The notes beneath the pieces were generated by a model. That model had not been told where the DNA came from and did not search any database. It was given only the letters and a program-made list of their open reading frames with translations. Shown piece by piece: positions 1 to 64,000 of a DNA stretch of 64,000 bases (its first letter is position 1; each line of letters begins with the position of its first letter). The position numbers were made by a program, and so were the translations under genes. The stretch is from Acidobacteriota bacterium. Lineage in GTDB: Bacteria > Acidobacteriota > Blastocatellia > Chloracidobacteriales > Chloracidobacteriaceae. The stretch lies in the NCBI GenBank assembly GCA_016208495.1, contig JACQXX010000070.1, forward strand, positions 186,001-250,000. The letters are read 5' to 3'.

Positions 1-1227
1 GCGCTCGGCTTCAAACGTTCTGGAAGGGTTATTTAAAACAGCATCAATCAGCTCAGGTGTTCGAATCAGACGCTGCTGGTTGATGGTGACGGCTTCGAGC
101 AGTGACCCGCTCTGGGTCATTTTGGCAAAGGCCAGAACGGCATGGTCTGGCGTTGAGGCATTCACGAGCAATGCTTCACCCAGTGAAACTGAAGTCCGCG
201 GCCAGGTCATGAGAAAGACCAGGACTTCTTCGGGGGTTTCCCGATTTTGGGCAAACGGCACCAACGATTCCGGATCCTTTTCATCCAGGGAAGCCATGGC
301 GGCGGTGGCGATTTCCGCATCCGTGTCCTGGGTCAATAAAACTTGAGCAAACAGCAAATCTTCCGGCGCCAGCGGGATTTTGCCCATGGCGGTCATCAAT
401 TTGGCCGGACGGGGTGCTCTGCCTTGCTGAATCATCGCCACGGGTGGGGATGACGACAGTTTGATATCTTTCTTCGGACCAGTCGGTTTGGGTGGTTGAG
501 CCGGTGCTGGTGGACTCGTTGCCAATGGCGGAGGCGGAGGCAATGGCGACAGCGGAGCGCCTGGGGCCGTGGTGACCAGCGGAGGCAGGTCTAAATCCGC
601 AATCGGAGCGGTAAACATTGATCCGCCAGCCGTGGGCTTTGGCGGCGCTGCGGCGATAACCGTGAACTGAGCATCCGCCTGGGTGCCACGGCTTTGAGCG
701 GCGGCCTCCTGGCTGATGCGCTGTTTTCCATACTCTTTCTCGAAAAATTCAACCCGAAGTTCACGTGCCCTTCGCTCGGATTCGGGCGAACGCTTTGGGT
801 TATGCAGAATGGCATCAATCAGTTGCGGATTCCGGATCAACCGCTGCTGGTTGATGGTCAGGACCTCAATCAGCGATGTACTTTGGGTTGAAAGTGCAAA
901 TTTGACAATTGCCTCATCGGGTGTAGCCCGATTTAAAATGACAGCTTCAACCACTGCTTCCGGGATGCCCGGCGTCGTGCATAAGAAAAAGAGCAAGTCC
1001 GGCGGAGTGTTGGCCTGATGGGCCAGTGACAGCATCATTTCGGGATTGAAGCCGGCCAGCGTTTCAGGTACTGCCGCTCGAATTTCTTCTTCCTGGTCGC
1101 GAACCAGAACCGAAAGAACCATTAACAAATCTTCCGGCGGAAGAGGGAGAATGCCCTTGGCGGCAGCAAGCCGTGCGGCTTTGGGAGCTTTACCGGTGCG
1201 GATGGCGTCAACAATTGGATGAGGCAT
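1..1227 (-). CDS. Two-module helical repeat protein of unknown function (3' end outside window)
   Basis: An open minus-strand frame of 409 codons runs from an ATG at 1227 to the window edge without a stop, so the C-terminus is missing. The protein holds two copies of one module, residues 4-165 and about 264-409, joined by a Pro/Ala-rich linker (about 190-260). Both copies share the pattern APxxAxL, a PEDLL motif, a TP(D/E)-rich middle and the motif TINQQRLIR followed by PxLIDAxLxNP. The helical, Leu/Ala-rich modules resemble HEAT-type repeats. There is no signal peptide or membrane segment, so it is probably cytoplasmic. No function is recognised. A purine-rich AAAGGTGGAAG lies about 18 bases before the ATG, further than usual, so the start is only probable. 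Confidence 0.8.
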   Translation of the reverse strand, partial: MPHPIVDAIRTGKAPKAARLAAAKGILPLPPEDLLMVLSVLVRDQEEEIRAAVPETLAGFNPEMMLSLAHQANTPPDLLFFLCTTPGIPEAVVEAVILNRATPDEAIVKFALSTQSTSLIEVLTINQQRLIRNPQLIDAILHNPKRSPESERRARELRVEFFEKEYGKQRISQEAAAQSRGTQADAQFTVIAAAPPKPTAGGSMFTAPIADLDLPPLVTTAPGAPLSPLPPPPPLATSPPAPAQPPKPTGPKKDIKLSSSPPVAMIQQGRAPRPAKLMTAMGKIPLAPEDLLFAQVLLTQDTDAEIATAAMASLDEKDPESLVPFAQNRETPEEVLVFLMTWPRTSVSLGEALLVNASTPDHAVLAFAKMTQSGSLLEAVTINQQRLIRTPELIDAVLNNPSRTFEAER

Positions 1228-1434
1228 AGGCGTTGAGTTGGATCTTCCACCTTTGAGCGGCAGTCGTCGCTAAAGTTCAGTATGAGTTGAAAATGGAAAT
1301 TTGGCGGTGTGATACTGGAATTTTGAAGGGGCATTATGCCACAACTTTCGGGAGTGGCCGAATGACAATTTTGGGGTGGAAGAAGTCGGGCGGAAGAAAA
1401 CGGGCAGAAGACTCGCAAGCTCGGGGCACAGGAA

Positions 1435-1462
1435 GGGATGAGGGATGAGGGATGAGGGATGA
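1435..1462. repeat. GGGATGA heptamer tandem array
   Basis: About four copies of the 7-base unit GGGATGA lie head to tail. The same unit reappears at about 43290-43318 and, shorter, near 8106. It is one of the 7/8-base tandem repeat families that fill gaps in this window. Confidence 0.85.
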
Positions 1463-1513
1463 AAGAAAACCAATTCTTCAGCCCGATGTCTTCAGCTTCG
1501 GCCCAAAAATCTC

Positions 1514-1542
1514 TTGACTCTCTTTCCGATTCAGAGTTGTAT
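1514..1542 (+). promoter_or_regulatory. Possible sigma-70-type promoter for the DUF4139 gene
   Basis: TTGACT at 1514-1519 is followed 17 bases later by TTGTAT at 1537-1542. The -10 box is weak. It lies about 70 bases before the ATG of the DUF4139 gene. The call is based on resemblance to the consensus only. Confidence 0.3.
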
Positions 1543-1610
1543 ATCGAAACCTGTCTGGAACCATATCTCTTCTGTTTTTAACTTACTGATTTTAAGGAGT
1601 TTTATTCTTT

Positions 1611-3590
1611 ATGCTGAACATTCGTCGGGTGATTTTATACAAACACGGAGTCGGATATTTTGAACGAGTTGGCGACGTCGTTGACGATCAGCGGGTTGAT
1701 CTGTTTTTCCGCGCTTCGGAAGTGAGTGATGTGCTGAAATCGCTGACGGTGATTGATTTAGATGGAGGGACGGTCGCATCAGTCTCATATGATTCGATCA
1801 AACCCATTGAAGAGCTTCTGGCCGACATTGCGTTTAATATCCCCGATGAAGGTAGCCTGCTCCGATTGTTGCCGCAGTTGAAAGGTGCTGAAGTTGAAAT
1901 TCAAATGGGCAACGAATCCATTGCGGGAACAGTGATTGGGATTGATTTCTCAAAGGCCCAGTCGGCTGATGGCATTGTGACCATTCCGTTTGTGGCTCTG
2001 TTGACCAGGGCTGGTCAGTTGCAAAGCCTGAGTTTGCGTGAAGTCCGGTCAATAAAAATCCTGGATGATCGCCTGCAACGGGATCTTGAGTATTACTTAA
2101 AAACGTATCTTGCGGCGAAAAAGAAAGATATCAAACAATTTACGCTCTTTGCCCAGGGAACGGGCACCCGGCGGTTGCAAGCCAGCTACACCGTGGCGAT
2201 GCCGGTGTGGAAGGCAACCTACCGCATTATTTTGCTGGATAATTCCGAACCGACGATTCAGGGATGGGCCGTGGTTGATAATACACAGGATGAAGACTGG
2301 GAAAATATCCACCTGTCGTTGATTTCAGGATTGCCCATTTCATTTGAGCATGATTTGTATACGGCGCGATATCTGCGGCGGCCAGTGGTACAGGTCAAAG
2401 AAGAATCGGCGGTCGCTCCACCAACGATGGAAGAGGGAATTCCGACCGAATTTTCCCGTGAGCGTTCAACTCGTGAGATTGTCCCGCCACCACAATCCGT
2501 TTTTGATGAAGGTATTGCCGCGCCGGCTGCGGTTGCCCCAGCCCCAGCTCCAGGCTTTGCGGCCCGGCGAGCTGCTGTCAGTTCAGTTCAGGTCCAAACC
2601 CGAGAACGGGCCATTGGCGATTTATTTCAGTATGAAATCGTCTCTCCCGTGACGATCAAGCGCAATCAATCAGCACTTGTGCCGATTGTGTTTACCAAAT
2701 TCAAAGGGCGTTCAGTCCTTTTGTACAATGAACTGACCCGTGGCCGGAACCCATTGACCTGTGTGGAGATGGAAAATACCACCGGGTTGACGCTTGAAGG
2801 TGGTCCGGTGACGGTTTTGGATGGCAGTACCTACGTTGGTGAAGCTATGCTGCAAACAATGCGACCTGGCGACAACCGGCTGATTCCATATTCGGTTGAA
2901 CTCGGCGTCCTGGCCGATGCCACAATTGATGGGCGCAAGGAACGCACGCATCGGGTTCGAATTGCCAATGGCACCATTGAAGCCAGTTATCTGGACATTC
3001 GACAGAAGGTCTATTCGTTTCACAATAAGACCCCGCAGGAACGGACCATCTTTATTGAACACCCCCGTGACACCGGCTGGGAATTGTTTAACACCCCGGA
3101 ACCCATTGAGACAACACCCAGTTATTTCCGGTTTAAGGCCAAATTGCCGGCGGCTTCGACGGGTAAATTTATGGTCTTGGAAAAGCAGGAGCGGAGCCAT
3201 TACTACCAGTTGCGCAATATTACCGACGATGAACTGATGTTTTATACCCAGCAGCGATATGTCAATCGTCCGGTTGCCGAAGCATTGATGAAAGTGCTTG
3301 AAATCAAACGGCAACTGACCGAACTGGACCGTGATTTGAGTCGCAATGAAACTGAATCACGTGATATTGAAAATGATCAGAAACGAATCCGGGAAAATCT
3401 GCAATCACTCAAGGAAACGCGCGGCGAGGAAGAGCTTCGTTCCCGACTGGTCGAAAAATTGATGACGCAAGAAGATCGCCTGGAGCAACTTCAAAAAGCC
3501 ATCAGCCTGCAGCGGGCCGAACGCATTACCCTTCAGGAAAAAATCAGTACCATCATTGGTGAAATCTCATTTGAAGTGAATCTGGACTAG
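1611..3590 (+). CDS. DUF4139-type protein with C-terminal coiled coil
   Basis: A 659-residue protein. The N-terminus begins with a beta-rich segment containing LYKHGVGYFER, and the middle (about 160-540) has the layout of DUF4139 proteins, a family that includes MuiA-like (mucoidy inhibitor A) proteins of unproven biochemical role. A Pro/Ala-rich insertion lies at about 280-330. The last 100 residues (about 556-650) are a Glu/Arg/Leu-rich coiled coil. No signal peptide is visible. The start is supported by AAGGAG placed ahead of the ATG. The gene stands alone: its 3' side is a palindromic repeat element shared with the convergent histidine kinase gene. Family membership is fairly secure, function is not. 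Confidence 0.75.
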   Translation: MLNIRRVILYKHGVGYFERVGDVVDDQRVDLFFRASEVSDVLKSLTVIDLDGGTVASVSYDSIKPIEELLADIAFNIPDEGSLLRLLPQLKGAEVEIQMGNESIAGTVIGIDFSKAQSADGIVTIPFVALLTRAGQLQSLSLREVRSIKILDDRLQRDLEYYLKTYLAAKKKDIKQFTLFAQGTGTRRLQASYTVAMPVWKATYRIILLDNSEPTIQGWAVVDNTQDEDWENIHLSLISGLPISFEHDLYTARYLRRPVVQVKEESAVAPPTMEEGIPTEFSRERSTREIVPPPQSVFDEGIAAPAAVAPAPAPGFAARRAAVSSVQVQTRERAIGDLFQYEIVSPVTIKRNQSALVPIVFTKFKGRSVLLYNELTRGRNPLTCVEMENTTGLTLEGGPVTVLDGSTYVGEAMLQTMRPGDNRLIPYSVELGVLADATIDGRKERTHRVRIANGTIEASYLDIRQKVYSFHNKTPQERTIFIEHPRDTGWELFNTPEPIETTPSYFRFKAKLPAASTGKFMVLEKQERSHYYQLRNITDDELMFYTQQRYVNRPVAEALMKVLEIKRQLTELDRDLSRNETESRDIENDQKRIRENLQSLKETRGEEELRSRLVEKLMTQEDRLEQLQKAISLQRAERITLQEKISTIIGEISFEVNLD

Positions 3591-3960
3591 GGAATGAAGA
3601 ATGAAGAAAGCTTTTAGTGGTTAGTGGTTAGTGGTTAGTGGTTAGTGGTGCCAGTTAAGAGTTGAAGCGGTTTTGGGGTTTCAGCCCAGGAACTGGGCGA
3701 AAGAGTGAAAGCCTCAGGTGGAGCGGAGCGGAATCCGTGGAAAACAAAATTGGTGGCGATGAATTCCGCGGTTGCCCAAGGCCACGCTGACCGGTGATGG
3801 AGGCCACGGATTCCATTCGCTGACGCTCATTCCACCCGAGGCTTGAAGACTGTCACCCGCTTCGCGGATTCAAAACCAGTCTTTTTTTTTCAACCCTTAA
3901 TTCGCACCACTAACCACTAACCACTAAGGGAGCGTTAAAAAACAACTTCCCGATTTTCAT
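3591..3960. repeat. Palindromic composite repeat element (GAATGAA/GTTAGTG type)
   Basis: This gap between convergent genes has a GAATGAA array at 3592-3607, a GTTAGTG array at 3614-3649, a central imperfect palindrome (arms 3710-3740 and 3804-3843, sharing AGCCTC, GGTGGA and GGAATCCGTGG), then the inverted array CCACTAA at 3907-3927. Just outside follows AGGGAGCGTTAAAAAACAAC, a sequence that recurs at both ends of the element at 62.3-62.7 kb. The segment GCCAGTTAAGAGTTGAA next to the left array also occurs in the 10.0-10.2 kb element. A large cruciform or RNA hairpin is possible. Confidence 0.85.
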
Positions 3961-4013
3961 TTGGGTCGAAGCCATTTTCTTTTGAGTTCGGTGGCACTTT
4001 CCCTGACAAAAGC

Positions 4014-6551
4014 TCAGACCCCATTGAAGTCTTTGGATTTCTTTTTCGTGTTTTTCGTGGTTTTCGTATTCAGACACTGATGAACTTTTTCCAAGAGACT
4101 ATCTGGGGTAAAGGGTTTCATCAGGTAGCTGGTCGGAGGGATGGCGATGTTGTGGCCTTCCAGCGCATCAAGTGAATAACCGGAAAGATAAATCACTTTG
4201 AGATTCGGATTGGTTTTGGTTAACGCCTGTGCTAATTCGGGACCGCCCATATGTGGCATGACGACATCCGTAATAAGTAGCTGAATCGGTTGATCAAATG
4301 ATTCAGCGGCTTGTAATGCATCAAGGCCATGAATTCCTTCAAGCACTGTAAATCCCTGATCCTTCAACACCTCTGCTGCCATGACCCGCACCAGCGGGTC
4401 ATCTTCAACTACCATCACGGTTGAAGCCGGCGAGCTTCTCTCCTCCTGAAGTATCAGCCGGTTCATTTCAACTGAGGGTTCAATTAATGGAAACAGAATG
4501 GTAAAGGTAGTTCCTTTCTCTGGTTTGCTATTTACCAGAATGTGACCCTGGTGCTGTTTGACAATCCCATAACAACTTGCCAGACCAAGACCAGTCCCTT
4601 TGCCAACTTCCTTGGTGGTAAAAAAAGGTTCGAAGATGTTTCGGCGAACCTCTTCGGTCATTCCAATGCCGGTGTCGCTGATTTGAACTTGAACATAGTG
4701 GCCTGGGCGGATTTCCGGATGCTGCTCCGCTGGTTCTGCCTCAAACACCACATTGCGGGTTGAAATCGAGAGTTTTCCGCCTTCGGGCATGGCATCACGA
4801 GCATTGATCACGAGATTGAAGATCACCTGTTCAAATTGAACCGGGTCAAGTTTGACTTTACCAGCAGCGGGGTCCAGCTTGATCTGGAGTTCAATATTCT
4901 TTTCCAACAGATCTGAAAACAGCATTTCGGTATCGCCGATAACCTCATTGATCAGGGCTTCCTGAGGTCTGATGGGCTGTTTGCGGGCAAAGGCCAGCAA
5001 TTGATGCGTCAGTGAAGCCCCTCGGGTTGCTGCTTCCTGGATGTTGGACAAATAGCGTTGGAATGCTGAATCCTGCGGAAGTCGTTTGGCGAGCAAATCG
5101 GTGTACCCGGTGACGACGGTGAGCAGGTTGTTAAAGTTATGTGCGATTCCGCCAGCCAGCCGTCCAATGCTGGTCATGCTGTGGGATTGAATCAGTTGCT
5201 CTTCAAACTGTTTTCGTTTGGTAATATCGAGGTGTGTGCCAGAGACCCGGCGAGGGTTTCCATTTGGGTCACGTTCCACCACTTTCCCGCTGTCAAGAAC
5301 CCAGCACCAGTCCCCAGATTTGGTTCGGAGGCGGTATTCAGTCTGGTAAAAAGGGGTTTTTCCGGCAAGATGCTCATTCAGGAGTGCTTGAGCCTGAGGA
5401 AAGTCATCGGGGTGAACCAGACGCTCCCAGGTATCCTGATGCAGGTCTAGTTCATGGCGCTGGTATCCAAGCATTTCGGCCCATCGGTCATTGACGAAGA
5501 TTTCCTTGGTTTCGCAATTCCAGTCCCACAGCCCAAGGTTGGCTCCATGAACGGCGAGTTCAAATCGTTCTTCGCTCAGGTGGATGGCTTTTTCCGCCTG
5601 GTGGCGTTCGATGGCAATCCCGGCCAGTCGGCCAGCGCCAATAATCAGATTTTGTTCTTCGGCGGTTGGCTGGCGCGGTGTGTGGTAATACATGGCAAAT
5701 GTGCCCAGTACCCGACCAGTCGCGGAAATAATTGGCTGTGACCAGCAGGCCCGCAGGTTGAATTTCTTGGTGAGTGAAACATAGTCGGTCCACAGGGGAT
5801 CAGTGAAGGTGTCTTCGACAATGACCAGCTCTCGGCGATACACGGCGGTTCCACACGACCCAGCCTGGGGGCCGATTTCAATGCCTTGAATTTGCTGGTT
5901 GTATTCGTCAGGCAGGTGCGGCGCCGCACCCTGTACCAGTCGTTTTCCGTCATGATCGAGGAGCAGGATCGAGCCAATCATGCCTGGAATGAGGTCTTCG
6001 AGGGTTTGAATCAACAGGTGAAAAACCTGATTCAGGTCAGCATTTTGGGTAATGAGTTCTAAAACTTTCTTTTGCGCCGCTTCCCAGCGTTCGGTTTGTT
6101 TGCGTTCGGTAATATCAATGCAGCTTCCAACATAGCCGGCAAAACTTCCGGCGACATAGTGGGGGCGTCCAATATCCAAAACCCAGCGGTATTCGCCATC
6201 TGCCCGTTGAAGGCGGTATTCCATTTCAAACTCTTTTTGCTGGCGAAATGCTTGAAGATAGGTATCAAAGCAGTACTGGGCATCGTCTGGATGAACGCCT
6301 TCGATCCAGCCATCGCCGCTTTCCTGGTTCAGGGTCCGGCCTCGGAAGATGAGCCAGCGATCATTAAAAAAGAAGCATTTACCATCAACGCCAGACATCC
6401 AAACCATCACCGGCGAAGTATTGGCCAGGGCCAAAAACAGATTTTCCTGTTCCTGTAAGACCACCAGCGTTTGTTCAATTACTTGCAGTCGGGCATTCTC
6501 CTGACGCAAACGTTCAAGTTCGGAGTCAAAGGCAGAAGGGGAAGACGTCAT
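4014..6551 (-). CDS. Hybrid sensor histidine kinase (PAS-GAF-PAS-HisKA-HATPase-REC)
   Basis: A soluble hybrid two-component sensor. Numbering from the start chosen here, the domains are a short coiled coil (10-35), PAS (about 40-150), GAF (about 160-315), PAS (about 325-445), dimerisation/phosphoacceptor with the motif [11 protein letters not shown] (His 471), a HATPase domain with the N box INARD and G boxes DTGIGM and GTGLGLA, and a receiver with [10 protein letters not shown] (Asp 762) and the conserved KP. No membrane segment is visible, so the signal is probably cytoplasmic. An upstream in-frame codon at 6668 would add 39 residues; the ATG at 6551 is preferred because CCGGAG precedes it by about 9 bases. 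The Lys/Thr-rich tail is encoded by CACGAAAAAC-like repeat DNA. No dedicated partner regulator lies next to it. Confidence 0.92.
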
Positions 6552-6691
6552 CGGAACGTGCTCCGGTAAAAAATCGGCATCAAATTGGAAAATTTGTGAC
6601 TTCTCAGCGTCGTGTCTCGCGCATATACTAGGCGACCACATCGCTTGAACCCTGGAAGGCTTGGTCAAGGCAGCATATCAGGAAATCCGGA

Positions 6692-6973
6692 ATGAACCAA
6701 ACACCAAAAACGCAAAACCAACCACTTGAATTTGAACATTCACTCGCTGAACTGGAACAAGTTGTCCGCCAATTGGAAGCCGGTGATTTACCCCTCGACG
6801 AAGCGCTCACCCTGTTTGAACGCGGGGTTGGATTGGCGCGACTGTGTCGGCAACGACTGGACGGGGCAGAGCGCCGGATTGAGATTTTGCTCAAAGGGAC
6901 TGGGGCGGAGCCGACACCCGTGCCGTTTGAAACCATGGCGGAAGACGCTGGTTCTGAATCCGACAACCAATAG
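6692..6973 (+). CDS. xseB: Exodeoxyribonuclease VII small subunit
   Basis: A 93-residue protein matching the short family of XseB, which joins several-to-one with XseA to degrade single-stranded DNA into oligonucleotides. The hallmark helical hairpin is clear: FEHSLAELEQVVRQLEAGDL, then the PLDEALTLFERGV segment and the CRQRLDGAERRIEIL helix. The acidic, disordered tail is usual. The large-subunit gene xseA is not in this window, although the two are often adjacent in other genomes. The gene starts a plus-strand run with the FHA gene 12 bases downstream, and diverges from the histidine kinase. Confidence 0.93.
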   Translation: MNQTPKTQNQPLEFEHSLAELEQVVRQLEAGDLPLDEALTLFERGVGLARLCRQRLDGAERRIEILLKGTGAEPTPVPFETMAEDAGSESDNQ

Positions 6974-6985
6974 GGAAGGGCCGCT

Positions 6986-7954
6986 GTGGACGTGCTCGAA
7001 GTCACCATCACTCACATTACAGGCCGGCATGCTGGCCAGCGTCAGGCGTACACTGCTTTTCCGGTCACGATTGGCCGGGCGCCAGTCAATACGGTTCAAC
7101 TGGCGCCGCACGATACCCGTGCTTCAGCCCGGCACGCCGAATTGATTTTTGACGGGAAGAACCTCTACCTCAAAGATCTGAACAGCACCAATGGCACCTT
7201 CCTCAAAAATCACCGGGTGACCTATACCAAACTGGTCGGCGGCGATGTGGTTGAGTTCGGCGTCGGTGGGCCACAATTGCGCTTTGATTTTGTACTCCCC
7301 GGACCAGAGATGTCAGCACCACCGGTGATGGAAACCGTGCCCGCCGTACCGCCTGCTGTTGGCGGCGGCCTGTCACTGCCGGCGGCACCTCCGGTCAATG
7401 CCCCAGTCCGTAGTGCCCAGGCCGCCCCCCAGTCACCTGGTTCACTGCCTCCAGTTCAAAATCCACCAGCCAATCTTGGCCTTGAGTGGGAAGGGAATGC
7501 CCCATCACAAACGACCCACATGGGGAATCGTGAATTCCCACTTCAGACCGGGATCCAATATTATTTTTATGTTCCGGGTACGTTGCTGACCTTGTTTGGA
7601 ATCATTGCCGTTCTGGGAAATACCTTCTACTGGTTTGCGATTACGATGCTGGCGGTTATTCCTTTGACGTTGCTGGGATTGTTTTTACTCCTGACTGGCT
7701 GGAGTTACTCGCGGGTGAACATCACGATCACGTTTGAAGGCATCGAATATCAGGGCGTCTGGCAGCAGTATTTTATTCCCTGGGCTGAAGTTGTCGCACT
7801 CCACGCTGAACGGAGCCAGACCCGGTCAATGTCTCATCTGAAGTATACGGTTCGCGGACAATATACCACCATTTCGTTTACAACCTCATCGTTTACTGGC
7901 GGCCTGGAACTGGCTCAATTGATCACCCGCCGAACGGGTCTCAAGTGGGAGTGA
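6986..7954 (+). CDS. FHA-domain membrane protein
   Basis: A 322-residue protein starting at a GTG with GGAAGG six bases upstream. Residues about 24-80 form an FHA domain, a phosphothreonine-binding fold, with the typical pattern TIGRAP, SARHAEL and LNSTNGTFL. A long Pro/Ala-rich linker (about 105-180) leads to two hydrophobic segments (about 193-240), so the FHA domain should face the cytoplasm. The last 80 residues (VNITITFEGIEYQG onward) resemble a small beta-rich domain of PH type, which is an inference. The natural partner would be a Ser/Thr kinase; one is encoded at 44.2 kb, but no direct link is shown. The 12-base gap to xseB suggests cotranscription. Confidence 0.85.
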   Translation: MDVLEVTITHITGRHAGQRQAYTAFPVTIGRAPVNTVQLAPHDTRASARHAELIFDGKNLYLKDLNSTNGTFLKNHRVTYTKLVGGDVVEFGVGGPQLRFDFVLPGPEMSAPPVMETVPAVPPAVGGGLSLPAAPPVNAPVRSAQAAPQSPGSLPPVQNPPANLGLEWEGNAPSQTTHMGNREFPLQTGIQYYFYVPGTLLTLFGIIAVLGNTFYWFAITMLAVIPLTLLGLFLLLTGWSYSRVNITITFEGIEYQGVWQQYFIPWAEVVALHAERSQTRSMSHLKYTVRGQYTTISFTTSSFTGGLELAQLITRRTGLKWE

Positions 7955-7983
7955 TAGTTCTTCAGAAAAAGATTTCTGGTTGA

Positions 7984-8052
7984 GAGCGCGGGCGTCTTGC
8001 CCGCAACGCCGTTGTTATCAATAGGTCTAGTGCGGGCGGGATGCCCGCGCTC
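7984..8052. repeat. GC-rich inverted repeat
   Basis: Two 21-base arms (7984-8004 and 8032-8052) match as inverted copies with three differences. Each reads as GAGCGCGGGC, a short variable part, then CCCGC. It lies between the FHA gene and ispA. It could form a stable hairpin, but there is no U-run, so it is not a typical terminator. Confidence 0.8.
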
Positions 8053-8224
8053 CCAGGAAATATTTATCTGAAAAGCTAGAGGTTCGGATTCCGGGTTTTT
8101 GAAAAGATGAGGGATGAAAAATTTCCTTGTCTTCTTTGTCAGGGTTCCAGGTTGCTCAAATTCAGGACCCACAAACCAATCCCCAGGCATTTAACCTAAA
8201 GGACACACCACTGACCACTGATTT

Positions 8225-9121
8225 ATGGAACTTTCACTTGAAACTTATTTCACGCTCCGCCGAGAGGAGATCAATGCCTGTTTAGAGCGATTGATGCCTT
8301 CGACCAGCACTCCCCCCACCCGATTGCACGAGGCCATGCGATATAGTGTGTTTGCCGGTGGCAAACGGCTGCGTCCCTTGCTGGTCATCGCTGCCGGCGA
8401 AGCGTTCGAAGGGAATTTAAACTATTTGCTTCCAACGGGTTGTGCCTTTGAGATGCTGCATACCTATTCGCTCATCCACGACGACCTGCCCGCCATGGAC
8501 AACGATGATCTGCGCCGTGGAATGCCAACCTGCCACAAACAATTTGACGAAGCCACGGCCATTCTGGCTGGAGATGCGTTGTTGACCTGGGCGTTTCAGG
8601 TGCTGGCCGAAATGGAGGTCCCGCCAGCCTTGATCGAGCGGAAAATTCGGGTCATTGCTGAACTGGCACAGGCCGGAGGGACGGTCAACGGGATGATTGG
8701 CGGTCAGATGGCTGACATCCAGGCTGAAGGCCAACCTATAGATGCCGATATGCTGGCCTACATCCATCGCTCCAAGACTGGTGCCCTGATTCGGGCGGCA
8801 GTTGTGTGCGGTGGTCATATGGCGGGCACAACCGAAGATGAAATCCGCATCCTGGGCCGGTATGGAGAGTGCATCGGGCTGGCATTTCAAATTGCTGATG
8901 ATATTCTCGACGTTACTTCAACCTCCGAAGCTCTTGGAAAAACGCCGGGGAAAGACGTCGCCGCTGGAAAAGCCACCTACCCGGCACTGTTCGGACTTGA
9001 CGCTTCACGTCAAAAAGCACGCGAGGTGGTTGACGAAGCCGTTGACCTGGTCGCTCCACTGGGACGGAGAACCGATATTTTAGTTCAACTCGCCCGGTTT
9101 ATCGTTGACCGCCCTTCCTGA
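8225..9121 (+). CDS. ispA: Farnesyl/geranyl diphosphate synthase (polyprenyl synthetase)
   Basis: A 298-residue trans-isoprenyl diphosphate synthase. It condenses isopentenyl diphosphate with allylic diphosphates to give farnesyl diphosphate for quinones, undecaprenyl carrier and other lipids. The first Asp-rich motif (HDDLPAMDNDDLRRG, residues about 85-99), the FAGGKRLRP substrate motif (about 43-51) and the second Asp-rich motif (FQIADDILD) are all present. Length fits the family. The ATG follows directly on CCACTGACCACTG repeat-like DNA; no Shine-Dalgarno sequence is seen at normal spacing. Product chain length cannot be read with certainty, so geranylgeranyl diphosphate synthase is the alternative. 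No dxs gene is next to it. Confidence 0.93.
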   Translation: MELSLETYFTLRREEINACLERLMPSTSTPPTRLHEAMRYSVFAGGKRLRPLLVIAAGEAFEGNLNYLLPTGCAFEMLHTYSLIHDDLPAMDNDDLRRGMPTCHKQFDEATAILAGDALLTWAFQVLAEMEVPPALIERKIRVIAELAQAGGTVNGMIGGQMADIQAEGQPIDADMLAYIHRSKTGALIRAAVVCGGHMAGTTEDEIRILGRYGECIGLAFQIADDILDVTSTSEALGKTPGKDVAAGKATYPALFGLDASRQKAREVVDEAVDLVAPLGRRTDILVQLARFIVDRPS

Positions 9122-9137
9122 GACATGGCTGTTAGTA

Positions 9138-9192
9138 CCACCTGCGTAAGTGGGTGGGGTCAGGGTTCTTGCCCACCCACTTACGCAGGTGG
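9138..9192. repeat. Perfect 21-bp inverted repeat after ispA
   Basis: The arms 9138-9158 and 9172-9192 are perfect inverted copies beginning with CCACCTGCGTAAGTGGG, separated by 13 bases. It starts 16 bases after the ispA stop codon. The stem could act as a transcription barrier or RNA stabiliser, but no U-run follows. It looks like a dispersed REP-type palindrome rather than part of a gene. Confidence 0.88.
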
Positions 9193-9257
9193 GACTGACT
9201 CTTGCTGCTTCATTTCTTTTTGACATCATACAAATCAAAGCTTTAGGACTTATCAAC

Positions 9258-10007
9258 ATGATTTATTCTGCACGAAAACTGCTCACGATGTGGGTATGGA
9301 TTGGACTCGTTGTCATTACCGGTGTGGCCTGTAATCAAGAAAACAAATCAGGCTTTACCATGAAGGGACCGGTTGATTTGACCAAAATTCCCAGAACCTT
9401 TCAGGCCAAAATGCAGGTCCAGTATGAAATTGGGATTCAAACGGTCCGGCCTGATGTGGTGACGATTGCTCGTAAGGAAGGGAATGTTCGGGCTGAAGTC
9501 ACTCGGGATGGGAGAAAGGTAATTCAAATTTTAAATGAGGCGAAAAAGAAACTGTATCTCATCAGTCCCGCTGAAAAAAAATACATTGAATTGCCCTATA
9601 GCCCGGAAACAACCGCACAATTAAAATCCCAGGTTTCTCCGTTTGAGGAAATTTACACCGACCCAAAGATAAAAGTTGAAGATGGGGGGATTGAGACGCT
9701 GCTGGGATATGATTGCCAAAAGGTTCGGGTGATTCAGGAAAAAGGCGCCGGGAAACAAATCGTCACGCTCTGGTGTGCCAAGAAACTGCAGAATTTCCCA
9801 ATTCGGATTGCTGGTGACAACCCTGGCCGAAAAGGCACCTTTTCATTTGTCGAGTTGAGTTTTGATGTGCCGGATTCACTGTTTGACCCGCCGGCAGACT
9901 ACACGCTTGAAACCGCCTCGCCTGCGGCGCCACCTGCGGTTCCAGCCCCAAACCCAGCCGAACTGGCCGGACCTCCACCTGCTAAGTCAGCAACTGAAAA
10001 GAAATGA
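9258..10007 (+). CDS. Lipoprotein, DUF4412/LolA-like
   Basis: A 249-residue predicted lipoprotein. The N-terminus MIYSARKLLTMWVWIG continues into a hydrophobic run and a lipobox ending in GVAC, so it should be lipidated and exported. The mature part (FQAKMQVQYEI, VRAEVTRDGRKVIQIL, KKLYLISPAEKKYIEL, LLGYDCQKVRVI, VTLWCAKKL) has the open beta-strand pattern of DUF4412 and LolA-like carriers, which often bind acyl chains; this assignment is by pattern only. The tail is Pro/Ala-rich. A longer frame from 9150 would begin inside the palindrome after ispA and lacks a signal peptide at its start, so the ATG at 9258 is preferred. Confidence 0.8.
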   Translation: MIYSARKLLTMWVWIGLVVITGVACNQENKSGFTMKGPVDLTKIPRTFQAKMQVQYEIGIQTVRPDVVTIARKEGNVRAEVTRDGRKVIQILNEAKKKLYLISPAEKKYIELPYSPETTAQLKSQVSPFEEIYTDPKIKVEDGGIETLLGYDCQKVRVIQEKGAGKQIVTLWCAKKLQNFPIRIAGDNPGRKGTFSFVELSFDVPDSLFDPPADYTLETASPAAPPAVPAPNPAELAGPPPAKSATEKK

Positions 10008-10361
10008 CGTGAGAATGAAGAATGAAAAAAGTGGTTAGTGGTTAGTGGGTAGTGGGTAGTGATGCCAGTTAAGGGTTGAAATTGAGGCTTCAAAATCAGC
10101 AAGTTACAGGCAGCACTTTAACCGATTACATTGTGCGGTTTTGATAACCCCTTTGTTTTCAACGAAGGATTTTTTCAACTCTTAACTGGCATCACCAACC
10201 ACTAACCACTATTTGGTTTCTTCACTCTTCATTCTCAATTCTTCAGGCAAAGCGTGGCAAATCCTTTAAAATTCAGGCCGTAGACGCTTGTATTTAAAGT
10301 ATATTCTTTGCTACGGTTGGTCTTCTCTATTTTTTTATCAAACCAAAAGTGAATAGGACTT
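10008..10361. repeat. Palindromic composite repeat element (GTTAGTG type)
   Basis: Outer GAATGAA array (about 10013-10026), a GTTAGTG array with GGGTAGT variants (10031-10060), then a 21-base arm at 10061-10081 that recurs inverted at 10173-10193 (20 of 21 match; core TTAACTGGC), then inverted CCACTAA units (about 10196-10210) and ATTCTTC-type units (about 10218-10246). The middle (10082-10172) shows no gene. The same arm sequence is present next to the array at 3650. The remaining 110 bases before prfB hold no clear feature. Confidence 0.85.
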
Positions 10362-11493
10362 ATGCTTGAGCTCGATGAGCTTTCTCGAACTTTTTCTGAC
10401 TTAAAATCCCGGATTTCTCATTTGCGGAGGTTTCTTTGACCCGGATAGCAAGCGTGTGATCCTGGATAAACTTGAAGCGCAGATCAGCGCTCCGGACTTC
10501 TGGAACGATCAGGAGCAGGCCCAAAAAATCCTGAAGCAGCGCAGTCGAACCGAAGAAGCTGTCCATCAGGCCGAACGATTTGACCGCACTGTGGCTGATG
10601 TCGAAGTCCTCTTTGAATTTGCAGCCGAAGACGAAAGCTCGTACACCGAACTTTCCTCAACCCTGACGAAGCTGGCTCAGGAGGTTGAAGCCGTCGAAGC
10701 CAAAATGTTGATGTCTGGCCCCAATGATGCCAACAACGCCATTGTCCGCATTCAATCGGGTGCGGGTGGGACAGATGCTCAGGATTGGGCTGAAATGCTC
10801 TTGCGGATGTATGTGCGCTGGTGTGAGCGACGGGGCTTCAAGGTCGAAGTGGTGGATCTTCAACCAGGCAAGGAAGCCGGATTGACGTCGGCAACCTTCA
10901 CCGTTGACGGCGAATATGCCTATGGGCTGCTGTCGTGTGAATCGGGTGTTCATCGCCTGGTTCGTATCTCACCATTTGCCTCTGGCGCCAGTCGGGAAAC
11001 AAGTTTTGCTTCGGTGTTTGTCTATCCGGAACTCAATGACGATATCGAAATCGAAGTCAATGACAGTGATCTCCGGGTGGATACCTATCGGTCATCCGGT
11101 GCTGGCGGCCAGCATGTGAACGTGACCGATTCGGCGGTGCGATTGACCCACCTGCCAACGGGCATTGTGGTCAGTTGCCAGAATCAGCGATCACAACACC
11201 AGAACCGCGAAGTCGCCATGCGCGTGCTCAAATCGCGCCTGTATGAACTCGAACTCGAAAAGCGGCGGGAAGAGAGTGCCAAACTCGAAGCTTCCAAACG
11301 CGATATATCCTTTGGATCCCAAATCCGCAACTACGTGATGCAGCCTTATCGGCTGGTCAAAGACACCCGCACCAAATTTGAAGTGGGCGACGTTGACTCA
11401 GTGCTTGACGGAGATATTGATGGGTTTATCAAGGAATTTCTGATTTTTCGTGCCAATCCGGACCGCGATGGGGCCAGCGCCGGAGACGACTAG
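10362..11493 (+). CDS. prfB: Peptide chain release factor 2 with programmed +1 frameshift
   Basis: RF2 reads UGA and UAA stop codons and triggers peptide release. The gene begins at ATG 10362; 25 codons later an in-frame TGA (10437-10439) interrupts it within CGGAGG TTT CTT TGA C. Slippage at CTT into the +1 frame continues with GAC at 10438, giving a 376-residue protein. This is the well-known RF2 autoregulatory frameshift: a stimulatory Shine-Dalgarno-like CGGAGG upstream of CUU UGA C makes synthesis depend on RF2 level. In the product the stop-recognition tripeptide SPF and the catalytic GGQ motif (SGAGGQHVN) are present. A simple reading would miss the first 31 residues by starting at GTG 10456. 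Confidence 0.95.
10425..10440 (+). promoter_or_regulatory. RF2 programmed frameshift site
   Basis: CGGAGG (10425-10430), three spacer bases, CTT (10434-10436), stop TGA (10437-10439), then C. The layout equals the conserved bacterial prfB site, in which ribosome slippage at CUU competes with termination at UGA by RF2. The upstream frame (25 codons) and the downstream frame both encode recognisable RF2 sequence, which supports function. Confidence 0.93.
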
Positions 11494-11574
11494 AACCTGG
11501 GTTTGGCGCCGTGCCAGTTTTTTCACAACCGGCAACGGTGAATTTGAAGCCCCAACCCCCCAAAAGAGGCAACT

Positions 11575-14500
11575 ATGGCGGCTGTTACCAAAATCCTTCC
11601 AGCCAGCAAGCGGGTTGAAAACCCACAATCTGAGTCCTCGACCCCTCGGGAAGTGCTTGGGTTGGTGGTGGTGGCGATTGCACTGGCGATGTTGTTGAGC
11701 CTGATTTCCTTTCACCCGGCTGATGCTTCGTGGAGTGTTGTCGGTTCACGTGGCGATACTCATAACTGGATTGGGCGGGTTGGGGCGATTGTGGCCGATT
11801 TGGTATTGCAGACATTTGGATTGGTGGCGTTTTTCGTGCCAATTGTGATTGGCTTCTTTGCCTGGAGGCTGTTTCAAGAAGGCGGGACACTTCCTTCCCT
11901 GGCACAGTTTGGCGGAGTCATCTTAGGGATGATCGCCTGTACCGGGTTGCTCAGTTTGGTCCCCCAGTTTCCTCTGTTTCGAGAGCGGATTCGCCCTGGT
12001 GGGTTTGTCGGATATTTGATTGCCACATTTCTCGAATCCAGCTTGAACAAGGTTGGAACGGCGCTTCTGCTTGGTGTGGCAATCTTGATGGCGCTTATGT
12101 TTATGACCGATTTTTCTCCGCGCGATTTCTTCCGCCAGACACTGCGGTTGAACGCTCTGGCTGAATGGTGGACCCAGTGGAAAGCCCGCCGCCAGGAGCG
12201 GAAAGCGTTGCTTTCCGCTGGTACCTCATCAGAAGTCAGTTCACGTGCACCAGAAGCCCAGCTCCTAAATCTGGCTGAAGCGCAGCCTGCCCCTGGCAAA
12301 CCGGCAGCCGCACAAGCCAAAGTGAAGAAACCCACCCTCCGCCCTGTGTCAAAAGAAGAGGGTTTGAGCGAAGGCGATGTTCTCAAAGAGTTGTATGGTG
12401 ATTTGAAAACTGATGTGGGCAGTGGTCATCAGATGCCGAAACCCCAGCCAGTTCGTCCGACAACTCCGGAATTCGAACCGATTCTCACGCCTCCGCCCCA
12501 GGCTGCTCAATCAAGTCAAGCGCCAGCCGAGGTCAAACCAGAGCCTGCCCCCCAGACACCGGCTTCAAGTCGCAAGCCGAAGCATATTTCTTCATTAAAT
12601 GACGTGGTTCGAGCCGAGCCAGTGGGTGCACCGCCGAATTTTGCCGTTCCGTCAACTGGGGATTTTGACACGCCCGGTTCCGCAACTCGTCGGTTGTTGC
12701 GTGAAAAGCTGAAGCAGAAGCAACAGCAGAATTTGCAAACTTTCACGGATGAACCCGTCCAGCCAGTCTTTGAGCCGCCACCAACGCCAACGCCACGCCG
12801 TCCAACCGGTGGGTCTGATACACGGCAACTGATTGCCGAAGCCAAAGCTGCCGCCGAAGCTCGCCAGGCGGCTGAAGCCCGTCAAGCCGCCGACGTCCGC
12901 CCAGTATTTGACCCAACACCAGTCCCAAAGGCCAAGCCGGACCCTGAAATCGAAAAAATGGTTGGTTCGGCACATATTGTGCGCCACCAAACCGGTGAAC
13001 ACCGGCGTGACACGTTGGAGCGAGCCAAATCCTCGATGATGGCACCTGCCACGCCAAAACCACCACCATCAATGACCCTTGGATTTGGTGGCAAGCCCGG
13101 AGCCTCTGGATATCAAAAGCCTTCGATCCTGATGCTCGAAATGCCCCCGCCACGCCAGGAACAGGCGGACGCTGAACTGTGGGATCGTGCCCGGTTACTG
13201 GCTGAAAAATGTCGTGAATTCAATGTCACTGGGAAGATTGAAAATATTCATCCAGGCCCGGTGGTGACCACCTTTGAATTCAAACCCGACCCAGGCGTGA
13301 AATATAGCCGGGTGGCCAATTTGACGGACGACCTGTGTCTGGCCATGAAAGCCGTGTCGGTCCGAATTGACCGGCTCCCAGGCAAGTCAACGATTGGGAT
13401 TGAAATTCCTAACCTGAAGCGGGAAGTGATTTTCTTGCGTGAAGTGGTTGAGTCAGATGACTATGAGCGAAAGCATCGGGACTCGGGCTTTTCGCCCTTG
13501 ATGATTGCGCTTGGAAAAACAATTGAAGGCAATCCATACGCCAGTGATTTGGCCAAAATGCCCCATTTGTTGATTGCCGGTTCGACCGGTTCCGGGAAAT
13601 CGGTGATGGTCAATGCGCTGATTTGCTCGCTGTTGCTCCAGGCCACGCCTTCGGATGTAAAAATGATCCTGGTTGATCCAAAACGGGTAGAACTTGGGCT
13701 CTATGAAGGCATTCCGCACCTGTTGACCAAAATCATCGTGGACCCGAAATGTGCGGCGAACGCACTCAACTGGGCGGTTCGGGAAATGGAAACCCGGTAC
13801 AAACAACTGGCGAATTTCGGGGTGCGCAATATCAGCCAGTTCAACAATGAAATCTGCGGCTCCGGCGATGTCGCCCGATTTGGGCTGGATGAACCACCCG
13901 CCAAATTGCCCTATCTCGTGATTGTGATTGACGAACTGGCCGACCTGATGATGGTGGCTTCATCCGAAGTGGAAACCGCGATTACCCGACTGGCCCAAAT
14001 GGCCCGTGCCGTTGGAATCCACCTCGTGGTGGCTACCCAGCGACCGTCAGTGGATGTCATCACCGGGTTGATCAAAGCCAATTTTCCGGCTCGGATGTCA
14101 TTCCGGGTCTCGTCAAAAGTTGACTCGCGGACAATTCTTGATGCCAACGGGGCGGAAGGGTTACTTGGGCAAGGCGATATGCTGTTCCTCCCGCCGGGAA
14201 CCTCTCGATTGGAACGCATCCACGGGTCCTATGTCAGTGAAGCCGAAATCAATCGGATTGTTGATCATGTCAAAGCGCAGGGGCAGCCTCAGTACAATGA
14301 CAGCATTCAGCGCTCGGAAGATGAAGGCGAAGGCGGTGAAAACAGCCTGGGCGAACGCGATGAACTCTATGACGATGCCATGCGGATTATTGTCCAGATG
14401 GGACGGGCATCAACTTCGGTGCTCCAACGCCGGTTGAGCATTGGCTATGGTCGGGCGGCGAAAATCCTCGATATGATGGAAATTGAAGGCTACGTTGGGC

Positions 14501-14592
14501 CGTCTGAAGGCAGCAAACCTCGTGAAGTCAAACGCATTGCCGTTGAGTATGTCGAGATGCTCGACGGTCATCGGCTCAATGGAGACGACTAA
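11575..14592 (+). CDS. ftsK: DNA translocase FtsK
   Basis: A 1005-residue FtsK/SpoIIIE ATPase that pumps chromosomal DNA through the closing division septum. About four membrane segments lie in the first 185 residues, followed by a long Pro/Ala/Gln-rich linker (about 200-510), the motor (Walker A AGSTGSGKS near residue 667, Walker B LVIVIDELADLMM, and the ATQRPSVDVITG segment) and a C-terminal winged-helix gamma domain (about 932-998, ending in GYVGPSEGSKPREV) that recognises polar KOPS-type sites. The start ATG has AGAGG just upstream. It sits 81 bases after prfB. Length and domain order are normal for the family. Confidence 0.96.
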   Translation: MAAVTKILPASKRVENPQSESSTPREVLGLVVVAIALAMLLSLISFHPADASWSVVGSRGDTHNWIGRVGAIVADLVLQTFGLVAFFVPIVIGFFAWRLFQEGGTLPSLAQFGGVILGMIACTGLLSLVPQFPLFRERIRPGGFVGYLIATFLESSLNKVGTALLLGVAILMALMFMTDFSPRDFFRQTLRLNALAEWWTQWKARRQERKALLSAGTSSEVSSRAPEAQLLNLAEAQPAPGKPAAAQAKVKKPTLRPVSKEEGLSEGDVLKELYGDLKTDVGSGHQMPKPQPVRPTTPEFEPILTPPPQAAQSSQAPAEVKPEPAPQTPASSRKPKHISSLNDVVRAEPVGAPPNFAVPSTGDFDTPGSATRRLLREKLKQKQQQNLQTFTDEPVQPVFEPPPTPTPRRPTGGSDTRQLIAEAKAAAEARQAAEARQAADVRPVFDPTPVPKAKPDPEIEKMVGSAHIVRHQTGEHRRDTLERAKSSMMAPATPKPPPSMTLGFGGKPGASGYQKPSILMLEMPPPRQEQADAELWDRARLLAEKCREFNVTGKIENIHPGPVVTTFEFKPDPGVKYSRVANLTDDLCLAMKAVSVRIDRLPGKSTIGIEIPNLKREVIFLREVVESDDYERKHRDSGFSPLMIALGKTIEGNPYASDLAKMPHLLIAGSTGSGKSVMVNALICSLLLQATPSDVKMILVDPKRVELGLYEGIPHLLTKIIVDPKCAANALNWAVREMETRYKQLANFGVRNISQFNNEICGSGDVARFGLDEPPAKLPYLVIVIDELADLMMVASSEVETAITRLAQMARAVGIHLVVATQRPSVDVITGLIKANFPARMSFRVSSKVDSRTILDANGAEGLLGQGDMLFLPPGTSRLERIHGSYVSEAEINRIVDHVKAQGQPQYNDSIQRSEDEGEGGENSLGERDELYDDAMRIIVQMGRASTSVLQRRLSIGYGRAAKILDMMEIEGYVGPSEGSKPREVKRIAVEYVEMLDGHRLNGDD

Positions 14593-14716
14593 ATCCAGGT
14601 AGGGCTGAAGACATTGGGCTTGGGGCTGAAGAAAACGGGCTGAAGAGGTCAATCTCACTTCAAAACGGTATTCCAAAATAAGGGGTGGTTTTTCAAACAA
14701 AAGCAATGATCATTCA

Positions 14717-15220
14717 ATGAACATTCCGCTCTCACTCCGAGTCTTTTGGGTTCGATCAGTTCAGCCGAATCTGGCCATCATGCCCTGCCCTGAAGGTGGT
14801 GCTGAACTTGAATCTGAAATTGAAGCGCTTCAATTGGATGGGGTTGATATCCTGGTTTCATTGTTGACGCCGGAAGAAGAATCAATGTTGGAAGTTGAAG
14901 CTGAAGCCACCCTGTGTCAGCAAAAAGGACTCCGGTTTATCTCATTCCCAATCCCAGATTTTGATATTCCAGCTTCTTTTCAAGCAGTAAACCAGCTTGT
15001 GGATCAACTTCAGGACGCACTACTGGCTGGTCGTAAAGTTGTGATCCATTGTCGAGGCGGGATTGGCCGCTCGGGGATGGTTGCGGCCTGTCTTCTGGTC
15101 AAACAGGGACTTTCCGTATCCGACAGTCTGGCTGCGCTTCGAACCGCTCGCCGGTGTGCGGTCCCAGCAACCCGCGCGCAGGCTGATTGGATAGAGAAAT
15201 ATAGTGAAATAGTGAAGTAG
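14717..15220 (+). CDS. Dual-specificity/tyrosine protein phosphatase
   Basis: A 167-residue cysteine phosphatase. The signature HCRGGIGRSG (catalytic Cys at about residue 112, Arg of the P-loop following) is intact, and an upstream Asp in PIPDFDIP is placed where the general acid of DSP/CDKN3-like enzymes lies. No signal peptide or membrane segment; it should act in the cytoplasm on phosphoprotein or a small phosphorylated substrate. The C-terminal residues YSEIVK and the stop TAG (15218-15220) fall inside a TAGTGAAA-type tandem repeat, so the natural end may have been rewritten by repeat DNA. No Shine-Dalgarno sequence is clear before the ATG. Confidence 0.85.
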   Translation: MNIPLSLRVFWVRSVQPNLAIMPCPEGGAELESEIEALQLDGVDILVSLLTPEEESMLEVEAEATLCQQKGLRFISFPIPDFDIPASFQAVNQLVDQLQDALLAGRKVVIHCRGGIGRSGMVAACLLVKQGLSVSDSLAALRTARRCAVPATRAQADWIEKYSEIVK

Positions 15221-15385
15221 TGAAGTAGCGAAGTAGCAGAAGAAAAAGAACTTTGGGGTTGACACACCAGGACTGGAAATCAAGGCTGAAGTCCTTCGCT
15301 ACTCGCTACTCGCTACTTCGCTACTCGCTACTCGCTACTTCGCTACTCGCTACTTCGCTACTCGCTACTCGCTACTTCGCTTCTT
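15199..15385. repeat. TAGTGAAA / CGCTACT mirrored tandem arrays
   Basis: Array of TAGTGAAA, TAGTGAAG and TAGCGAAG units at 15199-15238, a 55-base centre, then a long inverted array of CGCTACT(T) units at 15294-15385. The left array contains the phosphatase stop codon. The right array ends three bases before the ATG of the PAP2-type gene. Related arrays occur at 59.71-59.84 kb and near 61.8 kb. Confidence 0.88.
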
Positions 15386-15387
15386 GA

Positions 15388-16641
15388 ATGTCAAATCCAC
15401 AAACTCCTGAACTCAAAAAAATCGTCTGGGCACTGACGGTTGGAACACTCATCATCGAATGTATTGCCCGGACCGGCATTTCCAAACCTCCCCTGCTTAA
15501 TCTGTATACCTCGTTTCTGGACGGTGAAGTATTTCTCTCGCTGGCCTTGATTGGGACGTTTTTTATCTACCTCTGGCGACGTCCACCGCTGACGGAAGTA
15601 TGGATAACCATCGGAGTGGGAATACTGGTCAATGCGGCCTTAGCTACTGGCCGTAGCAGCGAATGGCGAACGCTTGAACGCTTGATTTTGAGCAGCGGCT
15701 ATGGTTTTGGCGGCGCGAGTCTGGTGATGCTGGCGATCCAGGCGGTTCGGGCTGAAGGCGAAGCGCGTGAAAATCGGCTGATTACGCTCATGGCGTCGAG
15801 CATCATTCCGAACTATGTCATTCTGGTCGAATTTTTTCTCCGGCTCACTTTTTTGCATCCGTTGACTTATGACCGACTGCTCTATGCCCTGGATGAAGCC
15901 TATGGCGGACAGATCAGCTTTGTTATGGGGCGGTTGTTTTTGAAATACAGCCTGTTGTTTCAAACCAGCTTATTGATTTATCTGGCCCTGCCGTTGGCGT
16001 TTTCGGTGCTGGTGGCGCTTCAAATCAGCCGTCCGAAACGGGTCCCGGTGAGCATTTTGGTGGCGTTCTTGATGGTGGGTGCGGTTGGATATTTCGGCTA
16101 TCACCTGTGTCCGGCGATTGGTCCGCGCTATATGTTCGGAGACATTTTTCCGATGAGCGCTTCACCTCCGGCCACTGATCTTTCCTATCTGGCCGTTTCG
16201 GTTGACGAACCGCTCCGGCGCAATGCCATGCCGTCACTGCACACCGCCTGGGTATTGATTTTACTGCTGAATTCGCGCTGGTATGCCCGCTGGGCACAGG
16301 TGATGGCGTGGATTTTCGTGATTTTCACGCTGATGGGAACTGTTGGGCTTGGCGAGCACTATGTGATTGATCTGGTGGTGGCTGTCCCCTTTACAATTGG
16401 AATCCAGGCAGGGTGTGCAACTGGTTACCCGTTGCTGGCCAAAGAGCGACGAGATGTCTTGATCGGAGCGGCGGTGATGTGTGTGTTCTGGGGGATTGTG
16501 ATTCAGTGGGGCGTGCCGTTGTTTCTCAAATGGCGGGTGTTGATCTGGGTCAGTACGCTGGTCACGCTGGGGCTGTCATTCTGGCTGGAACGGAGATTGG
16601 CCAGGGCTTTAAAAAATGCGGAGTGCTACGGCTTGACGTAG
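15388..16641 (+). CDS. PAP2-family multi-pass membrane enzyme (inositolphosphotransferase-like)
   Basis: A 417-residue integral membrane protein with about ten hydrophobic segments. The PAP2 catalytic pattern is visible: NAMPSLHTAW (about 278-287, motif C2 with the conserved Ser and His) and GLGEHYVIDL (about 320-330, motif C3 with the catalytic His and the following Asp). This arrangement is that of PAP2_3/Aur1-like enzymes that cleave or transfer phosphorylated headgroups on membrane lipids or lipid-linked intermediates. Substrate is unknown. The gene begins immediately after a CGCTACT repeat array with no ribosome-binding site in view. Confidence 0.85.
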   Translation: MSNPQTPELKKIVWALTVGTLIIECIARTGISKPPLLNLYTSFLDGEVFLSLALIGTFFIYLWRRPPLTEVWITIGVGILVNAALATGRSSEWRTLERLILSSGYGFGGASLVMLAIQAVRAEGEARENRLITLMASSIIPNYVILVEFFLRLTFLHPLTYDRLLYALDEAYGGQISFVMGRLFLKYSLLFQTSLLIYLALPLAFSVLVALQISRPKRVPVSILVAFLMVGAVGYFGYHLCPAIGPRYMFGDIFPMSASPPATDLSYLAVSVDEPLRRNAMPSLHTAWVLILLLNSRWYARWAQVMAWIFVIFTLMGTVGLGEHYVIDLVVAVPFTIGIQAGCATGYPLLAKERRDVLIGAAVMCVFWGIVIQWGVPLFLKWRVLIWVSTLVTLGLSFWLERRLARALKNAECYGLT

Positions 16642-16653
16642 CTTTGGAGTTCT

Positions 16654-16968
16654 TCAGAGTCCAAGCCATAAACATAAGCTGTTTTCAACAAGCGTCATGT
16701 TTTCATCAGAAAGCTTCCCGAGTCGTTTTAACAATTTGGCCTCTGGAATTGTGACGAGATTCTGAGCATCAAAAACCCCTTCACGTAAATATGGAACTTT
16801 GATCGGCACTTCAAAACGAGTCCCTCTTGGGTTGGTTGTATGTGAAATAAGTGTCACAAGTGCCCGATCTTGAATATGAGCAGGAATGCTGATCACTAAC
16901 CCTGGCCTGACTTTGGCTGCTAACCCAAGATCAACAATCCACACTTCACCTCGATTCGGTGTCGGCAT
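16654..16968 (-). CDS. MazF/PemK-family toxin (mRNA interferase)
   Basis: A 104-residue type II toxin. MPTPNRGEVWIVDL is the canonical beginning of PemK/MazF/Kid proteins, followed by KVRPGLVIS (conserved Arg-Pro), the LISHTTN segment with the catalytic-loop Thr, and the KLGKLSDENM helix. Family members are sequence-specific endoribonucleases. The ATG at 16968 has CAGGAGGCAGGTA directly upstream and lies inside the 3' end of the antitoxin gene (23-base overlap), the usual sign of translational coupling. A longer frame to 17013 lacks support. Confidence 0.9.
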   Translation of the reverse strand: MPTPNRGEVWIVDLGLAAKVRPGLVISIPAHIQDRALVTLISHTTNPRGTRFEVPIKVPYLREGVFDAQNLVTIPEAKLLKRLGKLSDENMTLVENSLCLWLGL

Positions 16969-17152
16969 TACCTGCCTCCTGTGCGTCCAACTCAAGGAAT
17001 TGCTCTTCCGCAATCATTGTCAATTCATCATCAGATATTGGACCGAAATCAATGTCAGAGGTCCGTAACAAGAGTGCTCTCATGAGGTGTTGTTTTTCAA
17101 TGTTTGGAAGCAAATCAAACGACTTGAGAATTTGTTCAACAGTTGTGCTCAT
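16946..17152 (-). CDS. Antitoxin partner of the MazF/PemK toxin
   Basis: A 68-residue acidic protein directly upstream of, and overlapping, the toxin gene. The N-terminal part (TVEQILKSFDLLPNIEKQHL) and the acidic C-terminal helix (DELTMIAEEQFLELDAQEA) match the small antitoxins commonly paired with PemK-like toxins; the acidic tail is expected to wrap the toxin active site. A perfect 9-1-9 palindrome lies 23 bases upstream of its ATG and is a good candidate operator for autoregulation by the antitoxin or the complex. Identity comes mainly from context. Confidence 0.85.
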   Translation of the reverse strand: MSTTVEQILKSFDLLPNIEKQHLMRALLLRTSDIDFGPISDDELTMIAEEQFLELDAQEAGNADTESR

Positions 17153-17174
17153 AATACATTGCCTTCGAAAATCA

Positions 17175-17193
17175 GTTCTCTCAGTGAGAGAAC
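17175..17193. promoter_or_regulatory. Palindromic operator upstream of the toxin-antitoxin pair
   Basis: GTTCTCTCAGTGAGAGAAC is a perfect inverted repeat of nine bases around one central base. It lies between the small upstream gene and the antitoxin ATG. Toxin-antitoxin operons are usually autorepressed through such sites; the role here is inferred. Confidence 0.6.
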
Positions 17194-17212
17194 ACCGTTT
17201 CTCAACTACCCT

Positions 17213-17407
17213 TCAAATGACACAAACACGTCCAGTAATCGGTTGAGCATTTTTGGCCATTAAAATTTGAGGGTTTGTTTCAAGAATAAGGTCTGTAAAT
17301 TCACAAAGCAATTCCATTCTTTCCTCAAGGGATAAGGATTGGAACCATTGTGCTTTGGATGCAAGTGTTTCTTCCTCTTGAAATTCATGGGTTACGACAA
17401 ATGGCAT
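17213..17407 (-). CDS. Small conserved-looking protein of unknown function
   Basis: A 64-residue frame starting at MPFVVTHEFQ, with the pattern KAQWFQSLSLEERMELLCEF, TDLILE and NPQ. The phrase WFQSLSLEERMELLCEFTD looks like a conserved motif of short hypothetical proteins I have seen near nucleotidyltransferase-like genes, but no such partner is present here. It is 60 bases upstream of the antitoxin and in the same direction, so it may belong to the same operon or be a remnant of a larger defence or addiction module. A longer frame to 17536 overlaps the LEA-like gene and is rejected. Confidence 0.55.
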   Translation of the reverse strand: MPFVVTHEFQEEETLASKAQWFQSLSLEERMELLCEFTDLILETNPQILMAKNAQPITGRVCVI

Positions 17408-17435
17408 AAGGCTCGTTCTTTTATTTTGTTTCAAG

Positions 17436-18593
17436 TTATGCAGCGCTTGAAGATGGCTTCGATGCGGCGTCTTCAGGCAGTAAAGCTTTGATTTCACGGA
17501 CGATGCGCTGGAATTCTTCCTGGTCTTCAAAGGCATACATCACGAGTTGATAGCCGTTATAAATACAGACCAGTCCATTTCCAAACAACCAGACGGTTTC
17601 CAAAATCGGATTTCCACCAAGCACAATATCAATCGGGAAGCCAACAATCCGGCCCGGTGTGAAAATCTCAGTTAGCAACGTTGTTCCGAGTGCAATGTTA
17701 AACGCACCCAGGAGTGGGGCGCCGACATATTGAGCCGCTTTGCGTTGAAATCGAATGCGTTCCACTTCGGCCTCGGTCAAATTTCCTTCCGCCACCAGCC
17801 GGTCCTGTTCTTTCAGGTATTTCATAAACCGCTTGGAAAGCTCAGTTGAGCCGACTGAAATCAGCGCGCTGTGGAACAACCAGTGCCGTGAAACTCCAAA
17901 CAACACTTTGTCCAATCCAGGAAAAGCTGAACCCAACCGAATGCCGGCAATCGCGGCAACGCCAATCAGCGCTGCCGTGCCAGGGTTTTCTTCGATCCAT
18001 TGTTTGGCAGATGAAATGCCATTGAAGGTTGAGGTCGTGGCGCGCGCAGCACGAGTGCCGAAATCGTAGGCTTCCTCAGCACGGGTGTAATATTCTTTGG
18101 CGGTTTCGCGGGCTGAACCATAGGCTTTGGCGGCCTTATCAGCGGCGTCAGAGGCGGTTTCTTTGGCGGTGCTGTACACTTTGGCGGCTTTTTCAGCCGC
18201 TTCAGCCGCTTTTTCGGCGGCTTCCTCGGCTTTTTCCACGGCTTTACTGGCGCCGGTTTTGATGGCGTCGGCGCTGACTTTGGCTGAATCTCCAGCGGCT
18301 TTTTTGAGGTTATCCGTGATTTTGTGCTCTTCGTCGAGCTTCTGAAATCCATCGCGGGCGGTATTGACGGCTGAAGAAATCGTCGGCTCTACCTTTTCGG
18401 TCACCGTTTTGGCCGCTTCGGAAATGGATTCAGTTGCTTCACGGGCGGCTTCTTCGCCTTTGCGAACGGCATCGCCAGCGGCTTTCACCGTTTGCTCGAC
18501 TTTATCGGAGAGATTGTATTTCTCGTCGAGTTCCTGAGCCTTTTCCTGGGCTTTTTTCCGCCATTCCGAAAATTTATCAAAGTAATTAGACAT
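17436..18593 (-). CDS. LEA-like amphipathic repeat protein with membrane C-terminal half
   Basis: A 385-residue protein. The first 200 residues are Ala/Lys/Glu-rich, with 11-residue-type repeats such as KAVEKAEEAAEKAAEAAEKA and SDAADKAAKAYGSARETA, the composition of group-3 late embryogenesis abundant and apolipoprotein-like proteins. Residues about 206-230 and several stretches between 280 and 365 are hydrophobic (AALIGVAAIAGIRLG, LLGAFNIALGTTLL, TVWLFGNGLVCIYNGY), so the helical arm would be anchored to a membrane. LEA-type helices protect membranes during drying or cold; that role here is inferred. The arrangement of an LEA-like arm fused to a polytopic domain is unusual. It is 18 bases downstream of the next gene. 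Confidence 0.75.
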   Translation of the reverse strand: MSNYFDKFSEWRKKAQEKAQELDEKYNLSDKVEQTVKAAGDAVRKGEEAAREATESISEAAKTVTEKVEPTISSAVNTARDGFQKLDEEHKITDNLKKAAGDSAKVSADAIKTGASKAVEKAEEAAEKAAEAAEKAAKVYSTAKETASDAADKAAKAYGSARETAKEYYTRAEEAYDFGTRAARATTSTFNGISSAKQWIEENPGTAALIGVAAIAGIRLGSAFPGLDKVLFGVSRHWLFHSALISVGSTELSKRFMKYLKEQDRLVAEGNLTEAEVERIRFQRKAAQYVGAPLLGAFNIALGTTLLTEIFTPGRIVGFPIDIVLGGNPILETVWLFGNGLVCIYNGYQLVMYAFEDQEEFQRIVREIKALLPEDAASKPSSSAA

Positions 18594-18611
18594 AAAGACC
18601 TCACCAAAATT

Positions 18612-19262
18612 TCACCGTTTATAGACAACTGCCGTCAATCCGACGGTAATGGCCGAGCCGCTGATTCCCTGAATCTGAACTTTTTCTTTCTCAACCTTAA
18701 ATTCAAAAGCGGAGGGTGCCATGACGCTTAAACTATTGCCATCAGGCAAATTGAGAGCAAATGTGAGTTGGTTGCCACAGGTCAACTGGGCGGAAACTGG
18801 CCCTCCGTCTTTGGTTCCAACTGACAGTGTACCGCCGCAGTTAAGCTGGGACTTTGTTTTATAGTGTTTGACTTTGACCTGTCCGCTCTGGACCTTTGCC
18901 TCAAATGTACCACGAATCGCCCGGTCAAAAGCCGTGTTGAAATACTTTTCGCGGTAGTCAGGGTGGCTAAACACAATCTCAAAATCTTTCATTTCTTTTG
19001 GCGACGCGACTTCCAGGACAAACTCACCATCGGAGTCGGTGTACGTCCGGTATTCATCATATTCAGTGCGAATGGTAACCAGGGCGTTGGATAGCCCGAC
19101 TTTACGGCTGGAATCAATGACCGTTCCACGAAATGTGATTTTGGCGGCACCAACCATTGAAAATTGAGCCTGTGCTGCTTGACTGGCGCCGAGGAAAACT
19201 ACTGCCAGCACAATCACTCGACCCATCATCGAGAAAAACGAACCTGACAAACCTGAAAACAC
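18612..19262 (-). CDS. Exported protein with carboxypeptidase-regulatory-like domain
   Basis: A 216-residue secreted protein. The GTG start at 19262 has AAGGAG six bases upstream, giving a signal peptide MFSGLSGSFFSMMGRVIVLA that continues to a cleavage region at QAAQAQ. Residues about 42-110 follow the CarboxypepD_reg-like beta-sandwich pattern: FRGTVIDSSRKVGLSNALVT, TYTDSDGEFVLEV, FSHPDYRE. The rest is beta-rich with a Cys pair (QLNCGG, QLTCGN) that could form a disulfide. Function unknown; such domains serve as adhesion or structural modules in envelope proteins. The gene is probably cotranscribed with the LEA-like gene. Confidence 0.75.
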   Translation of the reverse strand: MFSGLSGSFFSMMGRVIVLAVVFLGASQAAQAQFSMVGAAKITFRGTVIDSSRKVGLSNALVTIRTEYDEYRTYTDSDGEFVLEVASPKEMKDFEIVFSHPDYREKYFNTAFDRAIRGTFEAKVQSGQVKVKHYKTKSQLNCGGTLSVGTKDGGPVSAQLTCGNQLTFALNLPDGNSLSVMAPSAFEFKVEKEKVQIQGISGSAITVGLTAVVYKR

Positions 19263-19286
19263 AACCGACTCCTTTTAAAGTATTTA

Positions 19287-19390
19287 GAATGAAAAATGAA
19301 GAATGAAGCGCAAAGCCGAATGAAGAATGAAGAATCAAACCAATCAAATTTCTTCAGCCCGTTATTCTTCAGCCCGACTTCTTCAGCCCG
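19287..19390. repeat. GAAGAAT and CTTCAGCCCG repeat arrays
   Basis: Units of GAATGAA/GAAGAAT fill about 19287-19335, followed by three copies of CTTCAGCCCG at about 19351-19390. The array stops a few bases before the stop codon of the downstream-ending thioredoxin fusion gene. Confidence 0.8.
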
Positions 19391-19396
19391 ATAAGA

Positions 19397-20611
19397 CTAG
19401 AGTCCCAGCGCCTTGGTGACTTCCGGTTCCAGCTCTTCACCGCGTACATTAACCGCTGCGATTTTGCCATCCTTCCCGATCAACAAGGTGAAGGGAATCG
19501 CCCGAATTTTGAACTGGATTGCCAAATCACCCTTCCAGGCTTTGCCGTCAAAGACGTGTCGCCAGTTCATTTTACTGTCCTTGATGACTTCGAGCAGCTT
19601 GGTTTTGGCGTTGGCTTCATCGAGTGAAACGCTCACAATTTCAAACCCTTTTGGATGGAGTTTTTGATAGGTTTCCACCAAATTCGGGATTTCAGCCCGG
19701 CAAGGACCGCACCAGGTGGCCCAGAAATCCAGCAGGACTACTTTGCCTTTGTACTGGTCGAGCACTAACTCTTTGCCCACCATGTCTTTGGCGGCGGCGA
19801 GCTTGATTTCACCACCCGCTTTGAGTGATTCGTCATAGTAGGCCGGTTCTTTTTCCGGTGCGACTTCTTTGGCACCGGCTGGTGGAGTAAAGGCAAAGGC
19901 CGTTTCAGTGAGTACCGCATTGGGTTTGATGTTGGAATGAGTTTCAACCAGCGAAATGGCATTGCTGCCAAAGGTTACCTCAACATCGAGCTGGTACAGA
20001 AAATGATCTGCCTTCCCCACATAAAACACGAGCACCCCGACTGGTTGCTTTAATTTGGCTTTGACCACATCAACTGCAGTGCCATTTAGATTTTGACTCT
20101 CACCCAAGACAACCGATTCGGCCAGGTTCAGAATGTTGTTCAACACACCTGAGCCAGTCACGATATAGGGACTGAGGGCACCATCTGGGGCCAGATTGCT
20201 GGTGATCTGCATGAGCGCTCCCTTGTCAGTTGGAGCCGGCCCTTTCACAAATTCGTCTTTTTTACTTGGGGAGTAAAAGAAATAATTCGTGCCATCAGAC
20301 ACGGCTTTTGATTCGCCTTTGGCATTGGTCAATGTGGCGGCAACCTGGTTGGGGCGTTTATAGGAAATAGCGAGTGTGGAATTTTCGGCTTTTTCGCCTT
20401 TACTCTGAACTTGAATCGTCACTGACAGGGAATTGAGAACCTTATATGCCTCATTCATTTGATTCAGCACAACTTGTGCCTGGGGATCAATGTTTGGCGG
20501 AGTCGGTTTTTTCTCCTCCGTTTGGGCATAAATTGCGGTCGTTGTGGTCAATACAACACAAACGGCCAGGGTCAGCCAGCGGTGAAGACGATGTGAAACG
20601 AACGATACCAT
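19397..20611 (-). CDS. Lipoprotein-carrier-like (DUF2092) / TlpA thioredoxin fusion protein, copy 1
   Basis: A 404-residue exported protein. The ATG at 20611 has AAAGGAG 11 bases upstream; an upstream in-frame start at 20641 has none. A signal peptide ends near YAQ (about residue 30). Residues about 45-250 follow the LolA/DUF2092 pattern (LNQMNEAYKVLNSLSVTIQV, FYVGKADHFLYQLDVEV). The C-terminal 120 residues are a TlpA/ResA thioredoxin with KGKVVLLDFWATWCGPC (active Cys pair at about 301 and 304) and the cis-Pro segment RAIPFTLLIG. It should work in the periplasm as a thiol-disulfide protein that may also bind a lipid or lipoprotein. A paralogue with the same layout is next door. Confidence 0.88.
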   Translation of the reverse strand: MVSFVSHRLHRWLTLAVCVVLTTTTAIYAQTEEKKPTPPNIDPQAQVVLNQMNEAYKVLNSLSVTIQVQSKGEKAENSTLAISYKRPNQVAATLTNAKGESKAVSDGTNYFFYSPSKKDEFVKGPAPTDKGALMQITSNLAPDGALSPYIVTGSGVLNNILNLAESVVLGESQNLNGTAVDVVKAKLKQPVGVLVFYVGKADHFLYQLDVEVTFGSNAISLVETHSNIKPNAVLTETAFAFTPPAGAKEVAPEKEPAYYDESLKAGGEIKLAAAKDMVGKELVLDQYKGKVVLLDFWATWCGPCRAEIPNLVETYQKLHPKGFEIVSVSLDEANAKTKLLEVIKDSKMNWRHVFDGKAWKGDLAIQFKIRAIPFTLLIGKDGKIAAVNVRGEELEPEVTKALGL

Positions 20612-20662
20612 GGTGAAAAGTGCTCCTTTGATTAAAAACAAAAACCCGCGAAATACTTTGGG

Positions 20663-20741
20663 ACTTGGTGTTTGGTGTTTGGTGCCTGGTGTTTGGTGTT
20701 TCTTCGAAAGTATTGATTTCTAACCACTAACCACTAACCAC
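20663..20741. repeat. TTGGTGT and CACTAAC heptamer arrays
   Basis: About five units of TTGGTGT (one reading TGCCTGG) at 20665-20700, then a conserved segment TTTCTTCGAAAGTATTGATT shared, in inverted form, with 22.1 kb and 62.7 kb, then CCACTAA units at about 20721-20741 that touch the stop codon of the upstream thioredoxin gene. Confidence 0.85.
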
Positions 20742-22028
20742 TCAACTCTTTTGGGCCAGTGCCTGTTGAATGGCAGGTTCAAGCGTTGCACCCCGAACGT
20801 TCACCGCTGCAATTTTTCCATCTCGGCCCAAAAGCAGGGTGAACGGGATGCTTCGGACCTGATATTGGGTTGAAATCGTTCCCTCCCAACCTTTGCCTTC
20901 ATAAATTTGGCGCCAGGGCATTTTATTTTCTTTGATAAATTGGGTCAGGGCTGTTTGGGCATTGGCATTATCCAGGGAAATGCCGAGGACCTCAAACCCT
21001 TGTTTTTGATACTTGTTGTAAGCGGCAATGACATTTGGGAGTTCCGCCCGACAGGGGGCACACCAGGTTGCCCAAAAATCAAGCAGGACAACCTTGCCTT
21101 TGAATTGATCAAGTGAAACCGGGTTGCCAGCCAGATCAGTGGCGTTGATCGGAATCGGAGCGGTACCGGGTTTATATTTCGAATCTTGAAGTGCCTGAAC
21201 CGCGGCAACTTGTTGGGCTCCAGCCGGTGGCGTAAATGAAAACGTTTGTTCCGTCGTTGCAGCGCCTGGTTGAAGCCGGGTATAGGTCTCGGTCATCTGA
21301 CCCGCGACCCGGCCCTGAACTGAGTGTTCAAACATGACCTGGCGGAGCAGGCGATCAGACTCGGCAATCACAAAGGTGAGTTTTGATTCACCTTCCGCCG
21401 AAGATTGAACGGCAATAATGGTTTTGGCCGGAACCCCGTCAATCGTCGTGGATGGGCCAAAGGAGAGTGACTTCATTTGTTCCGACAGCCCCTGCATCAA
21501 ATCCAGTCCGGCCAGCACAAACGGGGATGGCCCGACGTTGCCTTCGCCTGAAAGTTGATTGGCAAACATGATTGCCGCCAGGACACCATTCCCACCTTCC
21601 ATTTTTGGTGTTGCTTCTTTGATAAACTGGTTTGGGGTATCACCTTTCATTCCGTACAGAAACTTCCCATCGCCAACCACCTGGGTTTCAGACTCTTTCC
21701 CTTTAATCTTGACCACCGCCTGATCTGGCCGACGCAGCAAGATTTCTGAAGTAAATGAATTTCGAACCGTTGGCAGGTCGGCGTTCGTCGAATCAGTCAC
21801 ATCAGTTGTGATGGTAACTGAAAATGACCCGAGTTTTTGATACGCCGTCGTCATTTCACCAAACAATTGTTTGGCTTTCGGGTCAATGCCAGGTGTGGTA
21901 GCGGATGAGTCAGATTCGGCTGGCGCAGATCCGTTCTGGTTATTTTTCTGAAACCAGATAACAGCAAGCGCAACGGCGGTGAGTAGCAAAATGATGATTG
22001 CCATTCGCTGTGTTTTGTGATTTGTCAT
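20742..22028 (-). CDS. DUF2092-like / TlpA thioredoxin fusion protein, copy 2
   Basis: A 428-residue paralogue of the preceding thioredoxin fusion. Start at ATG 22028 is backed by GGAG about eight bases upstream; a TTG four codons earlier is less likely. An N-terminal hydrophobic helix (MAIIILLLTAVALAVIWFQK) serves as uncleaved anchor or signal. The middle (about 55-270) is LolA/DUF2092-like (LFGEMTTAYQKLGSFSVTIT, FVIAESDRLLRQVMFEH), and the C-terminus is TlpA-like with DFWATWCAPCRAELPN and RSIPFTLLLG. The two genes differ throughout but keep the same architecture and end, so they arose by an old tandem duplication. The stop TGA abuts GTTAGTG repeat DNA. Confidence 0.88.
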   Translation of the reverse strand: MTNHKTQRMAIIILLLTAVALAVIWFQKNNQNGSAPAESDSSATTPGIDPKAKQLFGEMTTAYQKLGSFSVTITTDVTDSTNADLPTVRNSFTSEILLRRPDQAVVKIKGKESETQVVGDGKFLYGMKGDTPNQFIKEATPKMEGGNGVLAAIMFANQLSGEGNVGPSPFVLAGLDLMQGLSEQMKSLSFGPSTTIDGVPAKTIIAVQSSAEGESKLTFVIAESDRLLRQVMFEHSVQGRVAGQMTETYTRLQPGAATTEQTFSFTPPAGAQQVAAVQALQDSKYKPGTAPIPINATDLAGNPVSLDQFKGKVVLLDFWATWCAPCRAELPNVIAAYNKYQKQGFEVLGISLDNANAQTALTQFIKENKMPWRQIYEGKGWEGTISTQYQVRSIPFTLLLGRDGKIAAVNVRGATLEPAIQQALAQKS

Positions 22029-22050
22029 TGATCGCTCCAAGGAAAAGGCG

Positions 22051-22220
22051 GAATGAAGAATGAAGAATGAAGAATGTGGTTAGTGGTTAGTGGTTAGTGG
22101 TTAGAAATCAATACTTTCGAAGAAGAACCAGGAACCAGGAGCCAAAAACTAAAAAAACAAAAACCAGGAACTAACCACTAACCACTAGCCACTCACCACT
22201 TTCTTCATTCGGCTTCATTC
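22051..22220. repeat. Nested mirrored heptamer element (GAATGAA / GTTAGTG)
   Basis: Order: GAATGAA array (22051-22075), GTTAGTG array (22078-22103), shared segment GAAATCAATACTTTCGAAG, GAACCAG units (about 22126-22145), then inverted CACTAAC array (22170-22200) and inverted ATTCTTC-type units (22201-22220). The outer and inner families mirror each other across the centre. The right-hand half is translated as the C-terminus of the debranching enzyme. Confidence 0.9.
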
Positions 22221-24321
22221 CCCATACTGGCGGGCAATTTCCATAAATGTCTTCGACCAGACACCGGTAAATTTCAGCCACGCTCCATGCCTGGGCAATA
22301 CAACCCCGAGGTGTGTGTGGGATGTCGCCGTCAAATATTTCTGAAATGCTGCCAATCCCGGCTTCTTTGAGGTGGGTTTCAAATCCCGAGAGCCACTGGC
22401 GGGCCTGGGGAGCCGCTTCAGGTTGATTCGGGTGATTTCGAACCCAGGCGGAAACAAACCCTCCCATCAGAAATGGCCAAACTGTTCCTTGATGATAGGC
22501 GGCATCCCGTTTTCGTTGATCGCCTTCATAGCGACCAGTGTAGCCAGCTTCTTTGGGGCCCAATGAACGGAGCCCAACGGGGGTCAAGAGTTCCCGCTCA
22601 ACCTGAGTCAGGGCCTGAAGGCAACGTTCGGCATCATCAAAAATTGGGTAGGGCAAACTCATGGCATAGACTTGATTGGGGCGCAGTGCCGGGTCAGATT
22701 GGTGATCGGTGACCACATCAAACAGACATTTGCGCGACTGATTCCAGAACTTTTCCGCAAAGCTGGCTTTGGCCTGGCTGGCGATAGCCGTGTATTTCGC
22801 CGCTGTTTCCGTATCGCCAAGGGCTTCGGCAATCGAAGCCGCCACTCGCAGGCCGTTATACCAGAGGGCCTGGATTTCAACCGGCTTTCCAATCCGAGGG
22901 GTGACGACCCAATCGCCGATTTTGGCATCCATCCAGGTGAGTTGGACGCCGTCCTGACCGCCATAGAGCAACCCGTCCTCAGTCGCATGAATGTTGTAAT
23001 TGGTACCCGCAAGGTGATTCCGGAAAATGTTTTGCAGCGTCGGATAGAGTTCCTCGGCGACAAACGTGAGGTCGTTGGTGTAGTCCAGATAGCGTCCAAC
23101 GGCATAGACAAACCAGAGCGTCCCGTCAATGGTGTTGTATTCCGGCACGGCATCTCCATCCTGGAACCGATTCGGAATGAGTCCATTTTGTTCAACTTCG
23201 GCAAAAGCTTTCAAAATATTGCGGGCTGTCGCATATCGCCCGGTCACCAGGGTCAATCCGGTCAACGAAATAAAGGTGTCGCGTCCCCAATCGGTAAACC
23301 ACGGATACCCGGCGATGACTGTCTCTAACTGATTTCCTCGCGACACAATAAAAGGCGAAGTTGCTGTAGCCAGCGGGCGAATCAGAGGGTCAGCCGAGAG
23401 GGTTGCGGCTCGCTGAGCACGGTTTTCCGGCATTGAAGCGTCGAGTGGGCGGACTTTGGCGTCGGCTTGAACGCCTGATGAGAGCACCGAAGTTGGAACT
23501 CCGAAGCGGCGCACCATTTCCTGGTCATGCAAACTTTCCCACTCTTGAATCTGATGCGGATGGGTTGAGGCAATAACCACCGCTGGGCCAAAGTTGAGAT
23601 GAAAACTAAAGACCAGCGGTGAATATCCGTCTTCTTGAAAATCGCTCCCCCGAGCTAATTCCTCTCGATATTGGAACCGGCGATACCAAAAACCTTCAAG
23701 CGAGACCTCGGTGGCGTTGTGGGCCAGATACAGCGCCGGCATGTCAGAGTAGGGGGTGAGGGTGATGAGTCCTTGATCAACCCCAACCTTTTTTTCGAGC
23801 TGAGGATTCTCAAAGGTCAGGCTGTGATAGTCACGAAAGGCCAGAATCGGGCGTAATTCAAGCACCACCGGCACATCCGGGGGAGACGTCAGCCGATATT
23901 CAACCACCGTGGTGTTTTCCCCCTGCACCATCCACAGACAGGCTTCGATCTCAACCTCACCCAGCCGATAGGTCCAGGTTGGCCAGGGCGTGTTTCGAAA
24001 CCGCACCAGGTATTTGTAGCCGGCTGGATAGACTGTATCCGGGTACTGATTGGTCGAGGTTTCATAGCGTTTTCCATCAATCTTGACTGATGATTCAAAC
24101 GCATTGAGCAGGAGTTTTCGAACCACTGGAGGTTTGGTGGCTGCAAATAACAAACCGTGGTAGCGCCGGGTTCGCACTCTTGCCAGCGTACCTGATGCAA
24201 ACCCGCCAATGCCGTTGGTGTCGAGCCACTCCTGGGAAGATGCCGCCTTGAAATCCTGGAGTACTTCGCGCTCAACAACAATAGTTGATGTGTCAATGAT
24301 CGTGGTTTTATAGGAAGCCAT
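22171..24321 (-). CDS. Glycogen debranching enzyme (amylo-alpha-1,6-glucosidase, GH133 type)
   Basis: A 716-residue enzyme with the two-part layout of bacterial amylo-alpha-1,6-glucosidases: an N-terminal beta-sandwich (about 15-290; NGIGGFASGTLARVRTRRYHGLL) and a C-terminal helical barrel carrying the family motifs PWFTDWGRDTFISL, GLIPNRF, YNTIDGTLWFVYA and MDAKIGDWVVTPR. It removes alpha-1,6 branches of glycogen in the cytoplasm. The final residues NEESGEWLVVSG and the stop are encoded entirely by heptamer repeat DNA. The ATG at 24321 (MASYKTTIID) is preferred; the frame extends to 24456 but the extra 45 residues look unrelated to the family. A GH13 enzyme lies at 40.9 kb. Confidence 0.93.
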   Translation of the reverse strand: MASYKTTIIDTSTIVVEREVLQDFKAASSQEWLDTNGIGGFASGTLARVRTRRYHGLLFAATKPPVVRKLLLNAFESSVKIDGKRYETSTNQYPDTVYPAGYKYLVRFRNTPWPTWTYRLGEVEIEACLWMVQGENTTVVEYRLTSPPDVPVVLELRPILAFRDYHSLTFENPQLEKKVGVDQGLITLTPYSDMPALYLAHNATEVSLEGFWYRRFQYREELARGSDFQEDGYSPLVFSFHLNFGPAVVIASTHPHQIQEWESLHDQEMVRRFGVPTSVLSSGVQADAKVRPLDASMPENRAQRAATLSADPLIRPLATATSPFIVSRGNQLETVIAGYPWFTDWGRDTFISLTGLTLVTGRYATARNILKAFAEVEQNGLIPNRFQDGDAVPEYNTIDGTLWFVYAVGRYLDYTNDLTFVAEELYPTLQNIFRNHLAGTNYNIHATEDGLLYGGQDGVQLTWMDAKIGDWVVTPRIGKPVEIQALWYNGLRVAASIAEALGDTETAAKYTAIASQAKASFAEKFWNQSRKCLFDVVTDHQSDPALRPNQVYAMSLPYPIFDDAERCLQALTQVERELLTPVGLRSLGPKEAGYTGRYEGDQRKRDAAYHQGTVWPFLMGGFVSAWVRNHPNQPEAAPQARQWLSGFETHLKEAGIGSISEIFDGDIPHTPRGCIAQAWSVAEIYRCLVEDIYGNCPPVWGMKPNEESGEWLVVSG

Positions 24322-24474
24322 AATGATGATCTCACAGGGAGGGCAGGTGATTGGGATTGGGGAATCGAGGTCTGTGACTGTTGACCGGCAGTCAATTGAA
24401 GCAGAGCCAGCCATCAAGAATGAGGGGCCACAAGCCAGCCCAACCCAAAGAAGCAACCGTGAGGTACCAGATTT

Positions 24475-25830
24475 TTAAGGGGCAAAAAACCAACCAAGTC
24501 CAGTTGCCGCAATTAAAATATAAAGAGGATTGAACTTGCATCTTACAAAGATTGCAGCACTAAGCGCAATGATGGAAAGAACCACCAGTTGCGAAAGAGG
24601 CGGTCCAACCAAAGCTGTCAGCCCAAGGCTGGTGGCTGCTGCCGCCAGTAAGGCAATTGCCGTTGGCGTGACCCCAGCCAGCGCTCCACGAACGAGCCGA
24701 TTTTGGTGAAAAATCTCAAGCGATTTGCCCGCCCACACCGTGAAGAAAAAAGGCATGACAAAAACACCGATGGTCGCAAGCAGGGCACCTGGAAATCCGG
24801 CGACCCGATATCCAATAAAAGTGACCGTAATGACAACCGGGCCGGGCGTGAGCTGTCCCAAAGCCATGCCGTCCATAAATTCATGATGCGAAAGCCACTG
24901 GTGGTTGGTGACAACTTCATGCTCCATCAATGGCACCATCACATAGCCCCCACCAAAAGTAAACGCTCCAAGTTTAAGCGCCATAAGAGCCAGAGACACC
25001 AGTCGGTGATGAAACACCCAGGTTGAAAATCGCCGAAATGAGTCGGCCATCGAAATATTATTGGCCAGGGCGTACCCTCCAAATCCCACGAATGCAAGAA
25101 AAATCAATCCAACCCCTGTGAATCCGATCACCCAAACGATTTTATGAAAGCGTGGCGCCGGCTGCGGGTTGATGATGGAGGTGGGTTCAGGCGTGGGCGT
25201 TTCCAGCGATGTAAACCCCCATATGGCGCCTCCGGCAAGCGACAGAAAAATAATTGGAAACACCAGACTGGGAAATGCCACCGCGATTCCATAAACTGCC
25301 AGGGCTTGAGCCAGTTGATATCGGGTTTGGAGGGCGGATGTGCCAAGCCGGATTGCGGTTCCAGCGACCAAACCAGTGACGGCTGGGTTTAATCCGAAGA
25401 AAAGATAACCGACGGCTGGGATATTCTTGGTGTATCCGTAGGCAATCGAAAATCCAACCATCAGTAAAAAGGACGGTAGGATAAACATCACCAGCGAAAC
25501 CAGTGCTCCAGGTATTCCCTGTAAGCGAAAGCCAATGTGCGCAATGGCATTTGGGCCGATTGGACCAGGGAGGCTCTGACCAAGGGCAACTGACTCAATA
25601 AATTCCTGATTGGAAATCCATTGTTTCACTCGCACAACTTTGTCTTGAATCAAACCCATCACGGCACCGCCGCCAAAGCACGTCATGCCAAGCAGGCTAA
25701 AGGTCAGGGCCAGATCGCTCAGTGTAATTTGTGGAGGGTGATGAGTGGGAGCAAGAGGAACGAGAGGTGTGAGGTGTGAGGTGTTGAACCCTGATCCGGA
25801 CGGCTCAACTTGTAAATTTCCATCTGCCAT
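24475..25830 (-). CDS. chrA: Chromate transporter (ChrA/CHR family)
   Basis: A 451-residue inner-membrane protein with two homologous CHR halves. Each half contains the family signature: FGGGAVMGLIQDK with QSLPGPIGPNAIAHIG in the first, FGGGYVMVPLMEHE with QLTPGPVVITVTFIGY in the second, each with about five to six membrane helices. Members export chromate or act as related anion transporters. The cytoplasmic N-terminus (about residues 13-35) is Pro/His-rich and is partly encoded by a (GGTGTGA) heptamer array at about 25768-25788, so this end is probably not conserved. No Shine-Dalgarno sequence is evident. No chromate-responsive regulator is adjacent. Confidence 0.92.
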   Translation of the reverse strand: MADGNLQVEPSGSGFNTSHLTPLVPLAPTHHPPQITLSDLALTFSLLGMTCFGGGAVMGLIQDKVVRVKQWISNQEFIESVALGQSLPGPIGPNAIAHIGFRLQGIPGALVSLVMFILPSFLLMVGFSIAYGYTKNIPAVGYLFFGLNPAVTGLVAGTAIRLGTSALQTRYQLAQALAVYGIAVAFPSLVFPIIFLSLAGGAIWGFTSLETPTPEPTSIINPQPAPRFHKIVWVIGFTGVGLIFLAFVGFGGYALANNISMADSFRRFSTWVFHHRLVSLALMALKLGAFTFGGGYVMVPLMEHEVVTNHQWLSHHEFMDGMALGQLTPGPVVITVTFIGYRVAGFPGALLATIGVFVMPFFFTVWAGKSLEIFHQNRLVRGALAGVTPTAIALLAAAATSLGLTALVGPPLSQLVVLSIIALSAAIFVRCKFNPLYILIAATGLGWFFAP

Positions 25831-25844
25831 AGGAAGAACCGCTT

Positions 25845-26041
25845 GAATGAAGAATTGCGAATGAAGAATGAAGAAACCAATGAGTGGTGAGTGGCTAGTG
25901 GTTAGTTCTTGGAAGGTGTTGATTTCTAATCACTAATCACTAGCCACTAATCACTAACCACTACTAATCACTAACCACTCACCACTCACCACTACTAATC
26001 ACTCACCACTACTAAGCACATTCTTCATTCTCAATTCTTCA
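25845..26041. repeat. GAATGAA / GTTAGTG mirrored heptamer arrays
   Basis: GAATGAA-type units at 25845-25875, GTGAGTG and GTTAGTG units at about 25881-25906, a short shared centre (GTGTTGATTTCTAA), then a long inverted run of CACTAAC, CACTAAT and CACTCAC units (25927-26015) and ATTCTTC units to 26041. It fills the whole gap between pilT and chrA. Confidence 0.9.
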
Positions 26042-26044
26042 ACC

Positions 26045-27124
26045 CTAAGCGCCTTCAAGGGTAATCGCACGCTCAAATTCGCTTCGGCTGGTGGCAGCCG
26101 CCCGGGCGATTTCAAGGCTGATTTTCCCTTCGCGATAGAGCATGACCAGGTGCTGGTCAAAGGTTTGCATTCCGTAGTGATCCTTGCTTCGAGCAATCAA
26201 TCCTGGGATTTCAGACGCTTTTTCCGGATTGCGGACACAGTCCTGAATCGCCGGGGACATGCGCATGATCTCAACCGCTGGAATCCGTCCCTGGCCATTC
26301 TTCATTGGCAACAGTCGGAGCGAGACAATCGCAGCCATATTTTCCGTCAGCCGGGCACGAACCGTTGCTTGTTCGCTGATTGGATAAAACCCGACGATTC
26401 GGTTAATGGTTTTTGGAGCATCGGTGGTGTGAATGGCGCTCAGAACCAGATGTCCGGTTTCGGCGGCTGAAAGGGCCGTGTCAAAGGTCTCGGAGTCACG
26501 AATTTCACCCAGCAACACCACGTCTGGGTCCTGTCGAAGCGCGGAGTGCATGGCCGTGCTGAACGATTTTGTATCCTGACCGATTTCGCGCTGGGTGATG
26601 ACGCCTTTGTTGTTTTGGTAGAGGACTTCAATCGGATCTTCAATCGTGACGACGTGAACTTTCCGGGTCCGATTGATGTGCTCAATCATTCCCGCCATCG
26701 TGGTGGACTTCCCATTTCCAGTGGCCCCAGTCACCAGGATCAACCCACGAGCCAAATCCGCAATTTGAACCAGCGTGGGAGGCAGATTGAGCTGGTCAAT
26801 GGTGCGTGGCTCAATCGGAATCGCCCGGAGCACAATACCAAAACTACCGCGTTGTTTGAAAATGTTGGCCCGGAAGCGACCTGCACCTTCAACCCCATAC
26901 GAGACATCACGCTCAATAAAATCGTCGTAATCGTGCAGGCGATCCATGCGGAGAATGATTCGGGCAATCGCTTCGGTATCGCGCGGTGTCAGCATGTCAT
27001 ATTTCACATCCATCAGAGCACCGTTGTACCGAAACAAAGGAACGCTTCCAGCTTGAAAGTGAATATCCGAAACGCCGCTTTTGACGGCCATGGTGAGAAT
27101 GCGGTCGAGTACCTTCTTCTCCAT
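26045..27124 (-). CDS. pilT: Type IV pilus retraction ATPase, PilT/PilU family
   Basis: A 359-residue cytoplasmic hexameric ATPase that drives type IV pilus retraction and twitching. Motifs in order: N-terminal PAS-like region with SDIHFQAG, Walker A LVTGATGNGKST, the Asp box ITIEDPIE-type (VTIEDPIEVLYQ), Walker B VVLLGEIRD, and the His box LVLSAIHTTDA. The C-terminal sequence lacks the AIRNLIRE motif of typical PilT and has GMQTFDQHLVMLYREGKIS, closer to PilU, so PilT versus PilU is open. No other pilus gene lies nearby. Confidence 0.93.
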   Translation of the reverse strand: MEKKVLDRILTMAVKSGVSDIHFQAGSVPLFRYNGALMDVKYDMLTPRDTEAIARIILRMDRLHDYDDFIERDVSYGVEGAGRFRANIFKQRGSFGIVLRAIPIEPRTIDQLNLPPTLVQIADLARGLILVTGATGNGKSTTMAGMIEHINRTRKVHVVTIEDPIEVLYQNNKGVITQREIGQDTKSFSTAMHSALRQDPDVVLLGEIRDSETFDTALSAAETGHLVLSAIHTTDAPKTINRIVGFYPISEQATVRARLTENMAAIVSLRLLPMKNGQGRIPAVEIMRMSPAIQDCVRNPEKASEIPGLIARSKDHYGMQTFDQHLVMLYREGKISLEIARAAATSRSEFERAITLEGA

Positions 27125-27274
27125 ATATGAACTATCCTTAGTTTAATCTGAGGGACTTCCTGTGTGAATTGACCTGGAAGAGCGTTTAGATGGCGTGCAT
27201 CCATAATTTGTCATATTCGCCGGGGTGAAGACAAGTCGCAAGCGTGAGATTGTACTTCGGGCAAAATGACAATC

Positions 27275-27391
27275 TGACCGGGTGACTGAGTGACAAAATG
27301 ACCGGGTGACTGGGTGACAAGGTGACTGGGTGACAAGGTGACCGGGTGACTGGGTAACTAGTCACCCGGTCACCTTGTCACTTTGTAAATC
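27275..27391. repeat. GTGACTGG / GTGACAAG octamer array with 22-bp hairpin
   Basis: About nine octamer units (GTGACTGG, GTGACAAG, TGACCGGG variants) run from 27275 to 27351, then turn into an inverted copy. Arms 27330-27351 and 27360-27381 are a perfect 22-bp inverted repeat with an eight-base loop. The right arm includes the VWA gene stop codon. Confidence 0.9.
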
Positions 27392-28358
27392 CCTGACGGC
27401 TCAGCCGGAGTGTGAGATGAGGGTGGCGAGTCGTCACGCTTAGCTTCCGAAATTGTGGAGTTGCGGATTCGGGGGACGGCTGGTAGGCAATCGTATAGCT
27501 TTCAATGACTTCGGCGGAAATCGCACGGAACGCGCTGGTATAGTCAAACCCTTCTTCAACACAAAAATCGCGCCCCCCGGTTGAAGCTGCAATCCGTGTT
27601 GCATCCAGCAGGGTCGGGACACGCTGGCGTCCATTGAGGCTGACCGTGTAGGAGGGAACCGTCACCGTATAAATGCTGATTCCTTCTTCGGTTGCCCGGC
27701 GAATAACTTCACGGGAATTCACCATGCTGCTGCTGTCAAAACCATCGGTCAGGACCACGATGCAGCGGCGAAACAGTCGCTCGCCATATTTTCGAGGTGA
27801 CTTTTTGAGCAGGGTGATCGCCCGATCAATGGCATCATAAATGCGGGTTGACCCGCCATATTCCTTTTGTTTTTCAACGGCTCGCAGGAGCCGCTTCCGG
27901 TCTTTGGTAAAGTTTTCAAGGACATTGACCTCGTCATTAAATCCAATCATGGCAAAGAGGGAATTCGGATTTTGGTCATTCAAAAAGGAACTGAGTGCCC
28001 GTTGTTGGGTGGTTGCTTCTTCACGGGTCACGCTTCCTGAAAAGTCAATGGCGAAGACCATGGAGACCAGGCGCGGCCCCTGAGTTGAATTCGGCTGAAA
28101 AAATTCAATCGGGCAAGGTTTGCCGTCTTCAAACAGTGAAAAGTCAGTCGCGCTGAGGCCGTGGACATAGTCTCCCTTCTCATCCACCACGGTTACATCC
28201 ACCGAAACCAGTTCGGAATTGACCCGCAAAATGGTGTCAGAGTTGGCGGATTCGACTTGTGGACGGGATGAAAGTGGGCTTTGGGCCAGGTACGGAAGTG
28301 ACACACAGAGTGCAAACCAAATTCCAAGCGATAACTGGAGCAGACGTGACACACGCAT
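27378..28358 (-). CDS. VWA-domain protein (VWFA-related Acidobacterial type)
   Basis: A 326-residue exported protein. A signal peptide occupies residues 1 to about 26 (LLQLSLGIWFALCVSLPYLAQ). The motif SELVSVDVTVVDEKGDYVHGL with DFSLFEDGKP next is the hallmark entry of the acidobacterial VWFA-related family. The von Willebrand A domain follows with a MIDAS site: DFSGS, a conserved Thr region, and IVVLTDGFDS. The role is probably protein-protein or metal-dependent adhesion in the envelope. The reading frame ends in repeat DNA (stop in the palindrome arm), so the C-terminus after RLSRQG may differ between relatives. It diverges from tgt. Confidence 0.88.
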   Translation of the reverse strand: MRVSRLLQLSLGIWFALCVSLPYLAQSPLSSRPQVESANSDTILRVNSELVSVDVTVVDEKGDYVHGLSATDFSLFEDGKPCPIEFFQPNSTQGPRLVSMVFAIDFSGSVTREEATTQQRALSSFLNDQNPNSLFAMIGFNDEVNVLENFTKDRKRLLRAVEKQKEYGGSTRIYDAIDRAITLLKKSPRKYGERLFRRCIVVLTDGFDSSSMVNSREVIRRATEEGISIYTVTVPSYTVSLNGRQRVPTLLDATRIAASTGGRDFCVEEGFDYTSAFRAISAEVIESYTIAYQPSPESATPQFRKLSVTTRHPHLTLRLSRQGFTK

Positions 28359-28516
28359 AAAAACCTCTCGTCAATTCCTTTTTGGAATGCCTGATAAAAA
28401 CGAATCGTGATTCGGAAGCTGATTTGAAACAGGAAGGATAATGTTGCCACCAAACGACAGTTCAGGATATCGTGTTTCGTTTGTGATGAATCTCGAATAA
28501 TTCTCTCCTTATTATC

Positions 28517-29644
28517 ATGTCGATTCAGTTTGAACTGCTTGCTCAAGATACACAGACCAATGCCCGGGCTGGAATTCTCCGGACCGCCGCCAGTGAAATT
28601 GAAACCCCGGTGTTTATGCCGGTTGGTACCCTGGGAAGCGTCAAAGCCCTGACCCAGGATATGCTTGAAGAAATGGATGTGCGAATCCTGCTCGGCAATA
28701 CCTATCATTTGTACCTGCGTCCCGGACACGCCGTCGTGCGTGAACTGGGCGGGCTGCATTCTTTTATGAGTTGGAACCGCTCGATTTTAACTGATAGCGG
28801 TGGTTTTCAGGTTTTTTCGCTCGGGAAACTGCGCAAAATTACCGAGGAAGGGGTGATGTTTCAATCACACCTTGACGGGTCTCGACATCTGCTCAGTCCT
28901 GAAAAATCAATGGAGATCCAGGCGGCGCTTGGCTCAAACATTGTGATGGCGTTTGATGAATGCACGCCCTATCCCGCCACCCGTGAACAGGTTGTCGCCT
29001 CTCTTGAATTGACCGCCCGCTGGGCCAGACGTTCACGCCAGGCTTTTGATCGTCTGGCTGACCGTGAACGCCAGGTTCTGTTTGGGATTGTACAGGGTGG
29101 GGTTCATCCTGACTTGCGGTTGCGTTCGTTGGAAAGTCTGGTTGAAATCGGGTTTGAAGGCTATGCCATCGGCGGTCTGAGTGTTGGCGAGTCAAAAGAG
29201 CAAATGTATGATACGACTGAGTTTATTGCCCCTCGATTACCAGCCGACAAGCCTCGCTATTTGATGGGTGTCGGAACCCCCGAGGATCTGGTCGAATGTG
29301 TCGCGCGTGGGGTGGATATGTTTGATTGTGTAATGCCAACCCGCAATGCCCGAAACGGACAGGTCTTTACGTCACGAGGAAAGGTCAATATTAAGAATGC
29401 CACTCACATCCGCGAAGAGGGGCCGATTGACCCAAACTGCGCCTGTCGGGTATGTCAGCGCTATTCACGTGCCTATGTTCACCACCTGTATCGAACCGGT
29501 GAGATTCTGGCCTCGATCCTGTGTACTTACCACAATATCCACTTCTACCTTGACACTATGCGGAGCATAAGGCAATCTATCCGGTCTGGTCTGTTCTCGG
29601 AATTTCGGACATCTCTGCTCCGTAACCTCACGTCAGGAGAATAA
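28517..29644 (+). CDS. tgt: Queuine/preQ1 tRNA-guanine transglycosylase
   Basis: A 375-residue enzyme that swaps guanine 34 of GUN-anticodon tRNAs for the queuosine precursor preQ1. The family motifs are in place: TPVFMPVGTLGSVKAL, catalytic Asp in ILTDSGGFQVFSL, the substrate segment IVMAFDECTPYP, nucleophile region GVDMFDCVMPTRNARNG, and the zinc site NCACRVCQRYSRAY with the later His. It begins the widespread tgt-yajC-secD-secF arrangement. The start has no clear Shine-Dalgarno sequence, but the N-terminus aligns well with the family. Confidence 0.96.
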   Translation: MSIQFELLAQDTQTNARAGILRTAASEIETPVFMPVGTLGSVKALTQDMLEEMDVRILLGNTYHLYLRPGHAVVRELGGLHSFMSWNRSILTDSGGFQVFSLGKLRKITEEGVMFQSHLDGSRHLLSPEKSMEIQAALGSNIVMAFDECTPYPATREQVVASLELTARWARRSRQAFDRLADRERQVLFGIVQGGVHPDLRLRSLESLVEIGFEGYAIGGLSVGESKEQMYDTTEFIAPRLPADKPRYLMGVGTPEDLVECVARGVDMFDCVMPTRNARNGQVFTSRGKVNIKNATHIREEGPIDPNCACRVCQRYSRAYVHHLYRTGEILASILCTYHNIHFYLDTMRSIRQSIRSGLFSEFRTSLLRNLTSGE

Positions 29645-29716
29645 GCACAAGGTTTGAGTGAAGCGCCAATGCGCCAGCGTTGAGCTTTGCCCTGCGGTGT
29701 TTCTTTTTGAGTTGCA

Positions 29717-30034
29717 ATGCATTTAGAACTTCTTTTGTTTCTACAAAATAGCGGCGGCAGTGCGCTGAGTGCCTTCTTGCCCATCATTATCGTCATCGGC
29801 ATTTTCTTTCTGCTCGTCATCCTGCCCCAACGCAAGCAGCAGCAGAAACACCAGGAAATGCTCGACAGCCTCAAAAGCGGTGACAAAGTGATTGCCCTTG
29901 GCGGGTTGCTTGGCACGGTGATGAGTGTCAGCCCAAAGGACAATACCGTTCAATTGCAGATTGCTCCTTCTGTGCGAGTTGAGGTTGTTCGGAACGCCAT
30001 CACCGCCCTGCAGCAAGAGAAATCCGAGAAATAA
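29717..30034 (+). CDS. yajC: Preprotein translocase subunit YajC
   Basis: A 105-residue single-pass protein: one membrane helix (about 18-38, LSAFLPIIIVIGIFFLLVI) followed by a small basic-acidic cytoplasmic domain with the family pattern LPQRKQQQKHQEMLDSLKSG, DKVIALGG and GTVMSV. YajC associates with SecDF at the SecYEG channel. Position between tgt and secD is the standard context, so the call is safe. Confidence 0.95.
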   Translation: MHLELLLFLQNSGGSALSAFLPIIIVIGIFFLLVILPQRKQQQKHQEMLDSLKSGDKVIALGGLLGTVMSVSPKDNTVQLQIAPSVRVEVVRNAITALQQEKSEK

Positions 30035-30129
30035 GCTTCGATTTTTAGATTCACGGTTTCAGGTTCTGACCTGTCCTGAGGAGGGCAAGCCTGGCTGAAG
30101 TCGTGGACGTTTTCATGAGGATTGAGAGA

Positions 30130-31812
30130 ATGCGTAAGAATTTGCTCCAGCGTGCCGTCCTGATTTTATCCGTCACGGGTATCTGTCTGTACCTGACCCT
30201 GATTGGCTATCGCCGACCAACCATGAAGGATTTTACCTCCTGGTCACAGGTCAAAACCAACCTGGCGAACAATCTTAAACTTGGACTTGACTTGAAAGGC
30301 GGCTCTCAGTTGCTGATGCAGGTCCGGGCCGAAGAAGTCATTGCTCAGGTGACCACGAACAATATTGAAGCCGCCAAAACTCGCCTTCAAAAGAAGGGAA
30401 TTACGGTTGCCAATGCCAGCAGTAGCCGACCTGGCCAGATTTCAGTCACGATTTCTGATGCCGCCCGCGCCCAGGAAGCCGAAACCGAACTCCGCCTGGA
30501 TCTTGATAAACAGGAATGGGCGTCCTCGATCAGTGGCAGCACCGTCACCTTTACGCTCAACGAATCGGCGGCTGAAGCCATCCGTGAACAATCCGTGACC
30601 CAGGCCATGACGATCATTGAGAATCGAATCAATGCCTTTGGCGTGGCGGAACAAAGTTTACAGCGGTACGGACGGCAAAATTCTTACCAGATTCTGTTGC
30701 AACTGCCTGGGGTGGATGATCCGGAACGTGTCAAAAAGACGCTGGTTCTGGAATCCAAGCTTGAACTTCGCCCCACGGATTCGCCTTTCCAGACCTATCC
30801 TTCCCTTGAAGAAGCCCAAAAAGCGGCGGCTGGAAAAAAAGATAGCGAAGGCAATGAGTTTGAACCGCTCCCCTACGATGAACGCGGGGATGACGAAACC
30901 GAAGAGGCTGCCACTCCGGCCACGCCTGACCCGTCAAAACCCGCCGTGTATGTGCTGATTGCCAAAAAGAACGTCATCACCGGAGGCGACATTCGCGACG
31001 CGCTTGCCATTCCGGCTGATACATCCGGCAAGGACTATAAAATCAATTTCCGACTCAAACAGGCGGGCGCTGAGAAGTTTAAGACCTGGACCGGCGCCAA
31101 CATTGGCAAAAATCTGGCGATTGTGCTCAACAACCGGGTGAAGTCAGCCCCATCAATTCGCTCTGAGATCAGTGATTCCGGTGAAATTACCGGCAACTTT
31201 ACCAAGACATCGGGTGAAGACCTGGCGTTGGTGCTCCGCTCGGGCGCCCTTCCGGCACGGGTTGACTACATTGAAGAACGCACCGTTGGCCCGTCACTCG
31301 GAGCAGATTCAATCCGAAGCGGTGTGCTGGCGTCGGTGGCTGGACTGATCTTCATTATGATTTTTATGGGGATTTACTACCAGTTTTCTGGCCTGAACGC
31401 CATTGTGTCGCTGGTTTTAAATCTGATTATGTTGATTGCGGTGCTGGCGATGTTTGGTGCCACCTTGACCTTGCCTGGAATTGCCGGGATCATCTTGACG
31501 ATTGGGATGGCGGTTGACTCCAACGTGCTGATTTTTGAGCGCATTCGCGAAGAACTCAAACTTGGGAAGGCGGTTGTCTCCGCAGTTGAAACCGGATTTG
31601 CCAAAGCGTTCATAACCATCATTGACACCCACGTGACCACAATTGTGTCATCCACCTTCTTGTTCATCTTTGGAACTGGGCCGATTCGTGGTTTTGCCAT
31701 CACGCTCATCATTGGGTTGCTTGCCAACTTGTTTACCGCCACTTTTGTGTCCCGAACGATGTTTGGCTATGTGCTGACGCGAAAAGAACGTGTGACCAGC
31801 TTGAGCATCTAA
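30130..31812 (+). CDS. secD: Protein translocase subunit SecD
   Basis: A 560-residue inner-membrane protein that, with SecF, uses the proton gradient to pull exported proteins across. One N-terminal helix, the large periplasmic P1 domain (LGLDLKGGSQLLMQVR at the start, then the beta-rich head), and five C-terminal helices with SIRSGVLASVAGLIFIMIFM and GMAVDSNVLIFERIREEL. A Pro/Ala/Glu-rich insertion lies at about 225-275. The frame can extend to GTG 30103 or ATG 30115; 30130 is chosen because GATTGAGAGA precedes it. Stop is 108 bases before secF. Confidence 0.95.
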   Translation: MRKNLLQRAVLILSVTGICLYLTLIGYRRPTMKDFTSWSQVKTNLANNLKLGLDLKGGSQLLMQVRAEEVIAQVTTNNIEAAKTRLQKKGITVANASSSRPGQISVTISDAARAQEAETELRLDLDKQEWASSISGSTVTFTLNESAAEAIREQSVTQAMTIIENRINAFGVAEQSLQRYGRQNSYQILLQLPGVDDPERVKKTLVLESKLELRPTDSPFQTYPSLEEAQKAAAGKKDSEGNEFEPLPYDERGDDETEEAATPATPDPSKPAVYVLIAKKNVITGGDIRDALAIPADTSGKDYKINFRLKQAGAEKFKTWTGANIGKNLAIVLNNRVKSAPSIRSEISDSGEITGNFTKTSGEDLALVLRSGALPARVDYIEERTVGPSLGADSIRSGVLASVAGLIFIMIFMGIYYQFSGLNAIVSLVLNLIMLIAVLAMFGATLTLPGIAGIILTIGMAVDSNVLIFERIREELKLGKAVVSAVETGFAKAFITIIDTHVTTIVSSTFLFIFGTGPIRGFAITLIIGLLANLFTATFVSRTMFGYVLTRKERVTSLSI

Positions 31813-31821
31813 CAACCAATT

Positions 31822-31893
31822 GGGTTCAGGGTTTTGAGGAACTCTAACTCTTTCAATAATTGAAACCCTGAACCCTGAACCCTGAACCCTGAC
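31822..31893. repeat. GGGTTCA inverted array between secD and secF
   Basis: GGGTTCAGGGTTTT at 31822-31835 faces four inverted units (CCCTGAA) at 31863-31893. The intervening bases are AT-rich. A hairpin of about 12 bp is possible inside the secDF transcript. The same 7-base family builds the element at 43.24-43.47 kb. Confidence 0.85.
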
Positions 31894-31919
31894 CAGACCA
31901 CCAACTACTTCATACAGCT

Positions 31920-33194
31920 ATGATTGAGATTTTTAAGAACCCCAATTACGACTTTCTTGGCAAAGCCAAGTACTTCATTGCTTTTTCTGTGATTCTATCG
32001 CTTGCCGGGATCATTTCGATGGTCACTCGTGGGTTTAACCTGGGTGTCGATTTTGCCGGCGGTTCAAAAGCGACCGTTCGATTTAAATCCGACCCCAGTG
32101 AAGATCGCATTCGGGTAGCACTGGAAAAGGTAGGGATTGCCGGCGATAAAATTACACTCCAAAGGTCAGGTCAGCGGATTGGCCAGGGGGCTCCTCGGCA
32201 TGAAATGATCGTGACGGTGCCCGATATTCCGAAAGATAAAATTATCGAAGCACTGGAAAAGCACTACCCTCAAGCAGCGCCGCCAGCCGGGCTCACCAAT
32301 CTCAATAATGGTGGTGCCCGGGAAATTGCCATCATTTTGTTGGAGAAAGACCCGCTTTCTTTCAGGACCAACCTTCCACCTGGGGATGCTGAAAAAGAAT
32401 ACAACCGGTTTGCTGAAAGCGTGATTCGCTACCGAACCAGTGCTCCAGCCGGGTTGATCACCGAATTGAACCAGATTCCCGTGGACGGCTTTGATGCCAA
32501 ATTCCGCGAAGCCCTTCCCAAGTTCTTTTATGCCGGCGAATTTAGCCTGATTGGGTTTGAAAACGTGGGGCCACAAGTCGGGCAGGATTTGCAACGCCGG
32601 GCCGTGTTGGTGACGCTGGTTTCATGCCTCGGGATGCTTGTGTTTATTGCCTTCCGCTTTGAGTGGATTTACGGCGTGGCGGCGATTGTGGCCACTCTGC
32701 ACGATGTGATTGTTACCCTGGGGATGTTTTCTCTGTTTCAGTGGGAAATCTCGTTGACCTTTATCGCGGCTATTTTGACGCTGATTGGGTATTCGATGAA
32801 CGATACCATCGTGATTTTTGACCGAATCCGGGAAACATTGAAGGTCCGACGGCGTGAAGATTTGGTCAAAGTAACCAACGACGCGCTTAACCAGACACTG
32901 TCCCGAACCATCATTGCCTCAGGATTAACGTTCCTTTCGGTTGTGGCCTTGCTCCTGTTCGGCGGGGAAGTCCTCAAGAGCTTTTCACTGGTGCTGGTGA
33001 TTGGGATTTTAATTGGGACATACTCCTCCATCGCCGTGGCCAGCCCAATTATGATCTGGTGGAAGCGTCGTGAAGAAGGCCAACGTCAGCAGCAAGAAAC
33101 TGAGAAGAAAGCCTTGAAAAAAAAGGGAGCCGGTGAGTCAAATGCGGTAAAGGTTGAATCAAAAACCACGGCCAAATCGGCACCAGCCCGGTAA
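31920..33194 (+). CDS. secF: Protein translocase subunit SecF
   Basis: A 424-residue partner of SecD. N-terminal helix, then the conserved LGVDFAGGSKATVRF segment, a small periplasmic domain that is longer than in E. coli owing to an insertion (about 120-180), and five C-terminal helices with VGQDLQRRAVLVT, LIGYSMNDTIVIFDRIRE and SRTIIASGLTFLSV. The C-terminal tail is Lys/Glu-rich and cytoplasmic. A strong hairpin terminator begins 28 bases after the stop, ending the tgt-yajC-secDF operon. Confidence 0.95.
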   Translation: MIEIFKNPNYDFLGKAKYFIAFSVILSLAGIISMVTRGFNLGVDFAGGSKATVRFKSDPSEDRIRVALEKVGIAGDKITLQRSGQRIGQGAPRHEMIVTVPDIPKDKIIEALEKHYPQAAPPAGLTNLNNGGAREIAIILLEKDPLSFRTNLPPGDAEKEYNRFAESVIRYRTSAPAGLITELNQIPVDGFDAKFREALPKFFYAGEFSLIGFENVGPQVGQDLQRRAVLVTLVSCLGMLVFIAFRFEWIYGVAAIVATLHDVIVTLGMFSLFQWEISLTFIAAILTLIGYSMNDTIVIFDRIRETLKVRRREDLVKVTNDALNQTLSRTIIASGLTFLSVVALLLFGGEVLKSFSLVLVIGILIGTYSSIAVASPIMIWWKRREEGQRQQQETEKKALKKKGAGESNAVKVESKTTAKSAPAR

Positions 33195-33222
33195 CCGGCC
33201 ATGTGCCGCTGACCGAGATGAC

Positions 33223-33270
33223 GAGAAAGCCACTTGCGAAAAGCGTATCTTTTCGTAAGTGGCTTTTCTC
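33223..33270 (+). terminator. Intrinsic terminator after secF
   Basis: Arms 33223-33243 and 33249-33270 pair around a five-base loop; the stem includes AGCCACTTGCGAAAAG against CTTTTCGTAAGTGGCT with one wobble/mismatch. The descending arm ends in CTTTTCTC, giving a modest U-rich tail. The symmetry of the flanks may let it work in both directions. Confidence 0.85.
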
Positions 33271-33458
33271 ATGCCTGCCTGTCCCAAACACCGGCGTCGC
33301 CATGTGGAAAAAAAATTCCGAAACCCCAAAAAAAGTCGGAACAAAGCCAGAAACAGGGTGTCAAATGGGGGGAAGAGTGAAGTTGAAATATGAGTCGTAA
33401 ACCGACTCAATTTCTGGATTTTGAATCACTCGATAACGTCGGTATCTGAGAAAAGTGC

Positions 33459-33488
33459 TTGACTTGGCTTGTAGGTGAACGGTAATCT
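33459..33488 (+). promoter_or_regulatory. Candidate promoter of the tonB-exbBD operon
   Basis: TTGACT (33459-33464), 18-base spacer, TAATCT (33483-33488). Both boxes are close to the sigma-70 consensus. It would produce a long leader before the tonB ATG at 33817. Confidence 0.45.
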
Positions 33489-33816
33489 CTGTGCGTCACA
33501 AGCCTGTCACAACAATCAACACAATCAAATCACACACGAAGTTAAGGACCTGAGAACTGCTCGGGAGAACTCCACGCTCAATCCAGTAATACGCTTCCAC
33601 CACGGATTTTCTCACTTGTTGTCAAGACGAACTAGCTCGGGAAATAAGGGCTGCTTGGTCAAGCCAAAGTGTTTTCTGGCGCAGCCTCCGATGGAATTGG
33701 AAGTTGGTTTGAGCGTACGGTCTTCAGGTTCATTGCACAACGTGTGGGGCAGGCACAAGGCACTTCACAGACCTTCGGCGTGAATATTCGAGGGAGGGAA
33801 AGTAGGCCAAATTACT

Positions 33817-34599
33817 ATGTTCAATAACCTGGTTGAATCAACGTCGCATCGTCCGGAGGCAAAACGGAACGCCACGTTTATTGCGGTCACATTTGCCATT
33901 TGGACACTGGTTTTCCTGGGAGCATTGGTCGCTGGGGTCCTCTATTTCAATGCTCAACTGGATGAACAGCTCTCCAAAATTGAGATTGACGTCTCTTTTT
34001 CAGGTGGTGCTCCGCCACCGGTTGCCAGCGGGCCCAAGCCGAAAGTACAGCCCAAGGCTGTACCCGTCGTTGCCCCTGTTTTTGCTGCACCCAAAGAAGC
34101 CCCCAAGGTAATTGACACCACCCCATCACCCCCCAAACAGATTGTGGCATATGATCCAAACGCAACCGGTCCGGCTGGTCCGTCCGGCCCGGCTGGCCCA
34201 GCCACGGGACTTGGCGGCTTTGGCGATGGTGATGGTGATTTCGGGGATGGTGACGGTTCAAATGCTCGCCCAGCACCGCCGCCGCCACGACCGCCAGATC
34301 CACCGCCGCCCCCATCAGTGGTCCGTCGGAGTGAAGGCGTTATCCGTGGAAATGCCAGCAGTCGTATCACGCCCGATTATCCGCCGCTGGCTCGCTCAGC
34401 CCGCGTGGCTGGTGACGTCGTGGTTGAAATTACCATTTCCGAAAATGGAGACGTCATTGCCGCCCGGTGTGTCAGTGGGCACGCCTTGTTGCAACAATCT
34501 GCGCTGAGTGCTGCTCGTCGTTGGAAGTTTAAACCGACACTGCTCAACAACACACCGGTGAAGGTCACTGGTATCTTGACGTTCCGCTATACACTCTAA
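33817..34599 (+). CDS. tonB: Energy transducer TonB
   Basis: A 260-residue periplasm-spanning protein that carries proton-motive energy from ExbBD to outer-membrane receptors. A membrane helix at about 27-48 (FIAVTFAIWTLVFLGALVAGV), then a Pro/Lys-rich spacer, a Gly-rich stretch (GPAGPSGPAGPATGLGG, then GDG repeats, about 108-150), a polyproline block, and the C-terminal TonB domain: PPLARSARVAGDVVVEI, ISENGDV, AARRWKFKPTLLN. GGGAGGGAAA-like sequence (GAGGGAGGGAAAG) lies upstream of the ATG. Adjacent exbB and exbD genes confirm the system. Confidence 0.92.
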   Translation: MFNNLVESTSHRPEAKRNATFIAVTFAIWTLVFLGALVAGVLYFNAQLDEQLSKIEIDVSFSGGAPPPVASGPKPKVQPKAVPVVAPVFAAPKEAPKVIDTTPSPPKQIVAYDPNATGPAGPSGPAGPATGLGGFGDGDGDFGDGDGSNARPAPPPPRPPDPPPPPSVVRRSEGVIRGNASSRITPDYPPLARSARVAGDVVVEITISENGDVIAARCVSGHALLQQSALSAARRWKFKPTLLNNTPVKVTGILTFRYTL

Positions 34600-34628
34600 G
34601 GCTGAGCGCCCCACAGAACGGCATCCTG

Positions 34629-34657
34629 GGTGAGGCCAACCACCTGTTAGCCTCACC
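34629..34657 (+). other. Hairpin between tonB and exbB
   Basis: GGTGAGGC (34629-34636) pairs with GCCTCACC (34650-34657) around 13 bases. There is no U-run. In a 233-base gap inside the operon it may adjust tonB versus exbB levels through RNA processing or stability; this is inference. Confidence 0.45.
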
Positions 34658-34832
34658 TAATGGAGAGAGCGGCGGGAATGAGCGCCAAACGCTTCCTACA
34701 GGAACTCGTCAACTGAAATTAGGAAATTGATGATGGTACGGGGCGGAGGTTTTACCGTTCGCCCGGTGCCTAAAAATTGCAATTGTTACAGTCTGAATTG
34801 ATCAGAATTTGTTTTGGAGGGAGACAACAGTC

Positions 34833-35585
34833 ATGACATTGGTTTTGGCAAAGCTCGGAATTTGGATGATGCAGGTAACCCCCGTGCTGGCTTTCTTTCA
34901 GGAAGCCGCCCCAGAAGACTTTTCAATGCTGGGAATGATCAAAAAGATGGGGTTCGTCGCCCTGTCCGTAGCCATCATTCTCGCCTTGATGTCAATTTAC
35001 TCAATCGCCATCATGGTGGAACGCTTCTTGACCTACAACGCGGCCAAGAAACAGTCCCGCGAATTTGCACCCAAGGTTGCGCAAGCCCTGAAGGACGACC
35101 GCATCGAAGAAGCGATCAACATTTCAGACCGCCACAAAAAGAGCCACCTCGCCATTGTGGTCAATGCCGGTTTGCAAGAGTTCCGGGCTCACCAAATGGA
35201 TTCACAGATTTCAGGTGAAGTGGTTGAAGCCTCGAAACGTGCCTTGCAGCGCGCCACAGCCGTGAAGATGGCTGAATTCAAGCGCGGCCTGTCGGGTCTG
35301 GCTACCATCGGTTCCACCGCCCCCTTCGTGGGGTTGTTTGGAACAGTGGTCGGGATCATCAACGCTTTCCAGGAAATGAACAAGCAAAAGGCGACCGGTA
35401 TCGGTGCTGTGGCTGGTGGTATTTCCGAAGCTTTGATCGAAACCGCATTTGGTCTCGTGGTGGCTATCCCCGCAGTGTGGATGTTCAACTACTTTACCGG
35501 TAAGGTTGAAGCTTTCCAGGTTGAAATGGAAAACTCATCCTCAGAACTGATTGACTACTTCTTGAAACGTCGAGGAGCGAAGTAA
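34833..35585 (+). CDS. exbB: ExbB/TolQ/MotA-family proton channel protein
   Basis: A 250-residue inner-membrane protein with three helices: one near the N-terminus (about 35-60, FVALSVAIILALMSIYSIAIM) and two in the conserved C-terminal block GLSGLATIGSTAPFVGLFGTVVGIINAF and EALIETAFGLVVAIPAVWMF. These are the ExbB/TolQ signatures, including the polar residues of the ion path (Thr in STAPFVG and Glu/Thr in ALIETAFG). ATG 34833 is selected with GGAGGGAGACAACAGTC upstream; an in-frame TTG at 34809 overlaps that site. It forms the motor with the three ExbD-like proteins downstream. Confidence 0.93.
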   Translation: MTLVLAKLGIWMMQVTPVLAFFQEAAPEDFSMLGMIKKMGFVALSVAIILALMSIYSIAIMVERFLTYNAAKKQSREFAPKVAQALKDDRIEEAINISDRHKKSHLAIVVNAGLQEFRAHQMDSQISGEVVEASKRALQRATAVKMAEFKRGLSGLATIGSTAPFVGLFGTVVGIINAFQEMNKQKATGIGAVAGGISEALIETAFGLVVAIPAVWMFNYFTGKVEAFQVEMENSSSELIDYFLKRRGAK

Positions 35586-35588
35586 GCT

Positions 35589-36017
35589 ATGGGAATGTCA
35601 ACTGGTGGTAGCAGCAGCTACAACTCAGAAATCAACGTGACTCCCTTGGTTGACGTGATGCTGGTCTTGCTGATCATTTTTATGGTGATCACCCCGCTCT
35701 TGTCGGAAGGTGTCAAAGTGAGCCTCCCCGAATCCGAATATGGGAAGGAAGATGAGGATATCACCAAAGATGACTCGGTGGTGGTTTCCGTGGCAGGGGT
35801 TGGCATTGTCTACCTGGGCAAGGAGCCCATCAGTAAAGACAGCCTGGGCGAGAAGTTAAAGGAAAAAATGGCCAAGGCGGCCCGTGATCGCACGTCGCAG
35901 GTGGTCTATGTCCGTGCTGAAAAAACAGTTCCCGTTGGGGAAGTGTATGACGTCATCAAGGCGGCTCAGGACGCAAACGTTCCAAACCTTGGGTTAGTCA
36001 CTGAAAAGAAAAAATAA
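35589..36017 (+). CDS. exbD: ExbD/TolR-family protein, copy 1
   Basis: A 142-residue protein with the ExbD layout: short cytoplasmic tail, one helix with the essential Asp (NVTPLVDVMLVLLIIFMVI), and a periplasmic domain. It follows exbB by three bases, so translation is coupled. It keeps the classical ExbD features VVYVRAEKTVPVGEVYDVIKAA. The highly acidic stretch GKEDEDITKDD after the helix distinguishes it from copies 2 and 3. Confidence 0.93.
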   Translation: MGMSTGGSSSYNSEINVTPLVDVMLVLLIIFMVITPLLSEGVKVSLPESEYGKEDEDITKDDSVVVSVAGVGIVYLGKEPISKDSLGEKLKEKMAKAARDRTSQVVYVRAEKTVPVGEVYDVIKAAQDANVPNLGLVTEKKK

Positions 36018-36071
36018 GCCCTCGTGCTTATCAACCGTGAGAAAAACCACAGATTTGGAGAAGTTTTTGAC

Positions 36072-36102
36072 GGAAGCAACCGACGTTCTGTCGGTTGCTT
36101 CC
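36072..36102 (+). other. Perfect 13-bp hairpin between exbD copies 1 and 2
   Basis: GGAAGCAACCGAC (36072-36084), loop GTTCT, GTCGGTTGCTTCC (36090-36102). The stem is perfect and GC-rich, but it is not followed by a U-run, so attenuation or mRNA protection is more likely than simple termination. It separates the exbB-exbD pair from the duplicated exbD genes. Confidence 0.7.
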
Positions 36103-36173
36103 ACACTGTTCTTGGGATGACCCGGCTTGGGATGACACCTCATGTCAGCACCAAAGGAAGGGAACCGGAACCT

Positions 36174-36620
36174 ATGGGAATGTCAGCATTCGGAAGTAGC
36201 AGTCAGACCAAACCTGACATGAACGTGACCCCGCTCATTGATGTGCTGCTGGTGTTAATCATCATTTTTATGGTGGTCAAGCACAGCGATCCTCAGAAGT
36301 TGGATAGCGACGTGCCGGAAAAAACATCGGAACAAGTCTATGTACTGAGCCACTTCCGTTTGTTTTTTGTTGAGTGCGATGAAAACGGGAAAAACATCAA
36401 ACTCAACAGGATTCCAATGGCCACATCTGAGGAACTTCGGAACCGGCTCAGCACCGAACTGAAAGGGCGATTGCCCGATGATCGAAACACCTTTATCAGT
36501 GCGCCGCGCAATACCAAATATGAGTATGTGGCCAATCTGGTTGACGTCGTTCGTGGCGCGGAACCTGATCCACAGAACAAAACCGTCCGGGTGGGGCTCG
36601 ATCACGAAAACAGAAAATAG
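36174..36620 (+). CDS. exbD: ExbD/TolR-family protein, copy 2
   Basis: A 148-residue ExbD-type protein: one helix with VTPLIDVLLVLIIIFMVV and a periplasmic domain with LFFVECDENGKNIKLNRIPM and ISAPRNTKYEYVANLVDVVR. The ATG at 36174 follows AAGGAAGGGAACCGGAACCT; the frame extends upstream to 36024 through the hairpin, which is unlikely to be translated. By direct alignment 119 of 148 residues are identical to copy 3, differing mostly at the N-terminus and one loop. Multiple ExbD-type subunits may give the motor alternative partners. Confidence 0.9.
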   Translation: MGMSAFGSSSQTKPDMNVTPLIDVLLVLIIIFMVVKHSDPQKLDSDVPEKTSEQVYVLSHFRLFFVECDENGKNIKLNRIPMATSEELRNRLSTELKGRLPDDRNTFISAPRNTKYEYVANLVDVVRGAEPDPQNKTVRVGLDHENRK

Positions 36621-36649
36621 CGGTGAAGTGTTAAGGAGACAGAAACATT

Positions 36650-37096
36650 ATGGCAATGTCATCAACCGAGGGCGGCAGCAATGCCAAACCAAACATTAAC
36701 GTGACTCCATTGATTGACGTCCTGCTGGTGTTGATCATCATCTTCATGGTGGTTAAGCACAGCGATCCACATAAGCTCGACAGCGACGTTCCGGAAAAAA
36801 CACCGGAGACTTTACAGGCACAGCCAAATAACCGGTTGTTCTTTGTTGAGTGTGATGAAAACGGGAAAAACATCAAACTCAACACGCTGCCGATGGCCAC
36901 CACCGAGGAACTTGGCAACCGACTCAAGTCGGAAATGAAGGGCCGCTTACCGGATGACCGGAACGTGTTTATCAGTGCGCCACGCAACACCAAGTATGAA
37001 TATGTGGCCAATCTGGTTGACGTCGTTCGTGGGGCGGAACCTGATCCACAGAACAAAACCGTCCGGGTGGGGCTCGATCACGAAAACAAAAAATAG
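36650..37096 (+). CDS. exbD: ExbD/TolR-family protein, copy 3
   Basis: A 148-residue tandem duplicate of copy 2, 29 bases downstream of it, with AAGGAGACAGAAACATT ahead of the ATG. The helix and periplasmic domain are the same, but residues about 52-60 (TLQAQPNN region against the VYVLSHF region) differ completely. The 3' end of both genes is almost identical at DNA level over about 60 bases, pointing to recent duplication or gene conversion. Confidence 0.9.
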   Translation: MAMSSTEGGSNAKPNINVTPLIDVLLVLIIIFMVVKHSDPHKLDSDVPEKTPETLQAQPNNRLFFVECDENGKNIKLNTLPMATTEELGNRLKSEMKGRLPDDRNVFISAPRNTKYEYVANLVDVVRGAEPDPQNKTVRVGLDHENKK

Positions 37097-37197
37097 CCGA
37101 TCCCTGTTCTTTCCTGAGCCTGCTTCAATGGATCTTCCAACAGGCCAAGCGATCCTCTAAATAGCTTCGGAACTACTCTTCGTCAGGTGTAAAAATT

Positions 37198-38076
37198 ATG
37201 AACCGAACTGAAGTCATCTCACCGTGCCAGCGACGGTCAATGGCCCGACGCATTCTGTTGAGTCTTAGTCTTTGTTTCTTCGTGACCAATTTCACGGGTT
37301 GTTTTTTATACCAGAACTTGCGTGCCAAAGATGACCTGAACAACGGTGTGCGGTTTTTCAACGCCAGTTTGTATCAGGAAGCGGCTGATAATTTCAAATC
37401 AGCCTACACACGTAATCCAGAATTGGTGCAAGCCAAGCTTTTTTATGCCACGTCGCTGTTTAAAATGGCGACCAACGCAACCGACGAAGCTGCCAAAAAG
37501 AAAAACATTGATGAGGTTCTCCGGTTTTCAAAGAGTCTGTTGGAAGGCGGTGACGCTGGAAAGCTGAATGAAGACCAGAAGAAAATCATCCACCAGGCCA
37601 TCATTAGTGCTTATGGACTTTTGAAAGATGACAAAAGTCAGCGGGATTGGTGGGAAAAGAAAAGCAAATTGCCTGCTTTAACCGCCACGGAAAAATCTGA
37701 GTGCTATTTCCAAATGGCCAAGATTGATCTGGAGCAAATGTCAGATCTGGTTGATAAATATAAAAACAAACCCACCCCCGAAGAGCCATTTCCGGCGGTC
37801 CTGTATAAAACACTGGATCAGTGGGAGCCAAAAGATAAAGATGAATTTAATCGTCTGGCTTTGCAGGGATTAAAGTTTGCAAATCAATCAATCTCAGCGG
37901 ATGCGGAAAATGAATATGGTTTCCGAACCAAGGCCGCGATTCTGGATCGCCAGATTGCCCTGGAAACCGATAAAGACAAGAAAGCCGAAATGGAGCGCGA
38001 GCGCAACAGCACCCGCGACAAAGCTGAAGAAATCAATCGCCGTCGAGCCGCTGAATCAGCCGGACAGGCTGGCTAA
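37198..38076 (+). CDS. Lipoprotein with TPR-like helices
   Basis: A 292-residue predicted outer-membrane lipoprotein. A signal segment (RRILLSLSLCFFVTNF) ends in a lipobox FTGC. The rest is helical: RFFNASLYQEAADNFKSAYTR is a typical TPR helix pair, and further pairs follow with less regular spacing up to a Lys/Glu/Arg coiled coil at the C-terminus (about 255-285). The start may be ATG 37198 or 37240 (MARRILL), the latter giving a more normal signal peptide. It ends the tonB-exb operon, before a good terminator, and may be an envelope scaffold for that system, similar in position to Pal/YbgF-type genes in Tol operons; this is inference. Confidence 0.8.
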   Translation: MNRTEVISPCQRRSMARRILLSLSLCFFVTNFTGCFLYQNLRAKDDLNNGVRFFNASLYQEAADNFKSAYTRNPELVQAKLFYATSLFKMATNATDEAAKKKNIDEVLRFSKSLLEGGDAGKLNEDQKKIIHQAIISAYGLLKDDKSQRDWWEKKSKLPALTATEKSECYFQMAKIDLEQMSDLVDKYKNKPTPEEPFPAVLYKTLDQWEPKDKDEFNRLALQGLKFANQSISADAENEYGFRTKAAILDRQIALETDKDKKAEMERERNSTRDKAEEINRRRAAESAGQAG

Positions 38077-38117
38077 CCAGTCATTCACGGTCAGACCTAA
38101 ACCAGTTGAACCCAAAC

Positions 38118-38146
38118 GAGCAGGTACTTTGTGCCTGCTCATTTTT
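38118..38146 (+). terminator. Intrinsic terminator after the tonB-exb operon
   Basis: GAGCAGGTAC (38118-38127), loop TTT, GTGCCTGCTC (38131-38140) form a 10-bp stem with one G-U pair, followed by ATTTTTG. Confidence 0.88.
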
Positions 38147-38189
38147 GTATTTGGGAACTTATACCGGTTTGTCGTCAGTCATTAGTCTT

Positions 38190-38293
38190 ATACCATTTTG
38201 GAATGATCCTATTGTATTAGCAAAAGGTTAAGTTGTTGATAAGATGGTATTTCCCTCAGCCCTTAGCCCGATACCCTCAGCCCAAAATGGTAT
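38190..38293. repeat. Inverted repeat with ATACCATTTTGG ends
   Basis: ATACCATTTTGG (38190-38201) and its perfect inverse (38282-38293) flank an 80-base segment that includes two CTCAGCCC units. This looks like a small palindromic repeat of the same general class as others in the window. The rest of the 347-base gap (38077-38423) holds a terminator and the relA promoter. Confidence 0.75.
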
Positions 38294-38357
38294 TAGTTCG
38301 CAGGAAGATGTGGACCGGAAAGAACTTGTGCCCCAAAATTTCACACCTGATTGATTT

Positions 38358-38366
38358 TGCTATAAT
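38358..38366 (+). promoter_or_regulatory. Extended -10 promoter of the relA/spoT gene
   Basis: TGC followed by a consensus TATAAT (38361-38366) forms an extended -10 element. No good -35 hexamer is seen at 17 bases, which is usual for this class. It lies 58 bases before the start codon. Confidence 0.55.
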
Positions 38367-38423
38367 GAAATGAGTGTTTTGACTTTGAGGTTGCCGCACA
38401 GGGAAGCAGGAGAGTAACCACAC

Positions 38424-40631
38424 ATGATTCGGATTGAAGATATTCTGGACAAAATTGAACGCTATAACCCGACGGCTGATCTGGATCTCCTGCGCCGGGC
38501 CTATTTGTTATCGGCCAGAATGCACAAAGGCCAGGTTCGAAAATCAGGTGAGCCGTATCTCACTCACCCGATGGAGGTCGCCAATATTCTGGCTGACCTG
38601 AAGCTGGATGTCGTGTCAATCTCAACTGGATTGCTCCACGATGTCGTTGAAGATACACACGTTACCGTCGAAGAAATCGAACAACAATTTGGAAAGGAAA
38701 TTGCTGAACTGGTGGATGGGCTCACCAAAATTGCGCATATTGAAAATGCTTCCCGCGAAGAGCGGCAAGCTGAAACCATGCGCAAAATGTTACTGGCAAT
38801 GGTCAGTGACATTCGGGTGATGCTGGTTAAACTGGCCGACCGGCTGCATAACATGCGGACCATGGAGTGCATGGCCCCAGAAAAAAGGGCGGCCAAAGCT
38901 CAGGAAACGCTGGACGTGTATGCTCCGATTGCCCACCGGTTGGGAATGGGAAAGATCCGTGGCGAGCTTGAAGACCTGAGTTTCCAGTATTTGTACCCGG
39001 ATGATTTTCTTCAGTTAAAAGCCATTGTTGAAAAACGCCGTGAAACGCTGGAACCCTATCTGGACGAAGTCAAAAAAGAGATCAACCGTCAGATGACACT
39101 TCATGGGATTCGAGTCGTTGATATTCAGGGACGAATCAAGCGGCTGTACAGCCTGTTTTTAAAGTTAAAGCGCCAGCGAATTCCAATTGACCAGGTCTAT
39201 GACTTAATGGCGGTCCGGGTGATTACCGAGACCTTACCAGATTGTTATGCAGCGCTTGGGGTCATTCACAACACCTGGAAACCGGTTCCTGGCCGGTTTA
39301 AGGATTGGATTGCCATGCCACGAAATAATATGTACCAGTCGCTGCATACCTCCGTGGTGGGTGAAAAAGGACAGGCGTTTGAAATACAAATCCGAACCGC
39401 CGACATGCACAAAGTTGCCGAGGAAGGCATTGCGGCCCACTGGAAATATAAAGAAGGAAAGGTGAGCGCTTCCCAAAAGGACGATGAGATGTACCTGTGG
39501 CTCAAACGACTGGTTGAGTGGCAACAGGAAGTCTCAGATTCCAGGGAATTTATGGATGACCTCAAGGTCAATCTGTATCCCAATGACGTGTATGCCTTTA
39601 CTCCAAAGGGGAAAGTACTTGAACTCCCCCGTGGTGCAACTCCGATTGATTTCGCCTATTCGATCCATAGCGACGTGGGGCAAACCTGTGCTGGGGCCCG
39701 AGTCAATGGCCATATCGTCAAACTGTCCTACCAGATTAAGAATGGGGATGTGGTTGAAATCTTAACCTCCCCCAATGCCCGCCCGTCCCGTGACTGGTTA
39801 AAGATGGTGAAGACCGGGCGTGCACGAACTCGGGTCCGCAAATACCTGGCCGAAAGTGAACGAATTCGGGCCTTGGAAATTGGCCGGAAAATGCTTGATC
39901 GTGAAGCCGAGCGGTTCAAGCTCAATGTGAAAAAAGAGGTCACTGAAATTGAATTGCAGCGAATTGCGCCAGACTATGGCCTGCAGCGAGCTGATGACAT
40001 TATTTCAGCAATTGGGTACGGCAAGCTGGAAGCACGTAGCGTTTTATCGAAACTGGTTTCACCTCAACGGCTGGCCGAAGTCGAGGATGCTTCAAAAGAT
40101 CCGACAGGTTTGAAACAAGTTGGAAAATTCATCAAACGAGTCCTTCGATTGGGCACGGACCGGATTCAAGTCCGGGGCGTGGATGATGTCATGGTGTTTC
40201 GATCCAAATGCTGCAATCCAATCCGAGGCGAGAAAATCATTGGGTATATTACTCGGGGGAAAGGGGTTGCAGTGCATCAGGTCCAGTGCCCCAACGCCCA
40301 GGCGCTGATGATTAATCGGGAACGCATCATTGATGTCGAGTGGGTAACAGACGATTCGATGTCGGCCTCGTATGCGGTCAGCTTTACCGTTGTGACTGAA
40401 AACCGTCAGGGGATGCTCGCTGATTTAACGGCGGCAATTTCAAATATTAAAACTGATATCCGGGACGCCCGGGCCTCGGTTTCAGACGATGGACGGGGAC
40501 GCATCAACATTACGGCTGAAATTTATGATGTAAAACACCTTGAGCGTGTGATGCGTGCCGTTCGAACCGTCCCCGGAGTGGTGGATGTTGAGCGTCGGTT
40601 TGAGGCTGGAAGCGGCAACCAGACAGGGTGA
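38424..40631 (+). CDS. relA: Bifunctional (p)ppGpp synthetase/hydrolase (Rel/Spo family)
   Basis: A 735-residue long RSH protein. HD hydrolase domain with GLLHDVVEDT and KLADRLHNMRTM (Mn-binding His/Asp), synthetase domain with VYDLMAVRVI, GRFKDWIAMPRNNMYQSLHT and EIQIRT, then TGS (VYAFTPKGKVLELPRGATPIDFAY-type motif), helical and zinc-finger-like segments (SKCCNPIRGEKIIGYITRGKG with the CC pair), and a C-terminal ACT domain. Both catalytic sites keep their key residues, so it should make and degrade (p)ppGpp. It is the only stringent-response gene in the window. AGGAGAG lies about 11 bases before the ATG. Confidence 0.95.
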   Translation: MIRIEDILDKIERYNPTADLDLLRRAYLLSARMHKGQVRKSGEPYLTHPMEVANILADLKLDVVSISTGLLHDVVEDTHVTVEEIEQQFGKEIAELVDGLTKIAHIENASREERQAETMRKMLLAMVSDIRVMLVKLADRLHNMRTMECMAPEKRAAKAQETLDVYAPIAHRLGMGKIRGELEDLSFQYLYPDDFLQLKAIVEKRRETLEPYLDEVKKEINRQMTLHGIRVVDIQGRIKRLYSLFLKLKRQRIPIDQVYDLMAVRVITETLPDCYAALGVIHNTWKPVPGRFKDWIAMPRNNMYQSLHTSVVGEKGQAFEIQIRTADMHKVAEEGIAAHWKYKEGKVSASQKDDEMYLWLKRLVEWQQEVSDSREFMDDLKVNLYPNDVYAFTPKGKVLELPRGATPIDFAYSIHSDVGQTCAGARVNGHIVKLSYQIKNGDVVEILTSPNARPSRDWLKMVKTGRARTRVRKYLAESERIRALEIGRKMLDREAERFKLNVKKEVTEIELQRIAPDYGLQRADDIISAIGYGKLEARSVLSKLVSPQRLAEVEDASKDPTGLKQVGKFIKRVLRLGTDRIQVRGVDDVMVFRSKCCNPIRGEKIIGYITRGKGVAVHQVQCPNAQALMINRERIIDVEWVTDDSMSASYAVSFTVVTENRQGMLADLTAAISNIKTDIRDARASVSDDGRGRINITAEIYDVKHLERVMRAVRTVPGVVDVERRFEAGSGNQTG

Positions 40632-40636
40632 CGAGG

Positions 40637-40880
40637 TATAAGCGCCAGGGGAAGAAAATGTGAGCCTGTTTGAGACACGGAGCTGGGGAGACAAGGAGAC
40701 AAGGAGACAAGGGGACAAGGAGAAAAAATATTCTCCCGCTCCCAACGTCGGGAGGAGGATCTCCTTGTCTCCTTGTCTCCTTGTCCAGATCGGGCTCTGT
40801 TCCTTATCCTGTCACTCAGTCACTTTGTCACCGTGTCACCCAGTCACCTGGTCACCTTATCACCTTGCCACCTTCTCACT
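40637..40880. repeat. GGAGACAA / GTCACC octamer arrays
   Basis: Starts with TATAAGCGCCAGG, the end motif shared with the 49.6 kb element. Array of GGAGACAA at about 40684-40725, centre beginning AGAAAAAATATTCTCCCGCT, inverted CTCCTTGT units at 40761-40787, and then a second family of GTCACC-type octamers (40812-40875) that runs up to the ATG of the GH13 gene. Confidence 0.88.
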
Positions 40881-40882
40881 CT

Positions 40883-42307
40883 ATGCTGTTATATGAACTC
40901 AATGCCCGCCTGAATGGGGGGACTTTCGAGAAAATAACCCTCGAAGAACTTAACTACCTCAAAAAACTCCAGTTTGACGCCGTCTGGCTGATGGGAATCT
41001 GGCAAGTGAGCCCGCTCGGAATCAAACTCTCCCAACGCCACGCTTCAGATTTTTTTGGTTCTCCATATGCCATTTATGAGTACCAGCCCAATCCGGTGTT
41101 GGGTGATGTCTCAGCATTACGAGCATTGCGCGACCGGATCCATCAAGCTGGCCTGAAACTCATTGTTGATTTTGTACCCAACCATTTGGCGCTGGATACA
41201 CCATTGATTGATCATCATCCGGGCTATTTCATCCAGAGCAGTCCACGAATGCGCCAGGAATATGCCAACGATTATTACCTGCACATGTCGGGACGTCGGC
41301 TAGCTCATGGGAAAGATCCATATTTCCCAGGTTGGGAAGACACCGTCCAACTCAACTATGCCAGCACCGGTTTGCGGGCGCATATGCGTAAAGTATTGAA
41401 ATCAATTGCCACCCTGGCTGATGGGGTACGGTGTGATATGGCGATGCTGGTCCTGCGAAACCAGGTCAAGCGGCAGTGGTTTACCCGTGTTCCACAGGAA
41501 AAATTTGATGAATTGATGCCCCACGAGTTTTGGGACAAAGCCATTGCCGAGACCCAAAAAGTAACCCCTGAGTTTCTGTTTATTGCCGAAGCCTATTGGG
41601 ATACGGAAACCTACCTCAACCAGCTTGGATTTCACTACACGTATCACAAGCGGTTATATGATGTGCTGCTGAGTGAATCACCCGCCCAGGCTGTGAATCA
41701 TCACCTCCGGCATACGAACCAGGCGTTCCTCCAGCATTCAGTCCATTTTATTGAAAACCATGATGAGGATCGAGCCGCCACCCGATTTTCCCCCCAGGCT
41801 GGCCGGCGAGCGGCAGCCCTCATTGGGTTGTTACCCGGAATGGTTTTGATTCATCAGGGTCAAATGGAAGGAATGACCGAAAAACTTCCGGTACAACGGT
41901 TGTACCCCTTGCACCCACATACTGCGGACGCTGAGCTTCAAGCCTATTATCGCACTTTATTGGGGGTGGCCGCCCATCCTCTGTTTCGTAAGGGGCAATG
42001 GGCCTGGGCTGATTCAAACTGGAAGGATGGGGTGTGTTTCTGGCGTCAATATGGGGAAACACTCGGACTGGTAGTAATTCCAATTGGGCGGAAATCAATT
42101 CGGCTCCCACAATATTTGAAGGTCACACTGCCACCGACTGAGTGGGGATGCCCAACTCCAACCATTGCGCGAAGTTGGTGGCAAAACTCAAAACCCTTTG
42201 CCGTTGCGGCTGAATCCGACACTCTGGCCATCAAGCGGGCTGATGTCCGCAAAGGGTTGCACCCAATCCTGGAGGCAATTGTGATTGAGGCTGTCTCAGG
42301 AAACTAA
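40883..42307 (+). CDS. GH13 alpha-amylase-family glycosidase
   Basis: A 474-residue (beta/alpha)8-barrel enzyme acting on alpha-glucans. The four conserved regions are visible: DFVPNHLA (region I), DGVRCDMAML (region II with the nucleophile Asp after Arg-x), LFIAEAYW (region III, acid/base Glu) and FIENHDEDRAATRF (region IV, transition-state Asp). Substrate specificity is not clear; the barrel starts directly (MLLYELNARLNG), with no signal peptide. The frame extends 71 codons upstream through tandem repeats, a Pro/Arg/Ser-rich stretch unlike the family, so ATG 40883 is preferred, although no ribosome-binding site precedes it. It may overlap the methyltransferase gene by a few bases if the latter begins upstream. 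Confidence 0.85.
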   Translation: MLLYELNARLNGGTFEKITLEELNYLKKLQFDAVWLMGIWQVSPLGIKLSQRHASDFFGSPYAIYEYQPNPVLGDVSALRALRDRIHQAGLKLIVDFVPNHLALDTPLIDHHPGYFIQSSPRMRQEYANDYYLHMSGRRLAHGKDPYFPGWEDTVQLNYASTGLRAHMRKVLKSIATLADGVRCDMAMLVLRNQVKRQWFTRVPQEKFDELMPHEFWDKAIAETQKVTPEFLFIAEAYWDTETYLNQLGFHYTYHKRLYDVLLSESPAQAVNHHLRHTNQAFLQHSVHFIENHDEDRAATRFSPQAGRRAAALIGLLPGMVLIHQGQMEGMTEKLPVQRLYPLHPHTADAELQAYYRTLLGVAAHPLFRKGQWAWADSNWKDGVCFWRQYGETLGLVVIPIGRKSIRLPQYLKVTLPPTEWGCPTPTIARSWWQNSKPFAVAAESDTLAIKRADVRKGLHPILEAIVIEAVSGN

Positions 42308-42314
42308 CCGACTG

Positions 42315-43229
42315 ATGGGAAATGAGGTAGGCGTGAAAGTACCTGTCACACGCTATGACCGGTTCCAAAAAGTATTGGTGGCACTTCGCTGCCCAGGGTG
42401 CCAAAAAACTGGGTTTGAATTTGAATTTGAAGCTGAAAAACCAAATGCCAGGTCTCAGTTGACGGGGATCATCCGGTGTCTGCATTGTGTCAAAACCTAC
42501 CTCAGTGAAGAGGGGGTTGTGGATTTGCTCCCAGATGGACCAACCGGGTTGACTGTGGCTCAATGGTCGGGCCAAACCAGCACCGTTTCCTGGTTATATG
42601 AACGCATCTGGCGCAACCGAGCCCTGGGATTGATGACTGGACAGGCATTCCCTCCTGAGCGGGAATATCAAGTCCTGGCCGAATATTTGCAGGCGTCGTT
42701 GACGGCGACTTCACACCTGTTTTTGGATCTGGCCTGTGCCACCGGGTATTATGGCCGGGCTCTGGTTGATCTTTTACAAAAAAATCATCGGGCTGATGGT
42801 GTTGATGTGGTGATTGGGCTTGATATTTCGCGTCCAATGCTTAAACAAGCCCTTGATTATGCCCGTGAAAATCACACCTTGGACCACACAATTTTCATTC
42901 GAGCCGATGCCACCAGTCTTCCGTTTGCAGATGGAACTCTGGCCGGGATTGCTTGCGGCGGGTCGCTCAACGAATACCGTGATGCGTTTCGGGTGCTTGT
43001 GGAAGGGAAGCGGGTATTAGAGCGCCAAAAGGGACGATATTTCGTCATGAATCTGCTCAAACCCGAAACCATGACCGAAAGGATCATTCAATCAACTTTG
43101 ACACTTGGGAGTGGCCTGACATTTTTCACCAAATCAGAAGTGAAGGACTTGTTTTATCGGGCAGGACTTGAACTGGGCCGTCATGAAACAGTGGGACTGG
43201 TGGCTTTTTCCGAGTTAATGCGAAAATAG
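42315..43229 (+). CDS. SAM-dependent methyltransferase with N-terminal zinc ribbon
   Basis: A 304-residue class I methyltransferase. Two CxxC pairs (LRCPGCQK and IRCLHCVK, about residues 22-60) make a zinc ribbon of the kind seen before rRNA or small-molecule methyltransferases such as RlmA. The Rossmann motif I is LFLDLACATGYYGRALVDLL, followed by VVIGLDISRPMLKQAL, IRADATSLPFADGTLAGI and FYRAGLELG. The substrate is unknown. It begins seven bases after the GH13 stop. An alternative start at 42285 would overlap the GH13 gene. Confidence 0.85.
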   Translation: MGNEVGVKVPVTRYDRFQKVLVALRCPGCQKTGFEFEFEAEKPNARSQLTGIIRCLHCVKTYLSEEGVVDLLPDGPTGLTVAQWSGQTSTVSWLYERIWRNRALGLMTGQAFPPEREYQVLAEYLQASLTATSHLFLDLACATGYYGRALVDLLQKNHRADGVDVVIGLDISRPMLKQALDYARENHTLDHTIFIRADATSLPFADGTLAGIACGGSLNEYRDAFRVLVEGKRVLERQKGRYFVMNLLKPETMTERIIQSTLTLGSGLTFFTKSEVKDLFYRAGLELGRHETVGLVAFSELMRK

Positions 43230-43242
43230 CGACCCCCATTCT

Positions 43243-43473
43243 CGGGTTCAGGGTTCAGGGTTCAGGGTTCAGGGTTCAGGGTTTTCGGAAGGGATGAGGG
43301 ATGAAGGATGAGGGATGAAAAAATCACCCTGTCACTTTGTCAGTCGGTCATCTTGTCAGGGTTTAGGGTTCAGGGCAGGATCATTCAACTTGAATGGTAA
43401 CGGCTGGTTTCTCAGCACGTATCTTGAGTGGGATCAGTCAACTCATCGCCGAAACCCTGAACCCTGAACCCGA
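43243..43473. repeat. Mirrored GGGTTCA element
   Basis: Five GGGTTCA units (43244-43283), a GGGATGA cluster (43290-43318), GTCACTTT-type octamers (about 43325-43368) and an isolated unit near 43372, then inverted CCCTGAA units (43451-43473). The ends CGGGTTCAGGG and CCCTGAACCCG are inverted copies. Three repeat families are thus nested in one element. Confidence 0.88.
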
Positions 43474-43515
43474 TTTCAGTGGGATTTTATTTTCTTCTGG
43501 GTCCCTTAAACAGAA

Positions 43516-43779
43516 ATGACCTTTCGCCTTCCTTCAACCATCATTCTCAAACGAAAAAAATGGCACCAATTTTGTCTGGAGAATCAAGCGCTGATTGATG
43601 CAACAGGCTTGCCCATGATTGTGTTTGAAACCTGGGAACATTTCGAAGATTTTCTGATGCATGGCTATCTGGATCACCACCTGGATCCAACATCGGCCAC
43701 CATTGAGGTCCTGACAAATGATCAGCAACAGGCACTTTACCTGCTGAAGCACCGATTTGAAGCGAACTGGTATGCCTGA
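43516..43779 (+). CDS. Small hypothetical protein
   Basis: An 87-residue acidic protein with the sequence features KKWHQFCLENQALIDATGLP, FETWEHFEDFLMHGYLDHH and DPTSATIEVLTNDQQQALYLL. The mix of helices and the HGYLDHH core looks like a genuine conserved small protein rather than a random frame. It has no signal peptide or membrane segment. No function is recognised and no ribosome-binding site is seen. Confidence 0.6.
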   Translation: MTFRLPSTIILKRKKWHQFCLENQALIDATGLPMIVFETWEHFEDFLMHGYLDHHLDPTSATIEVLTNDQQQALYLLKHRFEANWYA

Positions 43780-44172
43780 CGATTAGAAAAAAACGAGTTG
43801 ATTGGGCTTCTTCCAGTGTCGGTTATGGAAATTCCAGGAATCCTTTTCCTTTTTTCCCTATCCCAGTATCATTTTTTCGGAATGAGCTGGTCAAACTCCC
43901 AAACCATTGATTTGCTCCTCCCCGTAAAAACCGATAACCTTCAAAAACCCCACCGAACCCTTCAAAAACTGATGCTTGTGGAACTCTTCTGATGTTTGAA
44001 ACGAGATCATTGATTCTGCCAGCACAGCATCCTCAGATCGAATTGGGGCCGCTTTACCTTTTGGAAAATTAAGTGTCGGATATTGGAAAGAGTAAATTCC
44101 AGGTTCTTTGTAAGAGTCAATTTAAAGACCGACAGTCCTATCTCAAGGCGGTTCTATGTCAGAAAGAATGCA
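43780..44172. other. Gap without recognised gene
   Basis: No supported gene, terminator or repeat array. A 64-codon TTG-started frame (43798-43992) has no features of a real protein. The promoter of the kinase gene should lie here but no clear pair of boxes was found. Confidence 0.5.
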
Positions 44173-47100
44173 ATGTTGAATCAACTTTCAGAAAAACCAT
44201 TGTTTTTTCGATGTGTTCTTGCCATTGGAGTTATCGTGGCCGTGTATTACGTGTTTGGCCTCGTCATGATTGGGCGATATGGGACACTGACAAAAGACTT
44301 TGGGTGGAAAGCAAATTCGCAAGCTGCAGGTGTGGTTGTGACTGAGGTGGATCCTCAAGGTCCCGCTGCTGAAAAACTCCAGGTCAAAGATCGAATCCTG
44401 GCGATTAACGGCGAGTCTCGAATTCAGGGTGGAGCACGTGATCGAGCCTACTGGCTCAATCTGCGAAATATTGCTCCTGAGGTTCCCTATTGCCTTACAG
44501 TTGCCCGTCAGTCGGCTGTATTAGACGTTCAACTTGAAGCGCGGTTGATCCAGGACTTCCGAAATTTCATTGGGATTCCTTGTTATTTACTGGTGAGCCT
44601 GGCTTTTTATTCAGTTGGAATGTTGATCGGGCTTTCCAAACCCGAAGATCGGGTTGCCAGATTGGCGTCAATGGCTTCACTGACGATGGCGGCTATTCCG
44701 TATTTTCGGGTTCTGGAGCCATTGAGCGTCTTTTTTCAGCCGTTAGAGTTGGGAATGTATTACCTTACGGCGAGTGTGTACCCGGTCAATTTTGTGATCG
44801 CCTTCCACTTTTACTACAGCTTTCCCCAGGGGGCACCGAAATCAAGGTTTTGGGAAAGTGTGAAGTATGTCCTCTATGCCCTCAGCATTGTGCTCACCAT
44901 TGCCTATCGTGGGCTGGATGTGGTGACGTTGCTTCCAACCCCAGACGCATTAGCCATTTTTACGTCCTACACAGTTCTATTTCAGCTTCAGACAACACTC
45001 ACGTTGATTTTGTACTTGCTGGTATTGTCTGGAATTTTCGTGGTGGTGGTTCGCAATTACCGATTGGTGCCACAAGGAGACCAGCGACGGCGAATCAAAC
45101 TGGTGGTTTACAGCACTGCCGCCGGAGTGGCTCCATTTCTTTTAAACATTGTCCTCGAAGTATTTACCGGCCTGGTCAGTACCGGCCTGTTACTGATTTC
45201 AGAACTGGCCCCCATCATTATTCCGGTTGGGCTTGGGTACACGATTATCAAGCACCGGGTGTTCAACATTCAGGTGGTGATCCGTCGTGGTGTGCAGTAC
45301 CTGCTGGCCAAAAATGCATTGCGGGCATTGATTTCATTACCTTTAATTGCGTTTGTTGTCACCGTGTTTGTGAACCCTAATCGAACAGTGAAGGAAATAC
45401 TGGTTCAGAATCAACTCCTGGTTGCCGTTTCATTCCTGGCTGGCATTGGCCTGATTTTTCGCCAGCAGGTGACTCGGTGGGTTGACCGCAAATTTTTCCG
45501 GGAAGAATACAATCAGGAACAGATTATGTTGCGGTTGATTCAGGAAATGAAAACCTTGAATTCATTTTCTGAAATTTCAAAACTGGTCAATAAAGAAGTA
45601 GACGCGGCGCTGCATCCAAAATCAATGTATGTTTTTGAGAAAGAACAGCATCTGCAGGCCCAAACCCTGGTCTATTCGACCCACCGACTTCCCCAGCAGC
45701 TTTCGATCCCGGACAATTTTCAACTTTTAAGGACGGTTGAACTCGACCTGCAGGTGTTGGAAGCACCATTTATCTTAAAAAAGCCGCTCCCCAGACACGA
45801 ACTGGAGTGGCTTGAAGAACTAGGCGTCAATTTGATTATTCCGATGTGTGGAACGGATCACGGTTTGATTGGATTGCTACTGCTCGGAGAAAAAAAGTCC
45901 GAAGAGCCCTACACCCCAACTGACCAAAAGTTGTTGCTGGTCATTGCCGAACAAATGGCGGTCGTGTATGAAAATACCCGGTTAAAGGAACGGGTTGGTC
46001 GGGAACAAACCATGCGCAAGCAAGTGCTGGAGCGTCTCGAAGAACAAAATATCAATATCGTCAAGGAATGCCCTGACTGTGGTACCTGTTATGACAGTAC
46101 TGATGAGTATTGCACGAAAGATAATGCCGAACTGGTCTTGTCACTACCCGTCGAGCGGGTGATTGAGCGAAAATACCGGCTGGAGCAATTGCTGGGAAAG
46201 GGTGGCATGGGAGCCGTCTATGAGGCCACCGATTTGCGGCTCAACCGGCGAGTTGCGATTAAAATCATTTTAAGCAGCATGTTTGGGAATCCAGCGGCAC
46301 TCCGACGGTTTGAGCGTGAAGCCCGGGCGGTTGCCATGTTGAACCATCCAAATGTAATCGCCGTGCATGACTATGGTCGAACCAGTACTGACGGTGCCTT
46401 TCTGGTGATGGAACTCATCACGGGCATTTCCTTACGGGAAGCAACGCGGCGACAGGGCGGCACTTTGGGTTCGGATCTGGCAGCCGATTGGTTTGAGCAA
46501 ATACTAAACGGCATCCAGGCGGCCCACGAATCTGGAATTGTCCATCGGGACCTGAAGCCAGAAAATATTCTACTGGTTGACCAGCCCAACGGTCAGAAAG
46601 TTTTGAAGATTCTGGACTTCGGGTTAGCCAAAATAAAGCCAACTGATGGAACGGAAGTCAGTAACATTACAGAGGCCGGGACTGTCATGGGAACGATGGG
46701 ATATATGTCTCCCGAACAATTTTCAGGTGAGGAAGTTGATGAACGAACTGATTTATTTACCGTGGGTGTGATGGTGATTGAAGCCTTAACCGGACAGTTG
46801 CCCTTTCGCAAACGGACCATGAACGAATATCTGGCGTCGCTGATGTTTGATCATTTTCACCTGAGAGGGGAATCCCCCGAGATTCAGGCGCTTGACCGGG
46901 TACTGCAACAGATCCTGGCCAAAGAGCGAACCGGGCGTTATCCAACCGCGGAAGCGTTGAAACGAGCACTGATTCCCGCAATCCGTCGGTGTCCACCACT
47001 GGTGGTATCTCAAGCAAACGAAGTAGAGATTCATCAGACATTGGAGGGAATCAGTGGGGGCACGGGTATCAGAACGCTCCCGGATTTTGGCCGCGGTGAT

Positions 47101-47223
47101 GACAATCAAACAATCTCAAAATTTGGTATCTCAGGTGATCATCAAACGTTGGGTGATCTTTCAATTGGGAATAATCAGATAACCGGTTTCAACCCAGGTG
47201 ACGAAAAAACCAGGGACTCATAA
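44173..47223 (+). CDS. Membrane Ser/Thr protein kinase with PDZ, transmembrane, GAF and zinc-ribbon domains
   Basis: A 1016-residue signalling protein. Domains in order: N-terminal helix (about 11-33), PDZ (about 50-115; VVVTEVDPQGPAAEKLQVKD), about ten hydrophobic segments (130-430), GAF-like domain (about 442-602), zinc ribbon CPDCGTCYDSTDEYC (about 632-646) and a complete eukaryote-type kinase (about 665-930) with GKGGMGAVYEA, the VAIKII Lys, HRDLKPEN, DFGLAK and the activation-loop EAGTVMGTMGYMSPEQ. The tail (930-1016) is polar and disordered. A ribbon placed before the kinase is frequent in Acidobacteria. It may sense envelope state through PDZ. Start uncertain; a TTG at 44083 is the alternative. 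Confidence 0.9.
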   Translation: MLNQLSEKPLFFRCVLAIGVIVAVYYVFGLVMIGRYGTLTKDFGWKANSQAAGVVVTEVDPQGPAAEKLQVKDRILAINGESRIQGGARDRAYWLNLRNIAPEVPYCLTVARQSAVLDVQLEARLIQDFRNFIGIPCYLLVSLAFYSVGMLIGLSKPEDRVARLASMASLTMAAIPYFRVLEPLSVFFQPLELGMYYLTASVYPVNFVIAFHFYYSFPQGAPKSRFWESVKYVLYALSIVLTIAYRGLDVVTLLPTPDALAIFTSYTVLFQLQTTLTLILYLLVLSGIFVVVVRNYRLVPQGDQRRRIKLVVYSTAAGVAPFLLNIVLEVFTGLVSTGLLLISELAPIIIPVGLGYTIIKHRVFNIQVVIRRGVQYLLAKNALRALISLPLIAFVVTVFVNPNRTVKEILVQNQLLVAVSFLAGIGLIFRQQVTRWVDRKFFREEYNQEQIMLRLIQEMKTLNSFSEISKLVNKEVDAALHPKSMYVFEKEQHLQAQTLVYSTHRLPQQLSIPDNFQLLRTVELDLQVLEAPFILKKPLPRHELEWLEELGVNLIIPMCGTDHGLIGLLLLGEKKSEEPYTPTDQKLLLVIAEQMAVVYENTRLKERVGREQTMRKQVLERLEEQNINIVKECPDCGTCYDSTDEYCTKDNAELVLSLPVERVIERKYRLEQLLGKGGMGAVYEATDLRLNRRVAIKIILSSMFGNPAALRRFEREARAVAMLNHPNVIAVHDYGRTSTDGAFLVMELITGISLREATRRQGGTLGSDLAADWFEQILNGIQAAHESGIVHRDLKPENILLVDQPNGQKVLKILDFGLAKIKPTDGTEVSNITEAGTVMGTMGYMSPEQFSGEEVDERTDLFTVGVMVIEALTGQLPFRKRTMNEYLASLMFDHFHLRGESPEIQALDRVLQQILAKERTGRYPTAEALKRALIPAIRRCPPLVVSQANEVEIHQTLEGISGGTGIRTLPDFGRGDDNQTISKFGISGDHQTLGDLSIGNNQITGFNPGDEKTRDS

Positions 47224-47241
47224 CCCAAACCCTGGTTTTAC
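47206..47241 (+). terminator. Hairpin spanning the kinase stop codon
   Basis: AAAACCAGGG (47206-47215) and CCCTGGTTTT (47230-47239) form a perfect 10-bp stem; the stop codon TAA (47221-47223) lies in the 14-base loop. The descending arm ends in four T, a modest terminator. Confidence 0.65.
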
Positions 47242-47385
47242 CTCCGATCAGGTGATCTGAAAAACACGAAAAACCACAGGATTCTTTCGTTCAGTGACTG
47301 ACCAATCCCTCAGGGAATGGTATTGTTCACTGCTGGACTGCTTCCCCGCAAAGTTTAGCATTTATTTTGGTTACGGTAACTTATA

Positions 47386-49593
47386 ATGGCTTCATCTGAC
47401 CCAATCAGCACCCTGTCCCCTCCCTTTGTTCCTTCAGACATTGTTCTTCCTCATTCAAATAAATCTGACGTAGCGGAAGCCGTTTCAGGATGGTATTTCC
47501 GATTGAACCAGATTCACCCGGTCTGGATCGCTGCGATTCTGTTTGGAATCATTACACTGGTGGGGTATGGAAAATCCCGAAATTACACGGTGTTAAATTA
47601 TAAGGCGGCAGATTATATTTTGGAGGACCGTGCGATTCGGTTTCTGGACTGGGAGCATGTGTCCTACATCTTTACTACCGTCCAGCAACTTGGGTATACC
47701 CCAATCCCCCGGCTGTCTTTTGCCCTGGATTGGGCCCTGTGGGGAACCGACCCAGCCGGTTACCGTGGAACCAACTTTTTACTGTTCTGGTTTGGCGTGA
47801 CGCTGGTTTTCCTTTTCTTTTATGAAGTAACAACCAGACGGTTTACTGCCTGGGTGATTGCGCTGTGTTTTGCCGTGCACCCTGCGCAAATCGAAAGTGT
47901 CGTCTGGCTGGCTGGTCGAAAGGATGTGCTGGCAACTGTCTTTGGATTTGCGGCCCTCTGGATGTATCGCCGGGCTGTGGTGAATCCAGAAATGGTCCCG
48001 CCACTATTGACAGCCCAGAGGTGGCCACGGTGGGTGTGGTACTTCGGAAGCCTGATCCTGTTTATCCTGGCACTACTGACCAAAATCCAATGGGCCGGGC
48101 TATGTTTGGTCATTCTTGCACTCGATATCTATGAGCGCCGGCTCAGCTCGTGGCGGGTATTACCTCGATACATCCCTTTTTTAGCGGTTGGTGGTTTTTT
48201 ATTTGGATTAACCCTGAAAATACAAATTGCGCAGACCGGAAAGCCACCATTGATTGATATTGGAGCAGTCTGTACCCGAATTGACCGATTTGTACTGACC
48301 CTCTGGCACATGATATGGCCAATGAACCTTGTCCCTGCCGAACCGGATCCATTCATGTCAACCTGGTTTTCCATATTGGGGTTGGGTGTACTTGCCTTGA
48401 TCCTGGCCGAAGCCAGTTCGAGTCTCCGCAAAGGGCGACGCGAGATTTTTTTTGCAACAGTCTGGTTGCTGGCTTTTCTAGCCCCCTGGGCCAGTTTTGC
48501 TGGTATTTCAATCATGGGAATTGACCGGGTGATGTCAGTGATTGTTATCGGTATTTTATTTCCTTTGGCAATGGGAATCAGCCGGTTGTCTCCTAAAGTA
48601 GCTTGTTCAATAGTCGCGACGGTAATTATCTTCCTGGCAATAAGTACTTTCCGTACTATTTCAATGTGGGAAAAGGATTGCACTGTCTGGCGGGCGGTTG
48701 TAACCAAATATCCAACTGAAGTGTTTGCTTTGGCCAACCTGGTTTATGCTGAAACTGAAGCTGGGAATTTACAAGAAGCACAAAAAGCCTACCAGCGCGG
48801 GCTTAAGATTACAGAAACTCTTCCAACCATTTATCCGGCCTTGTATGGTGCTGGGGCGGCATTGGCTGAAAAACTTGGTGATGAGCCGCTTAAACAGCTT
48901 CAAGTCGGATTTAGAGATGCCCCGTATCAACCCCAACTCATGTCATATGCTGGACAACTTGAAATTTCGAAGGGCCGGTGGGATCGGGCTGAGTATTTCT
49001 TCCTGGTCGCTGATCGAATCGAACCTTCGGCGGGGCGGGCGGGGGTTTTAGCTCAGGTGTACTTAATGTTAAACAAGCCAGATAAAGGGCTTGGGTATAT
49101 TCAAGTCGCACTCAAGAACGACCCATTTCAAGAAGACCACTGGCTCCTGAAGGGAAAGCTCTCAGAAGCGAGTGGAAAATTGGATGAGGCAAAAGCAGCC
49201 TATCACCGAAGTATTGCTCTGGCGCCAAATCTGATCGAACCACGGTTTCACCTGGCTCAACTCGCCTTCCGGCAAAATCACTTTGCAGAGACGATATCTC
49301 TGTTAAACCTTGACAGTACGACCTCTCCACATCTGGTTCTTTCAGCCAGTGCCCTGGATTTACTGGCAACGGCGTATCAAAAACAAGGGAAGCCAGCCCT
49401 GGCCCTGGCCACCATGATCCAGGTGACTCAAAAGGAAGACAATCCAGACTATTGGATTAAGCTGGCGCGACTTCAACTTGAACTTCATCAGGACCCAGGT
49501 GACTCACTGAGTCGCGCCCTGGCTTGTGATCCCGAACGACGCCAGGGGCTAGCGGCAGATCCCTCACTTGCCCCTTTCTTGGGGTTGAAGTAG
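47386..49593 (+). CDS. TMTC-like multi-pass membrane protein with C-terminal TPRs, copy 1
   Basis: A 735-residue protein. The first 450 residues hold about ten membrane helices in the pattern of TMTC/GT-C-type glycosyltransferases: an acidic loop (LEDRAIRFLDWEHV) after helix 1, PRLSFALDWALWG, GTNFLLFWFG, and AVHPAQIESVVWLAGRKDVL. Residues about 450-700 are tetratricopeptide repeats. In animals TMTC proteins are O-mannosyltransferases; bacterial relatives are uncharacterised, so a lipid-sugar-dependent transferase is a hypothesis. A paralogue lies at 52.7 kb. There is no clear Shine-Dalgarno sequence. Confidence 0.8.
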   Translation: MASSDPISTLSPPFVPSDIVLPHSNKSDVAEAVSGWYFRLNQIHPVWIAAILFGIITLVGYGKSRNYTVLNYKAADYILEDRAIRFLDWEHVSYIFTTVQQLGYTPIPRLSFALDWALWGTDPAGYRGTNFLLFWFGVTLVFLFFYEVTTRRFTAWVIALCFAVHPAQIESVVWLAGRKDVLATVFGFAALWMYRRAVVNPEMVPPLLTAQRWPRWVWYFGSLILFILALLTKIQWAGLCLVILALDIYERRLSSWRVLPRYIPFLAVGGFLFGLTLKIQIAQTGKPPLIDIGAVCTRIDRFVLTLWHMIWPMNLVPAEPDPFMSTWFSILGLGVLALILAEASSSLRKGRREIFFATVWLLAFLAPWASFAGISIMGIDRVMSVIVIGILFPLAMGISRLSPKVACSIVATVIIFLAISTFRTISMWEKDCTVWRAVVTKYPTEVFALANLVYAETEAGNLQEAQKAYQRGLKITETLPTIYPALYGAGAALAEKLGDEPLKQLQVGFRDAPYQPQLMSYAGQLEISKGRWDRAEYFFLVADRIEPSAGRAGVLAQVYLMLNKPDKGLGYIQVALKNDPFQEDHWLLKGKLSEASGKLDEAKAAYHRSIALAPNLIEPRFHLAQLAFRQNHFAETISLLNLDSTTSPHLVLSASALDLLATAYQKQGKPALALATMIQVTQKEDNPDYWIKLARLQLELHQDPGDSLSRALACDPERRQGLAADPSLAPFLGLK

Positions 49594-49893
49594 GGGGGAG
49601 CTGAGGGCATAAGCGCCAGGATAAGGGAGCAGCGTCCGATCTGGACAAGGGAACAAGGGGACACGGGGACAAGGAGAAAAAAACCTTCTCCCGCTCCCAA
49701 CCGGAAGGCATTCACGCTCTCAACGTCGGTGGAATGCTCTCCTTGTCTTCGTGTTTCCCCGTCTCCTTGTCACACACCGACTCACCTTTCCTTGTCCTGG
49801 CGCTTATGGGGGCCGAGAGGTAGTGTTGTCAGGAAAAAGGCTTCAATCTGGATCCTGTTTGTCTGGAGCTGGGTTCCTGACGAAAACCTGATA
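49594..49893. other. Gap occupied by a repeat element
   Basis: The gap between the TMTC-like gene and the convergent DUF2306 gene is mostly the 201-base element at 49608-49808. The remaining 85 bases show nothing. Confidence 0.6.
49608..49808. repeat. 201-bp element with 19-bp terminal inverted repeats and GGAGACAA-type arrays
   Basis: The ends CATAAGCGCCAGGATAAGG (49608-49626) and the inverse (49790-49808) match in 18 of 19 positions. Inside are GGACAAGG/GGGGACAC units (about 49642-49675), the centre GGAGAAAAAAACCTTCTCCC, and inverted CTCCTTGT units (about 49738-49772). The end motif and centre recur at 40.64-40.79 kb. It could be a small non-autonomous mobile element. Confidence 0.88.
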
Positions 49894-50355
49894 TCAAGAT
49901 ACCTGGGTTTTTGACACAACAGCTTTATTTTCAATAATATACCATCCGATCAGGGAAACGAGGCAGGATGGGATCACGACCGCGAGCCAAAAACTGGTCC
50001 CCGGAATCCGGCAGGCAATCTCAGCGCTGGCGGCAGCAAGTAAGCCCACGTACGACCAGGACATAAACCGAATATGCTTTGAAAGCCAGTATTGGCGCGG
50101 GTGTTGTCGAATCGCGTACCAGACACCAGCCACTGTGTATCCAAGACTGATCAAGGCCAGGATATGAAATGGGCCAACAGTTTTGAATAACCGGTACAAA
50201 CTCAATGCCGTAAGATTCAACCCCATCATGGCCGAAAAATACAAATGGCCGAATGTCCGGTGGAGCCGGGTTCCTTTGGGGAGTGTTACCACCAGGAAGC
50301 CAAAAAAAATTGCAGTTCCTCCCAAAATAGTGTGGATCAATCCAATTGTACTCAT
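49894..50355 (-). CDS. DUF2306-type small membrane protein
   Basis: A 153-residue protein with four hydrophobic helices. The pattern LIHTILGGTAIFFGFLVV, LHRTFGHLYFSAM, and SKHIRFMSWSY with its conserved His residues is that of DUF2306 (predicted membrane proteins related to cytochrome-b561-like or DoxX-like folds), function unknown. ATG 50355 is preceded by AAAAGAG; a longer frame to 50400 has no support. The C-terminal residues VSKTQVS are close to the stop in ordinary sequence. It lies between the TMTC paralogues. Confidence 0.75.
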   Translation of the reverse strand: MSTIGLIHTILGGTAIFFGFLVVTLPKGTRLHRTFGHLYFSAMMGLNLTALSLYRLFKTVGPFHILALISLGYTVAGVWYAIRQHPRQYWLSKHIRFMSWSYVGLLAAASAEIACRIPGTSFWLAVVIPSCLVSLIGWYIIENKAVVSKTQVS

Positions 50356-50644
50356 GCTCTTTTCATTTAGGTGAGAGGAACCTCGAATCCAGCCAAACAC
50401 CAGGCCGCAGCCTGCTCAAACCCTGTCTCCTCTCCCCAACTCCTTTCCAGTTTGTTCAATGGTGTGAGGATAGAATGCTCTGGCGACTGTACGCAGCCAG
50501 GCAGGGGACTTGAAAACCCTGGTTTCTGAACGGTTGAAATTGGCGACTGAACGGGCGTTTGGCACAAGCTGGGCAGATTGGCAAACCTGACTGGTTTTGA
50601 GACAATCAGGTGTTTGATTCCACCATCAGTTTCTGCCTTTCGAT
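50356..50644. other. Divergent intergenic region upstream of the LytS/LytTR pair
   Basis: No gene is seen. Two TGGCGACTG words occur at about 50481 and 50541, a possible direct repeat for regulator binding ahead of the two-component genes, but with only two copies this is weak. Confidence 0.4.
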
Positions 50645-51766
50645 ATGTCACACCAACAAGTGAGAGTTCCGAGCCCTGACTGGCGGGCGACGGCTTTGCA
50701 TCCAGCCTGGCAGCGGTATTGGCAAGAGATGGCTTCATTTCTGCCCTATTTTTTCATCGGGATTTTCCTGGCCTTGATTCCGACTGGCCTCAACTTTTTT
50801 GATTGGCAACGCAAGGGAAAACTCTGGAGTGGAGTACTCAACTCGCTGACCTTCAGCACCACCATCAGTTGTACAATCTGGGTCACCTTTGCCGTGGTGT
50901 ATGGTGTTGCCACCTGGTTATCGATTCGTCAGCATCAACCAATTTTATTGAAACCCTCAATGCGGTTGATCGGAAGCGGGTTGGTGGGCAGTGTGGGAAT
51001 GATGGTTGGGATTTGGCTGGCACTCAAGATTCAAAGCTGGCGGTTCAACCAGGTCCTTTCACTGTCAAGTTACTTTTATTCGATGCTCCAGGGCCTGTTT
51101 TTTGGGTTGCTTTTTTTCTTCCATCTGGCCTACCGGTTTGCCAGGGAAGATGCGCTCAAGCTGGAGGCGAGAGTGGCTGAAACCCGGTATCAGGCGCTTG
51201 AACATCAAATGCAGCCGCATTTTCTGTTCAATGCTTTGAACAGTCTGGCTGAACTCATTGAATCAAAACAAGATTCAGCCGCTGAAATGGTGTATAAGCT
51301 CTCTGATTTGTACCGGGCGATTTTGACAAATTCACAAACCAAAACAGCAAGCCTCAGCTCCGAATTGTTCATCGTGCGGTCTTATCTGGAGTTGGAGCAA
51401 CTCCGATTAGGGCGCCGGCTTTCATTTGAAATCGAATCGTGCGTTGACGATCAGTCGGTTTTTGTTCCAGGGCTGGTTTTGCAAATGCTGGTTGAAAATG
51501 CAATCAAACACGGTGTGGCGCCTTCCCTGGATGGTGGAAAAATCATGATTCGGGTGATCCATCAGACTGATGGCTGGTATGGAGCTGAAGTGGTCAATAC
51601 CGGGTCGTCCGCTGGCCAGACTGAACCCGGAACCCAGACCGGGCTGACCAATATTCGGGAACGGCTGGACCTCCTCTATGGCACAAACCACAATTTTGAG
51701 CTACGGAACAACGCACGTGGCGGCACAATCGCCAGTTTCCGATTTTCGGGAGTTCATCTTGTCTAA
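50645..51766 (+). CDS. LytS-type sensor histidine kinase
   Basis: A 373-residue membrane sensor. Four hydrophobic helices (about 30-165) are followed by the His_kinase domain: EHQMQPHFLFNALNSLAELI (phosphoacceptor His near residue 193) and an ATP-binding domain with LVENAIKHGV and TGLTNIRERLDLLYG. This is the subclass paired with LytTR regulators. The short extracellular loops suggest a membrane or lipophilic signal. Its stop overlaps the regulator start by eight bases. Confidence 0.9.
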   Translation: MSHQQVRVPSPDWRATALHPAWQRYWQEMASFLPYFFIGIFLALIPTGLNFFDWQRKGKLWSGVLNSLTFSTTISCTIWVTFAVVYGVATWLSIRQHQPILLKPSMRLIGSGLVGSVGMMVGIWLALKIQSWRFNQVLSLSSYFYSMLQGLFFGLLFFFHLAYRFAREDALKLEARVAETRYQALEHQMQPHFLFNALNSLAELIESKQDSAAEMVYKLSDLYRAILTNSQTKTASLSSELFIVRSYLELEQLRLGRRLSFEIESCVDDQSVFVPGLVLQMLVENAIKHGVAPSLDGGKIMIRVIHQTDGWYGAEVVNTGSSAGQTEPGTQTGLTNIRERLDLLYGTNHNFELRNNARGGTIASFRFSGVHLV

Positions 51767-52514
51767 CGAGCGACGTGTTTTAATTGTGGATGACGAGCCC
51801 CTGGCGCTTCAGAAGCTTCGCCGGTATCTGGAGGGGAGCGGTTTTGCCCTCCACATTGTTGAAGCTGAAAATGGCTTGCGGGCGGTGGAATTGATTCACG
51901 AATTTCAACCGGAGATTGTCTTTTTGGATATTCAAATGCCTGGTTTTTCGGGGTTTGATGTGTTGCGGCAATTTGAGCAGCGTCGGTTTTTGGTGATTTT
52001 TCAGACGGCGTTTGACCGGTTTGCGATTCAGGCGTTTGAAGAACAGGCGTGTGATTACTTGCTGAAACCGTTTACACCTGCCCGCTTTCAAAAAGCACTC
52101 GGCAATGCCATGGGGCGGCTGGTGGATGAAGAGAAGCTCCAGCAACTGGAGTCGAAACTGGCTGAACGAGCTGGACCGTTGCGACGGCTTGCGGTCAAAC
52201 AGGGACTGCGCACTAAAATTCTGGAAGATCACGAAATCCACTGTTTTGTCAGTCGAGACCACTGTACCTGCGTCTATTTTGGCAGTCAGGGCGAAGCGAT
52301 TCTGGATCTTTCCCTCACTTACCTGACGACACGGTTAGATCCGGCCCGGTTTCGGCAATTTCATCGCAACAATATTGTTCGGATCGAATCGGTACGCCAT
52401 CTTCACCACACCCGCACTGGCGAAGTGATGATCGAACTCTGCAATGGTCTGAAACTTCCCGTTTCCCGCAGCAACCGGCGAATCGTTCGTGAATTACTCA
52501 AGGAAATGTGTTAG
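51759..52514 (+). CDS. LytTR-family response regulator
   Basis: A 251-residue regulator. Start TTG 51759, overlapping the kinase gene, with GGGAG six bases upstream. Receiver domain: VLIVDDEPLALQKL (acidic pocket), IVFLDIQMPGFSG (phosphorylated Asp), the LKPF Lys region, then a LytTR DNA-binding domain (about 150-250; LTYLTTRLDPARFRQFHRN, NGLKLPVSRSNRRIVRELL). LytTR proteins bind pairs of direct repeats. The tandem with LytS is a complete two-component pair, probably controlling nearby membrane genes. Confidence 0.9.
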   Translation: MSNERRVLIVDDEPLALQKLRRYLEGSGFALHIVEAENGLRAVELIHEFQPEIVFLDIQMPGFSGFDVLRQFEQRRFLVIFQTAFDRFAIQAFEEQACDYLLKPFTPARFQKALGNAMGRLVDEEKLQQLESKLAERAGPLRRLAVKQGLRTKILEDHEIHCFVSRDHCTCVYFGSQGEAILDLSLTYLTTRLDPARFRQFHRNNIVRIESVRHLHHTRTGEVMIELCNGLKLPVSRSNRRIVRELLKEMC

Positions 52515-52745
52515 TACTCAAAAGTATTCTTCTAGGCAACCAGATTCCAACCTTTGCCTGGTGATAGTGATTTTCGACTACCTGCAAAAGAAATGCCTGA
52601 TCTGTTGTGAGGGAAGTTTGAGGTCTTTTCATTATATTAAGTTCCTCCAGGTGTGGAGCGGTGGCTAGCTCGATTCAGATCAATCAATGCTACAGGTAAA
52701 ACAAAACATAGTCTCAGAGTCCTAAATCCCTATTTTCAGATTTTT

Positions 52746-54983
52746 ATGGATGATCAATCTCAACCTTCCCTGGGGTCACTCTCTATCAATACCAGCCCGG
52801 TTGACCACGGTTCCGTCGAAAAAACAGACTGGCCGCACTGGCTTGGCTGGATTCGATCTGTCCACCCGCTATTCCTTGCAACACTGGTGCTTGGGATCCT
52901 GGTTTGGGTAGGGTTTGGTCATTCCCGCGACTATGCCTGGCTCAAGTTTGACACTGAGAAATACGTTCTTGAGGATCGAGCAATCCGGTTTTTGGATTGG
53001 GAACATATTTCTTCGATTTTTTCCACCTACTATTTCATTAATTACAACCCGCTCCACCGATTATCCTATGCCATTGATTACGCCCTCTGGGGGTTTGATC
53101 CTGGAGGGTTCCGCAGCACTAACTTTCTCCTTCATTGGATTGCCGGGGTATTTGTCTTTCTCTGTTTTTACAAACTCACCCATCAGCTCACCCCAGCCTG
53201 GCTGACATCTATTTGCTTTATTATTCACCCCACGCGGGTTGAAAATGTAGTCTGGCTTGCGCAACGCAAAGATGTTTTGTCGGCTGCTTTTGGTTTTGCT
53301 TCGATTTGGATGTACCTCAATGTCTGGCGTGATAACTGCTTGCAAAATCAATCTGAGGCCCTACAGGGAGCAGAGGAGTCGTCCGGCCCTGCTTTCAACT
53401 CATTGTGGTTTATAGGCAGCCTGTTTCTGTATGCCTGCGCACTGGCTTCTAAAGCTCAATGGGTTCCTTTGTGTGGCATCTTGATACTCATTGACCTGTA
53501 TCAGAGGCGGAAATTGACCTGGAAAGTGTGGATGGGCTATGTTCCTTTTTTCCTGTTGTCAGTTGTGTTTGCCTGGTATGCCATTGATTCACAACTGATT
53601 GTTGGAAAAAAAGGTGCCTACAGCACACTTACCCTGGTTGACCGCCTTTCTAAACCCTTGCTTGGAATCGGTTATTATCTGTGGCGGATCGTCTGGCCGG
53701 TAAATTTGTGTCCCCGGTATCCAGAGGTGTTCAGCTTTCACCGAGAACTCATCGGATTAGGTCTGCTGACTGTTGTTCTTGGGGGGATTGGAATGGTTTG
53801 GAGTTGGAGACAGCGACGAGAGTTCTTCTTTGGGGCTGCCTGGTTCCTCTTTTTTCTGTCACCAATACTCAATTTTCTGCCAGGAAATCTCGTGGTTGCT
53901 GATCGCTATTTGTATGTTGCGATGATTGGATTGATGCTTCCGCTCGGCCTGAAGCTCAGTCAATATAGGACAGAAATCGGATTTGCCGTGATTGGCTTGG
54001 TGACTGTTTTACAGCTTGGACTGACTCTCCGTTATGTGCCCAAATGGCAAGATGACTTTACTCTTTGGCAGTACACAGTTTCGTTAAGTCCAGATAACAT
54101 CTTTGCCTTCACTGCTTTGGGACAAGCCCAAATTGAGCGAAAGGAATATGCTGCCGCCCGGAATTCACTAAACCAGGCAATTGCGATTGGTAGGTGGTTC
54201 TCCCCAATTTATTTGACCCTGGCTAAAGAGGAAAAAAACTTGGGAGGAGATGCCATGGCTATCCTTGACCAGGCCAGGCAAAGGTGGCCTGACGTTTCTG
54301 AAGTGATGGCTGCTTATGGCTACTACTGGGTACTGCACCAAAACGACCTGGAAGCTGAAAAATGGTTTCTTCAGTCGCTCCGCCAGAAATCAACGATTGA
54401 AGTTTTAAAACACCTGGGCACCGTTTATGAAAGGTTAAATGAGCCGGACAAAGGGCTTGAGATGACATTTAGAGGGTTGCAAACTTACCCGTTTGATGAA
54501 GAATTCTGGCTAGTGCTGGGCAGACTTTTAGAAATGAAAGGGAATTTAACCCAGGCTGAGGAAGCCTATCACCAGGTGGCCCGTCTTGCTCCAGAGGTGA
54601 CGGAAGCCCATTACCGGTTAGCTCATTTTGCCTACCAGCGAGGTGATATTCAGACTGCTGAAAACTCTTTTCAAACCATGTACTTAAACCTGAACGGCAA
54701 ACAAATGCCCGCACCCGCATTAAACCTTTGGGCAGCGGTTTATCGTCAAAAGAAACAATATACACTCGCAATTGCAAAGTTAACCGAAGCACTTCATATC
54801 CAGGAAAATGCAGATTACTGGCTCAATCTTGCTTTACTGCAAGTTGAGATTGGGGAGAACCCACAACCTGCCATCGAGAAAGCCATTACCCTGGATCCTT
54901 CATATAAGGACAAAGTGGCCAAGCACCCTCGATTGGGCCCGCTGCAAGCAACGAGTTCCCAGAAAGCATTGATCAGACCTTGA
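52746..54983 (+). CDS. TMTC-like multi-pass membrane protein with C-terminal TPRs, copy 2
   Basis: A 745-residue paralogue of the 47.4 kb protein, with the same layout: first helix, acidic loop (VLEDRAIRFLDWEHIS), HRLSYAIDYALWG, IHPTRVENVVWLAQRKDVL, further helices to about 450 and a TPR region (about 455-720). The DNA differs widely, so the duplication is old. ATG 52746 is chosen over 52653, because the extra 31 residues have no family likeness. The function is inferred as for copy 1. Confidence 0.8.
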   Translation: MDDQSQPSLGSLSINTSPVDHGSVEKTDWPHWLGWIRSVHPLFLATLVLGILVWVGFGHSRDYAWLKFDTEKYVLEDRAIRFLDWEHISSIFSTYYFINYNPLHRLSYAIDYALWGFDPGGFRSTNFLLHWIAGVFVFLCFYKLTHQLTPAWLTSICFIIHPTRVENVVWLAQRKDVLSAAFGFASIWMYLNVWRDNCLQNQSEALQGAEESSGPAFNSLWFIGSLFLYACALASKAQWVPLCGILILIDLYQRRKLTWKVWMGYVPFFLLSVVFAWYAIDSQLIVGKKGAYSTLTLVDRLSKPLLGIGYYLWRIVWPVNLCPRYPEVFSFHRELIGLGLLTVVLGGIGMVWSWRQRREFFFGAAWFLFFLSPILNFLPGNLVVADRYLYVAMIGLMLPLGLKLSQYRTEIGFAVIGLVTVLQLGLTLRYVPKWQDDFTLWQYTVSLSPDNIFAFTALGQAQIERKEYAAARNSLNQAIAIGRWFSPIYLTLAKEEKNLGGDAMAILDQARQRWPDVSEVMAAYGYYWVLHQNDLEAEKWFLQSLRQKSTIEVLKHLGTVYERLNEPDKGLEMTFRGLQTYPFDEEFWLVLGRLLEMKGNLTQAEEAYHQVARLAPEVTEAHYRLAHFAYQRGDIQTAENSFQTMYLNLNGKQMPAPALNLWAAVYRQKKQYTLAIAKLTEALHIQENADYWLNLALLQVEIGENPQPAIEKAITLDPSYKDKVAKHPRLGPLQATSSQKALIRP

Positions 54984-55076
54984 CGCTATGCGCTGGCTTC
55001 TCGTATGTTTGCTGGCTTTCCCAGATAGAGACTCCTAACAACGTTCCTCTAAACTTTTCTCAGTGGTTTTACGGCA

Positions 55077-57524
55077 ATGAATACTCGTCAATTTTTTGAT
55101 CTTTCCGCAGTTCGTTCACCCAAACGGTGGATTCACATACTGATGGCCGTCACTGGTTTTGCAGTGGCTGCTTTCTGGTTGTTTTCAACTCCGGCAACTT
55201 CACACGGGCAGGTGCAAGATGGTTCAGCGACTGCCCGTCCATCCAGTCCATCTCTGGACGAGTTTCTCACCCCTGAAACTCGATTCCAGTTGCCTGCGGC
55301 GCTGGTCAATGCCCCGCTCGAAGATCCAGAGGACGCAGACGATGAATTTGAAGTTGACGACACCGCTGATGCTGCACGTCAGGGGACAGCCAAAACTCCG
55401 AAAATTAAAAAAATTCAACCCAAACGGGTTGCCGCTGCCGGTCCCGAATTTCGACTCCGGGTCAATGGCGAAAACTTTAAAAATGGCGCCGCGGTGTTGC
55501 TCAATGGGACGGCGGTTCCCACCATTTTCCGCAACCGCCGAAGTCTGTTTGCCCAGGTTCCAACCAGCTTAACCGTGACGGCTGGAACTGTTTCCGTGGT
55601 GGCTAAAAACCCGGATGGCACCACCACCCAACCCGCTTCATTTGAAATCGTGAATGGATTGGACGGACTGGAAATCACGGCCCTGCAACCAGCGATTGTG
55701 CTCGAAAGCACCCCTGATTTTGTGCTGAAAATTGCCGGAACTGGTTTTCGCGATAAAATTGAGGCGCGGGTGGCGGGTATCAAAACCGCCCAGCTTGTGC
55801 GTCGTCGGGAGCCAGATGGACTGGTGTTGTTGCTGGTGCGATCACGCGATGTGGCCAAAGCCGGTTCGGTGCCAATCCAGGTTCAAAACAAAAATGGTCT
55901 CTCCAAAGTGTTTAATCTGTTGATTGCACCGCCGCCACCGCGAATTGAGTCAACAGACCCAATTCGGCTGGAACTCAATGCCGCTGATACCGAAGTCAAA
56001 ATCCGAGGCCGAAACTTCACCAACAAGGCCCGCGTCATCGCCAGTGGCACCGTTATTCCGTCGGAATTTGTCAACGACACCCGGATTGACGCCACCTTCC
56101 CCGCGGCATTGCTCAAAGAAACCAAACAGCTTGAAGTTGCGGTTGAAATCCCGGATGAGGGAATTTCAGATTTTGCCTTGCTGCCAGTGGCTGAAACGGA
56201 TCCGATTATTTTTGGAATTTCACCGACCCGGATTGTCGCCGGTGAGCCTGATTTTCAGTTGAATATCAGCGGAATCAACCTGACCAAGCAAAAGAAGAAA
56301 ACCCGCGTTCTGGTCAATGGCGAGTCCGTCAAGTTTGAAGATACCAGTGGACGCGAATTACGAATTCAAATCAAAAAGGAACTGGTGGAATCTCCAGGTT
56401 CCATCACGATTATGGTGACCGTGGATGATGTCACCGCCAACACCGCAACGTTGCTGGTTGAGCCGGCCACCACCACCTCAACCATGGCTGGTGATACCCC
56501 TGGTTTTCGGGACGGTGTGACCACCAAAGCCTGGTTTACCCGCCCCAGCCGGGCCGCTATTGGCGCCGATGGCAAAATTTATATTGCTGATCAACTCAAT
56601 CATGCCATTCGTCAGTTTGATCCATCTTCTGGTCAAGTCACCACAATTGCCGGGGATGGCATTCAAGGATATGTTGATACCGCCGACATTGACACCACCG
56701 ACAAGAATGAAAATAACGACCGGGTGCGATTTAACAATCCACTTGGGGTCGCCGTGGATGCGGCAGGTGTCATTTATGTCGCTGATTTTGGCAATGATGT
56801 GATCCGCCGGATTCGCCGCACCGACTCGCAGGTGACGGTTGATACATTTGCCGGTGAGAACATTTTGAGCAAAAACGAAGACACTGGCTTTAAAGAACGC
56901 GTCGGTCGGTTTGGGTTTATCAACGGCGATGGCGACGAATCCCGATTCAGCGGACCTGACGGCATCATTCTGGCACCAGATGGAAAATTATATGTGGCCG
57001 ATGCTTTTAACAATGTGATTCGGGTGATTACACCGCAGGGTGAAGAGCCGCCAGTCGTATCGGCTGTTTTTGGATTGGCGTCGCCAGGAATTGTGGATGG
57101 TGAAGGAATTGGGATTCGGTTTAATCGCCCAACGTCCATCGCCCTCAAGGGAACTCAGTTGTACGTGGCTGATTACGGGAATAATCGCATCCGAGTCATT
57201 GATCTCACTGGTCCAAGCGTTACTACCTTAACCGGCGTGGTGGGTGAAGGGAATAACGACGGCCCACGGTTTACCGCCAAATTGAATGGGCCTCTCGGGT
57301 TGACCGTCATCGGCGACGAGGTTTTTGTGGTTGATAACACAAGCAATCGCATTCGCCGGGTTGAGCCAAACGGAGAAATCAGCACCGTTGCCGGCAAGGT
57401 CGAGGAATTTGCCGATGGCCTTGGCCCCAAAGCCCGATTCCGCCAGCCGCGTGATTTACTGACCATTGGTCAAAGCATCTTTGTGGTTGACCAGGGCAAC
57501 CACCGCCTCCGCCAGGTGCAGTAA
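55077..57524 (+). CDS. Exported IPT/TIG and NHL-repeat protein
   Basis: An 815-residue surface or periplasmic protein. Signal peptide or anchor (about 20-40, HILMAVTGFAVAAFWLF), an acidic low-complexity zone, four IPT/TIG-like beta-sandwich units (starting near KIKKIQPKRV, ITALQPAIVL, RIESTDPIRL, IIFGISPTRI), and then six NHL repeats with the cores IYIADQLNHAIRQF, IYVADFGNDVIRRI, LYVADAFNNVIRVI, LYVADYGNNRIRVI, VFVVDNTSNRIRRV and IFVVDQGNHRLRQV. Six NHL units make one complete beta-propeller. Probably binds protein or glycan. Ends seven bases before ybeY. Confidence 0.88.
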   Translation: MNTRQFFDLSAVRSPKRWIHILMAVTGFAVAAFWLFSTPATSHGQVQDGSATARPSSPSLDEFLTPETRFQLPAALVNAPLEDPEDADDEFEVDDTADAARQGTAKTPKIKKIQPKRVAAAGPEFRLRVNGENFKNGAAVLLNGTAVPTIFRNRRSLFAQVPTSLTVTAGTVSVVAKNPDGTTTQPASFEIVNGLDGLEITALQPAIVLESTPDFVLKIAGTGFRDKIEARVAGIKTAQLVRRREPDGLVLLLVRSRDVAKAGSVPIQVQNKNGLSKVFNLLIAPPPPRIESTDPIRLELNAADTEVKIRGRNFTNKARVIASGTVIPSEFVNDTRIDATFPAALLKETKQLEVAVEIPDEGISDFALLPVAETDPIIFGISPTRIVAGEPDFQLNISGINLTKQKKKTRVLVNGESVKFEDTSGRELRIQIKKELVESPGSITIMVTVDDVTANTATLLVEPATTTSTMAGDTPGFRDGVTTKAWFTRPSRAAIGADGKIYIADQLNHAIRQFDPSSGQVTTIAGDGIQGYVDTADIDTTDKNENNDRVRFNNPLGVAVDAAGVIYVADFGNDVIRRIRRTDSQVTVDTFAGENILSKNEDTGFKERVGRFGFINGDGDESRFSGPDGIILAPDGKLYVADAFNNVIRVITPQGEEPPVVSAVFGLASPGIVDGEGIGIRFNRPTSIALKGTQLYVADYGNNRIRVIDLTGPSVTTLTGVVGEGNNDGPRFTAKLNGPLGLTVIGDEVFVVDNTSNRIRRVEPNGEISTVAGKVEEFADGLGPKARFRQPRDLLTIGQSIFVVDQGNHRLRQVQ

Positions 57525-57531
57525 AGACCGT

Positions 57532-58011
57532 ATGATTTCTTTTATCAATCGTCAGCGTCGTGAACGGCTTGAAAGAACTGTGATTTGCCAGCTTGCCGAG
57601 CAAACCGCTGACCTCCTTGGGCTCAGCCGGTTTGAAATCAGTCTGGTGTTTGTCGGTGACCCGGTGATGCAAACGCTCAATCAGCAATACCGGGGAATTG
57701 ATAAACCGACCGATGTGCTGTCATTTCCACTCATTGAGCTTCCCTCGCCCTATGAATCAGGTGCTGCCACTCAACTCAAGCGGTTTCAAGTAACTGAAGG
57801 GGATATTCTGGGTGAAGTTGTGATTTCAACCCATACGGCGCGTCGGTATGCGCAGGAACTCAACTTGACATTCCCGGTTGAAATTAAGACACTGATCATT
57901 CACGGAATATTGCATTTACGCGGATATGACCATGAAACGGACCAGGGGGAGATGCAACGCCTTGAGCGGAAATTGCGCAAGCAACTCATCACCAACCAGG
58001 TCGAATGGTAG
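57532..58011 (+). CDS. ybeY: Endoribonuclease YbeY
   Basis: A 159-residue rRNA maturation endonuclease (UPF0054). The metal site HGILHLRGYDHETD (three His) is intact, as are the Arg-containing VFVGDPVMQTLNQQYRG and TDVLSFPL segments. It takes part in 16S rRNA 3' end maturation and ribosome quality control. ATG 57532 follows the NHL gene by seven bases; a longer frame from 57466 overlaps that gene. In many genomes ybeY neighbours phoH or a CorC-type gene; here a CNNM/CorC-type gene follows. Confidence 0.93.
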   Translation: MISFINRQRRERLERTVICQLAEQTADLLGLSRFEISLVFVGDPVMQTLNQQYRGIDKPTDVLSFPLIELPSPYESGAATQLKRFQVTEGDILGEVVISTHTARRYAQELNLTFPVEIKTLIIHGILHLRGYDHETDQGEMQRLERKLRKQLITNQVEW

Positions 58012-58356
58012 CTCGGGGTGTGTGGTCAATCTGGGTTGAGACGAGTTTCTTTTCCTGGAAGCCTGAGAGCACTGGCTCCCAGCTTTCATTCCAGCCTTGT
58101 TCTCAACGTGATATTCTCCGAGACAGCTTGATTTCCTTTGTTGCCCCTCGATTTTGGCAATTCTTTTCTTTCACCTCGACTCCGTGCAGCAATTTGAAGC
58201 TTCAAACCCTCAAGCGGATTTGTTCACAGCCTTTTGGATGTGGATGTGATCAGTGAGCTGTTAAAATTTTTTCAACATCTGAATTTGCTCTGATTGACAG
58301 GTGTGCTGGTGTTGAGGCCGCAGTTTTGCGGGCTGTAACCGCCCGGTTTTTCAATT
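58012..58356. other. Gap without recognised gene
   Basis: No supported gene, array or terminator. A frame beginning inside the ybeY end (58005-58256) has no likeness to a protein family. The CNNM promoter was not identified with confidence. Confidence 0.5.
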
Positions 58357-59700
58357 ATGGATTATGAGATAGCTTTGGCCAGCTTCACGCTGGTCGTTCT
58401 GGTGATTTTGTCAGTCGTCGAAAGCGCCCATGGCTGCCTCAGCGATCTGGCACTGCGGTCGCTTGCTTCCGAAGCCCACAGTGCCCATCCAGCCAGAGCC
58501 CGATTTTTGCGCTATTTGTTGGACCATCGCCAGTTGTTTTGGTTGACCTTATCATTCGGAATCCAGACATCCATCATTCTGCTCGCTTTGTTGCTGGCTG
58601 ACCTGATCGGCCACTTCCAAATCATCCCCCCGATGTTTGTTTTGCCGCTGGTGTTTATCGTCACGGTCACCCTGGTTCTGATTTTTCGTCAGTTTTTACC
58701 TCGATTGCTGGTTCAAAACTCACCAGGGCCATTTCTGATGCGGTTGTTACCCGTCTTTGAGCCCTATTTTCGAGTTGCCTACCTGTTTGTCTTTCCCGTC
58801 CACGAAATCCTCAAGACGTTTCGCGAATCCCAGGACCTCAGCGTGACCCCCGACAGTTTTCAAACGGCTGGCTCCGACGAAGATTTGAAAGCACTGATTG
58901 ATGTTGGGGCAGAAGAAGGCATCATTGAGGAATCCGATAGTGAACTCATCCAATCCATCATTGAGTTTGGCGACACGGTGGTGAAAGAAGTCATGACCAA
59001 GCGTTCAGCCATGGTCTGTATTGAGGATTCAGCCACAATTGAGCAAGTCCGCGATCTCATGGTCCAGGAACGACATTCACGGCTGCCGGTATATCAGGGG
59101 AACCCAGACAATATTGTGGGTGTGGTCTATGTTCGCGACCTGCTGGGATGCTGGAGTGAAAACCAAACGACTGAATTAGCCGGAGTGATTGCCCGTCCTG
59201 CCTATTTTGTCCCTGAAAACAAGTCCGTCGCTGATTTGCTGGAAGATATGCAAAAGTCAAAAACCCAAATTGCACTGGTGATTGACGAGTTTGGTGGTGT
59301 CGCCGGGTTGGTGACGATTGAAGACATTTTGGAAGAAATCGTGGGCGAAATCGAAGACGAAGACGTCGAGGAAACCAGTCCCGAAGAACTGGAGATTGTC
59401 GAAGAAGGGGAAGGCTGGTATCTGGTCAGGGGCAGTACTGAAATTCGCAAAATTGAAGTGCTGTTTGATGTCGAACTCGAAGCCGATGATTTTACAACTG
59501 TCAACGGGCTGATCATTAAATCCCTCGAACGCGTCCCCAACGCTGGAGAGCAGTTCTTCCTGCGGGGGTTACACATTGAAATCCTCGAAGCTGACGGGCG
59601 CGCAATTCGACGAGTTCGGCTTCAATGGCATGATGGTACTGAATCAACGATGGCAAACCGCGAAACGGAGGCGGCCAATTCTTCCAATTTTGAACTTTAG
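58357..59700 (+). CDS. CNNM/CorC-type membrane protein with CBS pair
   Basis: A 447-residue protein of the hemolysin-C/CorC group. N-terminal DUF21-like transmembrane domain (about 1-150), a CBS pair (about 195-325, with VVKEVMTKRSAM, RHSRLPVYQGNPDNIVGVVYV, DLLEDMQKSKTQIALVIDEFGG and LVTIEDILEEIVGEI) and the C-terminal CorC_HlyC domain. Such proteins are linked to Mg/Co ion efflux. DEFGG and EDILEE motifs are typical. Adjacent to ybeY as in many genomes. Confidence 0.9.
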   Translation: MDYEIALASFTLVVLVILSVVESAHGCLSDLALRSLASEAHSAHPARARFLRYLLDHRQLFWLTLSFGIQTSIILLALLLADLIGHFQIIPPMFVLPLVFIVTVTLVLIFRQFLPRLLVQNSPGPFLMRLLPVFEPYFRVAYLFVFPVHEILKTFRESQDLSVTPDSFQTAGSDEDLKALIDVGAEEGIIEESDSELIQSIIEFGDTVVKEVMTKRSAMVCIEDSATIEQVRDLMVQERHSRLPVYQGNPDNIVGVVYVRDLLGCWSENQTTELAGVIARPAYFVPENKSVADLLEDMQKSKTQIALVIDEFGGVAGLVTIEDILEEIVGEIEDEDVEETSPEELEIVEEGEGWYLVRGSTEIRKIEVLFDVELEADDFTTVNGLIIKSLERVPNAGEQFFLRGLHIEILEADGRAIRRVRLQWHDGTESTMANRETEAANSSNFEL

Positions 59701-59709
59701 ACAGAGCAG

Positions 59710-59833
59710 AAATAGTGAAATAGTGAAATAGTGAAATAGCTTAGCGTTACGTCTCAGATTGGTTTCTGTCAATGCCTTAATTTTTGTGGTTTTGACTATT
59801 TCACTCCTTCACTACCTCGCTCCTTCGCTACCT
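59710..59833. repeat. TAGTGAAA / CTTCGCTAC mirrored octamer arrays
   Basis: Four TAGTGAAA units (59710-59739), a 55-base centre, and inverted CTATTTCACTCCTTCACTAC type units (59796-59833), ending 21 bases before the ABC exporter ATG. Same family as 15.2-15.4 kb. Confidence 0.85.
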
Positions 59834-59854
59834 TGCCAGGCTGGTACATTTTAC

Positions 59855-61711
59855 ATGCCACGACGTAATGCCCACCCACTTCCACCCCTGACTGAAAACC
59901 TTCCGGGAATTCTTGAGAGTTATCAATTTTTTCTTCGATACACCAGGCCCTACCGTTTGTTGTTTATGGTGGCATTTTTTGCCCTTGCGGTAACCAGTGG
60001 GCTCAGCCTTGCCTTTCCATTTTTATTTGGAAGATTGGTGGATGTGGTTTTTCGGCATCAAAATATTGACCGCCTGAATTCATTTCTATATGTGCTGGTC
60101 GTGATTTTGGTGGTGCAGATTATTTTTAATGTTGGGCGCTCCTATTGCCTGCACTATATCTCGGAAAAAATCGTCACTGATATTCGCAAAGACCTGTATG
60201 CCCACATTCTCAAATTGTCGATCAACTTTTTTGCCAATCGGCGGGTTGGGGAAATTGCCTCCCGATTAAATGCCGATGTGACATCAATTCAGGCCACCAT
60301 TACTTCCAATCTGGTTGATGCTGTCCGTCAAATTGCCTGGGGGATTGGCGGCGTGACCGCGATGGCCCTGCTCAATTTGAAAATGACCCTGTTAACCCTG
60401 GCAGTATTACCATTTTTGGTGATTGCCGCGATGCTGGTTGGTCGCATTGTTCGCAGCCGGAGTCTGCGAGTTCAGGATTATCTGGCCAAAGCAAACGCTG
60501 TTTTAAAAGAATCGTTTTCTGGGATTCGAACCGTGCAGGCGTTTAACCGCGAACCTTTTGAATTTAATCGCTATATCACCTATATCGAAGGTGCTCACCA
60601 CGAAGCCCTCAGCCGCGCCAAAGCCCGGAGCATTTTTACTGCTTTTGCCGAAATTACCTTGTTTGGCGGCATCCTCTTGATGTTGTGGTTCAGTGTTGGT
60701 GAAATCAAAGGGAACCGTCTGTCTGCTGGACAGTTAATGTCTTTTTTGTTGTATGCCACTGGAGTCAACGCCGCCATCGGTGCTGGTGCCGGGCTGTATT
60801 TGGCGGCACAACAGGCGTTGGGCGCGTCACAACGAGTGATTGAACTCTTCAAAACCCAGCCGGAAGTAATTGACGACCCACGGGCTGTTCCGCTTACCAA
60901 AGTTGAGGGTAAAGTCGAGTTTCACAATGTATCATTTTCCTACCCTGGGCACGAAGAAAAACGAGTGCTGGATGGCGTCTCGATTACGGCCAATCCAGGG
61001 GACGTCATTGCGCTGGTGGGGCTCACGGGGGCTGGAAAATCAACCATTATTTCCCTGATTCCGCGATTTTATGACGTGCTTGGCGGAAGCATCACCCTGG
61101 ATGGTCAGGACATTCGCCAGATTCCCCTGGTTGATCTGCGCGAACAAATTGCGATTGTTCCGCAGGATGCCGTCTTATTTCATAGCACGGTACTGGAAAA
61201 CATCATCTATGGGCGGGTGGATGCCACCGAAGCTGAAGTGGAAGTTGCTGCCCGGGCCGCCCATGCCCACGATTTTATTCTGGCGCTCCCCAACGGCTAT
61301 CAAACCGTGATCGGAGAACGGGGGATTAAGCTTTCTGGCGGCCAACGCCAGCGGCTTTCGATTGCTCGGGCGTTGCTGAAAGATCCCAAAATCCTGATTT
61401 TAGACGAAGCGACCAGCTCGCTTGATTCCGAGTCGGAACGGCTGGTTCAGGACGCCCTCGACAAGTTGATGCGGAACCGAACCAGTTTTGTGATTGCTCA
61501 CCGGTTGGGCACGATTCGGCAGGCGACTCGGATCCTGGTGCTTGATGACGGAAAAATTGTTGAGGAAGGTACCCACGAAGAGCTTCTGGATGCGGATGGG
61601 CTCTATAAGAAGCTCTACTCGCTCCAATTTCGCGATATCCAGAGCGAGTCGCCAGAATTAGCCGTGTCAGAGTTTGAATTTGAAGAAGAACCCGTCGAAA
61701 CTGAAGAATGA
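59855..61711 (+). CDS. ABC exporter, fused permease and ATPase
   Basis: A 618-residue half-transporter of the MsbA/lipid-exporter type. Six membrane helices (about 30-330) and a nucleotide-binding domain (about 355-590): Walker A GLTGAGKSTIISL, Q-loop VPQDAVLF, signature LSGGQRQRLS, Walker B ILILDEATSSLDSES, and switch IAHRLGTI. It works as a dimer and may flip lipids or export drugs. ATG 59855 (MPRRNAHPL) is chosen: the frame to 59759 is encoded by repeat DNA. The stop codon lies in a GAAGAAT repeat start (CTGAAGAATGAAGAAT). Confidence 0.92.
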   Translation: MPRRNAHPLPPLTENLPGILESYQFFLRYTRPYRLLFMVAFFALAVTSGLSLAFPFLFGRLVDVVFRHQNIDRLNSFLYVLVVILVVQIIFNVGRSYCLHYISEKIVTDIRKDLYAHILKLSINFFANRRVGEIASRLNADVTSIQATITSNLVDAVRQIAWGIGGVTAMALLNLKMTLLTLAVLPFLVIAAMLVGRIVRSRSLRVQDYLAKANAVLKESFSGIRTVQAFNREPFEFNRYITYIEGAHHEALSRAKARSIFTAFAEITLFGGILLMLWFSVGEIKGNRLSAGQLMSFLLYATGVNAAIGAGAGLYLAAQQALGASQRVIELFKTQPEVIDDPRAVPLTKVEGKVEFHNVSFSYPGHEEKRVLDGVSITANPGDVIALVGLTGAGKSTIISLIPRFYDVLGGSITLDGQDIRQIPLVDLREQIAIVPQDAVLFHSTVLENIIYGRVDATEAEVEVAARAAHAHDFILALPNGYQTVIGERGIKLSGGQRQRLSIARALLKDPKILILDEATSSLDSESERLVQDALDKLMRNRTSFVIAHRLGTIRQATRILVLDDGKIVEEGTHEELLDADGLYKKLYSLQFRDIQSESPELAVSEFEFEEEPVETEE

Positions 61712-61805
61712 AGAATGGGGAATAAAGAATAAAACCAGGCGAGAGCGTTGAATCTGATTTGGTCAGTGACTTGCTTGTGGTTGGATGAACTACTCGCTAC
61801 TCACT

Positions 61806-62312
61806 TTATTTCGTCTCTTCATCAAATAAATCATCAACCAGCATGGTCCATCCCGATAAAGCCGGTTCAGCTTCGGCAAAGTCACCGCGTCGGTAAATCG
61901 TTGGATGTTCAGGGTTTGTCGCCCGATAGACCCGAATGACCTCATCACTTTGCAAATCAACATCCCAGACGACTTCGGTCCCAGCCTGAAAATAATCAGC
62001 CCGCCGTCGGTGGAGTTCTTCTTCTGCCTGAAGCCCATAGTCATTTTCACTGCGAATCTCAACTGCCAGAACTGGTGCCTGAGGAAAAAAATCTTTATCC
62101 GTTCGGGGGCCGATGTAATAAGCAACATCCGGGCTCAGATGTTTTCGGTGTGGCAGGTGAACAAAAAACGCCGCGTTTCCAGGAACCGCGATTCCAAGTT
62201 TATTGGTTCGAGCAAAAACCCGCAGGCTGGCGAAAATTTCTCCGCTGACCTGACTGGTCAAGGCTGGTTTCGCTGGTTTGAGTAGCAAATCTCCGAACAT
62301 CATATGCGTCAC
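61806..62312 (-). CDS. Uma2-family putative restriction endonuclease, possibly N-terminally shortened
   Basis: A 168-residue protein with the PD-(D/E)xK core of the Uma2/DUF820 family: SPDVAYYIGP, VLAVEIRSENDYG and RRADYFQAGTEVVWDVD. Family members are common in cyanobacteria and Acidobacteria and are of unknown biological role. The usual opening (a leader with a GELI-type motif) is not recognisable; the frame begins in MTHMMFGDLLLKPAKP, right beside the repeat element at 62.31 kb, so the N-terminus may have been replaced. Start could be either Met near 62312-62300. Confidence 0.8.
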   Translation of the reverse strand: MTHMMFGDLLLKPAKPALTSQVSGEIFASLRVFARTNKLGIAVPGNAAFFVHLPHRKHLSPDVAYYIGPRTDKDFFPQAPVLAVEIRSENDYGLQAEEELHRRRADYFQAGTEVVWDVDLQSDEVIRVYRATNPEHPTIYRRGDFAEAEPALSGWTMLVDDLFDEETK

Positions 62313-62765
62313 GGAATGAAGAATAAAGTTAGTGGTTAGTGGTTAGGGACTGTAAAAAATCAACTTCCCGTTTTCGTTTGGGAATCAGGCATTTGGATTG
62401 AGCATCCTGAAAGGCTGCAGTTCGAATAGCCGGTGGTTGCTCAGCTACAGGGAGCTACCACCGGGAAACGGCTCGTTCGCCCAATCCCTCCCCGCTTCGC
62501 CCGCGCCCCGTGGGGCGCGGGCAAAGCGGGGAGGAACAAAGGGGTGGCCCTTGTGGGTCCGGTGGTAGGCCCAAAGCGGCCAACCGACCGGCTATCCGAA
62601 CGGCAACGCTTCGCGGTGCACAACCAAAAACCTGAACGTAAAAGGGTGACCACGCTCCCAGGAACTTATTTTTTAACGATCCCTTAGTGGTTAGAAATCA
62701 ATATTTTCGAAGAAGAACCAGGAACCAAGAGCTAACCACTAATCACTCACTAGTTTCTTCATTCC
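62313..62765. repeat. Composite repeat element with nested hairpins
   Basis: GAATGAA units (62313-62325), GTTAGTG units (62332-62345), then TTAGGGACTGTAAAAAATCA. The centre folds as nested stems: outer arms 62420-62432 and 62589-62601, a side hairpin 62430-62443 / 62451-62464, and a 22-bp GC-rich hairpin (62488-62509 with 62512-62533, one mismatch). The right side mirrors with TTTTTTAACGATCCCTTAG, GTTAGAAATCAATATTTTCG, inverted CACTAAC units and ATTCTTC units to 62766. The A-rich ends resemble the edge at 3.92 kb. Confidence 0.88.
62488..62533. other. 22-bp GC-rich hairpin inside the 62.3 kb element
   Basis: CTCCCCGCTT then CGCCCGCGCC(CC) at 62488-62509 pairs with 62512-62533 with one mismatch and a two-base spacer (effective loop larger). 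The stem is almost all G-C and could form a very stable RNA fold or a cruciform. Confidence 0.85.
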
Positions 62766-63719
62766 TCAGAGGACAGCCAGTGAACGTTGGACACCAATGT
62801 GCTGAAAATAGGCTCGGGCCCGGTTGGCGTCAGAGTTGATCTGAATGCGGAGTTCATCCAGCCCATTAAATCGTTTTTCATCGCGAAGCCGGTGCAGAAA
62901 ACGCGTTCTCAGGTTTCGTCCATACAGGTCGCCCTCAAAATTCAAAATATGGGTTTCAACCACCCGATCAATACCCCCGACCGTGGGGCGAACTCCAATA
63001 TTGGTGACACTTTGTCGCCAGACTCCATCAATCAAACTAGCGGTCACATACACACCATCCGCCGGAATGACCCGATTGACAATATTAAGGTTGGCGGTTG
63101 GAAAAGAAAGGGTTCGACCCAATTTGCGACCTTCGACGACTTTGCCCTCGATGCCATATGGCCGACCGAGCATCCGGCGCGCCAGATTGACCCGGCCAGC
63201 GCGAATGAGCCGCCGGATCATAGTTGAACTGATGCGGCGATTGCGCAACAACACTTCTTCAGCCTCAGCCGCGACAAAGCCAAATTCCCCAGCCATCTGC
63301 CGCAACAGGTCAATTCGACCTTCTCGGCCCCGTCCAAAAGCAAAGCCTTTTCCAAGGTAGACTTCCTGGGCTTTGCACTTTTCCCAGAGGTGTTTTTGGA
63401 TAAACTCGCGAGCGGTAATGGTTGAAAATTCGGGAGTAAACTGAACAATAACAACTTGTTGGATGCCAAGAATTCCCATACCTTCGATGCGCTGTTGCAA
63501 GGTTTGTAGCAACGGCGGGGCTGTTTCTGGGTGCAAAACAGCCCGGGGATGCGGATCAAAGGTAATCACGGTGGGTACACAGCCGAGGTCCGCCCCGCGT
63601 TGGGCCAGGATCTTCATAATGGATTGATGGCCAAGGTGGAGCCCATCAAAAACTCCAAGCGTGAGCACCGTTGGAGTGGAAATCTCATCAATGGCATCAA
63701 GGCCATGCAAAATTCGCAT
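62766..63719 (-). CDS. ribF: Bifunctional riboflavin kinase / FAD synthetase
   Basis: A 317-residue RibF. The N-terminal FAD synthetase domain has LGVFDGLHLGHQSIM (nucleotidyltransferase motif) and VITFDPHPRAVLHP; the C-terminal riboflavin kinase has the RPYGIEGKVVEGRKLGRTLSFPTANL segment with GVYVT next. It makes FMN from riboflavin and FAD from FMN in the cytoplasm. No FMN riboswitch is seen. ATG 63719 is 39 bases after the upstream hydrolase gene, which suggests an operon. Its stop is next to the repeat element. Confidence 0.95.
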   Translation of the reverse strand: MRILHGLDAIDEISTPTVLTLGVFDGLHLGHQSIMKILAQRGADLGCVPTVITFDPHPRAVLHPETAPPLLQTLQQRIEGMGILGIQQVVIVQFTPEFSTITAREFIQKHLWEKCKAQEVYLGKGFAFGRGREGRIDLLRQMAGEFGFVAAEAEEVLLRNRRISSTMIRRLIRAGRVNLARRMLGRPYGIEGKVVEGRKLGRTLSFPTANLNIVNRVIPADGVYVTASLIDGVWRQSVTNIGVRPTVGGIDRVVETHILNFEGDLYGRNLRTRFLHRLRDEKRFNGLDELRIQINSDANRARAYFQHIGVQRSLAVL

Positions 63720-63758
63720 AAATGGTGAGGCAGATATTTTCTCTGCTGATCAAGGATT

Positions 63759-64000
63759 TCACGCCTCGACTGTCACTCGTAACCCGTCATAGGCTAACTC
63801 CACCCCTGACGGGAGCTGCGCTGAAGCACGGGCGTGATTCATTTTATGAGAGATATGCGTGAGCAACGCACGTTGTGGTTTGAGCAGCGCAATATACCGT
63901 AGAGTTTCTTCCAAATGTAAGTGGGTTGGGTGTGGTTCGTACCGTAAACAATCCAAAATCAGCACTTCAAGACCTCGGAGTTGATCAAGCGCCGGTTCCG
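63759..64000 (-). CDS. MBL-fold metallo-hydrolase, C-terminal part (5' end outside window)
   Basis: The visible 80 residues start in mid-frame at the window edge. LEVLILDCLRYEPHPTHLHL and PQRALLTHISHKMNHA are the C-terminal pattern of PhnP-like metallo-beta-lactamase-fold phosphodiesterases, including the Asp of the metal bridge (ILDCLR) and the final metal His (LTHISH). Substrate unknown. It lies directly upstream of ribF. Confidence 0.8.
   Translation of the reverse strand, partial: EPALDQLRGLEVLILDCLRYEPHPTHLHLEETLRYIALLKPQRALLTHISHKMNHARASAQLPSGVELAYDGLRVTVEA

Follow-up and report, generated by a model that had tools for sequence, protein, structure and literature searches.

The Rickettsia palindromic elements are a case of a small palindromic repeat that has turned into coding sequence. 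Heptameric repeats are described from Xanthomonas (GGGAATC) and from Nostoc/Anabaena (GGGGA(T/C)T) as G-rich intergenic arrays which are scarce between divergent ORFs and lie no farther than 50 bp from stop codons, the G-rich strand being sense; some overlap the stop, and they often form convergent inverted pairs (PMC4692102). In Coxiella burnetii, QMITE1 and QMITE2 are dispersed palindromic elements, described as MITEs, that overlap the 3' ends of genes, and in one strain QMITE2 encodes the last 33 residues of EnhC (PMC5896051). The heptamer TAACTGA of marine Beggiatoaceae contains stop codons and overlaps them; it forms direct repeats that are almost never inverted and lie mostly just upstream of start codons (PMC4679880). 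In the enterobacteria RU elements sit within ORFs, again a small palindromic repeat becoming coding (PMC2759123).

The locus analyzed here lies in a window of 64,000 nt, the whole stretch of DNA under study, from the draft genome assembly of an Acidobacteriota bacterium. A gene for a GH133-type glycogen debranching enzyme (GDE_N plus GDE_C) was placed at 22171-24321 on the minus strand by Pfam, orthologue homology and the gene caller; the ATG at 24321 is the probable start, the longest ORF reaching the TTG at 24456, and homology to the same-family orthologue runs from query residue 46 onward. Both Pfam domains are complete (GDE_N 2-215/219, GDE_C 2-367/367), and the GDE_C match stops at residue 731 of 761. 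The stop codon TAG occupies 22171-22173, and the final 13 codons, the reverse complement of 22171-22209, are AAT GAA GAA AGT GGT GAG TGG CTA GTG GTT AGT GGT TAG. On the minus strand the 3' end of the gene can be written as CCG-AATGAAG-AAA-GTGGTGA-GTGGCTA-GTGGTTA-GTGGTTAG, giving NEESGEWLVVSG and the stop; in units this is one exact GAATGAA followed by GTGGTGA, GTGGCTA, GTGGTTA, GTGGTTA and G, and TRF reports 22170-22200 as a period-7 repeat with 4.4 copies and 87% matches. Direct reading of 22171-22209 together with TRF thus bears out the first-pass annotation, which had the last 12 residues and the TAG read from heptamer units. The preceding codons GGA ATG AAG CCG (22210-22221, residues GMKP) form a further GAATGAA copy, interrupted by two bases, and the repeat-derived tail therefore begins directly after W745. 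It comprises about 16 residues, GMKPNEESGEWLVVSG, with codons and stop TAG at 22171-22221 on the minus strand, as read directly and as delimited by an orthologue that diverges after PPVW. That the repeat now encodes protein, as was also claimed, holds for the open frame running through it; judging from this frame the tail peptide would be made, and ...PNEESGEWLVVSG is an example of the C-terminal peptide to be expected of it.

The tail of the GH133 protein comes from a palindromic element dispersed through the genome, whose right arm the gene reads inward. The element occupies 22051-22221 and has the structure [GAATGAA]n[GTGGTTA]n-AAATCAATACTTTCGAAGAA-spacer-[TAACCAC]n[TTCATTC]n, all parts being given here on the plus strand. 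A left outer arm of GAATGAA x3.7 (22051-22076, TRF) and a left inner arm of GTGGTTA x4 (22076-22104, TRF) precede the conserved 20-nt core AAATCAATACTTTCGAAGAA (22105-22124, identified by a genome-wide core search) and a spacer of AACCAGG and AACCAAG-type heptamers (22125-22169, direct reading and alignment of 45 copies). The right inner arm consists of CTAACCA/ACTAACC heptamers, GTGGTTA on the gene strand (22170-22200, TRF), and the right outer arm reads TTCTTCATTC-GGC-TTCATTCC (22201-22221, direct reading), that is, one good and one broken GAATGAA on the gene strand. The first-pass annotation had overlooked the same units in inverted orientation at 22051-22104, which together with the right arm bracket the core. 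Its proposal that a repeat was inserted into, or had grown at, the gene end is accordingly right as to a repeat-encoded tail, and has to be amended in that the repeat belongs, as one arm, to a dispersed palindrome and is not a simple repeat expanded in place.

Aligned copies have in common the unit order [GAATGAA]n [GTGGTTA]n core [AACCAAG-like]n [TAACCAC]n [TTCATTC]n, and their outer flanks are unrelated. Both outer arrays, and with them inverted outer arms, were recognisable in 26 of 66 copies, which measure 96-223 nt; the remaining copies are partial. Arm lengths inside one copy are weakly correlated (rho 0.30), and arms complement their own partners with p = 0.04. Strong co-evolution of the arms, whether through hairpin-templated copying or through selection for pairing, was considered and set aside because only this weak correlation was found; arm lengths that are nearly independent fit slippage.

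Allowing up to 2 mismatches, the 8.4 Mb genome has 168 copies of the core, and the reversed control gave 0. Four copies at up to 3 mismatches lie within the window: besides the one at the GH133 gene, there is a second on the minus strand at 20700-20742, with the core at 20700-20719 and GTGGTTA x3, directly 3' of the stop of a thioredoxin-like gene (20742-22040), a third on the minus strand at 25906-26019, with a degenerate core (3 mismatches) and a long variant GTGGTTA/GTGATTA arm, and a fourth core with 1 mismatch on the plus strand at 62695-62714. The 22-mer GTGGTTAGTGGTTAGTGGTTAG, made of GTGGTTA units, occurs 434 times genome-wide (reversed control 0). A 387-kb sample of this genome contained 76 perfect period-7 arrays of at least three copies, where a Markov-1 control had 0. 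Of the 76, 75 were outside called genes or at a gene edge; the counts rest on this 387 kb of unbiased sequence and 390 kb picked around cores, with genes called by a simple hexamer-based caller of our own. Other periods are near background, with the exception of period 8 (12 arrays in the 387 kb), the second commonest in this genome. Octamer arrays in the window, at 27267-27370 and 40687-40879, are of TGACTGGG, GGAGACAA/TCTCCTTG and GTCACC type, and some of them form inverted pairs as the heptamers do. The window also contains, at 36024-37096, two adjacent ExbD/TolR-like genes with the motif NVTPLIDVLLVLIIIFMVV, arranged as a tandem duplication with a period of about 476 nt and 83% matches; a third ExbD-like gene adjoins them at 35589-36017. 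The sister genome, Blastocatellia bacterium SSF51 (G001), is similar to this one (G000) in its heptamers, with 80 perfect period-7 arrays in 343 kb, and short stretches sampled from 17 further genomes of the class hold few such arrays or none. Outside this genome the GTGGTTA 22-mer was found in G002 and G054 only, and the loci checked there showed no core. An Rfam search with the window element returned no matching family, and for the element family itself there was no match in Rfam and no description in the literature searched.

Copies of the element lie preferentially at the 3' ends of genes. Just 1 of 53 intergenic cores falls in a divergent gap, though divergent gaps make up 20% of intergenic bases (p = 8e-5), and 16 of the 53 fall in convergent gaps (p = 0.0015); these figures are for 777 kb, half of which was picked around cores, and this affects density but not gap type. 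Cores stand at a median of 64 nt from a gene 3' end, and in co-directional gaps 30 of 36 are closer to the 3' end; they point both ways about equally with respect to the gene (21:24). In this genome 20 period-7 arrays come within 10 nt of a stop codon, against a null of 9.9 +/- 2.8, and in the sister genome 22 against 9.4 +/- 2.8. Overlap with the stop codon itself is not above random (9 vs 7.1 in this genome and 7 vs 6.9 in the sister), the null being arrays placed at random over non-coding sequence and the final 30 bases of coding sequence. Selection for stop replacement was rejected on this ground, and since the overlap is at random expectation the tails look like neutral by-products, neutrality being the simplest reading for the hairpin as well as for the tail.

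In roughly ten of 526 called genes several C-terminal codons lie inside element arms, and unrelated proteins consequently share their ends. A LytTR response regulator and an LpxD-like protein both end in RMKNEE, HemC in NEETTNH, a histidine kinase with a receiver domain in QNEESG and a 3-hydroxyacyl-CoA dehydrogenase (3HCDH) in WNEE; further ends of this kind in the genome are GRMKNEESR, QMNEE and the GMKPNEESGEWLVVSG of the GH133 protein. Relatives of the five proteins examined mostly end differently (HemC in LLNELSA, the LytTR regulator in KSRAEN, LpxD in ESED, the dehydrogenase in WNDK), and the WNEE of the dehydrogenase, being close to the WNDK of its orthologue, may be partly ancestral. 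It is conceivable that an acidic peptide, NEE(SG) or MKNEE, recurring on several unrelated proteins acts as a functional tag, for instance in turnover or localisation. We regard this as extremely improbable, because the peptide is fully explained by element sequence and frame: the three frames of the element strand GAATGAAGAAAGTGGTTAG predict the endings E, NEESG and MKKVVSG, each followed by a stop, and MKNEE is predicted where GAATGAA is repeated. The random level of stop-codon overlap also speaks against a tag, as do the quite different tails of the sister genus (TED, QD), in whose genome unrelated genes end in RTED, NQD, QIQD and LKD, all from the unit GGACTGA.

Comparison with homologues places the tail of the GH133 protein in the same light. 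Among about 80 GH133 homologues for which the C-terminus was readable, not one shows NEESGEW, so that the outcome named in advance as counting against a repeat origin, the same tail in relatives without repeats, did not occur; about a dozen further loci yielded no C-terminus and are left out of this count. Tails after AQAWSVAE are 15-67 residues long where measured and vary widely; as they vary even without repeats, variability alone is no proof, and it is the match to the local repeat that counts. The only orthologue of the same family (JAIBAN010000011.1, from the sister genome; 65% identity) shares CLVEDI(Y/H)G-CPPVW with the query, can be aligned up to W745 and then ends in KQIQD. Its stop lies in another heptamer, CAG-GAC-TGA opening an array of GGACTGA with an inverted partner about 70 nt on. 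Both GH133 orthologues therefore end in repeat DNA, and of different repeats. The first-pass annotation expected the family to end immediately ahead of NEES, with varying tails translated from local repeats; this is borne out by the one close orthologue, and on sequence evidence the annotation's interpretation of the tail is supported.

Of 26 orthologous gene pairs, 5 had an array in the 200 nt that follow the gene in both genomes, 7 in this genome only, 4 in the sister only and 10 in neither. With 5 of 26 sites occupied in both against about 4 expected by chance, conserved site occupancy between the genera was rejected. One orthologous gap measures 18 nt in this genome and 162 nt in the sister, the latter with an inverted CATTTGC pair. 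The inverted pairs of GGACTGA arrays in the sister genome surround spacers that look mostly unique to each locus; a common core for that family was looked for and rejected.

At one gene end, PIE-TGA, which is common to both genomes, a GAATGAA array is present in this genome only, where the shared GATTGAATGAAG supplies its first unit. This PIE-TGA-AG end (G000:C70:182510), with the array starting exactly there, is a possible seed site for the birth of an array, and as a single example it suggests that some arrays may start on, or insert at, short resident matches. The same pair speaks for local microsatellite growth, in which a resident GAATGA/TGGTTAG-like sequence at a stop would have expanded by slippage with no insertion of an element; the partly ancestral look of the 3HCDH end and the near independence of copy numbers between arms point the same way. 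Against it stands the fact that one 20-nt core, with its units nested in one order, recurs at about 168 unrelated sites, which local growth could not produce; this makes the explanation unlikely in general, and for the GH133 site it is disfavoured given the core at 22105-22124. As a secondary process, slippage is likely to lengthen the arms of an inserted element.

As transcribed from the GH133 strand (minus), the whole element with its borders (22041-22232) would fold into a very stable hairpin (-74.7 kcal/mol, z -8.3). This stability and the preference for gene 3' ends leave room for a selected 3' UTR or transcription-end hairpin of which the tail is a side effect, an idea compatible with an inserted element and also favoured by strand bias: whatever the unit, the sense strand of the first array 3' of a gene is the G-rich one (42:7 in this genome, 37:5 in the sister), and the G-rich arm comes first in 28 of 29 inverted pairs. 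It should be noted that stop content does not explain the G-richness of the sense strand, because the unit GGGTTCA has no stops. We nevertheless consider selection on the hairpin possible but rather doubtful, since arm pairing within a copy is barely above that between copies, orthologous sites in the sister genus are occupied independently, and promoter avoidance accounts for the position equally well. TTTT outside the hairpins is at background (1/22 and 4/36); without T tracts beside the hairpins above this level, an intrinsic transcription terminator was rejected.

How the element spreads was addressed through its flanks and neighbours. No target-site duplication was found, the mean flank match being 1.35 against 1.65 +/- 0.27 for permuted flanks, and no transposase is linked to it: none of nine Y1_Tnp matches in the genome is near a core, and two of the nine have a heptamer array in the flank, yet far from the gene. 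Spread driven by RAYT was rejected, as no core lies near RAYT-like genes and the four examined have GC-rich repeats of their own. These four RAYT/Y1 transposase loci, with large inverted or direct GC-rich repeats, are candidate REP/REPIN systems apart from the heptamer element.

We propose that a short palindromic element of about 100-220 bp, with nested inverted heptamers (GAATGAA outer, GTGGTTA inner) around a 20-nt core, has moved about the genome, its copies settling or surviving chiefly just 3' of genes while their arms change length by slippage. It presents the same sense strand, GAATGAAGAAAGTGGTTAGTGGTTAG, from both sides. Because a period of 7 rotates the frame, stops arise in every frame of this strand, and a copy landing on or growing over the last codons would thus be tolerated: the old stop would be lost, one to about 16 residues gained (E, NEESG, MKNEE or longer variants) and a new stop supplied. 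The GH133 gene would have undergone such a replacement after W745, and we consider it likely that a dispersed element with a preference for 3' ends rewrote this and other gene ends. A genome-wide stop cassette that rewrites C-termini, with about 1-2% of the proteins of the lineage carrying an element-coded tail and with tail or hairpin affecting the fate of protein or mRNA, is in our judgement a highly speculative extension. The locus provides a clear example from nature of non-coding repeats turned into protein sequence, in which one small element family gives unrelated proteins the same peptide and orthologues show the ends without the element; it offers a direct route to studying the evolution of gene ends and warns annotators that shared C-termini (MKNEE, NEESG) among such proteins do not mean homology.

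With the arrays of Xanthomonas and Nostoc the repeats described here share the intergenic period of 7, scarcity in divergent gaps, closeness to stops, a G-rich sense strand and convergent inverted pairs. They differ in their units, in the nesting of two unit types around a conserved 20-nt core and in belonging to the Acidobacteriota; neither GTGGTTA nor GAATGAA contains three G in a row, so that the G-quadruplex-capable unit (GGGAATC/GGGGANT) is absent, and in the present work the tail peptides were compared with orthologues. Like the QMITEs, the element is a dispersed palindrome at gene 3' ends that supplies C-terminal residues, whereas its arms are tandem heptamers of variable number; of the hallmarks of MITEs it has terminal inverted repeats (26 of 66 copies, the rest partial) and no target-site duplication that could be found. 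The stop-containing heptamers recall TAACTGA of the Beggiatoaceae, which is direct and upstream of starts where the present element is inverted and downstream of genes. The Rickettsia palindromic elements and the RU elements are without heptamer arms and are not confined to C-termini. The case reported here is a combination of these known kinds, joining heptamer arms and a conserved core with the repeated rewriting of C-termini.
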